Shown piece by piece: positions 1-64,000 of a stretch of 64,000 nucleotides of DNA. The stretch is from Gonocerus acuteangulatus (taxonomy: Eukaryota > Arthropoda > Insecta > Hemiptera > Coreidae): assembly GCA_946811695.1 (NCBI GenBank), contig OX328125.1:103202176-103266175 (forward strand), read 5' to 3'. The notes beneath the pieces are model-generated. The model was not told the DNA's origin, made no database searches, and saw only the letters and a program-made list of their open reading frames with translations. A program made the translations under genes and the position numbers. Position 1 is the stretch's first letter. Each line of letters opens with the position of its first letter.

Positions 1-16
1 CCCGAGTTATTCTCAC

Positions 17-118
17 CTCTTGCATTGCTTCTTCGCCAAAAACACAAATGACCAGAGCTGAACAATTCTCACACAAGTAGAGCATAGCATACTTAAGCTT
101 AGAACTGAGGGGCATATC
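17..118 (-). CDS. Receptor gene A, exon 4
   Basis: The 102-nt, 34-codon exon lies between ttttttcag| and GAAGAG-type donor GAG|gtgaga. It encodes DMPLSSKLKY through FGEEAMQE, which aligns without gaps to the 34-codon exon 4 of the plus-strand paralogue (NLPITYLV to GETVSEE). It is too short to appear as a long open frame. Confidence 0.78.
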
Positions 119-3100
119 CTGAAAAAATACAGAAAAGGCATAGTTTCAATGATAAATTAATATATGCTTATATAGTTTATAAATACACAATAACACAGCG
201 GTAGAATTTAGTAACACAATACAAAGTTCTGTCGTAAATTTATTTTCTTCCCTCATCGTTGGAAACCGCAAAACTCTCCGTTGGCATACAAAATGCTATC
301 AATCTAACATATAAAATTCTCGTGTCACAGTGTGACATGACCAAACTTCTCCGGTACAGCTTGACCGATTTTTATGATTTTTTTTTTTTTTGTATATTCA
401 GTAGGTCTGAGAATAGGATGTAAACTATTTTTCATACCCCTAAGGCCCGGTGCACGCCGAAGAAATTGGTTTCATGAAACTGGTTTCGTGAAACTCAAAT
501 TACTGCACACACAGTTTCATGAAACCGATTTAACGAATTTGATGAAACCCGGTAACTCTGCAGCAACCTATGGTTTTCTATCTATTGGTTGCTAGCAACT
601 TGATTTTCATGAAACCAGTTTTTTCAGTGTGCATTCTAAGGGTGGCCAACCCAAAACATATTTTTAAACTTCCAGTGGTTCCAAAATCTCATTTTCAAAA
701 TTTTGTGGATAAGGTTCCTTTTGGAAATGCTTGGCTCATATGAAACATTTATATTATCACTGCTAACAACCAAAATATCCCCAATTTCTTCTTTTTTTTT
801 TTTTTTGCTCACAACTTCAATCACTCCAAACTACATTTGTTTGTGGCATCATAAGTTGGATTATTAAGAATACGTAAACATTTCTTTATCTCATTTAAAT
901 CCAAAAACATTTCACTTATACAAATCGCTCACAGTTTTATATGTGTCTCGTTTTATAAGTTGGACACGTATGTTTTGTTATCGTTCTGAATGTATAAGAT
1001 GTATGATTTAGATTTTATGTGAATTTCTTTGTATTTAATATTTAAAAAAAAAACTTCAATTCATTGTTATTACTGTATTGTTATGTATTATTTCTAGAAT
1101 GAGCTTATAAAGGAAGGTATGATGTTACCTGTAGGAGAAGGTAGAGCAGCGAGGCAAGGAGAAGAACTGTCAAGATTGTGAAGAACCCCAAATACATTGC
1201 TCCAGAAAATGGCTGACATATATTTTTGAATCTGTAAAAATATCTACATATAATTGGACTTCTTTTTGTATATCGCACTAGTATTTTAAAGTGACACAAC
1301 TCAAAAATCGGTTTTATTCACACCGTTATAGTTATGACTGCAAAAGATATGGTAAATATATCTTTATCAACCATCAAAACTGTATGTGCATAGCTTCAGA
1401 GCTTGTGCACCAGAGGGCACATGAGTCGCCCTTCCAGTTTTAATCCTAAGGCCCCTAGATAGGCAAGAGTGACACATTTTCAGTTGAGTTTTATTTTGAG
1501 TGATGACACTTTAGAAATACTATTGCGATATGTTACTTGTTTAATGGATACCTTCAATTCACCTGAGAAGAGCATGATGGTGTCTGATATTCTGTTTGAG
1601 ACATCGGAAAAGACACTCTTGGTATACGTTCCTTGCTTTAGCGTCGTCAAAATCCAAATGAGTCGAGCTCAAATCCATCTGTTTGGAAACCATTTTCAGG
1701 GCCCTTTTGTGTATGTTCCTTATGGAGAAGTTCAAAAGTTTCATCTGAAGCTTGATGTGCACCAGGCCGAAAGCTATTATCTTATAGCTGTTGAGTGCAG
1801 ATAGAATTGCGTACATCCAATATAGGAAGTCTATGACGTAAGCAATGATAAATCCATGAACAGTGGTTGTGTCGAAAGGCAAATAGAAAGGATGAGAGAT
1901 ATAAGGATTGACCAAGCCTTTGTGCCTTGGATCTTCTGAGTAGAATATGTACTCCAAAAGTGGCGATATTACTATTATTGAAATAAAGGCCGTCAGATGG
2001 ACGCTGGTATATGCAATCCATTTTTTCTGCATGTCAATGAAAACGTCATTCTCTATTTTCCTGTGCTCGCTGTCAACCTCTTCGTCGTAGTTGTATATAC
2101 CAGAGTGTATCATTCTTCTCATTTCCATCAGGCTCCTAGGGAGGAAAAATTATGGACATCAATAATCAGGAAATAAAATTTATCATATCAATTTCCATAG
2201 ACATATCATTTATCCAGTGCTCCTTTTTTTTTTTCATTTAAACTAGGCGCAGGGCCGCCATATCTCAGAGCCGGGCCCAGGACCAAATCACGGGTCCCCA
2301 CTTCTCCGAGCGAAAATTCTAGTACTTTGCTATAGGACTTTGAACATTTTAAAATTATTTTCATCTTGAGTTTTGAGCGAAATGAGAATAAAAGCCGACA
2401 ATCGGTGCACCAAAGGTCACTTTCGGTACTTGTAGTTTTATTACGAAACCTAATCAAATATACTATTTCGGGACTGCACTTGTTTTGTCGTTTATGTACT
2501 TCAAGAAGAATATAGATCCCATTCCAATAAATATAGGCTACGCCCTATATTCTAAACCTTATTCTTTTTACAAGCTCCGGGCCCGGGACAACTTTACCCG
2601 GCAGTCCCCCCCCCCATGTGGCGGCCCTGCCTAGCGGTAAATGCCTTATATGCCATAGCAGTCTAGATCGATAGATCATAAATATAATATCATTATATGA
2701 TTGGTGATTTACTTGAATGTTAAAAACTCTTAAGGAAAAACAAAAATTAAGCAATAATAAAGAAAGACAGGGCGAGCGGGGCTAGTTGTCAGTAGGCATA
2801 AGTTGGCATCGTGCGTCTAAATAATTCCATGGTTTGTTGAGAGTCCTGTGATGCCGGTGATGTACTGTACAGAGGATGCCTCTTCTTCCAAAAAATCCAC
2901 TGTTTACTATTGTTCGCTTATAGTGAAATTTGTTTTCCTGGTGCATTTTGTTGTAGCGTGATAGTAAAATGAGTTGGGGACAGGTTTGATGCAATTTTCG
3001 ATCAAGGAACATGTCTGTTTTCCTCTGTTCTTGTTATGTTTAAAGTGATTCTTGTTGTGTGTGTGAGGAATTCCACCGGTGGGGCTAGTTGGCAGGCAAA

Positions 3101-6100
3101 CTCATCCCTACACGGCCTGATTCTCAGAAAAACCAGTTTGTTAAAACAAACTACGATCGGACCAAATCAAATAATACTGCAAAACGTTCCAAGGGTAACA
3201 AAAGTCCGTCACGCAGGAGCTGCATAACTAAGCACTTTCCTCAGAATTTGGGTAGTGTAGACTGCTTTCCAGAAATATTTGCTTAAAATATCCTACATAA
3301 ATAAAATAAAAACATGAATAGTTCTCTTTTAAATTTGTAATGAGTAACTGATCAATTATTAATTTGCTTCCAGAGTTATGTTTACACATGGTACCTACTA
3401 CACTACGTAATAAATACAAAAAACCTCATATTATCGTATTTTGATCTAACGCAGGAACAGGATACAGTCACTCTAGTGGTAGAAAGCGCTCCTTGCGGCG
3501 GCTTTGTGAACCTACGTTTGGCGGGCTTTTCTATTGAAATATATTACAAATTAAACCCCCGCTTTACGACTGACCGAATCAGCTCATTTTTACAACACTT
3601 CTTTCTCATGAGTTACCCACGACGTATACCGCGTTTCGTTACAATACAGCAGAAATTCCGACCGGTATGAGTATATTAGGAATTTGGGTCCGGAGTAAAC
3701 CCCCCCTTCTAATGAACCGATTTAGTTTATTTTTACAACACATATTTAACTGTAGATTACCACTACGAATACCGAGTTTCGTCGAAATATACCAAAAATC
3801 ACGGCTGGTAGTGGCGAATTGGTATTGTGGGTCCGGAGTAAACCCCCCCTTCTAATGAACCGATTTAGTTCATTTTTATATCTCACTTTTCTCTCTATAT
3901 TACCACTACGAATACCAAGTTTCGTTGAAATATAACAAATATTACGGCTGACATAGCCAAATTAGTGTTTTGGGTTCGGGGTAAACCCCCCCTTCCGGTG
4001 GACCGACTTTGGTGGTTAACGAACTCGTTCAATCGTTTGCTAATTGAATGCTATATACCAAGTTTCGTGACGAAAAAACAAAAACTCTGGCCGCTATCGT
4101 GTTAACAGACACATATATATATATGCATATATATATATATATATATAGATATATATAAATTTTAACGGGGGTCATTTTCGGTGTCTACTAGGTAGGATCG
4201 ATAAAGATTTGAAGACATTTTTCAAAAATTCCGTCATGAGTCCAACCTCAATAGCTACTTTCCTTCGGAGGAAAGTGCTAAAAGTACCTACATAGCTCTT
4301 AGGAAGAAACTACCACAGATGATGAGACGGTCACCTGTGCAGAATCTGAGGACAACCTTACAATGGATTTTGACATTTCATGAGACGACTAAAAGTCTGA
4401 GACTTCTTTTTGGTGATCCTTCGACACTTACTATACTATTAATATGAATTTTCAGTGCTGTTATTAGGAAGTATTAAAGAAAAAGTCGAAAAACAAGTGC
4501 CTATGCCAACTTACCCTCCACCGTATGCCAACTTACCCCGTTAGTGAGGTAGGTTGGTATAGGTGGGGAGAATCGACGATACATAAGCAACGAAGAGATA
4601 TTTTGGGAAACCTCCTTCCAAGTTTTTTGACCAAGATATCTACTTCTAATAAGAAAAATCAAAAATGGATGCCAACTAGCCCCGCTCCTCCCTAGTTAGG
4701 CTTCACCTACACTGGACCAGTTCCAATCCGATCCAATAGCCACCGACTATTATAGTCGGACTATGCATGTGTTTGTTTTTCGGAAGAAATACAAACACAT
4801 GCATCTCAATGGAGGTACCTACATTGGTCCTGACCCGATCCAATCCGCTCCAATCCAACGACCACCGATTCTTGGCCATTCAAACTTGTTTGTTTCTAGA
4901 CCGATTTCGGACCGACGAAGCAAAATGGCGCCAACCCACATATTGTGTTTCAAAAAGGTCTACAGGTTCTAAATCTTAACCGATTTAAATGCATTTTTTT
5001 TTTAAATCAAAGGAAATAAAATACAGAACAACTTTGTCAATTCACATTTTTGTTTTTACTTTCCCTTGTTTATTAAATTGCGTGGAAAGATGTTTACAAC
5101 CATCCAACGTCTATAACCTTCTAGTTACCTTTCTTATAAATAATTTTAGAATATGAATACCAATACTTACCTCCAACAATCAACCTAATCAAAGGTTTCT
5201 ACGCTTATTAGGTGGTAGGTATTTCTTGAATTAATCACTCATTTTCACTTCACTACGAGGTCATTACTCACGAGCTGTGACTAAATCGGATCGGATCGGG
5301 TCGAGACCAATGTAGGCACTCATGCCGGCCGCTGTTGGCCGTTGTCGATCAAACGAAATTGGATCGGATCGGGCAAAATACGGGTCTAATGTAGATGCAG
5401 CCTTACCCGTCGCTTAGTGGTATAAATATAAGTTCTCTAAAGCAGGCCATTCACGTTCCGATTTGCAGTACGACTTAGTAGGACTACTAGTTGGATAGTC
5501 GACTCTACTCACGCTCCGACTTGCTATCCAACTTTAGTCCTAGTCTGTTCTCAGGACTGTGTACGTTGCTCAAGAGCAAAAAATGTCCCAAAAGACCGAA
5601 GTTGCCCGAAGATCAAGGACTGACTGAGCTATGTTGTACGACTTAAATCCGACTCCCCACTCACACTCCAAATCCTTCACCAGTCGGATGTCGGACCTTG
5701 GAGTCGTCCCTCCAAATGTTCAGACTCGTCCAACTAGACTGCAAACAATCCAACAAGTCCATTAACGATCCAATGTCCGATCCAACTTCGGAAGTTGGAC
5801 AACAAGTGTGAAATATTCCATTTATCCAACCCTTATCAAAACAACTATATAAAAAATTTCATTCTAAATTACACGGTCATCCAAATTCTTTAATTAACTC
5901 CCTATCATCACATCTAATCCCAAACAACCCCATTCGCCATCTGAGGCGTGACTGGCCTAGAGACCAGCTCAAGGAGTAGTTACTACAATATTAATCTCTC
6001 TGCCTTGTGGGTACTGCAACTGTGCAGCTTCCCTCCTCACGAGCTTCAAGACACATTCACATGTATCTTTTTACTGGAAATGTATTTTTACATTGTTGTA

Positions 6101-8517
6101 AATTCTGAATAAATAAATAAATAAAAAGGACAACAAGTTGTACTGCAAGTCGGAACGTGAATGGCCTGCTTAAGTAAATATTAGTATTCAAGTAAGAACG
6201 CAGCTGTATTCAGAGAATGTAATATATTGATTTGTTTTCTTTATATTGGCTATGGACTCTAAGGAAATCGGTCAAGTTATCGGGCATGTCAATGTTTCGT
6301 CTAAGCCTGCAGCTAATGTTTTATAGTAAAGTTGTTGTTGCAGTATAAGCAAAAAGGTGTGTCTTGTTCCGCATAAAGTGTGATTGAGTAATAAGTGAAT
6401 GATCTATTCATGTGCGACAAAGAACAATTACTTCCCTTCTTTTGCCTCCCTTGCTTGAAAGGACATTCACGTATTGTGCTTTTAATTTCCCATGGTTTTA
6501 TACAGTTCAATGAACGTTCATTGATAAAATTATTGGTACATGTTATAGCAAGTACCCAGCAGGCGTTGACAATATAAACACAAATAAAATAGTCCCTTTC
6601 TTGAGAGAAGGTTGAACTCCCGAGAACTGCGTCATTTTTGCGCTTTTCCACATTGTCGTCATCGTTTGTTGATTTGTAACTAAGAGTAGGGATTCCTCAG
6701 TAATATTTTGGCTTCAAAAGGCAACAACTTCCTTATATCTTTCCTTTATTGTTAAATCCATTTTACTCCTAAACAAATTTTGAGAACCAAACAAGAAGAG
6801 AGAGATAAAGAATGCCATAAAGAGACTAATTAATCGCTTAATGACCGAACTTATAACAAACATTGTGTTAAATGTCCTCAGTCAATGTCAATAAGTTGAA
6901 GTTTGTCGATTGTCACCCGATATGGCGGTTGATGGCATTAAATATCGGTTAAATTTTCGGTTCCCATGTTAACTCGTTCAAAGAAAAATAGCAACGATAT
7001 CTATATATAATATAACCCGGACGCGGTCGTAAATCCGTTTATAAGCACTGTTTTCTCCGCCTGATTTCACCATATCAAATTTTATCAAATAACCAAAAAT
7101 AGACGTATATGTATGCATATGATTGTAAAGCGCTAATCGATTTGTTTTCACAGGAATTTGGCTGAGAAAAGAACATTCCGGAAGCCGGATTCTGCTTGTT
7201 ATTGAACTTGAACTAGACGAAGCATTTTTGTACCAAATTTTATCAAAATCAGACCATTTTTGAGCATGCTGGAGAGTTATCAAATATACCTCTATACACA
7301 CACACACATTTAAACCACCTTATTTTCCTCATCTATCGGTTTTGAAACGTAACATTTTCTAGTCGGAATTTACGGATTGTGTGGAACATCTTTTGGCTCA
7401 CTTCATTTTATCTCTCTCTCATTCAATTATATACAAAACTTGTTTCCATACTATCTATTCTATCTCACTCAAGAATAAGGAAAAAAAAAAAAAAAAATAA
7501 GTCCCGTAACAGGCCACGAGGGCCCTGAGGGCCAGATACTATAGAGGTATCTGATTCATGACCATACGCCACACTAGGGAGATAGTGTGGTCAGTACTAT
7601 GCTCCGGCCGCCTGATTTTCCCCTTGGCTGCTTCGACTGCTAGAGTCATTAGCACCAAGGTACCCATTGATAAATTTGTTAAAGGCTGGGTTGGCCTAGG
7701 GACGGTCGGGGAGGCCGAATTCAACCCATGAACGAAGAGACTACCAGAAAAAATCTTTAGTGCTTTCTCGAGATTCGAACTTAGGTCTTCCAACTTATTA
7801 GTCCAGTGCTCTACCACTGAGCTAACCTCGCCCCCCCCCCCCCCCATGAATAAAAAACGTAATCTAAAACGTCATACCTGTTGGTGGAGACCGTCGTCAG
7901 TGGCATCGGTACGGTAATGTATGGGCGAGCACTTTCCACGTAATTACGTCATTATCAAGCCACTGTTGAGGTAGTATTGAGTCTAGTTTGGAATGCCAGG
8001 GAATTTATATTAGGGTCAAGTTTTTTACGTCGGTGAAGGGTCGTCCAGGTAATTTGTTCGTCTCTTCTATGTGCAAGGGTTCTTTTAGGTGAAGTTGTTG
8101 TCACAATGTTGGTCGTCCCACCAACATGCCAGTGACGAAGGTCACCAACAGGTATAACAACAGTATATTTACCGGCGGGCATAACCTCTTAGATTGTTTA
8201 CCAAAATATTCATACTTATCAGTGAGGATCCTCGATGCTAACATGAACCATATCCATGTCGCCGACAAGTAGAAGTTGATGCCCGCTATGATGTTGATGG
8301 TATCAGGATAGACAAGATAGATTTGATATGCTGCAAATCCCGCCATTACTAGCGACCACATCAGAAGGCTGTGTATATATCCTTTGTAGAGAAGGCTCTT
8401 GTTGTTCGAGAACCCGATCATAAACAGCACTCTCTTCGTGTCTTCGAACGCATCGCGGACCAATTTGGAGTCTTCAATTTTCGTATATCCAAATTTAACA
8501 GTTTCATTGATTGCCAT
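17..8517 (-). CDS. Odorant receptor gene A (partial; exons 1-4 of a 7tm_6 receptor)
   Basis: Four exons read on the minus strand: 8186-8517, 1563-2135, 1129-1231 and 17-118, giving about 370 codons. All introns are GT-AG and the phases join cleanly (2, 2, 0). The product is a multi-pass membrane protein. Family marks are the HHHALLRF motif across exons 2 and 3, NFSIRNIHKRA in exon 2, and the C-E-N-x8-C-x-F-G-E-E stretch of exon 4, which matches the conserved end of the penultimate region in insect odorant receptors. These receptors form ligand-gated cation channels with Orco in olfactory neurons. The C-terminal exon or exons lie beyond position 1. The paralogue on the plus strand (51422-61334) has the same exon plan, which supports the model. 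Gustatory receptor is the alternative, but the motifs favour an odorant receptor. The ligand cannot be inferred. Confidence 0.82.
444..636. mobile_element. Short MITE, Harbinger-like, in intron 3 of gene A
   Basis: Inverted ends match over about 30 bp (GTGCACGCCGAAGAAATTGG on the left, the complement of TGCACACTGAAAAAACTGG on the right, both leading into GGTTTCATGAAA). The flanks carry TAA on both sides (441-443 and 637-639), as expected for PIF/Harbinger insertion. There is no coding capacity. Confidence 0.55.
640..1128. other. Intron 3 remainder of gene A, nothing recognised
   Basis: AT-rich sequence with a T-run near 790-805. I see no exon, RNA gene or element boundary. Confidence 0.5.
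1129..1231 (-). CDS. Receptor gene A, exon 3
   Basis: The 103-nt exon lies between tttttacag| and CTACAG|gtaaca. It completes the split Arg codon and encodes 34 residues, FKNICQPFSG followed by a membrane segment ending YLLLQ. The paralogue's exon 3 is one codon shorter and ends YLILQ at the same phase. Confidence 0.8.
1563..2135 (-). CDS. Receptor gene A, exon 2
   Basis: The 573-nt exon runs from acceptor ccctag| to donor CTCAG|gtgaat. It carries the acidic NYDEEVDSE loop, hydrophobic segments, NFSIRNIHKRA and the HHHALLR end. Its length and both phases equal those of exon 2 in the plus-strand paralogue. Confidence 0.85.
2250..2629. mobile_element. Non-autonomous hAT-like element in intron 1 of gene A
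   Basis: The ends CAGGGCCGCCA and TGGCGGCCCTG are perfect inverted repeats of the CAGGG type typical of hAT elements. Flanking actaggcg and cctagcgg may be a decayed 8-bp target duplication. There is no transposase frame. Confidence 0.5.
2630..3460. other. Intron 1 of gene A, unassigned repeat debris
   Basis: The words gggctagttg and gccaactagcccc recur here and at 4500-4690 in both orientations. A short stretch at 3100-3230 reads like the basic tail of a transposon protein but is too short to assign. Confidence 0.3.
3540..4300. repeat. Dispersed repeat with internal units of about 180 bp and a TA tract
   Basis: The phrase gggtccggagtaaaccccc followed by gaaccgatttagtt repeats three times, then comes a TA microsatellite (4110-4160) and a tail with gtctactaggtaggatcg. 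A second copy with the same order lies at 55310-56010. No coding potential is seen. Confidence 0.6.
4699..5402. mobile_element. Harbinger-type MITE with TTA target duplications
   Basis: The left end GGCTTCACCTACACTGGACC and the complement of the right end GGCTGCATCTACATTAGACC match, and both arms reach CGATCC-rich sequence. TTA flanks the element on each side (4696-4698, 5403-5405), the TWA duplication of PIF/Harbinger elements. No transposase is present. Confidence 0.6.
5441..6170. mobile_element. Second Harbinger-type MITE, interrupted by a LINE tail
   Basis: The termini AGCAGGCCATTCACGTTCCG and CGGAACGTGAATGGCCTGCT are perfect inverted repeats, flanked by TAA on both sides (5438-5440 and 6171-6173). 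Internal sequence resembles 35130-35355, beside the Harbinger transposase remnant, so that element may be its source. A LINE fragment sits inside at 5808-6127. Confidence 0.72.
5808..6127 (+). mobile_element. 5'-truncated LINE 3' end nested in the MITE
   Basis: A 320-bp insert ends in taaataaataaataaaaa and is bounded by an exact 11-bp duplication, GGACAACAAGT (5797-5807 and 6128-6138). These are the marks of target-primed reverse transcription. It is too short to assign a clade. Confidence 0.65.
6180..7490. other. Intron 1 of gene A, dispersed repeat fragments
   Basis: Between 7000 and 7320 a reversed fragment of the family seen at 33430-33560 and 43680-43800 can be read (tttgtaccaaattttatcaa). 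A poly(A) run lies at 7481-7498. No gene is seen. Confidence 0.4.
7500..7834 (-). mobile_element. tRNA-derived SINE (family 1)
   Basis: On the minus strand it begins with a tRNA-like head, GGTTAGCTCAGTGGTAGAGC (box A) and AGTTCGAATCT (box B). The body includes ggttggcctagggacggtc. Related copies lie at 58975-59095 and, more diverged, at 60740-60950. A true tRNA gene is rejected because the acceptor stem is absent. Confidence 0.6.
8186..8517 (-). CDS. Receptor gene A, exon 1 (start codon)
   Basis: ATG at 8517 opens 110 codons with two hydrophobic segments (from LLMWSLVMAG and from NIIAGINFYL), the expected N-terminus and first two membrane helices. The donor AAGAG|gttatg ends the exon in phase 2, which fits the phase of the exon 2 acceptor. 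A nearby GT (TTTG|gtaaac) is in the wrong phase and was not used. Confidence 0.72.
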
Positions 8518-8853
8518 TTGGTTGTATTAGTTTTTCTTTTTGTAAGGTTTAATACCGGGATATTTCCCTCCTGAAAAATATTTATTATACATCAGATAGA
8601 CTATTGGCAATATATTCACACTTATGCGAGAATTCATCAAGGTAAAATACATCATCTGACTCAATTTATGTGAGATTTATCAGATCTATGGTATAAAGCA
8701 GTGGTCTCTAAATATCTTGTTCCGAGAGCAAGTTCTGTTTGGTAAAACGTCCAACGACTTAAGAAATGGCAAACTCAGAAGAACAAAATTGAATTAAGCA
8801 CAAAATTAAACCTTTATTAATTCATTAGTTGACTGCAACATTTTATTTTGTAC

Positions 8854-8920
8854 AGGCGGGATTCGAACCCACATTTCCTTAGGAAGGAAACGGATAAGCT
8901 ATCCACCCTACCACGAGGAG
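8854..8920 (-). repeat. tRNA-like SINE fragment
   Basis: On the minus strand a box A-like GTGGTAGGGTGGATAGC and a box B GGTTCGAATCCC are spaced as in a tRNA. The ends do not pair into an acceptor stem, so this is read as a SINE head or tRNA pseudogene upstream of gene A. Confidence 0.4.
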
Positions 8921-9099
8921 AAACACGTACACTTCGTTATGGCATTTGTAGCCATTCTTCACAAGAAGGACAGTCACCTCGGGGTTAAATTTGTGGTGTC
9001 GCCGGAGGAATAACGCGCGTATTGTTCGGGGAAATATCCAGGAAATCAGCTGTTGCGACTATCAACAACTATCGGACAGGGGTCCGATATCATCTGGCC

Positions 9100-9660
9100 T
9101 CACAACAATGGGATAGCCACATATATTTGGGATCTTCGTAAATATCTCGAAATCCGTTAGAAAATCGTGGTAAGTGGAATGTAATCATTTGAAAGCTTAC
9201 TAAATCCTCTACAAAAACGATTCTGGAGGAATTTTCGATGGGGCGATGTTAATCTGAGACATAAGTGCTTGAAACTTTGAATGTGATAGTTTTGTTCTTT
9301 TGGACTGGTTTAACCCACTTTTTTAATTGGCTGTTTTTTGTTTTAAATTGCATTTGTCTGTAAAATTAGTATTTTAGGGAAAGATGGCAAGAAAATGAGA
9401 AACGAATCGGTAATAGTGTTTTCCTACAGCGCACGTTGGGAAGGTGGGGAGTTATTTCCGCTTAGGATAGTGTGAGATTCCTTGTGTGGTGCGTTAAAAA
9501 TTCTTCTCTTTGAGATTTTATTTTATTTATTTAACGAAAGATCAAACCTTTCCAATAACCGCTTCTATTATTTTGCTAATGGCATTAGATATATGAACGG
9601 AACCGCGCTAACATGACGCAGTTCCTGCCAGTCAGACTTTTATTTAATCCTCTTAGATAT
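9100..9660. repeat. Dispersed repeat ending in gaacggaaccgcgctaa
   Basis: The recurrent order is an atctcgaaa segment, a gcgatgt-cggag-aaataagtgc segment, and a terminal aacggaaccgcgctaa-tgacgcagttcctg. The same order appears at 34060-34620, 53620-54110 and 63600-64000, with pieces at 44100-45970. It looks like a non-autonomous element family; I cannot assign a class. Confidence 0.5.
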
Positions 9661-9886
9661 CTATTTGAAAACAGAACCAGTTAAACTAGATCCTATTGTA
9701 ACACTAGGCTGTAACAAAAAGCCCAGAAATGACTAATCATCAGGAATTGTTTAACATTATATTTCAAAATGAAGAGATCATTGTGTAATCCGATCTATGA
9801 AATGATACTGCAATAAGATACTGCAATAAGATATTCTTCTTCATGACATCAACTGCTGGCAAAATAAAAGGCTACTACAATAATGC

Positions 9887-10350
9887 ACTCCACGCCGTCT
9901 CCCAAGACAAATCGAGGATTGTATTTCACATCTGAGATATTTGCTCTAACTGTTTTTAGCCTACATACTCAAGTCAAGTTGAAGGTAATGAAATACTGAA
10001 TCAGGCTGATCAACTACGCTAGTAGAAGAATACATACGCTGGACAACTCGAGTCATACTGCAGTCAAATGACACTGGATTCCTGACCATAGGGGCATTCA
10101 GGGGAACGAGAGGACCAACTCCACGTTGTCTCCCAAGACAAATCGAGGATTGTATTTCACATCTGAGATATTTGCTCTAATTTTTTTTAGCCTACATACT
10201 CAAGTCAAGTTGAAGGTAATGAAATACTGAATCAGGCTGACCAACTACGCTAGTAGAAGAATACATACGCTGGACAACTCGAGTCATACTACAGTCAAAT
10301 GACACTGTATTCCTAGCCATAGGGGCATTCAGGGGAACGAGAGGGCCAAC
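9887..10350 (+). repeat. 231-bp tandem duplication, two copies
   Basis: The block starting at cgtctcccaagacaaatc recurs 231 bp downstream with only a few mismatches and ends in ggggaacgagagg. No open frame is retained. Confidence 0.75.
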
Positions 10351-10611
10351 TCGCTCTCTCATATATATATGAAGCTTAGAAATCTCATCGGCAAGCCTAT
10401 TTTCAATATTTACTTATTAATTTTAAAACTGATTTTATGTTACCCATTTAAGTTTTAAATCTGTATTAATCTACCTCTAATTTAAACTCTAGCTAAAACA
10501 CACACTGTACAAATGTATCATTCACCCTCTTCCATGTATAATGTTTCTCTGTTTTTGAGATGTTTTTAATTTGAATATTAGTATTAACTCAACCCTACTT
10601 GTTTTACAGCC

Positions 10612-10645
10612 CTGATGAAGGCTTGAATTTCAAGTCGAAACGTCG
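10612..10645 (+). ncRNA. Hammerhead-core-like motif
   Basis: CTGATGA is followed by a hairpin (GGCTTGA pairing with TCAAGTC) and then GAAACGTC, the order of the conserved hammerhead ribozyme core. Catalysis is untested. It probably marks the 3' end of a retroelement remnant. Confidence 0.4.
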
Positions 10646-10659
10646 GCAAATAATAAAAC

Positions 10660-11320
10660 TCATTTTATTATGAAAAATGTAGTTTTATTAAGAAACGACG
10701 ACCGAACCCTGAAAAATTTTACCTTTGCATCACCAACGGTCAACGATCTCCTCTCAATTAAAGTATTTTTAGTTTTGATGTTTCGCCTTACGCAATCATC
10801 AATTTCGGCTTTATCATAGCTGTAATTTACCATATCCAAAACTGTATTTGTATTTATATCATAGTCCCCTATGCCATCTAGGCATCTGTGAGTGGGTCGA
10901 CCCTTACACTTGTCATATCAGGCTTATGGGATTTGATCCATAAGGCTTGAAAACCCCTCAGCTGGCACAAGTTTGTAGAAAAAGGTTTGATAAATGTCCT
11001 TGTCAATTATTGAATATTTTTTTCAACTGTTTAAAACATGTTCTCCGAGGATATTTTTGAGAAAGGTTTTTACCAGATTATTAACATCGTATGTTACAAG
11101 AAAAGGACCAACTTCCAACCACACTTGGAGGTTTGATCGACCGATTAACCGACAGGATACCAATAGCTGATTCTTCAAATCTTGTTTCCAAGTCAGGCAC
11201 ACTATTTGAAATGGTTATCTTTGGAAAATGATAAGAGCATAACGCTCCAATATCAGCTAAATAATTAAACTGTCTTAAGATTATTTTGTGTCGATTTCTT
11301 CTAAGCTTACTGTCGTTTGT
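10660..11320. other. Unassigned intergenic sequence
   Basis: AT-rich sequence without a convincing frame or terminal repeats. Confidence 0.4.
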
Positions 11321-11795
11321 GATTTACAAATCCATCAGCTATTCCTGGTCTTGTATATGGTAAAACTCACTTCCTAATGAACCTTTCCTCTTGTTTGGAA
11401 CAACAATTACGGTTTATGATTTACAAATCCATCAGCTATTCATGGTCTTGTATATGGTAAAACTCACTTCCTCATGAACCTTTCCTCTTGTTTGGAACAA
11501 CAATTACGGTTTATGATTTACAAATCCATCAGCAATTCCTGGTCTTGTATATGGTAAAACTCACTTCCTAATGAACCTTTCCTCTTGTTTGGAACGACAA
11601 TTACGGTTTATGATTTACAAATCCATCAGCTATTCATGGTCTTGTATATGGTAAAACTCACTTCCTCATGAACCTTTCCTCTTGTTTGGAACAACAATTA
11701 CGGTTTATGATTTACAAATCCATCAGCTATTCCTGGTCTTGTATATGGTAAAACTCAGTTCCTAATGAACCTTTCCTCTTGTTTACATTCTTAGA
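11321..11795 (+). repeat. 97-bp satellite, five copies, alternating types
   Basis: The word gatttacaaatccatcagc recurs at 11321, 11418, 11515, 11612 and 11709, exactly 97 bp apart. Copies 1, 3 and 5 carry attcctgg and cctaatgaa; copies 2 and 4 carry attcatgg and cctcatgaa. The array is therefore a 194-bp dimer. Confidence 0.85.
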
Positions 11796-11799
11796 AGTT

Positions 11800-11899
11800 A
11801 GATCTAAATTGTTAGTATTCCATACACCGGAAATGGTCTCTGCCCCCCCCCCGAAATTTTCCCAGCCCCCTCCGAAATTATTTTCTATATACGCCCATG
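11800..11899 (-). mobile_element. Fragment of the GGGCGTATATA hAT-like MITE
   Basis: It carries the family's aaattgttagtattccatac stretch, C-runs and the terminal tatatacgcccatg, but the other end is missing. Confidence 0.55.
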
Positions 11900-12856
11900 A
11901 ACAAATCTATGTAATGTACTGTATAACACGCAGTCTTCTTTTTCGTACATGGCCACCCCGTCAGCGCGAACGGCAGTGGACACTTTTTTGTAACGTTTTT
12001 TTCCAGTTTAGTCATCGCTAAAGCATATTTATGCTAAAATTTACTCGTGAAGACGTCAGTTCTAAACTTTAGAATACCCTTAAACCAAGCATATGACAAG
12101 ACCTAAATTTATACATCTCTTAAAACTCACCTTAAACCATATTAGGCCTCTAAAGGTTCGGGCCGTAATAAAGCAACAATCTGTGTCCAATACATATCGA
12201 TTCATTTAAAATAATAATTGCAGACATTATGGTAAAGTTACAGAAAGTTATCAATAAAACACATGACCAATCAGGACAATTGTTAGTCATACAGTTCAGT
12301 TTTTTAAACTGTATTTCAACTGATTTCTACTTCCAAACCTGTATTTAGGGATTTCATGTTCCCTGCATTTATCCCCTCATTAATGCAAATTCCCAAAAAC
12401 GTGATGGCATTTTTATTGTGATCAATTACAGGCTTCATACTATAATTTCCTATGATTTGAATGTTTCAGGAATTCAGAAAGTAATACTTTAAAACAAAAA
12501 TAGATTGAAACATTATTGTAAGCCAGAATATAATGTTAGGAACAAATTTCGTTGCTCCAAGCCCGTGTAGTAACTTAGCCTCCTGTCCAGCTAGCTCCAC
12601 AAATCCAGTGCCTATTTCAACTTCAACTGATTCTCTTAGGCCTCCTCCACAAACGCGCAAAACACGTTGTGCATCTTTGTTGGTGGCAGACATCTTGCAA
12701 GTTTTTTCGGTAGCAGTCCCGCACGGGGGTATGTAGGAAGTAATATCGGAAGAGCTGGGAGCATTTCGGGAGAGGGAGGCTGGTGACATGGGGGGGGGGG
12801 GAGGGAATACTAACAATCTAGAACTTCGAATAGTTATCCAACTAAAACGTTATTAC

Positions 12857-14543
12857 TAGGGAACGGATGGTATTATATTTACATATTTTTTCCTGATTCT
12901 TAAATCGTAATTATTGATGTAATTCATCGCGTTTTAAGTGATTTTAAAGCATTTTAACAGGTTTTTATTTTACACATTTTGTCAAAAATCCATATTTTGC
13001 CATAAACACATATTTTTGCTACATACTTCGATATTCTTTTTATTTTGTAATTGGAAAAATAAAGGGGAAACCGAGTATGAAAATAATGCTGTTCCCTTTG
13101 AGTCTTGATCACTGTGTCTTTTCATTACATGAAGCAAAGGTTGCTGGCAGCCAGGCTTCCCCGGCGCTAATAGTCTAGGATTGTGAGCAAACTTAGCTAA
13201 TGTACTTTAAATTGTACAGATGTTAAATAAACGTATTAATTAAAAACAAAAAAATGCGTCATAAAAAAACACATAACAAATTATTGTTAAACAATTGTAT
13301 TATTCCTTTAATCTACTCTCTAAAACAAATGATTTGGTGAAAGAATCATGCCGATATTATTTTCCAAACTCGAGATATAAAATAATGGATTTTCAACCTT
13401 TTTTATTTTATTTCTTAGCTCTTAACCCTTTAAGGCGCAATAATCGGAAAACGAATTAAAAAACAACTCATGCAAAAAAAATGACTCCTTTTGGTTGCTA
13501 AAACACACCCCATAGCCTATTTATTGCAAAATTAAACTTTTTAATTTTTTTTTTTTTAAACTGCCTGAGCCGTTTGTGCGCTTTAAGGGTCTATGTAATA
13601 TGTACTTGAATGCAAACCCGCATGACACACGTCTAGGCATTTCCCACGTTGTGGCCGCGATCTTTCGCGCTCATAATGGTATTTCTTACATGTGTTAGTT
13701 GCCATGGTCTCTGGATTCTTTGCTTACTTATTTTCTGAATTTCTATAACATTTGATCAATAGCGCGTTTAGTCAAATTAAAATTTGCGAAGAAATATGTT
13801 TACGCTTTGAGACATTTATAATTACATAATGCAGTAAGGGAATAAATAAACTGTGATAAAACAATCCGATCTACTAGGCCTAAATTAGGATGTGGTTTTT
13901 CGCTCTTCCCGGTGTAAATATCCATAATTAATGCATATCCTGTCTCACTACAGCACAAAACCCATACTTTCGTCTAAACAATTATCAATAATATCCTAGC
14001 GACATATTCCAGAAAGATAAAGTAACAAGCAATAGTATTTCATATAGATATACGAATTTTTGACGTACATTGTTGAAGGTAGATGTGCTTTTGTGGAAGG
14101 AAATCACTGATAATGCTTCAGAGGGTGGGGCGAGTTTGGGTACGCTAGGTGCCGTAAGACGACAAAGTACCGCTATGTGGGCTGTCAAGGGGTAGAAAGG
14201 GCTGGAAGGGTTGTAAATAGTATTAACAGTCCCAGGATATCCATTAGAGCAACAAGTTATTAGAATCGGCGACCCTAACGAATTTTTGAACTTACGACGG
14301 CTTAAGCCGTCTTTGCCCCTTAAAGGGTTAAAGCGTATTTGACGAAACGCTCGGAGTCGTGTCGACTATTTTTCGATGCAAAATCACCAGGAAAAAAATG
14401 GGCTTTTCTTTTCAATATTTCATAGTGTTTTAGGTATCTATTTACTACATATTTTCAATTTTTTTATTACTTATTTCATTGTATATAGTTAAATATATAT
14501 GAACATATTATGAATTTTATTTTACATGAGCATCCGGTCCCTA
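12857..14543. mobile_element. Non-autonomous hAT-like element, 1687 bp
   Basis: The termini TAGGGAACGGATG and CATCCGGTCCCTA are inverted repeats with one mismatch. The flanks are an exact 8-bp duplication, GTTATTAC (12849-12856 and 14544-14551), diagnostic for hAT insertion. I find no transposase. A piggyBac-like element is nested inside. Confidence 0.75.
13426..14327. mobile_element. Non-autonomous piggyBac-like element nested in the hAT
   Basis: It is flanked by TTAA on both sides (13422-13425, 14328-14331), the invariant piggyBac target. The ends CCCTTTAAGGCGCAA and the complement of TTTGCCCCTTAAAGGG agree at about 14 of 15 positions. A further inverted copy of the end (gcgctttaaggg) lies at about 13580. 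No transposase frame. Confidence 0.7.
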
Positions 14544-14688
14544 GTTATTACTTGCAGAACATTTTTTTTCTGAACTAAGTGATCTTATTTAATTTGTTTT
14601 TATTACAAATTTTTACTGATTAAATCAATATTTCGGGGAGCTGCAGCCCTCCTTATATACGCCCTTGCTGTGCCGTAGCAATGTTTCC

Positions 14689-15207
14689 GTGTGTGTGAAG
14701 CTGGCGTCTCATTTCGTGGAAACTCAAAATTTTTTGAGAGTTCTGGCTTTATTTTGAATAGTTCTAGAGTTCTTGATAAGTTAAATTAATAGTTCCGGCC
14801 TTTAAAGCAAAAAAAATGGCATAACAAATGATTTGCCAAGTTCACACAGCAAATCATTTTGTTTTTCGACAATTTCCGTATCAACAATCGTCAGAATTCA
14901 AAAAATCATAGATTTGTAAGAGTTCTGAGGATAGTTCTACATTTTAGAAGAAAAAAAAACGATTAAAAAAGAAAAACATTTACAGAAATTATCCCGATAT
15001 ATACACGGTTTGAGATCTAAAGCCAATCAATAACTAGTTGTTTTGATTATTCTAAACGAGTTCTAATATAGTTAAAGTCATGTACAATGATTTACCGACC
15101 AGCTCTGATACAAGGATTAATCGGAAGTATTTAAAAAAAATTATTATACTTGTAAAATACGTTCATATTTGTAAAAATAAAAAATTCAACGCCGCTCGAA
15201 ATTTGAC
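14689..15207 (+). repeat. Left outer terminal inverted repeat of the foldback element
   Basis: Non-tandem terminal sequence rich in agttct words. Its last 170 bp (from about 15040) is a strongly diverged version of the 163-bp unit. It pairs with 25160-25678. Confidence 0.85.
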
Positions 15208-18200
15208 AGTTCTGATTATTCCAAAAGAGTTCTGATATAGTTAAAGACATGACTTATGATTTTCCCAAGAGTTCTGGTACATGAAATGATGAGAAGTATT
15301 TTTCAACAATTATAATACTTGAAAACTGCTGGTGGTAAATTTGAAATTGAAACCACGGCCTATAAAAAGGAGTTCTGATTATTCCAAAAGAGTTCTGATA
15401 TAGTTAAAGAAATGACTTATGATTTTCCCAAGAGTTCTGGTACAAGAAATGATGAAAAGTATTTTTCAACAATTATTATACTTGAAATCTGCATGTGGTA
15501 AATTTGAAATTGAAACCACGGCCTATAAGAAGGAGTTCTGATTATTCCAAAAGAGTTCTGATATAGCTAAAGACATGACTTATGATTTTCCAAAGAGTTC
15601 TGGTACAAGAAATGATGAGAAGTATTTTTCAGCAATTATTATACTTGAAAACTGCATGTGATAAATTTGAAATTGCAACCACGGCCTATAAAAAGGAATT
15701 CTGATTATTCCAAAAGAGTTCTGATATAGTTAAAGACATGACTTATGATTTTCCAAAGAGTTCTGGGACAAGAAATGATGAGAAGTATTTTTCAGCAATT
15801 ATTATACTTGAAAACTGCATGTGATAAATTTGAAATTGCAACCACGGTCTATAAGAAGAAGTTCTGATTATTCCAAAAGAGTTCTGATATAGTTAAAGAC
15901 ATGACTTATGATTTTCCCAAGAGTTCTGGTACATGAAATGATGAGATGTATTTTTCAACAATTATAATACTTGAAAACTGCTGGTGGTAAATTTGAAATT
16001 GAAACCACGGCCTATAAAAAGGAGTTCTGATTATTCCAAAAGAGTTCTGATATAGTTAAAGACATGACTTATGATTTTCCCAAGAGTTCTGGTACAAGAA
16101 ATGATGAAAAGTATTTTTCAACAATTATTATACTTGAAATCTGCATGTGGTAAATTCGAAATTGCAACCACGGCCTATAAGAAGGAGTTCTGATTATTCC
16201 AAAAGAGTTCTGATATAGTTAAAGACATGACTTATGATTTTCCCAAGAGTTCTGGTACATGAAATGATGAGAAGAATTTTTCAACAATTATTTTACTGGA
16301 AAACTGCATGTGGTAAATTTGAAATTGCAACCACGGCCTATAAGAAGGAGTTCTGATTATTCCAAAAGAGTTCTGATATAGTTAAAGACATGACTTATGA
16401 TTTTCTAAAGAGTTCTGGTACAAGAAATGATGAGAAGTATTTTTCAACAATTATTTTACTGGAAAACTGCATGTGGTAAATTTGAAATTGCAACCACGGC
16501 CTATAAGAAGGAGTTCTGATTATTCCAAAAGAGTTCTGATATAGTTAAAGACATGACTTATGATTTTCCCAAGAGTTCTGGTACATGAAATGATGAGAAG
16601 TATTTTTCAACAATTATTATACTTAAACACTGCTGGTGGTAAATTTGAAATTGCAACCACGGTCTATAAAAAGGAGTTCTGATTATTCCAAAAGAGTTCT
16701 GATATAGTTACAGACATGACTTATGATTTTCCAAAGAGTTCTGGTACAAGAAGTGATGAGAAGTATTTTTCAGCAATTATTGTACTTGAAAACTGCATGT
16801 GATAAATTTGAAATTGCAACCACGGCCTATAAAAAGGAGTTCTGATTATTCCAAAAGAGTTCTGATATAGTTAAAGACATGACTCATGATTTTCCAAAGA
16901 GTTCTGGTACATGAAATGATGAGAAGTATTTTTCAACAATTATTTTACTGGAAAACTGCATGTGGTAAATTTGAAATTGCAACCACGGCCTATAAGAAGG
17001 AGTTCTGATTATTCAAAAAGAGTTCTGATATAGTTAAAGACATGACTTATGATTTTCTAAAGAGTTCTGGTACAAGAAATGATGAGAAGTATTTTTCAAC
17101 AATTATTTCACTGGAAAACTGCATGTGGTAAATTTGAAATTGCAACCACGGCCTATAAGAAGGAGTTCTGATTATTCCAAAAGAGTTCTGATATAGTTAA
17201 AGACATGACTTATGATTTTCCCAAGAGTTCTGGTACATGAAATGATGAGAAGTATTTTTCAACAATTATAATACTTGAAAACTGCTGGTGGTAAATTTGA
17301 AATTGAAACCACGGCCTATAAAAAGGAGTTCTGATTATTCCAAAAGAGTTCTGATATAGTTAAGACATGACTTATGATTTTCTAAAGAGTTCTGGTACAA
17401 GAAATGATGAGAAGTATTTTTCAACAATTATTTTACTGGAAAACTGCATGTGGTAAATTTGAAATTGCAACCACGGCCTATAAGAAGGAGTTCTGATTAT
17501 TCCAAAAGAGTTCTGATATAGTTAAAGACATGACTTATGATTTTCCTAAGAGTTCTGGTACATGAAATGATGAGAAGTATTTTTCAACAATTATTATACT
17601 TAAACACTGCTGGTGGTAAATTTGAAATTGCAACCACGGTCTATAAAAAGGAGTTCTGATTATTCCAAAAGAGTTCTGATATAGTTACAGACATGACTTA
17701 TGATTTTCCAAAGAGTTCTGGTACAAGAAGTGATGAGAAGTATTTTTCAGCAATTATTGTACTTGAAAACTGCATGTGATAAATTTGAAATTGCAACCAC
17801 GGCCTATAAAAAGGAGTTCTGATTATTCCAAAAGAGTTCTGATATAGTTAAAGACATGACTCATGATTTTCCAAAGAGTTCTGGTACATGAAATGATGAG
17901 AAGTATTTTTCAACAATTATTTTACTGGAAAACTGCATGTGGTAAATTTGAAATTGCAACCACGGCCTATAAGAAGGAGTTCTGATTATTCCAAAAGAGT
18001 TCTGATATAGTTAAAGACATGACTTATGATTTTCTAAAGAGTTCTGGTACAAGAAATGATGAGAAGTATTTTTCAACAATTATTTTACTGGAAAACTGCA
18101 TGTGGTAAATTTGAAATTGCAACCACGGCCTATAAGAAGGAGTTCTGATTATTCCAAAAGAGTTCTGATATAGTTAAAGACATGACTTATGATTTTCCCA

Positions 18201-19700
18201 AGAGTTCTGGTACATGAAATGATGAGAAGTATTTTTCAACAATTATTTTACTGGAAAACTGCATGTGGTAAATTTGAAATTGCAACCACGGCCTATAAGA
18301 AGGAGTTCTGATTATTCCAAAAGAGTTCTGATATAGTTAAAGACATGTCTTATGATTTTCCCAAGAGTTCTGGTACATGAAATGATGAGAAGTATTCTTC
18401 AACAATTATTATACTTAAACACTGCTGGTGGTAAATTTGAAATTGCAACCACGGTCTATAAAAAGGAGTTCTGATTATTCCAAAAGAGTTCTGATATAGT
18501 TACAGACATGACTTATGATTTTCCAAAGAGTTCTGGTACATGAAATGATGAGAAGTATTTTTGAACAATTATTATACTTAAAAATGCATGTGATAAATTT
18601 GAAATTGCAACCACGGCCTATAAAAAGGAGTTCTGATAATTCCAAAAGAATTATGATATAGTTAAAGACATGACTTATGATTTTCCCAAGAGTTCTGATG
18701 CAAGAACTTATCGGAAGTATTTTTAAACAATTATTATACTTAAAAATGCATGTGGTAAATTTAAAAGTGCGACCACGGCCTATAACAAGGAGTTCTGATT
18801 ATTGTAAAAGTGTTCTGATATAGTTAAAGACATGACTTATGATTTTCCAAAGAGTTCTGGGACAAGAAATGATGAGAAGTATTTTTCAACAATTATTATA
18901 CTTGAACAGTGCTGGTGGTAAATTTGAAATTGCAACCACGGCCTATAAAAAGGAGTTCTCATTATTCCAAAAGAGTTCTGATATAGTTAAAGACATGTCT
19001 TATGATTTTCCCAAGAGTTCTGGTACATGAAATGATGAGAAGTATTCTTCAACAATTATTATACTTAAACACTGCTGGTGGTAAATTTGAAATTGCAACC
19101 ACGGTCTATAAAAAGGAGTTCTGATTATTCCAAAAGAGTTCTGATATAGTTACAGACATGACTTATGATTTTCCAAAGAGTTCTGGTACATGAAATGATG
19201 AGAAGTATTTTTGAACAATTATTATACTTAAAAATGCATGTGGTAAATTTAAAAGTGCGACCACGGTCTATAAAAAGGAGTTCTGATTATTCCAAAAGAG
19301 TTCTGATAGAGTTACAGACATGACTTATGATTTTCCAAAGAGTTCTGGTACAAGAAGTCATGAGAAGTATTTTTCAGCAATTATTATACTTGAAAACTGC
19401 ATGTGATAAATTTGAAATTGCAACCACGGCCTATAAAAAGGAGTTCTGATAATTCCAAAAGAATTTTGATATAGTTAAAGACATGACTTATGATTTTCCC
19501 AAGAGTTCTGATACAAGAACTTATCGGAAGTATTTTTAAACAATTATTATACTTAAAAATGCATGTGGTAAATTTAAAAGTGCGACCACGTTCTATAAGA
19601 AGGAGTTCTGATTATTGTAAAAGTGTTCTGATATAGTAAATGACATGGAAAATGATTTCCTGAAGATTTCTGATCGGAAAAAGAATTAGAAGTATTTTTA
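15208..19700 (+). repeat. Left tandem array of about 163-bp units (about 28 copies)
   Basis: Each unit contains three agttctg words (agttctgattattcc, gagttctgatatag, gagttctggtac), then atgatgagaagtattttt, aacaattatta, aaatttgaaattg and caaccacggcctataa. Units near 18.6-19.7 kb are the most diverged (aacttatcggaagt, attgtaaaagtg). Blocks of several units recur, for example the variant with acactgctggtgg plus ttacagacatgac at about 16.6, 17.6, 18.4 and 19.1 kb. Confidence 0.92.
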
Positions 19701-19997
19701 AACAATTATTTTACTTCCAAAATGTATATTTCTGTGCATATACCTAATGTTAGAATATCTTATAATAAGTATGTCTAAATATCTTTTAGACTCTAAATAA
19801 CTTTTAAATAATGTAATTTTTTTTAAGTTATAAAATAAATGTTTTTCTAAAATGTACAACTTCCCTTATATAGTGTTAATAATGAACAACTTAGGTTGAT
19901 GAAGATTTAATAAATATATTTTTTCTCATTCTTAGCGTTACCCGGAACTAACGGCGTGGACGTGACGAGAATATAGTCCCTTTTTTTTTTTTTTTTT

Positions 19998-20039
<42 letters not shown>

Positions 20040-20183
20040 AATATACATTGTAGTATAATAATAGAAATTATATTATAGTATGGTGAGTTGAAATTTAAAT
20101 AATCATTTGTAATGAGAATAACTTAAATAATTAATGAAATTTAAACTATTATATAATACAATAATAACATATTGTAATTATTT

Positions 20184-20237
<54 letters not shown>

Positions 20238-20291
20238 ATATATATATGTACATATATATAGTATTGTATATAGTGTGGTAAGTTTTATTAC
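19701..20291. other. AT-rich core of the foldback element downstream of the gene
   Basis: It includes a T-run, two TA microsatellites (about 20000-20035 and 20185-20250) and one GC-richer patch near 19935-19975 (gcgttacccggaactaacgg). I see no frame. It would hold the 3' end of the minus-strand gene. Confidence 0.5.
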
Positions 20292-21839
20292 TTATTTTAT
20301 TTGAGAATATATATAAACGTGTGGTGTGATTTGAAATTTTAAAGGTGATATTTCTTTTCTTTTTGGCTTTAAATCGTCATACTCGTACCAGGCTATGTTT
20401 GTAAATAATAATGACGTGTAATGGCGTATACTATTAATATAATTTATTACGCCTCGAATTATATATTTATTATTATTAAGGGTAATATGTTTTGCAACAC
20501 TATTTAAATTGTAGGTTTTCTTTGTAAATCCGGAATTATTAATGTAATTAGTATCCGTCAGAATACTTGTATCTATTATTATTTGTGGCCCGTATGTTTC
20601 TGTTATATCACATGTGTTTTTACATTTGACACATATGTGCTTGGAAATTGTTTCGTCTATAGCGTTTTGTACATATTCCAATCCTTTATCCAAAATTACG
20701 TTGACATTTATACTTAATAATATAAATTTAATATTTTTCGAATTGTCACACATTGTGCAGGTTTTGACTCATTTTTGACTAGGCAAAGAAAGAAATGTAT
20801 GTTCTGCTAAGTGGGCAGCGTTACACATTGCATCTAACGTGGTGAATGTCCTAGTATACCTCGTCGACTCGAATAGTGATGTACTATTTAGAAAAGAAGC
20901 TCTTTCCATATAATCGTTCCGTGTTATTTTACCGCGAGATATTATTTTTTCTGCCAATCGTAAAAAATGATCATCGGTACTTTGTGCGATACTTTTATAT
21001 TCGGTGCTCATTCCTATCACATGCGCTGTTATGTGTAAAAGAGAATCGAAAGCGCACGTATTGTGAACCATAATAGTTTTTCCTTGTAATTTAACGGGTT
21101 CACATAAATTGCCGTTTTTGATTATAGGGATGAAAACTGAAACATTCGATTTGACACTATCCCATTCGGGACATTTGTCTAAATAAGTTTTTTTTTTAGG
21201 AGTGCCACATGATTTAGAACCTTTATTGGTCAACCCCATCCAGGTGTCCTCATAGTTTAACGAATCTATAGCATCATTAGAAGAAGAATCCGATACATCA
21301 TATATAACTCCCTTTACAGCATCCTGTGAATTTTGATTATTTCCATCTGAGCTACTTTTATATAAATCATGGATATTTTCTCGAATATTTTCACAATCGG
21401 ATGTTGCATTAAAGTTATTACTGGAAATAGATAAATCCGAAGTGCATATGCTTATTTGTTCCTGCTTCGGAGATATTTTGTTTTCTTGTTCCAAAGTAGC
21501 AGAGGAAATATTTTCTGCAAAATCTAATCGTAATTTGCCATCGAGATAATTTAGATGGCTAATGACAAATTTGTCTACTCTCATCGGAAGACTACCTTTA
21601 AAAACTCTTGTTTTATATTCCGCAAAGATTGATTCTACCGAAGAAGATGTCGTAATTTCCATATCATTGTTAAAATAAGGACGCATAAGACCGGTCCACA
21701 ATGGTAAAATGTTTATTAAATCCTTTATTTTCTTTGCAGCTTCTGAATTATAAAAAGCATTGACAACATTACCATTTTGCGATTTTAACGCAAGATTATG
21801 AGCTTTATAATATATGTCGTTACCCCAATTTTGCAGTGT
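20292..21839 (-). pseudogene. Transposase-tail / USP-like (C19) cysteine protease fusion, one internal stop
   Basis: One reading frame runs from 21839 to the stop at 20292 (about 514 codons), interrupted only by TGA at 20769-20771. The first part (WGNDIYYKAHNLAL to LPLWTGLMRPYF, then LPMRVDKFVISH) resembles the C-terminal end of large transposase-like proteins. A Ser/Asn-rich acidic linker follows. A ubiquitin-specific-protease-type domain comes next: a Cys box NTCAFDSLLHI (Cys codon 21054-21056), paired CxxC sites CTMC and CVKC as in the USP zinc ribbon, and a His box RHYTSLL...WYEYDDL (His codon 20421-20423). The order Cys, Cys pairs, His, Asp is that of C19 rather than ULP1-type peptidases. 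The frame opens directly out of the tandem array with no convincing ATG, so the upstream transposase was probably deleted. The TGA falls between the Cys and His boxes and disables the protease unless read through. Confidence 0.75.
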
Positions 21840-24800
21840 TCAAGTATAATAATTGTTGAAAAATACTTCTCATCATTTCTTGTCCCAGAACTCTTTGGAA
21901 AATCATAAGTCATGTCTTTAACTATATCAGAACTCTTTTGGAATAATGAGAACTCCTTTTTATAGGCCGTGGTTTCAATTTCAAATTTACCACATGCAGA
22001 TTTCAAGTATAATAATTGTTGAAAAATACTTTTCATCATTTCTTGTACCAGAACTCTTGGGAAAATCATAAGTCATGTCTTTAACTATATCAGAACTCTT
22101 TTGGAATAATCAGAACTCCTTCTTATAGACCGTGGTTGCAATTTCAAATTTACCACATGTAGATTTCAAGTATAATAATTGTTGAAAAGTACTTCACATC
22201 ATTTCTTGTACCAGAACTCTTGGGAAAATCATAAGTCATGTCTTTAACTATATCAGAACTCTTTTGGAATAATCAGAACTCCTTTTTATAGGCCGTGGTT
22301 GCAATTTCAAATTTATCACATGCAGTTTTCAAGTATAATAATTGCTGAAAAATACTTCTCATCATTTCTTGTACCAGAACTCTTTAGAAAATCATAAGTC
22401 ATGTCTTTAACTATATCAGAACTCTTTTGGAATAATCAGAACTCCTTCTTATAGACCGTGGTTGCAATTTCAAATTTACCACATGCAGATTTCAAGTATA
22501 ATAATTGTTGAAAAATACTTTTCATCATTTCTTGTACCAGAACTCTTGGGAAAATCATAAGTCATGTGTTTAACTATATCAGAACTCTTTTGGAATAATC
22601 AGAACTCCTTCTTATAGGCCGTGGTTTCAATTTCAAATTTACCACATGCAGATTTCAAGTATAATAATTGTTGAAAAATACTTTTCATCATTTCTTGTAC
22701 CAGAACTCTTGGGAAAATCATAAGTCATGTCTTTAACTATATCAGAACTCTTTTGGAATAATCAGAACTCCTTCTTATAGGCCGTGGTTGCAATTTCAAA
22801 TTTACCACATGCAGTTTTCAAGTATAATAATTGCTGAAAAATACTTCTCATCACTTCTTGTACCAGAACTCTTGGGAAAATCATAAGTCATGTCTGTAAC
22901 TATATCAGAACTCTTTTGGAATAATCAGAACTCCTTCTTATAGGCCGTGGTTGCAATTTTAAATTTACCACATGCAGTTTTCCAGTATAATAATTGTTCA
23001 AAAATACTTCTCATCATTTCTTGTACCAGAACTCTTTGGAAAATCATAAGTCATGTCTTTAACTATATCAGAACTCTTTTGGAATAATCAGAACTCCTTT
23101 TTATAGGCCGTGGTTGCAATTTCAAATTTATCACATGCAGTTTTCAAGTATAATAATTGCTGAAAAATACTTCTCATCATTTCTTGTACCAGAACTCTTT
23201 GGAAAATCATAAGTCATGTCTTTAACTATATCAGAACTCTTTTGGAATAATCAGAACTCCTTCTTATAGACCGTGGTTGCAATTTCAAATTTACCACATG
23301 CAGATTTCAAGTATAATAATTGTTGAAAAATACTTTTCATCATTTCTTGTACCACAACTCTTGGGAAAATCATAAGTCATGTCTTTAACTATATCAGAAC
23401 TCTTTTGGAATAATCAGAACTCCTTCTTATAGGCCGTGGTTGCAATTTCAAATTTACCACATGCAGTTTTCCAGTAAAATAATTGTTGAAAAATACTTCT
23501 CATCATTTCTTGCATGTCTTTAACTATATCAGAACTCTTTTGGAATAATCAGAACTCCTTTTTATAGGCCGTGGTTGCAATTTCAAATTTATCACATGCA
23601 GTTTTCAAGTATAATAATTGCTGAAAAATACTTCTCATCACTTCTTGTACCAGAACTCTTGGGAAAATCATAAGTCATGTCTGTAACTATATCAGAACTA
23701 TTTTGGAATAATCAGAACTCCTTCTTATAGGCCGTGGTTGCAATTTTAAATTTACCACATGCAGTTTTCCAGTATAATAATTGTTCAAAAATACTTCACA
23801 TCATTTCTTGTACCAGAACTCTTTGGAAAATCATAAGTCATGTCTTTAACTATATCAGAACTCTTTTGGAATAATCAGAACTCCTTTTTATAGGCCGTGG
23901 TTGCAATTTCAAATTTATCACATGCAGTTTTCATGTATAATAATTGTTCAAAAATACTTCTCATCATTTCTTGTACCAGAACTCTTTGGAAAATCATAAG
24001 CCATGTCTTTAACTATATCAGAACTCTTTTGGAATAATCAGAACTCCTTTTTATAGGCCGTGGTTGCAATTTCAAATTTATCACATGCAGTTTTCAAGTA
24101 TAATAATTGTTGAAAAGTACTTCTCATCATTTCTTGTACCAGAACTCTTGGGAAAATCATAAGTCATGTCTTTAACTATATCAGAACTCTTTTGGAATAA
24201 TCAGAACTCCTTTTTATAGGCCGTGGTTGCAATTTCAAATTTATCACATGCAGTTTTCAAGTATAATAATTGCTGAAAAATACTTCTCATCATTTCTTGT
24301 ACCAGAACTCTTTGGAAAATCATAAGTCATGTCTTTAACTATATCAGAACTCTTTTGGAATAATCAGAACTCCTTCTTATAGACCGTGGTTGCAATTTCA
24401 AATTTACCACATGCAGATTTCAAGTATAATAATTGTTGAAAAATACTTTTCATCATTTCTTGTACCAGAACTCTTGGGAAAATCATAAGTCATGTCTTTA
24501 ACTATATCAGAACTCTTTTGGAATAATCAGAACTCCTTCTTATAGGCCGTGGTTGCAATTTCAAATTTACCACATGCAGTTTTCCAGTAAAATAATTGTT
24601 GAAAAATACTTCTCATCATTTCTTGCATGTCTTTAACTATATCAGAACTCTTTTGGAATAATCAGAACTCCTTTTTATAGGCCGTGGTTGCAATTTCAAA
24701 TTTATCACATGCAGTTTTCAAGTATAATAATTGCTGAAAAATACTTCTCATCACTTCTTGTACCAGAACTCTTGGGAAAATCATAAGTCATGTCTTTAAC

Positions 24801-25160
24801 TATATCAGAACTCTTTTGGAGTAATCAGAACTCCTTCTTATAGACCGTGGTTGCAATTTCAAATTTACCACATGCAGATTTCAAGCATAATAATTGTTGA
24901 AAAATACTTCTCATCATTTCTTGTACCAGAACTCTTGGGAAAATCATAAGTCATGTCTTTAACTATATCAGAATTCTTTTGGAATAATCAGAACTCCTTC
25001 TTATAGGCCGTGGTTTCAATTTCAAATTTACCACATGCAGATTTCAAGTATAATAATTGTTGAAAAATACTTTTCATCATTTCTTGTACCAGAACTCTTG
25101 GGAAAATCATAAGTCATGTGTTTAACTATATCAGAACTCTTTTGGAATAATCAGAACTGT
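21838..25160 (-). repeat. Right tandem array of about 163-bp units (about 21 copies)
   Basis: These are the same units as the left array in inverted orientation. Two units carry an identical deletion (tcatttcttgcatgtcttta, near 23507 and 24618), about 1.1 kb apart, showing block duplication. The innermost unit breaks off at 21838 into the coding remnant. Confidence 0.92.
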
Positions 25161-25678
25161 CAAATTTCGAGCGGCGTTGAATTTTTTATTCTTACAAATA
25201 TGAACGTATTTTACAAGTATAATAATTTTTTTTAAATACTTCCGATTAATCCTTGTATCAGAGCTGGTCGGTAAATCATTGTACATGACTTTAACTATAT
25301 TAGAACTCGTTTAGAATAATCAAAACAACTAGTTATTGATTGGCTTTAGATCTCAAACCGTGTATATATCGGGATAATTTCTGTAAATGTTTTTCTTTTT
25401 TAATCGTTTTTTTTTTCTTCTAAAATGTAGAACTATCCTCAGAACTCTTACAAATCTATGATTTTTTGAATTCTGACGATTGTTGATACGGAAATTGTCG
25501 AAAAACCAAATGATTTGCTGTGTGAACTTGGCAAATCATTTGTTATGCCATTCTTTTTGCTTTAAAGGCCGGAACTATTAATTTAACTGATCAAGAACTC
25601 TAGAACTATTCAAAATAAAGCCAGAACTCTCAAAAAATTTTGAGTTTCCACGAAATGAGACGCCAGCTTCACACACAC
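25161..25678 (-). repeat. Right outer terminal inverted repeat of the foldback element
   Basis: Inverted near-identical copy of 14689-15207, ending cttcacacacac directly before the target duplication AATGTTTCC. Confidence 0.88.
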
Positions 25679-25947
25679 AATGTTTCCTCTTTCATTATTA
25701 CTTTTACTTGGTAAATGAAAACAAAGAATACGTTTGTTCTGTAAGCTGCTAATTCCAACGGTGATTCATGCCAAGACATTTTAGACACTAAAACTACAAG
25801 ACAATATGGGATTTTCAACATTTCAAAGATAGCATATAGTGACCACTCACATATAATTTTTTATGCTCTTGCCTGAAATGGCTGTTCTTTGTGTGAATTT
25901 TGGTCTCGATTTTTTAACCCGAAACTTCATACACATCACATATTGCA

Positions 25948-25994
25948 TGGGCGTATATAAGGGGGGGGGGCTGCAGCCCCCCGAAATTTTGATT
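25948..25994 (+). mobile_element. Terminal fragment of the GGGCGTATATA MITE
   Basis: catgggcgtatataag, a G-run, ctgcagccccc and gaaattttgattt match the end of the copy at 63186, and the similarity stops after about 47 bp. Confidence 0.5.
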
Positions 25995-26124
25995 TGGCAT
26001 CCGGTGATTAAACCTAGGGAAAAAAGAAGAAACGAAATTCAGCCAATCAACGTTCCAGATGGAACTCAACAACCAGGTTCAAGCAAGACTGGGACCAACC
26101 AATCAGGGACATGGAAGAGCAGAC

Positions 26125-26237
26125 TGTTACATATATTATATGCCAGCTGTTCTAATTATTGAGAGCCTTGTTAAGTTAGTTAATAAGCACACATCAAGCA
26201 GTGAGGTTGTCTTTATTATTATACATGGTGGCAGCGG
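26125..26237 (+). repeat. Possible short LTR and primer binding site of the gypsy-type element
   Basis: The stretch starts tgttac and ends tataca, immediately followed by TGGTGGCAGCGG (26226-26237). TGG complements the CCA end of a tRNA, and the gag frame starts 8 bp later. No second LTR is visible, so the LTR limits are inferred. Confidence 0.35.
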
Positions 26238-26244
26238 TTTTAAA

Positions 26245-27053
26245 ATGTTTACAAACTGTATAAGAGTACCACCAGCATTCATCCCAGGAGCGGATTTAGC
26301 TGTAGCATGGAGAAACTGGGAGCAGCAGTTCATTCTCTTAATGAAGCTTCAGATTTATCTGAGGCACCCATAGCAAAGCAGAGAGCAGTCTTTCTAAGTA
26401 CTTTAGGTGAATATGGACTTAAAATTTATAACACTTTTAAATGTAAGGAAAAAGATGACAAATTAACAGTGAAAATAATACTCAATAAATTTAATGATCA
26501 TTTTAACCCCTTTAATAATGAAACATTCAATAGATATAAATTCTTTTCCTATGAGCAATCAGAAAACCAGTCGTTTAATGATTTCTTAATTGAACTGAGA
26601 AGAATGCTTTGCAACTTTGGTAATCTCCATGACTCCTTGATTAGAGATAGAATCATCACAGGAACATGTGATGATAGGTTAAGGCAAAAGTTACTGAGTA
26701 GCAGAAATTTAGATTTATCCACATGCATTAACATATGCCAAATAGAAGAATTAACTATGAAGCAAGTACAGGTTATGAACAGCTGTAAAGTAAACACAGC
26801 TGTTGTTGATAAGTCTTTGGTAATGGAAAATAAATTAGAAATTGATGGATTGAGAAAACCAAACAAAACATGTAGCAATTGTCTTGGGATTCATCCGCCA
26901 CGGGCATGTCCTGCTTATGGACAGCGATGCAAGGCATGTCAGAAATTCAACCACTATGCAAGTAGAAGCAAGAAGATAACAGTGGTTGAGGAATACAATA
27001 ACAATGAGCCTAATCAATCGGAGGTTACAGGAATAGAAGGTAATAAATGGTGA
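26245..27053 (+). pseudogene. Ty3/gypsy-type gag remnant
   Basis: The protein starts MFTNCIRVPPAFIPGADLAV and changes frame near 26330 after WEQQF; a second open stretch runs from 26307 to 27053. It ends in two zinc knuckles, CSNCLGIHPPRAC and CKACQKFNHYAS. The last Cys of the second knuckle is replaced by Ser. Gag packages element RNA into particles. A TGA at 27051-27053 separates it in the same frame from the protease-polymerase part. The frameshift and the altered knuckle mark it as inactive. Confidence 0.75.
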
Positions 27054-27083
27054 ATCGATACATTATATGCAGGCTCGGTTGAA

Positions 27084-28663
27084 GTGAACACACTAGGTAA
27101 TATCGAAACAGCTGTTTCTGAGTGGATACAGCCTTTAAAAATACAAAATATACAAATTCCTTTTAAAATTGATACTGGCAGTGCTGCCAACATCTTGCCA
27201 TACCATATATTTCTAAAATTAGAATCAAAACCAGAAGTAAAGAGAACTAAAAATAGTTTAGTAAGCTATACAAAACATAAATTAAAAATCAATGGGACCT
27301 GCCTCTTAGAGTGCTCATCAAGAAAACTTAAAAAAGAAATATTATTTTATTTAATCGATGATGAGTGCCAACCTATTCTTGGCTTGCAATCGTCAGTAGA
27401 TTTAAATCTTATTAAAAGAATAGATACACTGAACGATTCACCTTCGTCCAAAATCTCGAATGCTCATGACATTGTGAAACTTTATAGTGACCTCTTCGAG
27501 GGAGTGGGTTGCCAGAAAGAACCTTATCATATCCGCCTTCGACCTGGAGCTTGTCCAGTCATTGCTAGAACTAGAAGAATCCCTTTAGTACTCCAGGATA
27601 AAGTCAAAGATACCTTAAATCTCATGGAATCTTTGGGCATTATCGACAGGGTCCACGAACCTACAGATTGGGTCCATCCTATCGTTGTGGTAGAGAAACC
27701 AGACAAATCAGTTAGAATATGCATGGATCCTAGAGCTCTCAACAAACACATCATGAGGGAGTACAATGAGATCCCAACTGTCGACGATACACTCTCACAG
27801 CTTCATGGGGCCAGATATTTCACTCTGATTGATGTATCTAGTGCCTTCCACACAATACCTTTAGATGAAGCCAGCTCAAAACTATGCACGGTCGCTACAC
27901 CTTTTGGCAGATTCCGTTTCAAGAGGTTACCCTTCGGGATCAGTTCCGCATCCGAGGTGTTTCAGCGTTACATGAACACAGTGATTGAAGGGCTCACCGG
28001 GGTAATAGTATATGTAGACGACACATTGATATTCGGAAGGACATTACAGGAGCATAATCAGAGACTGGAAGCATTTTTCGAAAAAGCTCGCATTCATAAT
28101 ATAAGATTCAACAAAAACAAACTCCAATTAGCACATAAAAAGGTTAAATTTCTTGGACATATTATATCAAATAATGGAATAGAGCCAGATGAAAACAAGA
28201 TTTCAGCTATTCTGAAAATGAAAAAACCTTTATCGAAGAAAGAATTGCAAACGTTTCTTGGCATGGTTAACTATTTACATAAATTTATTCCAAATTTAGC
28301 TAATAAATCATCAATATTGAGGGATCTTTTGAAAAAAGATACCCATTGGACTTGGGAGAAAGAAGGACCTCAACAAAAATGCTTCGAATCTTTGAGGAAT
28401 ACTCTAGCGAACTATCCAGTTTTGTCACTTTTTGATCCATCAAAAGAGGTTACGGTAGCAACAGATGCAAGCCACTACGGTCTTGGTGGAGTTCTGTTGC
28501 AAGATAGACATCCAGTATCATAATGTTCCATGTCACTCAACTCTGCTCAACAACGTTATTCACAGATAGAGAAAGAACTTCTAGCTATAGTCGCAGCCTG
28601 TGAGCGATTCCACTTTTATCTTTATGGCAGAGACATAACAGTGCTGACGGATCACAAGCCTTA
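27084..28663 (+). pseudogene. Ty3/gypsy-type pol remnant (protease, RT, start of RNase H)
   Basis: The aspartic protease motif is FKIDTGSAANILPY. Reverse transcriptase blocks include IDVSSAFHTIPL, LPFGISSASEVFQ and the catalytic VYVDDTLIF, followed by FLGHIISNNGIEPD. RNase H begins at VATDASHYGLGGVL. TAA interrupts at 28521-28523, after which the frame continues with QRYSQIEKELLAIV up to TDHKPY. The rest of RNase H and the integrase are missing. Upstream, gag is in the same frame, split only by TGA. At the 3' end it runs into a short repeat and then the I-like element. Confidence 0.85.
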
Positions 28664-28725
28664 CTGATTACAAGCCTTACTTATTACGGATCACAAGCCT
28701 TACTGATTACAAGCCTTACTTACTG
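28646..28725 (+). repeat. Junction repeat between gypsy and I-like elements
   Basis: cggatcacaagccttactg and attacaagccttactta alternate twice. The repeat is made from the end of the gypsy RNase H coding sequence and stops where the I-like endonuclease frame begins. Confidence 0.7.
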
Positions 28726-31552
28726 ACTCAGCTTCCACGGCCATTAATGTTCCTTGGCGATTTTAATGCTCTTAGTATCTTATGGAACTCTGAAATAACA
28801 AACACAAAAGGCAGGTTAATTGAAACTATTCTGGATAACCATGACATGATTCCCCTCAATGACGACTCGCCAACACATCTATGCACACGGACTGGTACCT
28901 ACTCAAACATTGACGTGACTACTTGCTCACCTGACATCATCCAGCGGTTTACTTGGAAAGTCAAAACAGATCCCCTTAATAGTGACCACTTCCCGATAGT
29001 AATCCACTTTAATACACCGAGTGAACCATTTCAAACAGTTGAAAGATTCAATACAAACAAAGCAGACTGGGCGGGGTTCAAAGAGTACTTAACGGACAGA
29101 CTAAGAATAGAAAACTTAAACGATATAAACGACTTCAATGACTTAGTAAAAACAGCTGCAGAAATCTACATACCTAAGAATAAGACAGTAAACAAACACA
29201 TTCCTGTCCCTTGGTGGAATGAACGATGTAAAAAGGCCGTAAAGGAAAAACGTACTGCTCTTAACAGCTTCAGGCGCACTCCATCAACTGAACTCCTAAC
29301 GAAGTATAAAAGAGCGAAAGCTGTTTGTCGACATGTAATAATTGAATCTGAGAGGCAAAGTTGGATAGAGTTTATTTCAACATTAAACAGACATTCTTCA
29401 CCTAAAGCTATTTGGGAAAACCTTAGAAAAATTCAACATAAAAAATATAAAGCACCTATATCTGGACTCAAAACACCAAACACGATACTCACAGACCACA
29501 ATGATATCTCCTGAAAATAACCCATCACTCAGTAACGAACCTAACATTTTTGCTATACCTGACGCGAATAATCCAATAAACGAACCATTCACACTTCATG
29601 AATTACAGCTTGCATTATCTAAGACACAAGATACTTCCCCTGGACCCGACAACATTACCTACTCAATGATTAAACATCTGCCAGATATTGCTCTCATTCA
29701 ATTATTGCGTGTCATGAACTCAGTTTATGACTCTGGGACTGTCCCTGAATGTTGGAAAAGCAGTATCGTTATTCCAATACTGAAACCTAATAAAGACAAA
29801 TCAGACATTGCAAGTTACAGACCGATATCACTGACCAGCTGTGTCTGCAAATTGCTTGAAAGAATGCTAAATAAAAGATTGATGTGGTTAATTGAATCAA
29901 AAAAACTACTTTCAATGTTTCAATGTGGTTTTAGACCAAATCATTCAACGTTAGACCACATAATACGATTGGAATCAAATATCATAGATGGTTTCCTCAA
30001 TAAAAAATCAACATTAGCCGTCTCATTTGACATAAATAAAGCATTCGACACAGTATGGCAAGGAATCGTCGTAACTAAGCTCTATGAATGGGGTGTTAGA
30101 GGAAAGGTCCTTAAATTTATAAATTCCTTTCTCACTAGCAGAACATTCAGAGTATGAAATGGAACTTGCCTTTCAGGTGTCTTTAAACAAGAAATGGGCG
30201 TTCCTCAGGGCAGTGTACTCGGTACTACATTATTTCTCATAGCAATGGATACAGTAAAAGAACATATTCCTCCTGATGTGCAATACGGCTTATATGTTGA
30301 TGACCTATTAATTTTTTACTCGTCCCATTCAGTAGAAGAAGCACAAAACAAAATTCAAAACGCTATTCATTCACTAGGACACTGGACCGAGAAAAATGGA
30401 CTGACTTTCTCGACAAACAAGACGAAATCTATTTTATTTACTAGAAAAAGACAAAACACCAACTACACTCTGCACTTAAACAACAGACCTGTTATTCAAA
30501 CAGATGTGTTAAAATTCCTAGGTCTACACTTTGACAGACGCCTCACATGGGTACCCCACCTAAAGGACCTTCTCAAAAGATGTAAACAATCGTTACATAT
30601 TTTAAGAATCCTTGGTAATACAAAATGGGGGGCCGACAGACGTGTAATGCTAAGCGTCTACCGATCCTATACCAGATCACTCCTAGACTATGGATGTGTA
30701 GCATACTCGTCTGCCAAACCCAGTACACTGAACATGCTAAACCCTATACACAACACTGCAATTCGACTAGCCCTTGGTGCCTTTAGGTCAAGCCCCTCAG
30801 TAAGTTTGTATGCTGAATCAGCAGAATCTCCATTGCACATTAGGAGAGCTATGCTTATAAGTAAATTTTATAATAAAATTATTTCGTATCCTAATACCTC
30901 TTGTATAAGTGACATACTAGACAACCCTCATGCTGACGGTTATGAACGCAGAGAAGGCCACATTCGACCGTTCATAATAAGATATCGTAGAGTGAAAGAG
31001 GAGTTTGGTCTTAGCAATCCAAACATTATTACACACAAACTTACACTAACACCTCCTTGGATAACTCAAAATTATAATATAGATTTAACACTCACAAAAT
31101 TCAAAAAGACAAATCCAGCTAGTACAATATTATACACAGAATACTTTAAAGCATTTATTACAAAACACAAAAATTGCCAAACATTTTACACTTATGGGTC
31201 CAAAACGCCAAATGGTGTCGGATCTGCAGCTATAATCCAAGATAGCATCTTCCGTTTAAAGCTACCACCATATTCTAGCATATTAGAAGCCGAGCTCCGT
31301 GCTATCCTTCTTGCACTACACAACGTCCCATTAACCCACCAGCCACATGTAATCATCTGTAGCGACTCTTTGAGTTCACTCCAGTGCTTACAGAACATGT
31401 ACACAACACATCCTACATGCATAGAAATTATAGAGCAAATTCACAATTTACATACATTTGGAAAGCACATCACACTATGGTGGCTGCCAGGACACAAAGA
31501 CTTAGGACAAAGCGGAGGAATACAAAGACAGGTACTTATACAGGACAACTAG
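28726..31552 (+). pseudogene. I-like non-LTR retrotransposon remnant (endonuclease, RT, RNase H)
   Basis: The endonuclease (second half only) shows FLGDFNAL and SDHFPIVI, the APE-type catalytic Asn and His motifs. The reverse transcriptase follows with YRPISLTSCVCKLLERML, FRPNHSTLDH, FDINKAFDTVW, MGVPQGSVLG and catalytic YVDDLL. RNase H follows with YTYGSKTPNGVG, LEAELRAI and CSDSLSSL. The first RNase H Asp of the usual T-D-G-S is Tyr here, and the domain ends early after LPGHKDL. A frame change near 29500 and TGA at 30155-30157 break the protein. The 5' end is lost at the junction with the gypsy remnant. Confidence 0.83.
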
Positions 31553-31580
31553 AAAAACATCCTCATTCTCAGACTAAGCC

Positions 31581-31615
31581 CTGAGGAAGCTGGCAGTATG
31601 ACTAGCGAAACGTCG
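31581..31615 (+). ncRNA. Hammerhead-core-like motif at the 3' end of the I-like remnant
   Basis: CTGAGGA, a stem made by GCTGG and CTAGC, then GAAACGTC. The position directly after the last frame fits a retroelement 3' end. Confidence 0.35.
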
Positions 31616-31701
31616 GAAAAGAACTTTGTGACACGGTCAATACCAGAAGATTTGTAATGATTCGGACCGTGGAAGCCTACGAGTTAAACAAAAAACAATC
31701 T

Positions 31702-32070
31702 ATGAGGGACAAAATCACAGTTTATTTCTAGTAATTCAAGGTCTGACATGATAGTTGAAATTAACCTCAATTAAAAATACTACTATGAAATAGATAAAGT
31801 ACGGTAACAGCTGTTCTGTTATCGTCCTAGCAACGTATGCTGCCTAGGCGTGCGTGCTCTAACTAACTAAAACTTTAATCCCTTCTAAAAATACTTAAAA
31901 ATTCGAATATCAAAAAATCCTTTCTTAGGATTCGTAGAAGTGTCTACGTTCTATAGGGTGTGTCCATGCAAAATTTCAAATTTTTCTGTCTAGTAGTTTG
32001 GGCTGGGCGATGATAGGTCAGTGAGTGAGTGGTATTTGACAAATACATATATAGTAGATACCTTACCCAC
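31702..32070 (+). repeat. Dispersed repeat (copy 1 of a pair with 46371-46727)
   Basis: It shares tttctagtaattcaaggtc, ggtaacagctgttct, tcctagcaacg and tgtccatgcaaaatttc in the same order with 46371-46727, and both end in a gtgagtgagtggtatttgac tract. The class is unknown. Confidence 0.65.
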
Positions 32071-32486
32071 AGTATTTGCTTATTTTACTCCTTCTTTCAC
32101 GAAGAAATGGTAAACAGGCCTTATTTGTTACTCCATTAACTTACTTGTTCCAATGTATTTTGTCTGTTATTCCTAAGAGGTTTTTTGTTAACATCTTTTG
32201 ACTTCTCATTAAGTTTACAATGTATTTATTTAATTACAACTGGAAATTTATGTGTATAATTGTGCTGAGGGAATCGCGTTATTTGCGGTTGCTCATAAAT
32301 AAATGAATTAAATATTCATCGGAATTTAACAGTAACAGATGGACGTATGACCATGTACAAGCAACCAGGACACCTCAAATTAACACACTTTAATTTCTTC
32401 GGGGAACTGAAAATTCTTCACGTTCCTGTGAAGGGGCGTCGGCTGATGAAATCTTGGGTCGGGGGTAGGGCGAAAGGGTTGGGTAG

Positions 32487-32875
32487 TTACTCGGACTTGA
32501 GTGACATCGAATGGTTAGAATGAAGAGAGTTTTTAGAAGGTGACTGAAGGGGATTAATGTGTTGCGGAGATGAACCTACAGACATTGTGGGAGTCGGTGA
32601 AGTTGAAGGTGCCAACGAAACAATAGATCCTTCAGTGAGCCGTCCCATTTTAGCCCAAACAATCGCATCCAAAATTATTTTTTGAGCAATCCCTTGCTGT
32701 TTTATATCTTCCAGTATTCTGAGATCCTCTGCCACTGATAAGGCAACGACGACTCCCACTTGTCCGGAGGTTCAACAACTGGTACTTCTGCGAGTTTTTG
32801 AGCAGCTGCAATAAGTTGCTTCCGCTTGTTGCTGCTAACTTTCGGTGCTGGGGGTCGAAAATCGCCACCAACCTG
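32487..32875 (-). pseudogene. Exon-like basic protein fragment, possibly the accessory protein of a Harbinger element
   Basis: After a possible acceptor ttgttacag at about 32876 the minus strand reads VGGDFRPPAPKVSSNKRKQL, then changes frame near 32750 to AEDLRILEDIKQQGIAQKI, WAKMGRLTEG and a Ser/Pro-rich tail ending at 32487. PIF/Harbinger elements often carry a second protein beside the transposase, and a Harbinger transposase remnant lies 1.7 kb away on the plus strand. I do not recognise the domain with confidence; it could be an exon of a host gene copy. Confidence 0.35.
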
Positions 32876-33149
32876 TAACAATTGAAATATTAAAAAAAAG
32901 TATCCACAATAGTTTATTATTCTTTGAATTATATTTTGTTTTATTCCGGATACTATTGCTAAACATATACGAATAGGTAACAAAGTATTATTGAATGTTA
33001 GGTGTTCTATTTTCATTAATTAGAATGTATTTTCTGATTCTGGTTTTAGTCGCCTATGCCAGTATGAACGTATCAGTATTCTAGAGCTTCAGAGCTTCTA
33101 CTGTTTACTCCTTTGGTTCAGTTGCCGAGCACTCAGGAGGAGTGGAAAA

Positions 33150-33318
33150 ACCTCAGCTAAAAGTTTGCCTCGAAGCGGAATTTTAGCGCGGTTCCTCCCT
33201 CCCCCATAGGGAGGAACCCCGCTTATAGGGTTGATACAATGAAACAATCCGGAAGTGCCGACTAGAAAATTTCGCGTTTCAGAACCCCTAGACACCGAAA
33301 ATAACGGTGGTTCAAATT

Positions 33319-33357
<39 letters not shown>

Positions 33358-33358
33358 T

Positions 33359-33425
<67 letters not shown>

Positions 33426-33600
33426 CTGTTCGCTCTCTAGATAGAAGACGAATGGTCCGATTTTGATGAAATTTGGTACAAAAATCCTTCGTCCAATTTG
33501 AAAGGTCAAGTTCGTTAACCAGCAAAATCCGCCTACTGGAAGATGGCGTTTGGGGCGAAAATCTTGGTAAACGGAAGAATACCATTAGAAAGCTTATTAA
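33150..33600 (+). repeat. Dispersed repeat with TA tract (pair of 43440-43830)
   Basis: ggttcctccctcccccatag, ggaagtgccgactagaaaat and a long TA tract (33321-33420) are followed by tggtccgattttgatgaaat. The order and wording recur at 43440-43830. Confidence 0.7.
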
Positions 33601-34059
33601 ATGCTCTAAAAAAAAGGTTCTAATGAAAGTTTTGATTAGGCGATGTCAATCGGAGAAATAAGAGCTTAAAACTTTAAAGTAATTGATTTCGCTTATTCGA
33701 ACTGTTCTTTTTGTCTGATTTTTATTCCTTGTTATTTTTTAATTGCTTATTGTTGGATAATGTATTTGAAAATAAAACAGGTTAAGAAAAATAAGAAAAA
33801 CAATTTAATGTTAGAGATATGGATTTCCAAGATATATAGCTTTTCAACTGCCTAGCGTCCTTCCTAGGGAGGGTTCTTTGTCTTTGATTTTGGTACTTAG
33901 AATTATGGGATACAGTTGAAACATTTTCTGCATGTTCGAGTTTCATCAACACTAATATGTTGACATTTTTGTTACGTTTAGAGTAAAGGAAGGGTTAGAA
34001 TAAAATATTTTATTAACAGACAAAAAAAGTTTTGGTAACTTTGTATAATTTCGTTAGTA

Positions 34060-34620
34060 TCTCGAAAACCGTTGACAATCTTGTGAAGCGGTAGATTACC
34101 ATTCGGAAGCTTACTGAATGCTCTACAAAAAAGGTTCTGAAGAAAGTTTTAATTAGGCGATGTCAATCGGAGAAAAAAGTGCTTAAAGCTTTAAATTAAT
34201 TGATTTCGTTTATTCCAATGGTTCTTTTTGTCTGTTTTATTTCTTGTTATTTTTTAATTGCTTATAGTTGGATAATGCATTTGACAATACAACTTGTTAA
34301 GTAAAATAACAAAAACAATTTATTGTTAGAAATATAGATTTCCAAGATTCCAAGACCTTGTCACTTGTGGGTCTGTTTCTAGTGTAGCGGACCCTTCCAG
34401 GTAAGATTGTAAATCATGACCTTTCAAGACTTTACTACTCACAGGAATGGCGTTAGTGACCTTAAGGGTTGACACGCCATTATAATAATTAATTTTAAAA
34501 AAAAGACTGGTGGAACCAAAATAATAACTGCTTCTATTTTAATCTTTCCAAATTATAGGGATATGAACGGAACCGCGCTAAGATGATGCAGTTCCTGCGG
34601 GTCGGACTTTTTCTCATGCA
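34060..34620 (+). repeat. Dispersed repeat ending in gaacggaaccgcgctaag
   Basis: Same family as 9100-9660: atctcgaaaaccgttg, gcgatgtcaatcggag and the terminal tgatgcagttcctgcgggtc. Confidence 0.5.
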
Positions 34621-35140
34621 CTTGGCGCAATAGATGGAAAGCACGGGAGAATAATTAAGTCTCAGGAACGCAGTTATAACCATTACAACTACCAAAAAAA
34701 GTTCAGTGTGGTTATGTTCACCGTAGTCGATGGCAATTAAGAAATCATGTACGTTCACACTGGCACTAACGGACGAGAGGCCCATCACAGTTTTCAGGCA
34801 AAGCACGTTCTACGAGTTGATGACTCAAGGGAAATTGAATCTCCCCTCCCCACATTTACAACGTGTTTTTGCATTTGCTGTTTCGAAAAAGATAATGAAA
34901 ACATATCCTCATAGTCTGGCTACTTATGAACAAAAAATATTCAACTAGTGGCTTTCCCGAGCAAGAAGAGTGGCAGAGAATGTGTTTTGGACTTCGGCTT
35001 CGCCATTCAGATTCTACCACACCGCTTTGAACAGGTCACTGGATAGTGTTGACACAATTGTGCTAGCAAGTTGTGTACTTCCTGATACGGAGAACCGGTG
35101 GCTGTATCACTCAGCAATTGTTCGGGCTACTCAAGACCAA
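34608..35140 (+). pseudogene. PIF/Harbinger transposase remnant
   Basis: With frame changes the plus strand reads HALGAIDGKHGRIIK, NYQKKFSVVMFTVVDGN and WLSRARRVAEN, then LASCVLPDTENRWL. These match the DDE nuclease of Harbinger transposases (AIDGKH; SRARRVVEN). Stops (for example after VVDGN) show it is dead. The following 35130-35355 resembles the internal part of the MITE at 5441-6170 and ends tgccctgct, like that MITE's terminus. Confidence 0.72.
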
Positions 35141-35399
35141 AGTTGCCCGAAGGTCAGGCACTGACTGAGTTGGACGACTTTGATCCGACCTCCCCCCCCC
35201 CTACTGAAACTCCAACTCCGCCGCCATTCGTATCGTCCCTCTCGATGTTCCGGCTCGTCCAACTAGACTTCCAACAAGCCCATTCAAGTTCCAATATTGG
35301 ATCCAACTTCGGAGGTGGGACCACAAGTCGGACTACAAAACGGAATGCCCTGCTAATAGATATTTTATAAGCTTTTAGCAGATCACTCATCAAATGTTA

Positions 35400-36290
35400 T
35401 GCGTTTTCAATGTCAACAAATAGCCCAAATAATATCAATATTGTACAAAATACTAAATAGGTACTTATGTATGTATATATATTTATAGATAGATGTAAAT
35501 ATATACATATACAGCCCGTTAAGTTAGATGGAATAGTTCAAATCTCGCAAGGGCGAAATTCTGAGGGTTCCCGAAGGTTCCGCCATTTGCATTGCCATTT
35601 CAATGACATTATTGAGTGCCACGGTCCGTGGAACTCAATAAACACTGATTATGTCTCGTTTAGGGCAGGGAAGGCTTTGAGAGGTCAGGCAAGGGATTTA
35701 ATGTTTAATATTTATCAATACCTAGCCAAATCTAATGCTGATAACAATTTAAACTATTGCCTGTTCCATTTGATGGTTTAGTTGGAGGCAAAAAGGCTTG
35801 GCCTATATTCCCTGAGCAAGAAATTGGCAGTAAGATTTTTTTCTGTTATAACCTTATCACTAGGAGGTTTAAAACGTTTTTAGTCTTAGCTTTGGCTAAA
35901 TATTGATAAATATTAGACATTATTTATATAGTATACTAGCTGAATACCCGTGCTTCACCAAGGCCGATAAGTATTTTTTATATTGAGTTAAATAAGATAT
36001 GATCAAAATTAACGCTACTACATGATTTTGTACAGCTTATTAATGTACGGACTTTAAAGTTACCCAGGAAACACCATGTGGAGGTAACCGAGCTTGTTTC
36101 CGTTGGAGAGTAAAAAAAAAAAATACAACCGCTTAAAAAGTTAGGTAAACAGAGACAAATACACGTTGAAAAGCATAAAACTAACAAATTTGAAGTTTTA
36201 AGCACTTATCTCTTCGATTGACATCGCCCCACCGAACATTACAACAGAATGAAGATGGAGATAGTTAGCCGTTGCAGAGATACGAAGACA
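35400..36290. other. Mixed repeat debris
   Basis: A short TA tract lies near 35475-35510. At 35935 there is a copy of the agctgaatacccgtgcttc repeat also present at 43037 and 62960. No gene is seen. Confidence 0.4.
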
Positions 36291-36291
36291 A

Positions 36292-36400
36292 GGTATAGTT
36301 GGGATTCGGCTAGGAGAAAAACGTCAGACTTTCAGGAAAAAATCTGTATTTGGACGTTTCGGCTGCACATTGGCAGCCTTCTTCAGCTAAAAAATATATA
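36292..36400 (-). mobile_element. Penelope-like terminal repeat fragment with hammerhead-like motif
   Basis: agttgggattcggct and the complement of CTGAAGA / GGCTGCC / GCAGCC / GAAACGTC (36353-36386) match the ends of the Penelope-like element at 41056-42973. Confidence 0.5.
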
Positions 36401-36589
36401 CAACTTATAAATAAAAAAATAAATATACAACTTGTAAGTAAAAAACAGGCAGAAATGAGCGTATTATATACATCAAGACAATAAATTTTAACATATCTTA
36501 TTTTTAAACAATGAAAATGTGGTAGTTGGAAAGTAAACAGCATGTAGAAAGTGGTAAGTAAACAGTACAAGAAACTAACAAATCAGGGG

Positions 36590-36960
36590 AATGTGGTGGG
36601 TGAGGTAGAGTTTCCCAGCAAATCGCTAAGAGTTTGTCCCGTGTGATCTTGCGATCGGTCAGTTTATGGGGAACCCACTTATAAAATTTTTTGGTCGTAC
36701 CAATTTGATGTAGGTGACTTCTGATGGTTGACTCGGAAACATTAAGTTGTCCAGCGATTTCAGAGCAAGTCTGTCGTGGATCCGACTCAATGATTTCAGT
36801 CAGGGCGTCGTCGCCAACAACTTCCGGCCTTCCACTTCGAGGTTCATCTATGTACGATTCATTTCTCTACGAAATTTTGAAAACCTGAATTGCGCCTTCC
36901 GATCTTATAGACCATCATCCCCAAACACCTGACGCAGCCTCGGTGGCTTTTAGGACTAAT
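36590..36960 (-). pseudogene. mariner transposase remnant (DNA-binding part)
   Basis: The minus strand reads DEPRSGRPEVVGDDAL, then TCSEIAGQLNVSESTIRSHL (a helix-turn-helix) and YKWVPHKLTDRK, characteristic of mariner transposases. It then jumps to ICWETLPHPPHSPDL, a motif normally near the C-terminus, so most of the catalytic domain is deleted. Upstream residues are frameshifted. Confidence 0.78.
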
Positions 36961-37639
36961 TTTAGCGCGTAGAGTAAAATCATGGGACTTTGCATTTCTA
37001 GAGAGATCATTGTAAAAAAAACTTTTCCTGCTCAGAACATCATCTGGATTAAAGTTAAAGTAGTCCAATTTACTACCAAAACAAGCATCTTCTAATCCTA
37101 CAAGGTTGCTCTTTATTTATCTTTATGGTGTTAAAATAAGGAATTTTTTAACATGGGATTTAAAATAAAACGACAGGAATTTTTGCGTTACCTGGTACAT
37201 TTATTTTACCAATTTAGTCAAAAAAATTCAAGAGACAAATTCAAAACTACTGAAAATTTTGCCACATCTAACAAACTAACTTTCTAACAATTAGCATATT
37301 TATGACGTAAAGTTGTCATTGTAAAGGTAAGGCGACAGCAAATAGCGCCTTCGAAAGATCAAAACAAAACATTAGTAACATGAGAATGTGCTAAGATGAT
37401 GCAGTTCCTGTGAAATGGGCGTTTTGTTCCTGCACACCACAGTTTTTAATTAGTTGTTTTTTTCTATTGCATTTAACAGTAAAATAAACATTTTAGAAAA
37501 AGAAAATTGTTAAATTAGAAACATATTTGTAATAGTGTTTTCCTAGAGCAACAGTATTAAATCTAGGCGTCTAAAATCTTGTTTTTCTCTGAGTTTTAAT
37601 TTTATCAGTTTCATGAAGTATCAAAATAAAATATTGAGC

Positions 37640-38696
37640 TTTCCAAATGACCCAAGAGATAATAACGGAAACGCGCTATGATCTCGCAGGTTCTGCAGAT
37701 CTGTTTCTTGTGCAGTTTTCACAAAATATTCAAAACTTTCTAAATGAAACTATGAATAATAAAGTTATGGAAATTTTCGCCTTCCTAAAAGATCGGTATA
37801 TAGACTTTAAACAAGATTTTGACTCAGTTCCGCGGTTGAAATTATGGTATAAGTTGCATGATCTAGGTTTAGGCCCAAAAATAATAAGGCTGTTGAAACA
37901 GTTGTACGAGAACACTAATTTACAAATAGTTTTAAAAGGCGAATGTTCCAAAAATATAAAAGCTACGAAAGGAGTAATGCAAGGAGAGCTCTTAAGTCCA
38001 TATTTATTTTCATTATTTTTACATGATGTTAATAGCTTTTTCAATAGCCAAGGTGCTTCAGGCATTACCTTTGATGGCTACAACGAAGTATTGTTACTTC
38101 TATATGCAGATGAACTGATAATTCTCTCTGACAACCCAGTCGATTTGAACTCAAAGTTAAGGATTCTGGAAAAATACTGTGCAAAAAATGATCTCATTGT
38201 CAACTCTCTTAAGTCGAAGATCATGCACTTCCATAGAGGGAGACTGCGCAATCACCCAATTAAATTTTATTAAAGTGGTGCTGAGATCAGTCAAGTGGAG
38301 GGGTTTGTATATCTGGGAGTAAAATTCACAACCTCTGGATTATTTTTAGATTCTACTAACTATGCTATTTCAAAATTTAAATCGGCATGTGGCTCGGCAT
38401 TTAAAAATTTAATTAGAGCGAAATCCAATCACTGGCACACAACCCAGAACACTTCCCAAGCACTGGCTAAATCAGGTTTACTCTATGGAGCTGAAATGTG
38501 GAGTTTAAGATACCTAGATCAAATAGAACGAGCAGAAACCAATTTCTACAAAAGACTACTTGACCTTATCAAAACAACTCCTAATCACACTTATGCAAGT
38601 ACCCAGGTCACCAAAGGTGGTGTGTCTTGGATGGTAAAACTCGTCAGAATGGAGAGCGACAGGCTACCCCGGCTCTGCTATACTCGATCAAGGTAA
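37640..38696 (+). pseudogene. Non-LTR retrotransposon RT remnant
   Basis: The reverse transcriptase reads FKQDFDSVPRLKLWYKL, KGVMQGELLSPYLFSLFL and LLLYADELIIL. The catalytic YADD is YADE here. A stop at 38271-38273 precedes VEGFVYLGVKFTTSG and a thumb-like region (YGAEMWSLRYLDQIERAE). The endonuclease is absent. The start of the fragment abuts a piece of the aacggaaacgcgctatg repeat, so the unit is chimeric. Confidence 0.75.
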
Positions 38697-38699
38697 TTA

Positions 38700-39292
38700 C
38701 TCGACCAAGAATCCTGAAATAAATCTAAGTACAACTTAGTATCCGAAATTAAATAATTTTTTGACGGCGATTTTCATAATATCTGGCTAACCCAAAATTC
38801 AAATATTAGGTACTGAGCACAATCTAAAGGCGATAATAATTAAATATAAAGACAACCTAGTAAAAAATTATTTTTCGAAACAACGTAAGTCAAACTTCAG
38901 TTGTTTCTATAAAACCTTTCAATAGTTCCCGGTGTTCCTCAAAACTATTTACTACTAGACTTACCATTTTCCATTCTCAAAATAATTATCCAACTCAGAA
39001 CATCCAGAAAACATGCCATCAGATTCTCCTCCAAGTCCATCAAATACACTATCAACCCCAGACTCTTGTGGACTTTATGAAATAATACAGCTGAAGAAAC
39101 CATATACCATATCTTCCTCTACTCTCCTGTCTATAGGCATCAATTATTCCACCCACTGAAGAGAATACATTTCTTTCAATTCTAAATAGTAATGACAAAG
39201 AAACGTTTGTGAGATTTGCCAGCTTTATTTTGAAGGTAATACAATTAAAGTCAGAAATACTTAATGATTAATATGTAAATAAAAAATAATAT
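38700..39292. other. Unassigned AT-rich sequence
   Basis: No frame, terminal repeat or RNA gene could be supported. Confidence 0.4.
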
Positions 39293-39305
39293 ACTAATAA
39301 CGAAG

Positions 39306-39492
39306 AGGGGTCTCCCGTGGTCTAGTGGCTAGCCCGCTGGATTCATAAGCGGGAGATGGTGGGTTCGATCCCCACCGGCGGCAGGAATTTTCTCATCTCA
39401 GGGCTCGCTGAGAAAATTCCTGCCTGCACCGTGGAGGCCGGCGCTAATGGCCAAGATTTTTCGATGCGCCGTGAAAAAAAAAACAAAAATAA
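39306..39492 (+). mobile_element. tRNA-derived SINE (family 2) with 13-bp target duplication
   Basis: The head contains box A TGGTCTAGTGGCTAGC and box B GGTTCGATCCCC. The body has ctcatctcagggctcgctga and an A-rich tail. The exact duplication ACTAATAACGAAG flanks it (39293-39305 and 39493-39505). A sister copy lies at 61935-62116. Confidence 0.8.
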
Positions 39493-39894
39493 ACTAATAA
39501 CGAAGTATAATAAATAAATAACTATCATTATAACTATTATAATAGCTCAATATTTATTGAATTTAAGTAAGAGCTAAGTATAAATATATATTTTATATAA
39601 GAAATGCTATGAGTTGTAGCTCCTGCGAATCAGGCTTTTCTAGAGTATATGCGGCTGAGGCAAAACGGCTTGAAGAATGTCAGGACCAGCCTCCACCCAA
39701 TCTCAAGCGATTCTTCTTTCCTCTCATTCCGAGGAACTGTCTGATCCCATATGGAAATTTCGGAATTCACCGTACACACTGATCTTAAGTCATATTTGCA
39801 AATATATGCAAATTAAAGCGGGATTACAGGCACATACATGTTCCAGTTGAACATAAAAGTCCTTCGTAAATTTGCCAAGGTGCTTGGACACTGA

Positions 39895-40335
39895 TGAGCC
39901 TTCAGCACTGGTGCGGGGTGACGCTCTTCCCACGCTACTCCCGCACTGGTGTAGGCTGACAAAGACACCCTCCCCACGCTACTCTAGCACTGGGGCGGGC
40001 TGACAAAGACGCTCACACCACGCTAATCCCGCACTGGTGTGGGCTGACAAAGACGCTTGCATCACGCTAACCCCGCTCTGGTGTGGGCTGACGAAGACGC
40101 TCGCACCACGCTAATCCCGCACTGGTGTGGGCTGACAAAGACGCTCGCACCACGCTACTCTACCACTGGTGTAGGCTGACAAAGACGCTCACACCACGCT
40201 ACTCTAGCACTGTTGCAGGCTGAACAAGACGCTCGCACCACGCTACTCTAGCACTGGTGCGGGCTGACAAAGACGCTCGCACCACGCTAATCCCGCACTG
40301 GTGTGGGCTGACAAAGACGCTCTCGCCACATTTAC
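39895..40335 (+). repeat. GC-rich minisatellite, about 44-bp unit, about ten copies
   Basis: The unit reads gcactggtgtgggctgac, aaagacgctcgcacc, acgctaatcccg. It is GC-rich in AT-rich surroundings and is followed by a GC-rich block with gccgggcaggtgccgggtgg (to about 40450). Confidence 0.8.
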
Positions 40336-40479
40336 CGGCCGGGAGTTTTGCCGGCCCATGAGTGCTTTCTCATTCACTCCCATGTACTTATGTTGCCATA
40401 CGGCGCCGGGCAGGTGCCGGGTGGTAATTTTGTCGGGCCGGATGGGCTTACCCTAAGGGATCTATTTAAGAGTTGATAA

Positions 40480-41050
40480 ATCTTCTAGAAAAACAGTTAT
40501 GCAATTTTCGATAGAGTTAGCTTACTCGGAGAATTCGGAGCTTAAAATTCGATATTGTCTGTTTCATTATTTTTAACGGTATTTGAAACAGTTATTAATT
40601 GGTTGTTGTTTTTAGTCGTTTTTTTTTTTTTTGTTTTCATTAAACCACGACAAATAAATGAGAAGCGTGTTTGTTATTCTTGAAGTTGTTATAAGAACTC
40701 GGGGAAGGGAGCAAGTAATTTCCGCTTGTCTACTGCTAGTTCCCTGTATATTGTGGGGCGTAAATCTCGCTTTTCATCATTTTCGTGTTTTTGCAGGGAG
40801 TGTTTAAATTTTTCACAAAATTTCAAAGCAAAGCATTAACTTTTTCTTTTCCAAGTTTTCCAATATACACTAACTATGAGAACAGAATCGTGCTAAGATG
40901 GCGCAGTTCGCGTTTTCATATATATATATTCATTAATAAGATTTATTTATTTTTGATATTCCATTAAATTTCTATTAATTGCTGTAAAATGGGGTCATAT
41001 TCGTACAGTGTGGTGAAATTGGTACAAACCTATACTGCTTATGCAAAGCA
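40480..41050. repeat. Dispersed repeat fragments, including one related to the 139-bp satellite
   Basis: 40870-40915 resembles the gaacggaaccgcgct end. 40980-41045 is a diverged inverse of part of the satellite unit at 47650-48345 (compare gtaaaatggggtcat with its complement). Confidence 0.45.
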
Positions 41051-41119
41051 AACTTGGAATAGTTGGGATTCGGCTAAAAAAAACCTCAATACGATTTTTG
41101 TAAATAAATCTATATTCAG

Positions 41120-41153
41120 GACGTTTCGGCTACTCTTTGGTAGCCTTCGTCAG
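41120..41153 (-). ncRNA. Hammerhead-core-like motif in left Penelope arm
   Basis: On the minus strand: CTGACGA, stem GGCTACC with GTAGCC, GAAACGTC. Mirror copy of the motif at 42873-42906. Confidence 0.45.
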
Positions 41154-41488
41154 CTAAAATGACAAGAAAAGAAAAAAAAAACAGAAATTAATATAAAGAA
41201 AAAAAGTTTATAAGTAAGATAAGTGACAGGTCTATAAATACTATTCAACTTATTGTAAAAGAACAATTTGTTATTAAATTATTAGAACAATTGAGGTATT
41301 AATAAACGGATAAATTGATCATTAGTGTATATCTAGAAATTAGTTCTAGAAAATCAATAGAAACATAAAAAAAAAACATTTTATTGAGGTTTATACAAGT
41401 AAATAGGTGCTAATAATAATATTAATTAATTTTTAACAAAGAAATAAGATGCTACATACCAATGAAAGTGCCGGGAGGCAGGATCCTA

Positions 41489-42359
41489 CCACCCTAGGTT
41501 ACAATTCACTATCGAAACAGAACAGAACAGACAGCTCCCATACTTGGACATCTTACTAATTAGACAGACTGACGGTACTATTATCACAGATTGGTACATC
41601 AAACCCACATATTCGGGACGGTTACTTAATTTTCACTCATCCCATCCTTACCATCTCAAAATTGACGTAGCCAGAAATCTCCTTCGCCGAGTCTTCTCCT
41701 TATCCCATGCATCGTTCCACGATAAAAATATAAATATAGCCTCAGATATATTGGCACGCAACCAATTCCCCCCCCCAACCTCATAAAATCCCTTGTTAAA
41801 AAAGTAAAATCCCAACCTTCCAACACTGTTTCTCCCAATTCTTCCCTAACTCCCAGTTCCCGAATGTTCCGATCCCTGCCATTTACACCTGGACTGACTG
41901 AAAAACTTACGAAGACGACTAAAAAACCCAACCCATCCCTAAATTTTGTTTTGAAAACCATTAACAAAATCAAAACCCAATAACAAACATAAAGATCCCA
42001 TCCCTTTTGACCAAACCACCCGCTGTGTTTACCAAGTCCCTTGCCAAACCCCTTCCTGTAATGGTGTATACATAGGACAAACCATAAATGACATTCGCTC
42101 GCGTCTTACACAACATAAACGAACCATCACTAACAAAGAAATAGATAAATCTGCACTTGCTAAACACGCCATTACTCAAAAACACACTTTTAACTTCGAC
42201 GACACAAAAATTCTTTCTACAGAACGAAACAAACAAAGACTAGAGATCTCTGAATGTGTACACATAAACCACAACAATATAAACTACAAAACAGACAAAC
42301 AAGGCATTTCTCCTATTTACGCTAATATTTATCACAAACTCTCCCGACCTCCCACCTAG
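41489..42359 (+). pseudogene. Penelope-like protein C-terminus with GIY-YIG endonuclease
   Basis: It reads LQFTIETEQNRQLPYLDILL after the left arm, as in the end of Penelope-type reverse transcriptases, then changes frame in a C-run near 41770. The GIY-YIG nuclease follows: CVYQVPC...CNGVYIGQTINDIRSRL, then AKHAITQKHTF and the stop at 42357-42359. The YIG motif and the following Arg are intact. The nuclease would nick target DNA for reverse transcription. Missing upstream domains and frame breaks show that this copy is dead. Confidence 0.82.
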
Positions 42360-42872
42360 TATTTTCCCTTGCTGCTTTTGTATCCTTCCATTAACACCTT
42401 TTTCCCCTTTCCTGTCATAAAAGGCTTTTGATCCCTACCGACCTCCTCCCACTACCTGGTTTGTTTTCAGTTGCATATACCCTAGAAGATCCCAGTTTTC
42501 TTATATACTTCCACTATGGTTACTTAAGTGTTAACTTTGGTCTTCCTCTGCCTCCCGGCACTTTCATTGGTATGTAGTATCTTATTTCTATGTTAAAAAT
42601 TAATTAATATTATTATTAGCACCTATTTACTTGTATAAACCTCAATAAAATGTTTGTTTTTTTTTATGTTTCTATTGATTTTCTAGAGCTAATTTCTAGA
42701 TATACACTAATGTTCACTTTACCCGTTTATTAATACCTTAATTGTTCTAATAATTTAATAACAAATTGTTCTTTTACAATAAGTTGAATTGTATTTATAG
42801 ACCTGTCATTTATCTTACTTATAAACTTTTTTTCTTTGTATTAATTTCTGTTTTTTTCTTTTCTTGTCATAG

Positions 42873-42906
42873 CTGACGAAGGCTACCAAAGAGTAGCCGA
42901 AACGTC
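42873..42906 (+). ncRNA. Hammerhead-core-like motif in right Penelope arm
   Basis: CTGACGA, stem GGCTACC with GTAGCC across a small loop, then GAAACGTC. Hammerhead ribozymes are known in Penelope-like terminal repeats, which supports the reading. Confidence 0.5.
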
Positions 42907-43029
42907 CTGAATATAGATTTTTTTTTACAAAAATCGTATTGAGGTTTTTTTTTAGCCGAATCCCAACTATTCCATGTTTGCATATCACGAACAGAAAAAT
43001 ATATAGGCAGAGATGGGCATAATTTTATT

Positions 43030-43430
43030 TATAAACTAGCTGAATACCCGTGCTTCGTCACGGCAGATACGTAGTTATTTTATTGCGTCAAATAATGTTT
43101 CATTAAAATTACGTTACTATACAATTCTGTGCAGTTTATTACAGCACGGTTCCCGTCATACTATATTTTATTCAATGGGCGTTAAAATTTAAAAGTTTAT
43201 GTTTCCAAGAAGTCATATGGTAACACCCAATGTATTTACGAGTCTTACCAAGGTTATAGCCGAGGAGGCTGTGCAAGGGTTCCGGATATTATTACCTCAC
43301 CTGGAAAACCTAAGGATATGCCGGTTTGACCGAGACTGACCCGGTATTTTACAATTGTTTCGGTGTCCCGCCCAGTTTTATCAATGTCCTGGAAAAGGCT
43401 GTAAGATGTAAAAAGTAATGAATTCATGTT
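43030..43430 (+). repeat. Dispersed repeat starting agctgaatacccgtgcttc
   Basis: The same start is seen at 35938 and, partly, at 62960. The region includes tgtgcaagggttccggatat, also seen near 63580. Confidence 0.5.
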
Positions 43431-43439
43431 TATAAGAAT

Positions 43440-43580
43440 CTTTTAGCGCGGTTCCTCCCTCCCCCATAGGCAGGAACCCCGCTTATAAGGTTGATACATT
43501 GAAACAATCCGGAAGTGCCGACTAGAAAATTTCGCGTTTCAGAACCCCTAGAGACCGAAAATGATGGTGGTTCAAATTTG

Positions 43581-43648
<68 letters not shown>

Positions 43649-43830
43649 TATATATTTATTTATATATATATTTGTCTGTTCGCTCTGTAGGTCGAAGACG
43701 AATGGTCCGATTTTGATGAAATTTGGTACAAAAATCTTTCGTCTAATTTGAAAGGTCAAGTTCGTTAACCAGCAGAATCCGTCCACTGGAAGATGGCGTT
43801 TGGGGCGAAATTCGCGCAAAAAAAAATCGT
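43440..43830 (+). repeat. Dispersed repeat with TA tract (pair of 33150-33600)
   Basis: Same sequence order as 33150-33600, with a TA tract at 43581-43672. Open frames through the tract are artefacts. Confidence 0.7.
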
Positions 43831-43849
43831 AACGCTTACGTTTTTGAGT

Positions 43850-46230
43850 TCATAAGCTTGTAAGACTCGTTTTATAGGCTTCTTGGGATAGCAAAACGAA
43901 TGAAACCATTTTCAAGGCGATAGCTTTAACCGATTTTGAGAAAATTGGAAAAATAATTTTTGAATACCGTTTTTGTTTTGGGTACTTAGAATCATGGGAT
44001 TCAGTTGAAACATTTTCTGCATGTTTTACTTTCATTAAAACTAATATGTTGAAATTTTTGTTAAGTTTGGAGTGAAGGAAGGGTTAGAATAAAATATTTT
44101 ATTAACAGACATAAAAAATTTTGGTAACTTTGTATGCTTTCCTTAATATCTCGAAAAAGGTTGAGAATCTTGGTAAACGGAAAGTTACCATTAGAAAGCT
44201 TACTAAATGGTCGACAAAAATGGTTCTGATAAAAGTTTTGATTAGGCGATGTCAATCGGAGAAATAAGTGCTTAACGCTTTAAAGTAATTGATTTCGCTT
44301 ATTCGAACTGTTCTTTTTGTCTTTGATTTTGGTACTTAGAATTATGGGATTCAGTTGAAACATTTTCTGCATTTTCAAATTTCATCATTACTAATATGTT
44401 GAAATTTTGGTTACGTTTGGAGTAAAGGAAGGGTTTTAACAGAATATTTTATTAACAGACATGAAAAGTTTTGGGAACTTCGTATACATTCATTAATATC
44501 TCGAAAACGGTTTGGAAATCGTGGAAAGTGAAATTTAACAGTTCGAAAGCTTGCTAAATTTTCTACAAAAAATGTTTTGAAGGAATTTTTGATGGGATGT
44601 TCATATTAGGAGATATAAGCGCTCAAAACTTAGTTAGTTGTTTTCGTTTATATAAACGGATCTATTTGTGTGCTTCCCGCAGTCTTTTTTTCACTGCTCG
44701 TTATTTTTGAAATTGTTTATGTCAAATGTATTTGTCAATAAAACAGGATACGTATAAGTAGAAACAATATTTTGTTTTTACGGAATCTTGGGATTCTCAG
44801 ATGCCGTATGAATATCTATTAGGCCCCCTCCGTATATTTTCCTTAATATCTCGAAAACGGTTGAGAATCTAGGTAAGTGGAAGGTTACCATTAGAAAGCT
44901 TACTAAATGCTCCACAAAAAAGATTGTGAAGAATTTTTTGATGAAGCGATGTCAATCGGAGAAATAAGTGCATAAAACTTTCGTTTATTTGAACAGTTCT
45001 TTTTGCCTGTTTTTATTTCTTGTTATTTTATTATTGCTTCTAGTAGGAGTAAAACAAGATAAGAAAATGGAAAAGAGATTTATAATTTTTAACGAAAGAT
45101 CAAAACAAACTAATAATTGTATCTACTCCTCTTTTTTTGTCTCTGTTTACCTTCGTTTTTAATTGTTTTTTGTTTTTCTCGGTTTGCCTTAGTTTTTAAT
45201 TGATTGCTGTTATTTTGATTGCATTTGTTTCAATAAAACATGATAAGTAATTGAAAAGCGTGTTTGTATTTTGAATTGACTTTGAGAGTCTTGCTTTAGA
45301 TTGAGGAATTTCCGCTTCTAACCTGTGGGTGTTAGCAATTTTCATAAAATAAAACAAAAACATTTTAGTTCTATTTTAAGTTACGGATGACACCGGATAC
45401 GTCTTAAGATGACGCATTTCCTGCTGAAAGATAATGTGAAAGAGAGAGAACACTGTGTAGGGTTAGACACCTGCCCGAACGAGCTACCAGGCAGGTAGGC
45501 TTTTATTGGACTTCATAAATCAAGAGTTGACAGATATTTTACCTGTAGTAAGTCATGCAGCCAAATGCTATAGTAGAAATATAATTATATTTTGTGGTTG
45601 TATGTGGCATAGCACATTAAAATATAACACTACGTTCAAATTTTCTTGTACAATTTTATTTTGTTTAATTGCATTTAACAGTAAAATGAGTAGGTAAGTG
45701 TTTTTAATTGCATTTAACACTAAAATGGATAGGTTAGTAAAGCAAGTTAAGTCAATTAGAAACATATTCCTAGTAGAGTCTTCGTAGAGCGAAACTTGGG
45801 ACGGCGGAAAGAGTAATTTCCGCTTAGAATAGTTTCTTGTGCCTTGCCGACAATCTTGCTTTTCTTTGGAATATGTGTTTACAATAAGAATGATCTAAAC
45901 AAAGTAATTACTGTTTGTATGTGAATGGAACCGCGCTAAGATGATGCAGTTCCTGCGAGTCGGACTTTTTTTTTAAATCGGTTACTTTTCTACAATCAAC
46001 ATTTTTACTACTGCTCACAGTGTCAAAGAAATGAGAAGTAATCTAACTGTAAAACGCTGGAACTACCTGCACAGCGCTGCCAGCTGCCAGACACTACTAT
46101 TTGGCTGAGAGATTGTTTTAAGAAAATCAAGTAGCAAAAAAAGTTCCGTTCTTATTTTTAAGGTTTGGGTAGACTAACAGTTTAGGATTCCCCCTTCCCG
46201 TCAGTTGCTAGGCTTAAAACTCACCAACCA
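43850..46230. repeat. Cluster of degenerate copies of the atctcgaaaacggttg / gaacggaaccgcgct family
   Basis: The words gcgatgtcaatcggagaaat and taagcgctcaaaact or similar recur at about 44240, 44610 and 44950, with family ends at about 45400 and 45925-45965. I find no coding frame. Confidence 0.45.
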
Positions 46231-46370
46231 TTTTGCTTATAATTTGTACTCTTTTTATCCCCCCCCCCCTGGTATGCCCATCCCATATTAATGTGTCCCG
46301 GTTTAACTCTCCAAAAATATGGCAAGCCTATCTGACGGGGACAGGCAGAAAAGAAACGCAATTAAAACTC

Positions 46371-46727
46371 TATGAGGGACAGTTAATTTCTAGTAATTCA
46401 AGGTCGGCCATCATAGTTGATATTAACCTCAATTAGAAATAAAACTATGAGATAGATAATGTAAGGTAACAGCTGTTCTTTATCGTCCTAGCAACGCAGG
46501 CTGCCTAGGCTTGCCTTCTCTAACCAACTCAAACTTTAAGCCCCCCTAAAAATGCTTAAAAATACGAATATCAAAAAATCCTTTCTTAGCGAGCGCCTAC
46601 GTTATATAGGGAGTGTCCATGCAAAATTTCAAAATTTTCTGTCGAGCGGTTTGGGCTGGGCTTGATAGATGAGTGAGTGAGTGAGTGAGTGAGTGAGTGA
46701 GTGGTATTTGACAAATATATAGTAGAT
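46371..46727 (+). repeat. Dispersed repeat (copy 2 of a pair with 31702-32070)
   Basis: Same order of words as copy 1, ending in an expanded gtgagtgagtgag tract (46675-46702). Confidence 0.65.
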
Positions 46728-47580
46728 AAAAATACGAATTTATTTGTACTTCATATATTTATAAATACGAATATAAATAAATTCGTATTCATAAGTGTGA
46801 ATTCGAATTTATTTGTATTCTCTCTTAAATATAAAAATACAAATGAAATTTTATTCGCAAATATTCCTGTGAATACAAATAAATTCACAGAAATAATCAC
46901 AAAAAATGTGAATATTCACAAAAAATCAAGTGATTACAAAAAAATTCGCACTAAAATTTATTAATACAAATTTATTCACATTATAATTTGTGAATACAAA
47001 TTTATTCACAATAAAATTCGCAAGTAAATTATTCGTATTAAGGATAAGATGATATTAGGAAAGTTATTGAAGGCGATTTTTTTGCGCGGCTGGTGGTGCT
47101 GCGGCGGGCTCGGGAAAAAAAATGAATCTAGGCGGCTGATAACCTAGACGTTAAGCACCTTAAAAAATTTGAATATTATCTGATCGTCAATTTGAATAAA
47201 TTCATAATTTATTTGCGAATTTGTTGTGAATAAATTTGCAATCACAAATTTTAATGTGAATAAATTTGTATTCATATATTTTAATGTGAATAAATTTGTA
47301 ATCTCTTGATTATTTGTGAATAAATTTGTAATCTCTTGATTATTTGTGAATATTCACATTTTTTGTGATTACTTACAAATTTTTCTGTGAATTTATTTAT
47401 ATTCGCAGGACAATTTGTGAATAAAATTGTATTTGTATTTTTATATTTAATATACGTGAATAAATTCTTATTCACACTTATGAATACGAATTTATTTATA
47501 TTCGTATTTAAAAATATATGAAGTACGAATAAATTCGTATTTTTATTTATAAATATAATTATGCCCATCTCCGTATATAG
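46728..47580. mobile_element. AT-rich foldback element built from gaatacaaatttattc repeats
   Basis: The left arm (46728-47040) and right arm (47190-47575) are inverted and composed of short variants of tgaatacaaatttattcaca. They enclose a GC-rich centre (gcgcggctggtggtgctgcg, about 47083). The right end attatgcccatctc also occurs at 43012-43030 as a loose terminus. Confidence 0.6.
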
Positions 47581-47649
47581 GACAAATATATTTGTCTGTT
47601 CGCACTCTTTGGGCAAAGTTTGACCCTTTTGTTATCAGTTAAATGAAAA

Positions 47650-48345
47650 TATTCTGGCAGCATAGGTTCTTATCAATTTCATCACACTGTACTAATGTGA
47701 CCCAATTTTACGGTACTTCACTGGAAGCGTAAATCCATCCTGTATGTTGATAATACATGATTCATTCAATAGGACTATCTATTGTAAATATTCCAACAGC
47801 ATAGGTTCTTATCAATTTCATCACACTGTACTAATGTGACCCAATTTTACGGTACTTCACTGGAAGCGTAAATCCATCCTGTATGTTGATAATACATGAT
47901 TCATTCAATAGGACTATCTATTGTAAATATTCCAACAGCATAGGTTCTTATCAATTTCATCACACTGTACTAATGTGACCCAATTTTACGGTACTTCACT
48001 GGAAGCGTAAATCCATCCTGTATGTTGATAATACATGATTCATTCAATAGGACTATCTATTGTAAATATTCCAACAGCATAGGTTCTTATCAATTTCATC
48101 ACACTGTACTAATGTGACCCAATTTTACGGTACTTCACTGGAAGCGTAAATCCATCCTGTATGTTGATAATACATGATTCATTCAATAGGACTATCTATT
48201 GTAAATATTCTAACAGCATAGGTTCTTATCAATTTCATCACACTGTACTAATGTGACCCAATTTTACGGTACTTCACTGGAAGCGTAAATCCATCCTGTA
48301 TGTTGATAATACATGCCCCATTCAATAGGACTATCTATTGTAAAT
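47650..48345 (+). repeat. 139-bp satellite, five near-identical copies
   Basis: agcataggttcttatcaatt recurs every 139 bp (47659, 47798, 47937 and onward). The copies differ by very few bases, so the array is young. A diverged inverted piece lies at 40980-41045. Confidence 0.88.
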
Positions 48346-48885
48346 ATTTTATGCTTCAATGTCAATGAATTCAAAATTGCATTCAAGTAAATGAAAAAAG
48401 TATGAAGGAAAACACCGAGCCGATATTTTGTTTACTCTTTTCAGAGGCAATAAAGCATTTTATGAATTCTTAAAATAAATCTGATGAATATGGTAAATAT
48501 TTTAGTAAGATAATGTTTACAAACGTCAAAAGCTAATAGAAGTTGTCTATTATGTAAACTAAAGCTCAAACTAAAAACAAACAGTAACCTAATAGAAACT
48601 TTATACAACAGTTGAAACTAATATTCTCCTGTTTACGATTGATTCCGTCCAACTAATAAATTATGATAGGGTGAAAACCCACGAAACTAGATAGTCAAGA
48701 GAATCAATATTCAATAGGTATTCGACTTGTTTTGTTCATTTGGTTGTCAGTTGCAAGAGGCAAAGGTGTATCAAAGGTTGGTGTATTCGAGTCAGCTTCT
48801 TTTGAAACATTTTGTCTGCATTGACAAACTAAATTCTTGTTAATATTTACAGGTGGATATTTTGAAATTTAAATAATTATTAAGA
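48346..48885. other. Unassigned AT-rich sequence
   Basis: No frame, splice-bounded exon or repeat boundary could be supported. Confidence 0.4.
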
Positions 48886-48886
48886 A

Positions 48887-49081
48887 GAAAGTGTTGATCG
48901 TCGGGGTTTCGGTTTATTTTATTTTTTTTTTTTTTTTGTATTCAATGAAACCACATTTTATAGTTAAAATGTATTTTATTAGCGCCCGTGGTGGCGCTAA
49001 TAAAATACATTTTAACTATAAAATGTAGTTGTATTGAATAAAAAAAAAAAATAGACCGAAACCCCGAAGATCAGCACTTTC
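48887..49081. repeat. 195-bp hairpin with a short spacer
   Basis: The arms beginning agaaagtgttgatcg and ending gatcagcactttct pair almost throughout, including the shared ggggtttcggt and aatgtattttatt. The loop lies at agcgcccgtggtggcgct (about 48981-48998). Confidence 0.8.
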
Positions 49082-49089
49082 TACTTCCC

Positions 49090-49178
49090 AACGGTCGTTT
49101 TTTTTTTTCAAACCAATCATTTTTTTTCGTTTTTTTTTTCAGTTCTTAAGATAGGATAAGATTAACACACATGTAATT

Positions 49179-49231
<53 letters not shown>

Positions 49232-50080
49232 TAATATTTTTTTTACATTTTAAAATAAGATTAATGTACATGTACGTATAAGTATAAAAATGTGCTTACA
49301 CATTTTGAGACTAAATCTTAAGCTCCACATTAGATAAAAAAAAAAAAAAAGAAAGGAAAGAGTATGTTGGACGATTAAAACAGTAGGTTGTTCGTCATTA
49401 AATTCTTTCCATTCCATTACATTCAACGGTCGACCATATCTTCTCAAATTATTATTAAGAAGTTCAAATTTAAAAAAAAAAAAAAAAGTCCGTCTCGCAT
49501 GAATTATTTATTCTTAACGTGTTTTCTTATAAAGCTTTTATGCTTTGTGATTTCGAAAGCTTAGAACAACACACTCCTATAATGACGCCTATATTGGAAC
49601 GAAAACACCAAATTCGAAACTTCAAACACTTATGGGTGAACCCATTTTGTGAAAAATGTATTAAGTTTTCAAATGATAACCTTCCATGTAACACTATTTC
49701 ACAATATTTTTCAAAATATCGTTAAACGGGGTATCTAATAATGACTATTCTTAAAATCAACTTCTTTTATGTACCGGAAGTGGAAGTGCCTACTTTTTTG
49801 AAGGTTTGGAAAATACGTTTTTCGTGCGAATCCGTAAAATCATCAAAATACAAAATTGAATTCCATCTTTATTTCCGGTCTACATGCGCCACGCTCGTTT
49901 GTCACTGAGATGAAAGATCGGAAAAATCTTGGATTAAAATTCGAATCTGATGGTTTCGTTTCTTTGAACGTTTTTTTTTTTCTATATTTTCCTCGTTAAT
50001 TAATTGACAGTTTTTTTAGTTTTTTGTTTGTAATTGTATCTAACAGTAAAACAAATAATAAGATAATGAACCTATTTTTC
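49090..50080. other. Unassigned; T-runs and a TA microsatellite
   Basis: TA tract at 49181-49228. A 68-codon open frame at 49519-49725 has no recognisable motif and is not called. Confidence 0.4.
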
Positions 50081-50083
50081 CAA

Positions 50084-50239
50084 TATATTCAACTGTGGCA
50101 GAAGGTCAAATTTACAAAAACACTGAAAGTGCTCCTGAAGAGGCGTCATGAGGACGTGAAACATGTAGAGCGTAATAAAAGAGAAGAGAAGAAAGTGAGT
50201 GTTTTTTATCAGTTTGACCTTCTGCCACAAATGAATATA
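50084..50239 (+). ncRNA. Hammerhead-like motif inside a long closing stem
   Basis: atattcaactgtggcagaag near the left end pairs with cttctgccacaaatgaatat on the right. Between them lies CTGAAGA, a CGTC/GACG stem, and GAAAC (50135-50165). The unit resembles a compact self-cleaving cassette; activity is untested. Confidence 0.45.
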
Positions 50240-50244
50240 TTGAT

Positions 50245-51420
50245 GAAACAAATATTTCAGTAAAAAGATAGGTAAATGAGAAAGGTGTTTCTTGCTTTCC
50301 GAGTAGCGGTCGACTCAGTAATTTCTGCTACTGTAGTTTTCTGTGCATTGTGCTTCCTGAAATCTCACTTTTCTTCATATAATCATTAGAGAAACTGCTT
50401 AAATATTCCACAAAACAGTGACTGTTTCTATCCCATGCCTTCCAAATGAAACCTGGAATAAGAACATTCTGGGAAGGCACTAAAATTAAGGCACTCACCT
50501 TAATACATTCGCTCCAGTTCTCATTATTTGAATCTACCCTCACGTTCAACTTTGCTTGTTTTTTTTTGGTTTTTTTTTCAAATTTCTTATGTATTTTTGA
50601 TTCAAATTCACCATCAAATCTATTAAAAAAGATTATGTATGATAATATCCCCAAAATATTAGTTTTTTACAACTCCGTAAATGCTACGGAGCCGGCACAG
50701 AAGGCAAGACATGGCGCTCCCTACATGCTACGGAGCCGGCAGCGAATGTGTTAAATGTATGAATAGGGTTTAAGGACGAAGAACGTCAAAGGTTACCATC
50801 GTCCTGTGAAGTATTTTTCAATGAAAATTATTTTTAAAGATATTACAGGAGTGAATTACACTACATATATTGTCGGGAATTTTATATAATTTTCAAAAGA
50901 TTTTTAAATTCGTTCTGAAACTACTATGGCTAATATAATAGTTGTACATAGATATTGCTATAATAATAATTATGGTGATATGAGCTTGGTCCGTTACGGC
51001 ATATTATTTAAATCTATATGTGATCAATGCATCTGAGTTCAAGGTATAGAATATATAAAGAAATTATTTGTTTTTATTTTTATTCTTTCATTTTATTTAT
51101 TTTTATTTTATTTTGTTATTTTTTTTTTATTATTTTTTTTTATTTCATTTATTTTCAGGCTATATTTCTGTATATAATTTTGATTTTTTGAGGAAATTTA
51201 GTACTTTGTCCACCAAGGAGGGGTTGTCTGCAAGTGCTTCAGATATATCTCTTGGAATTTCATTCTTTTCTAGGGCGTCTTCGTGTTAAATTACACATAA
51301 AATATGGATAGAATTTAGATATTTTAACTCCTAGTATTTTATGTTAACAATTAATTTTATTATTAAATTTGCAGGAGCGAAAATGGCAGGAAGATAAAGT
51401 TCCCGCCCGCCAGGAGCAAA
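50245..51420. other. Region upstream of receptor gene B
   Basis: AT-rich, with a T-rich block at 51066-51160. No promoter element can be supported. A possible acceptor tttgcag at about 51374 would allow an upstream 5' UTR exon. Confidence 0.35.
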
Positions 51421-51421
51421 T

Positions 51422-61334
<9,913 letters not shown>

Positions 61335-61486
61335 GTGAGTATTTGGGGTGAAAAATCATTTATATCTTAAAGAGAGAAAAAAAACCCTGTTAAATGAATG
61401 AACCGTCATTACACTCAATTAAACAATTAAAACATTCAAAGACATGAGCATAAACATACATAAGTAATTTATTCTTTTTATATGGC

Positions 61487-61770
61487 CCAGGTCAAAAGAA
61501 TAGTACTCCAATTTTCTTTGTACTATTTTATTGTTTGTACGCCCTACATGGTTCGTTGCCTTTATGCTACCTCCTCAGGGGCCATTACATCCCCATGTGT
61601 GGTTAGCTCGCCACCCATACTACTACTCGAGTATTAGTATGGGTGGCGAGCTAACCACACATTGGGATGTAATGGCCCCTGAGGAGGTAGCATAAAGGCC
61701 ACGAAACATGTAGGGTGTACAAACAATAAAATAGTACAAAGAAAATTGGAGTACTATTCTTTTGACCTGG
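61487..61770. repeat. 284-bp near-perfect palindrome with mirrored hammerhead-like motifs
   Basis: Arms of about 142 bp (ccaggtcaaaagaatagtac and its complement) meet at actcgagt near 61628. The plus arm carries CTGAGGA...GAAAC (61679-61712) and the minus arm its mirror. It may be two retroelement 3' ends joined head to head. Confidence 0.8.
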
Positions 61771-61934
61771 ACAATATATAAAGAATAAATAATTATACGT
61801 AAATAAAGGTCAGAAATACGTGGAAAATAATATACATAAGTAATGTTAGGAAGAATTTATAAGCCAGACCCTGATATAGTATCAAAAAGGAAAAACGGCA
61901 AGTAACATTCACTTTACACAACAATACAATAAGG

Positions 61935-62116
61935 GGGGGGGGGTGTCTTCCTGTGGTCTAGGTGCTAAGGCCTTGGATTCTCATGCAGGAGATGGGGTTT
62001 CGAGTCCCTCCTGCAGCAGAAGTTTTTCTCATTTCAGGGCCCGTTGATAATTACTGACTGCACCATGGATGTCAGCGCTTATGGCCTAGACGTCAGTGAG
62101 CTGTAAAAAATAATAA
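61935..62116 (+). mobile_element. tRNA-derived SINE (family 2) with 12-bp target duplication
   Basis: It contains tgtggtctaggtgctaagg, a box B-like GGTTTCGAGTCCC and an aaaataataaa tail. The flanks AATACAATAAGG (61923-61934, 62117-62128) are exact. Sister of 39306-39492. Confidence 0.75.
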
Positions 62117-62129
62117 AATACAATAAGGC

Positions 62130-62701
62130 CTTCGAGCCATGCAAGCCTTTGATCTCCGCGAACCCCACCTTTCTATGTGACTGGCCCCCCTTGTTCACTC
62201 CCTTTCAAAATTTCAGCTCCTCACATAAAGCTTCAGCTCTTTAGGAGTATCCTCAGCTATTTCCTTCGGTATGACAATTATCGACCAAAATGCATTAGCC
62301 TACTATAGGCTTATCCCCTAAGTTACGATTAAAAAAAAAAAGAAAAAAAAAAAAAAAGATCTTCAGATCTTCACTCTACTAAATAATTGGTAATGATATT
62401 TTAGTTCCTAAATAAACTTTATACAATTAACTTTATCAATTGTTGGGGGGGATAGAAAAATGTATTTGTTTTGTGCACCTATATATAGGAAATTCAGCTG
62501 TTGTCTGCCTGCCTGTTTGTTCCTTACGCAAATCCACACCGTTTGACCGATTTTGATCAAACTTGGCCAACAGGTATGATTCGGGGAGTGTCATAGGCTA
62601 GGTCAAAATCGTCTAGGACTCACAGGTCAGATGCCACAGGTTCTTTAACTTTATTTACGTTATTATATTTTAATATTACTCATTTGGTTTCTAATTTATT
62701 T

Positions 62702-62764
<63 letters not shown>

Positions 62765-63180
62765 ACTAACTATGAGCACGTTTATGAGCCAGGTAACAGC
62801 TATTTAATATTAAGTAGGTGTAGCATGTAGAGATGTGGGGTGTGAAAATTTTCAGCTATGTTTTTCTAGAAAATTTTCCATTTACAAAAGGCTATTTTTT
62901 GGTAAATTTGTTCTAGGACTTATATGAGCAACCCACATTATCTCATATTAGCTAATTTCTGAACCATGCTTCGTCACGGCAGATAAGTAGTTACTTTATT
63001 GCCTTAAATAATCAACGCTATCACTTAATTTTTCGCAGTTTATTATAGCATGGTCCCCGTCATACTATATGTTATTAATCAATTGATAAGTAATCAAAGT
63101 ATAATGTTTCTTGACTCTGGGGCACTTTGTACCAGTGTCAAGAAACAGACAATCTAGGGTTAACCCGTTATCTATAGGTT
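62130..63180. other. Mixed repeats downstream of gene B exon 5
   Basis: A poly(T) run (62707-62762) and a fragment with tttgaccgattttgatcaaa are present; 62960-63070 resembles the cccgtgcttcgtcacgg repeat. No terminal receptor exon was convincing. Confidence 0.4.
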
Positions 63181-63185
63181 ACCAG

Positions 63186-63426
63186 CATGGGCGTATATAA
63201 GGAGGGGCTGAGGGGTCTGCAGCCCCTCCCCCCCCCCCCCCCGAAATTTTGATTTGATGGTAAAAATGTGTCTTAAAACCGTTAAAAATAAATTAAATAA
63301 GATCATTTTATTTTAGTTGTAACAGCGTTTTATTTTACTAAAACTATTCAAAGTTCTAAATTGTTAGTATTCCATACCCCGGAAATCCCCCCCCTCCCCC
63401 AAAATTGTTTCGCATACACACCCATG
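63186..63426 (-). mobile_element. Complete GGGCGTATATA hAT-like MITE
   Basis: The ends CATGGGCGTATATA and CACACACCCATG mirror each other with mismatches. An exact 8-bp flank, GTTACCAG, stands on both sides. It is inverted relative to the copy at 60287. Confidence 0.75.
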
Positions 63427-63599
63427 GTTACCAGTAACAGCAGCGTAACCAATACAGGTTAAATTTTGTTTTCAATAATAAATGTACGTTACAATTTAAA
63501 AATATATGTTTCTTACCCATTATATTTGCGAGCATGACCAAGAGGTGTTCTGACTGGGGATGCTGATGGGTGAGGAGGCTGTGCAATGGTTCGGGATAT

Positions 63600-64000
63600 T
63601 ATGACCTCGGATGCACCATCACCAGGTATAGCGAAAACTCTTGGGAAAATTAAAGTAACTGGAGCATAACCATTGGAAGGGTTCCAATACATTCACTAGA
63701 AAAGAAGTTTCTAAAGTAATTTTCGATGGGGCGGCCTCAATCGGAGAAATAAGTGCTTAAATCTTTGAAATTGTTAGTTTTGTTCATTCCAACGGGGTTT
63801 TGTCACCGTTTACATAACGTTTTAATTGTATTTAATAGCGCGAATGTATAGAATGGGGGGGGAGCCATTTCCGCTTAGGATACTGTCAGTTTACAGTTGT
63901 GGTGCCTTAAACTTCCTTCTCTTGGAGATTCTATTCCTTTACTAATGACACTGGGGAAATGAACGGAACCACCCGAAGATGACGCAGTTCCTGCGAGTTG
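63600..64000 (+). repeat. Dispersed repeat ending in gaacggaaccacccgaagat
   Basis: Same word order as 9100-9660 and 53620-54110; it runs to the window edge. Confidence 0.5.

What the first reader, a model, noticed from the sequence alone, without database searches (positions are those of the whole stretch)
14689..25678. An 11-kb foldback Mutator-like transposon whose core encodes a USP-type protease domain
Seen: exact terminal inverted repeats, an exact 9-bp duplication AATGTTTCC, arms built from about 163-bp units (about 28 and 21 copies) and a central minus-strand frame with NTCAFDSL and RHYT...WYEYDDL boxes. Known: Drosophila FB elements have tandem-repeat arms and some carry NOF; certain Mutator-like elements (Kaonashi) carry ULP1-type (C48) proteases. 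A C19/USP-type domain in a foldback element is what makes this one unusual. Inference: the protease could act on ubiquitin-like tags controlling the transposase or host silencing.
Basis: partly seen in the sequence, partly recalled or inferred. Interest (0 to 1): 0.9.

Follow-up and report, generated by a model that had tools for sequence, protein, structure and literature searches.

The report
Insect transposon with fused deubiquitinase domain
This 11-kb stretch of an insect genome is a defective copy of a long-armed jumping gene whose intact relatives encode, as one protein, the enzyme that likely moves the DNA joined to a domain predicted to fold like a ubiquitin-removing enzyme, so the element would carry its own tool for editing the host's protein tags.

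The parts
14680..14688 (.). target site duplication, left copy AATGTTTCC
   Evidence: 14 of 14 end pairs examined have exact 9-bp duplications
14689..15207 (+). outer terminal domain, left (519 bp)
   Evidence: 515 positions identical to the right one; 40 scored places in own genome at 99-100% over full length
15208..19716 (+). left tandem array, 163-bp unit x 27.7
   Evidence: the units are 75-79% like bases 352-468 of the outer terminal domain
19717..20291 (.). AT-rich stretch between array and coding frame
20292..21839 (-). broken coding frame: C-terminal half of a NOF-type transposase plus USP domain (515 codons counting one internal stop)
   Evidence: full-length frames
21633..21635 (-). 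codon of the conserved Glu (SSSVES), candidate E of the DDE triad
   Evidence: invariant in A3, 33 sequences; assignment as DDE glutamate is inferred
20295..21134 (-). USP-fold domain (residues 236-515 of P0001)
   Evidence: ten-residue mean pLDDT 87-98 for residues 241-515; USPs top Foldseek and VIA
21054..21056 (-). codon of candidate catalytic Cys (NTCAFDS)
   Evidence: Cys in 112 of 112 covered rows
20421..20423 (-). codon of candidate catalytic His (RHYT here; GHY in many relatives)
   Evidence: His in 62 of 62 covered rows
20376..20378 (-). codon of candidate catalytic Asp (YEYDDL)
   Evidence: Asp 49 or Asn 11 of 60 covered rows
20769..20771 (-). in-frame TGA (codon 357) between Cys box and zinc fingers
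   Evidence: same codon in the C22 copy
21832..21834 (.). internal deletion junction: coding sequence runs directly into the right array; about 2.6 kb of the full-length C6 copy missing
   Evidence: 70 of 70 bases around it identical in the C22 copy
21832..25158 (-). right tandem array, about 20.4 units of 163 bp
25159..25678 (-). outer terminal domain, right (520 bp)
25679..25687 (.). target site duplication, right copy AATGTTTCC

Best explanation
The element is a likely non-autonomous, internally deleted copy of a foldback Mutator-like transposon family whose intact copies encode a single protein with a transposase-like half followed by a domain that is predicted to have the USP fold and to remove ubiquitin or a ubiquitin-like tag. 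Shown: the arms, the 9-bp duplications, the intact 1107-codon frames elsewhere in the genome, the order transposase then USP, and the conserved Cys, His and Asp/Asn. Predicted: the fold. Inferred: the transposase would bind the outer terminal domains (and perhaps the 163-bp units that resemble part of them), cut, and insert with a 9-bp stagger; truncated copies such as this one would be moved in trans. Inferred and untested: the fused domain would act in cis on the transposase itself, sparing it from ubiquitin-dependent turnover or SUMO-dependent silencing, or strip such tags from proteins bound at the element. The window copy itself is predicted to make no working protease, because a TGA separates its Cys box from its His box.
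For: Ends and duplications. Core homologous to proteins that sources name as NOF-FB transposable element proteins (Ooceraea P0004, Cardiocondyla P0013, Lasius P0043; Camponotus, Harpegnathos, Clarias). Intact 1107-codon frames in 3 copies; two of them (C6, C1:96.89) were checked as paired elements with exact 9-bp duplications. USP fold: on the window frame and 90, 95, 96 on a full-length relative. Pfam UCH above its curated cut-off for P0038 (26 vs 23.9) and P0187 (24.5). The domain profile scores 7 USP sequences of this genome at 17.8-30.5 bits against a best of 10.9 among 1264 scored shuffled and reversed controls. Catalytic residues conserved; 82 of 85 transposases with room carry the domain, best USP match after best DDE match in 97 of 97. 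Same deletion junction (70 of 70 bases) and same TGA codon at C22, with its own duplication CTCTACCCG.
Confidence: 0.8

Rival explanations
1. The C-terminal domain keeps the USP fold but is a binding or structural module (for example holding ubiquitin or SUMO, or a protein partner) and no longer cuts tags.
For: Several USP-fold proteins, such as Pan2, are inactive (recalled; Pan2 is among the structural matches); the window family has RHYT where many relatives have GHY; the thumb motif differs from canonical USPs.
Against: Cys 112/112, His 62/62 and Asp/Asn 60/60 in covered rows are not expected if catalysis were dispensable; Asp or Asn at the third position is what the USP family shows (PMC8983731, passages).
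Confidence: 0.2
2. It is a SUMO-directed protease of the USPL1 (C98) kind rather than a deubiquitinase, acting on SUMO-dependent transposon silencing.
Against: Ubiquitin USPs (USP30, USP46, USP12) reach equal or slightly higher Z, a tie; on the full-length relative USPL1 identity is 12-14% and not the highest; UCH is the better match for P0038, P0187 and P0071; USPL1 specificity residues (PMC8983731, passages) could not be mapped here.
Confidence: 0.3
3. The protease is a host gene fragment captured by this copy alone.
For: Mutator-like elements do capture host fragments (PMC13317346, passages).
Against: The same fusion is in 3 intact copies, a second subfamily and relatives from ants to a fish; phmmer found no match of the window frame to the 7 USP sequences of this genome that were fetched.
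Confidence: 0.02

Closest known systems
FB-NOF foldback transposon of Drosophila
   Same: Foldback arms of tandem repeats (recalled); its name is given by sources to relatives of this protein.
   Different: The Drosophila NOF sequence was not retrieved, so whether it carries the USP domain is untested; Badal et al. 2013 (title only, in a reference list) calls FB-NOF non-autonomous, whereas this family has intact frames.
Rehavkus (Mutator relatives; PMC6446971, passages)
   Same: 9-bp duplication, arthropod hosts, minisatellite next to a terminal inverted repeat, single ORF.
   Different: Rehavkus is described with a PHD finger; none was found in 845 of 1107 residues of an intact copy or in full-length relatives P0068 and P0071 at E <= 0.1. 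A relative with Ulp1 and a PHD match just below cut-off (P0235) exists.
Kaonashi / Ulp1-bearing Mutator-like elements of plants (PMC13317346, passages)
   Same: Mutator-like element carrying a ubiquitin-like-protein protease.
   Different: Ulp1 (C48), not USP; per that review it lies in one of three coding genes of non-TIR elements.
Helitrons/Helentrons with VTD or OTU deubiquitinases (PMC9741609, passages)
   Same: Transposon-encoded protein that includes a deubiquitinase domain; catalytic residues kept in presumed autonomous copies; suggested to protect transposition proteins from degradation.
   Different: Rolling-circle element and other protease families (VTD, OTU), not USP and not a DDE transposase.
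USPL1 (PMC8983731, passages) and ubiquitin USPs
   Same: Palm, thumb, fingers fold with Cys-His-Asp/Asn and a four-cysteine zinc site.
   Different: Cellular enzymes not fused to a transposase; identity 11-18% in the listed rows.
Tetris and Galileo foldback elements (PMC4079207, passages; Galileo also abstracts in the listing)
   Same: Long arms with internal tandem repeats, which in Tetris share a stretch with the outer arm domain.
   Different: Tetris has no coding copy; Galileo belongs to the P-element superfamily.

Membership tests
Mutator-like superfamily (MULE) | 8-11 bp, usually 9-bp target duplication | tested here: met
   14 of 14 end pairs examined exact 9 bp, all different
Mutator-like superfamily (MULE) | MULE/DDE transposase domain | tested here: inconclusive
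   Candidate D (DATGS), D (TDYSRAL), E (SSVES) in order in the intact frame; Pfam MULE E 0.0085, 0.0057, 0.019, all below cut-off
Foldback elements | Long inverted arms of tandem repeats, variable between copies | tested here: met
   for the window copy; facing ends 7.8 to 19.6 kb apart, and down to 3.6 kb in the listing; unit numbers of other copies were not counted
FB-NOF (NOF protein family) | Homology to the Drosophila NOF protein | not tested
   No Drosophila record was named among the hits; only source-given names point to NOF
Rehavkus | PHD finger in the transposase | tested here: not met
   No PHD match at E <= 1 in 845 of 1107 residues of an intact copy, nor at E <= 0.1 in full-length P0068 and P0071
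Peptidase C19 (USP) | USP right-hand fold | tested here: met
Peptidase C19 (USP) | Cys box, His box and Asp/Asn in order | tested here: met
   112/112, 62/62, 60/60 covered rows of 115
Peptidase C19 (USP) | Two zinc-binding cysteine pairs in the fingers | tested here: met
   95/95, 79/94, 82/82, 80/82 covered rows; the second position differs in 15 rows
Peptidase C19 (USP) | Cleaves ubiquitin | not testable with these tools
   needs an enzyme assay
Peptidase C98 (USPL1-like SUMO isopeptidase) | Pfam C98 above cut-off; SUMO specificity | tested here: inconclusive
   18.9 bits vs 27, 22.2 vs 27; specificity not testable
Kaonashi-type MULE | Ulp1 (C48) protease | tested here: not met
   No C48 match in the window frame pieces at E <= 10 or in 845 residues of an intact copy at E <= 1

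The most novel reading that the evidence does not exclude
Animal NOF-type transposases form a widespread class of transposase-deubiquitinase fusions in which the C-terminal slot holds a tag-removing protease: USP in nearly all, Ulp1 with a PHD-like finger in at least one relative (P0235). The element thus edits its own ubiquitin or SUMO marks to stay stable and escape SUMO/ubiquitin-based silencing, a strategy reached independently by plant Mutator-like elements (Ulp1) and Helitrons (VTD/OTU).
Probability: 0.4. Interest if true: 0.8.

Novelty: new variant of a known kind. Interest (0 to 1): 0.62.

Why it matters
DNA transposases are usually drawn as DNA-binding plus catalytic domains. A conserved deubiquitinase-like domain fused to a whole animal transposase family would point to ubiquitin or SUMO as a direct control point for cut-and-paste transposition. 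With intact frames in a sequenced genome, this becomes directly testable. It also gives automated labels such as 'USP domain-containing protein' (Bemisia, Megalurothrips) a meaning: these look like transposases, not host deubiquitinases.

Tried and rejected
Rejected: capture of a host USP by this copy only (fusion is family-wide); chance duplication (14 of 14 pairs examined). Led nowhere: PDB phmmer on the C-terminal piece alone (only unrelated weak hits); Rfam and tRNA scans (nothing); viral-contig search with A2 (no relative); Peptidase_C98 family search in the genome (0, but the control rang in none, so uninformative); profile A3 against PDB sequences (no USP under E 1, against expectation, while A2 gave USP21 at 0.031). 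No DDE or N-terminal fold appears among the listed structural matches of the full-length model because the USP domain fills the list; this excludes nothing. Ulp1-type copies were not seen in this genome: the listed P0235 matches cover only its transposase part. A first tally of domain order counted every weak domain hit and gave 79 of 97; with the best hit per domain it is 97 of 97. Of 22 relatives with a source-given organism name, 10 carry a USP match (one, Holothuria P0234, only 15 bits); of the other 12, 2 (P0196, P0231) meet the room criterion and 10 do not. Mapping ubiquitin-contact versus SUMO-contact residues was attempted by profile alignment and is inconclusive. Host species was not identified; only that an odorant receptor domain (7tm_6) lies in the window, so an insect. 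Literature: searches listed no paper that, by title, abstract start or the passages I opened, describes a USP fused to a transposase; the library lacks most subscription papers, and Marquez & Pritham 2010 and Yuan & Wessler 2011 were not held.
Full report
OBSERVATION. The element spans 14689-25678, flanked by the exact 9-bp duplication AATGTTTCC. Its outer terminal domains (519 and 520 bp) match at 515 positions, the first 89 without a difference, and the two arms match at 94.4% over 3,896 bp. Tandem Repeats Finder gives a 163-bp unit, 27.7 copies on the left (15208-19716) and 3,327 bp on the right (21832-25158). The units are 75-79% like bases 352-468 of the outer terminal domain over most of that stretch; compare Tetris, whose arm repeats share a 37-bp stretch with its outer arm domain (PMC4079207, passages).

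THE FAMILY IN ITS OWN GENOME. The window lies in a 1.106-Gb assembly of 135 contigs. The outer 519 bp gave 407 first-look candidates; 40 places were scored as full-length matches, all 99-100%. A 36-base terminus pattern with up to 2 mismatches occurs 122 + 135 times, with 0 in the reversed control. I checked duplications at 14 end pairs, including the window: 14 of 14 have exact, mutually different 9-bp duplications. The other ends were not examined. Facing ends lie about 7.8 to 19.6 kb apart among the pairs read; the listing has some as close as 3.6 kb.

WHAT THE CORE IS. The minus-strand frame 21839-20292 is 515 codons with one TGA among them. Its homologs include proteins that sources call NOF-FB transposable element proteins. 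In the same genome three copies (C6:102.44, C1:96.89 and C26:14.79 Mb) have a single stop-to-stop frame of 1107 codons; the C26 frame differs from the C6 frame at 1 residue, the C1 frame at 14. The C6 and C1 copies have both ends and a 9-bp duplication; the left end of the C26 copy was not examined. In the 1100 residues from the first Met the order is DATGS (339), TDYSRAL (409), SSVES (629), NTCAFDS (845), RHYTS (1057), YEYDDL (1070). Reading the first three as the D, D and E of a MULE transposase is inferred; Pfam MULE matches the scanned 845 residues at E 0.0085, below its cut-off. Compared with the C6 copy, the window's core breaks off at 21832-21834 and runs straight into the right array, with about 2.6 kb of the full-length copy missing. 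So the window frame is the transposase C-terminus plus the USP domain.

A DEFECTIVE COPY THAT STILL MOVED. The copy at C22:78.54 Mb matches the window frame at 99%, with its TGA at the same codon, 357. Its DNA aligns across the deletion junction at 96.9% over 3,370 bp, with 70 of 70 bases around the junction identical. It sits in different flanks with its own duplication, CTCTACCCG. The deletion derivative therefore appears to have transposed after it arose, most simply in trans.

CONSERVATION. In 115 aligned domain rows from 113 proteins, the Cys is Cys in 112 of 112 covered rows, the His is His in 62 of 62, and the Asp position is Asp in 49 and Asn in 11 of 60; the uncovered rows (3, 53 and 55) do not reach that position. 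Zinc-site cysteines are kept in 95/95, 79/94, 82/82 and 80/82. Of 235 proteins in hand, 218 have a DDE-profile match, 113 a USP match and 97 both; the best USP match follows the best DDE match in 97 of 97. Of 85 whose DDE part reaches its end with at least 200 residues to spare, 82 have the USP domain; the exceptions are P0196 (annotated as chromobox), P0231 (looks like a chimera with a retroelement, my reading) and P0235, which has Ulp1 (40 bits, cut-off 20.7) and a PHD match just below cut-off. This count is biased towards carriers because the queries carried the domain, and most of these proteins come from assemblies without an organism name. Named carriers are ants (Ooceraea, Cardiocondyla), aphids (Macrosiphum, Aphis), whitefly (Bemisia), thrips (Megalurothrips), a moth (Chilo) and a goby (Knipowitschia), with a weak match in a sea cucumber. 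A second subfamily in the same genome has frames of about 1044 codons matching the Bemisia protein P0185 both in the transposase and in the USP part. Within this genome pN/pS is 0.65 in the USP part, 0.75 in the linker and 1.15 in the transposase tail, over 16, 13 and 10 copies that cover each part, some of them broken: weak, and not evidence of selection on its own.

HOW IT LIKELY WORKS. Inferred: the full-length protein binds the outer terminal domains, cuts and reinserts with a 9-bp stagger, and mobilises truncated copies. The fused domain would remove ubiquitin or a ubiquitin-like tag from the transposase or from proteins at the element. The precedent is the suggestion that Helitron deubiquitinases protect transposition proteins from degradation (PMC9741609, passages). 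Which tag is open: ubiquitin USPs and USPL1 tie in structure, and the thumb motif of the family differs from the host USPs.

NOVELTY. Ulp1 proteases in plant Mutator-like elements (PMC13317346, passages) and VTD/OTU deubiquitinases in Helitrons (PMC9741609, passages) are known. Two papers on Mutator diversity have no occurrence of 'protease' in their main text (PMC6446971; PMC13359780). Automated names already say 'USP domain-containing protein' for Bemisia and Megalurothrips. My literature searches surfaced no description of a USP fused to a transposase; the library is partial and I opened passages of only some of the listed papers. I therefore rate it a new variant of a known kind.

Noticed in passing
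L076 1-1497 (own genome C22:37153501-37155500); also L077, L078, L079: A different repeated element in the same genome has an open frame with a USP domain (Pfam UCH E 3e-15) preceded by an endonuclease-like stretch (Exo_endo_phos_2 E 0.073, sub-threshold); four copies of the USP part were fetched. A second, different-looking mobile carrier of a USP.
   Followed up: partly
protein P0235: A relative of the NOF-type transposase carries Ulp1 (Peptidase_C48, E 5e-10) and a PHD match just below cut-off in place of the USP domain; no such copy was seen in the window's genome.
   Followed up: partly
window 1559-2149 minus; 54143-55099 plus: Odorant receptor fragment (7tm_6), and a second frame whose 3' half reads to me like one (Pfam gave no 7tm_6 there), preceded by a tandem protein repeat (NLFSRSLKETNKIIET).
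   Followed up: no
window 26244-28523 and 28648-31552: Neighbouring retroelement frames with interruptions: a Gypsy-like gag/pol (RVT_1, RT_RNaseH_2 in the second frame) followed by a LINE-like endonuclease and RT, starting about 0.6 kb downstream of the element.
   Followed up: no
proteins P0196 and P0220 (Tachysurus), P0204 and P0208 (Syngnathus): Fish gene models join NOF-type transposase sequence to host names (chromobox, golgin, orai-2, wdr4): mis-annotation or fusion.
   Followed up: no
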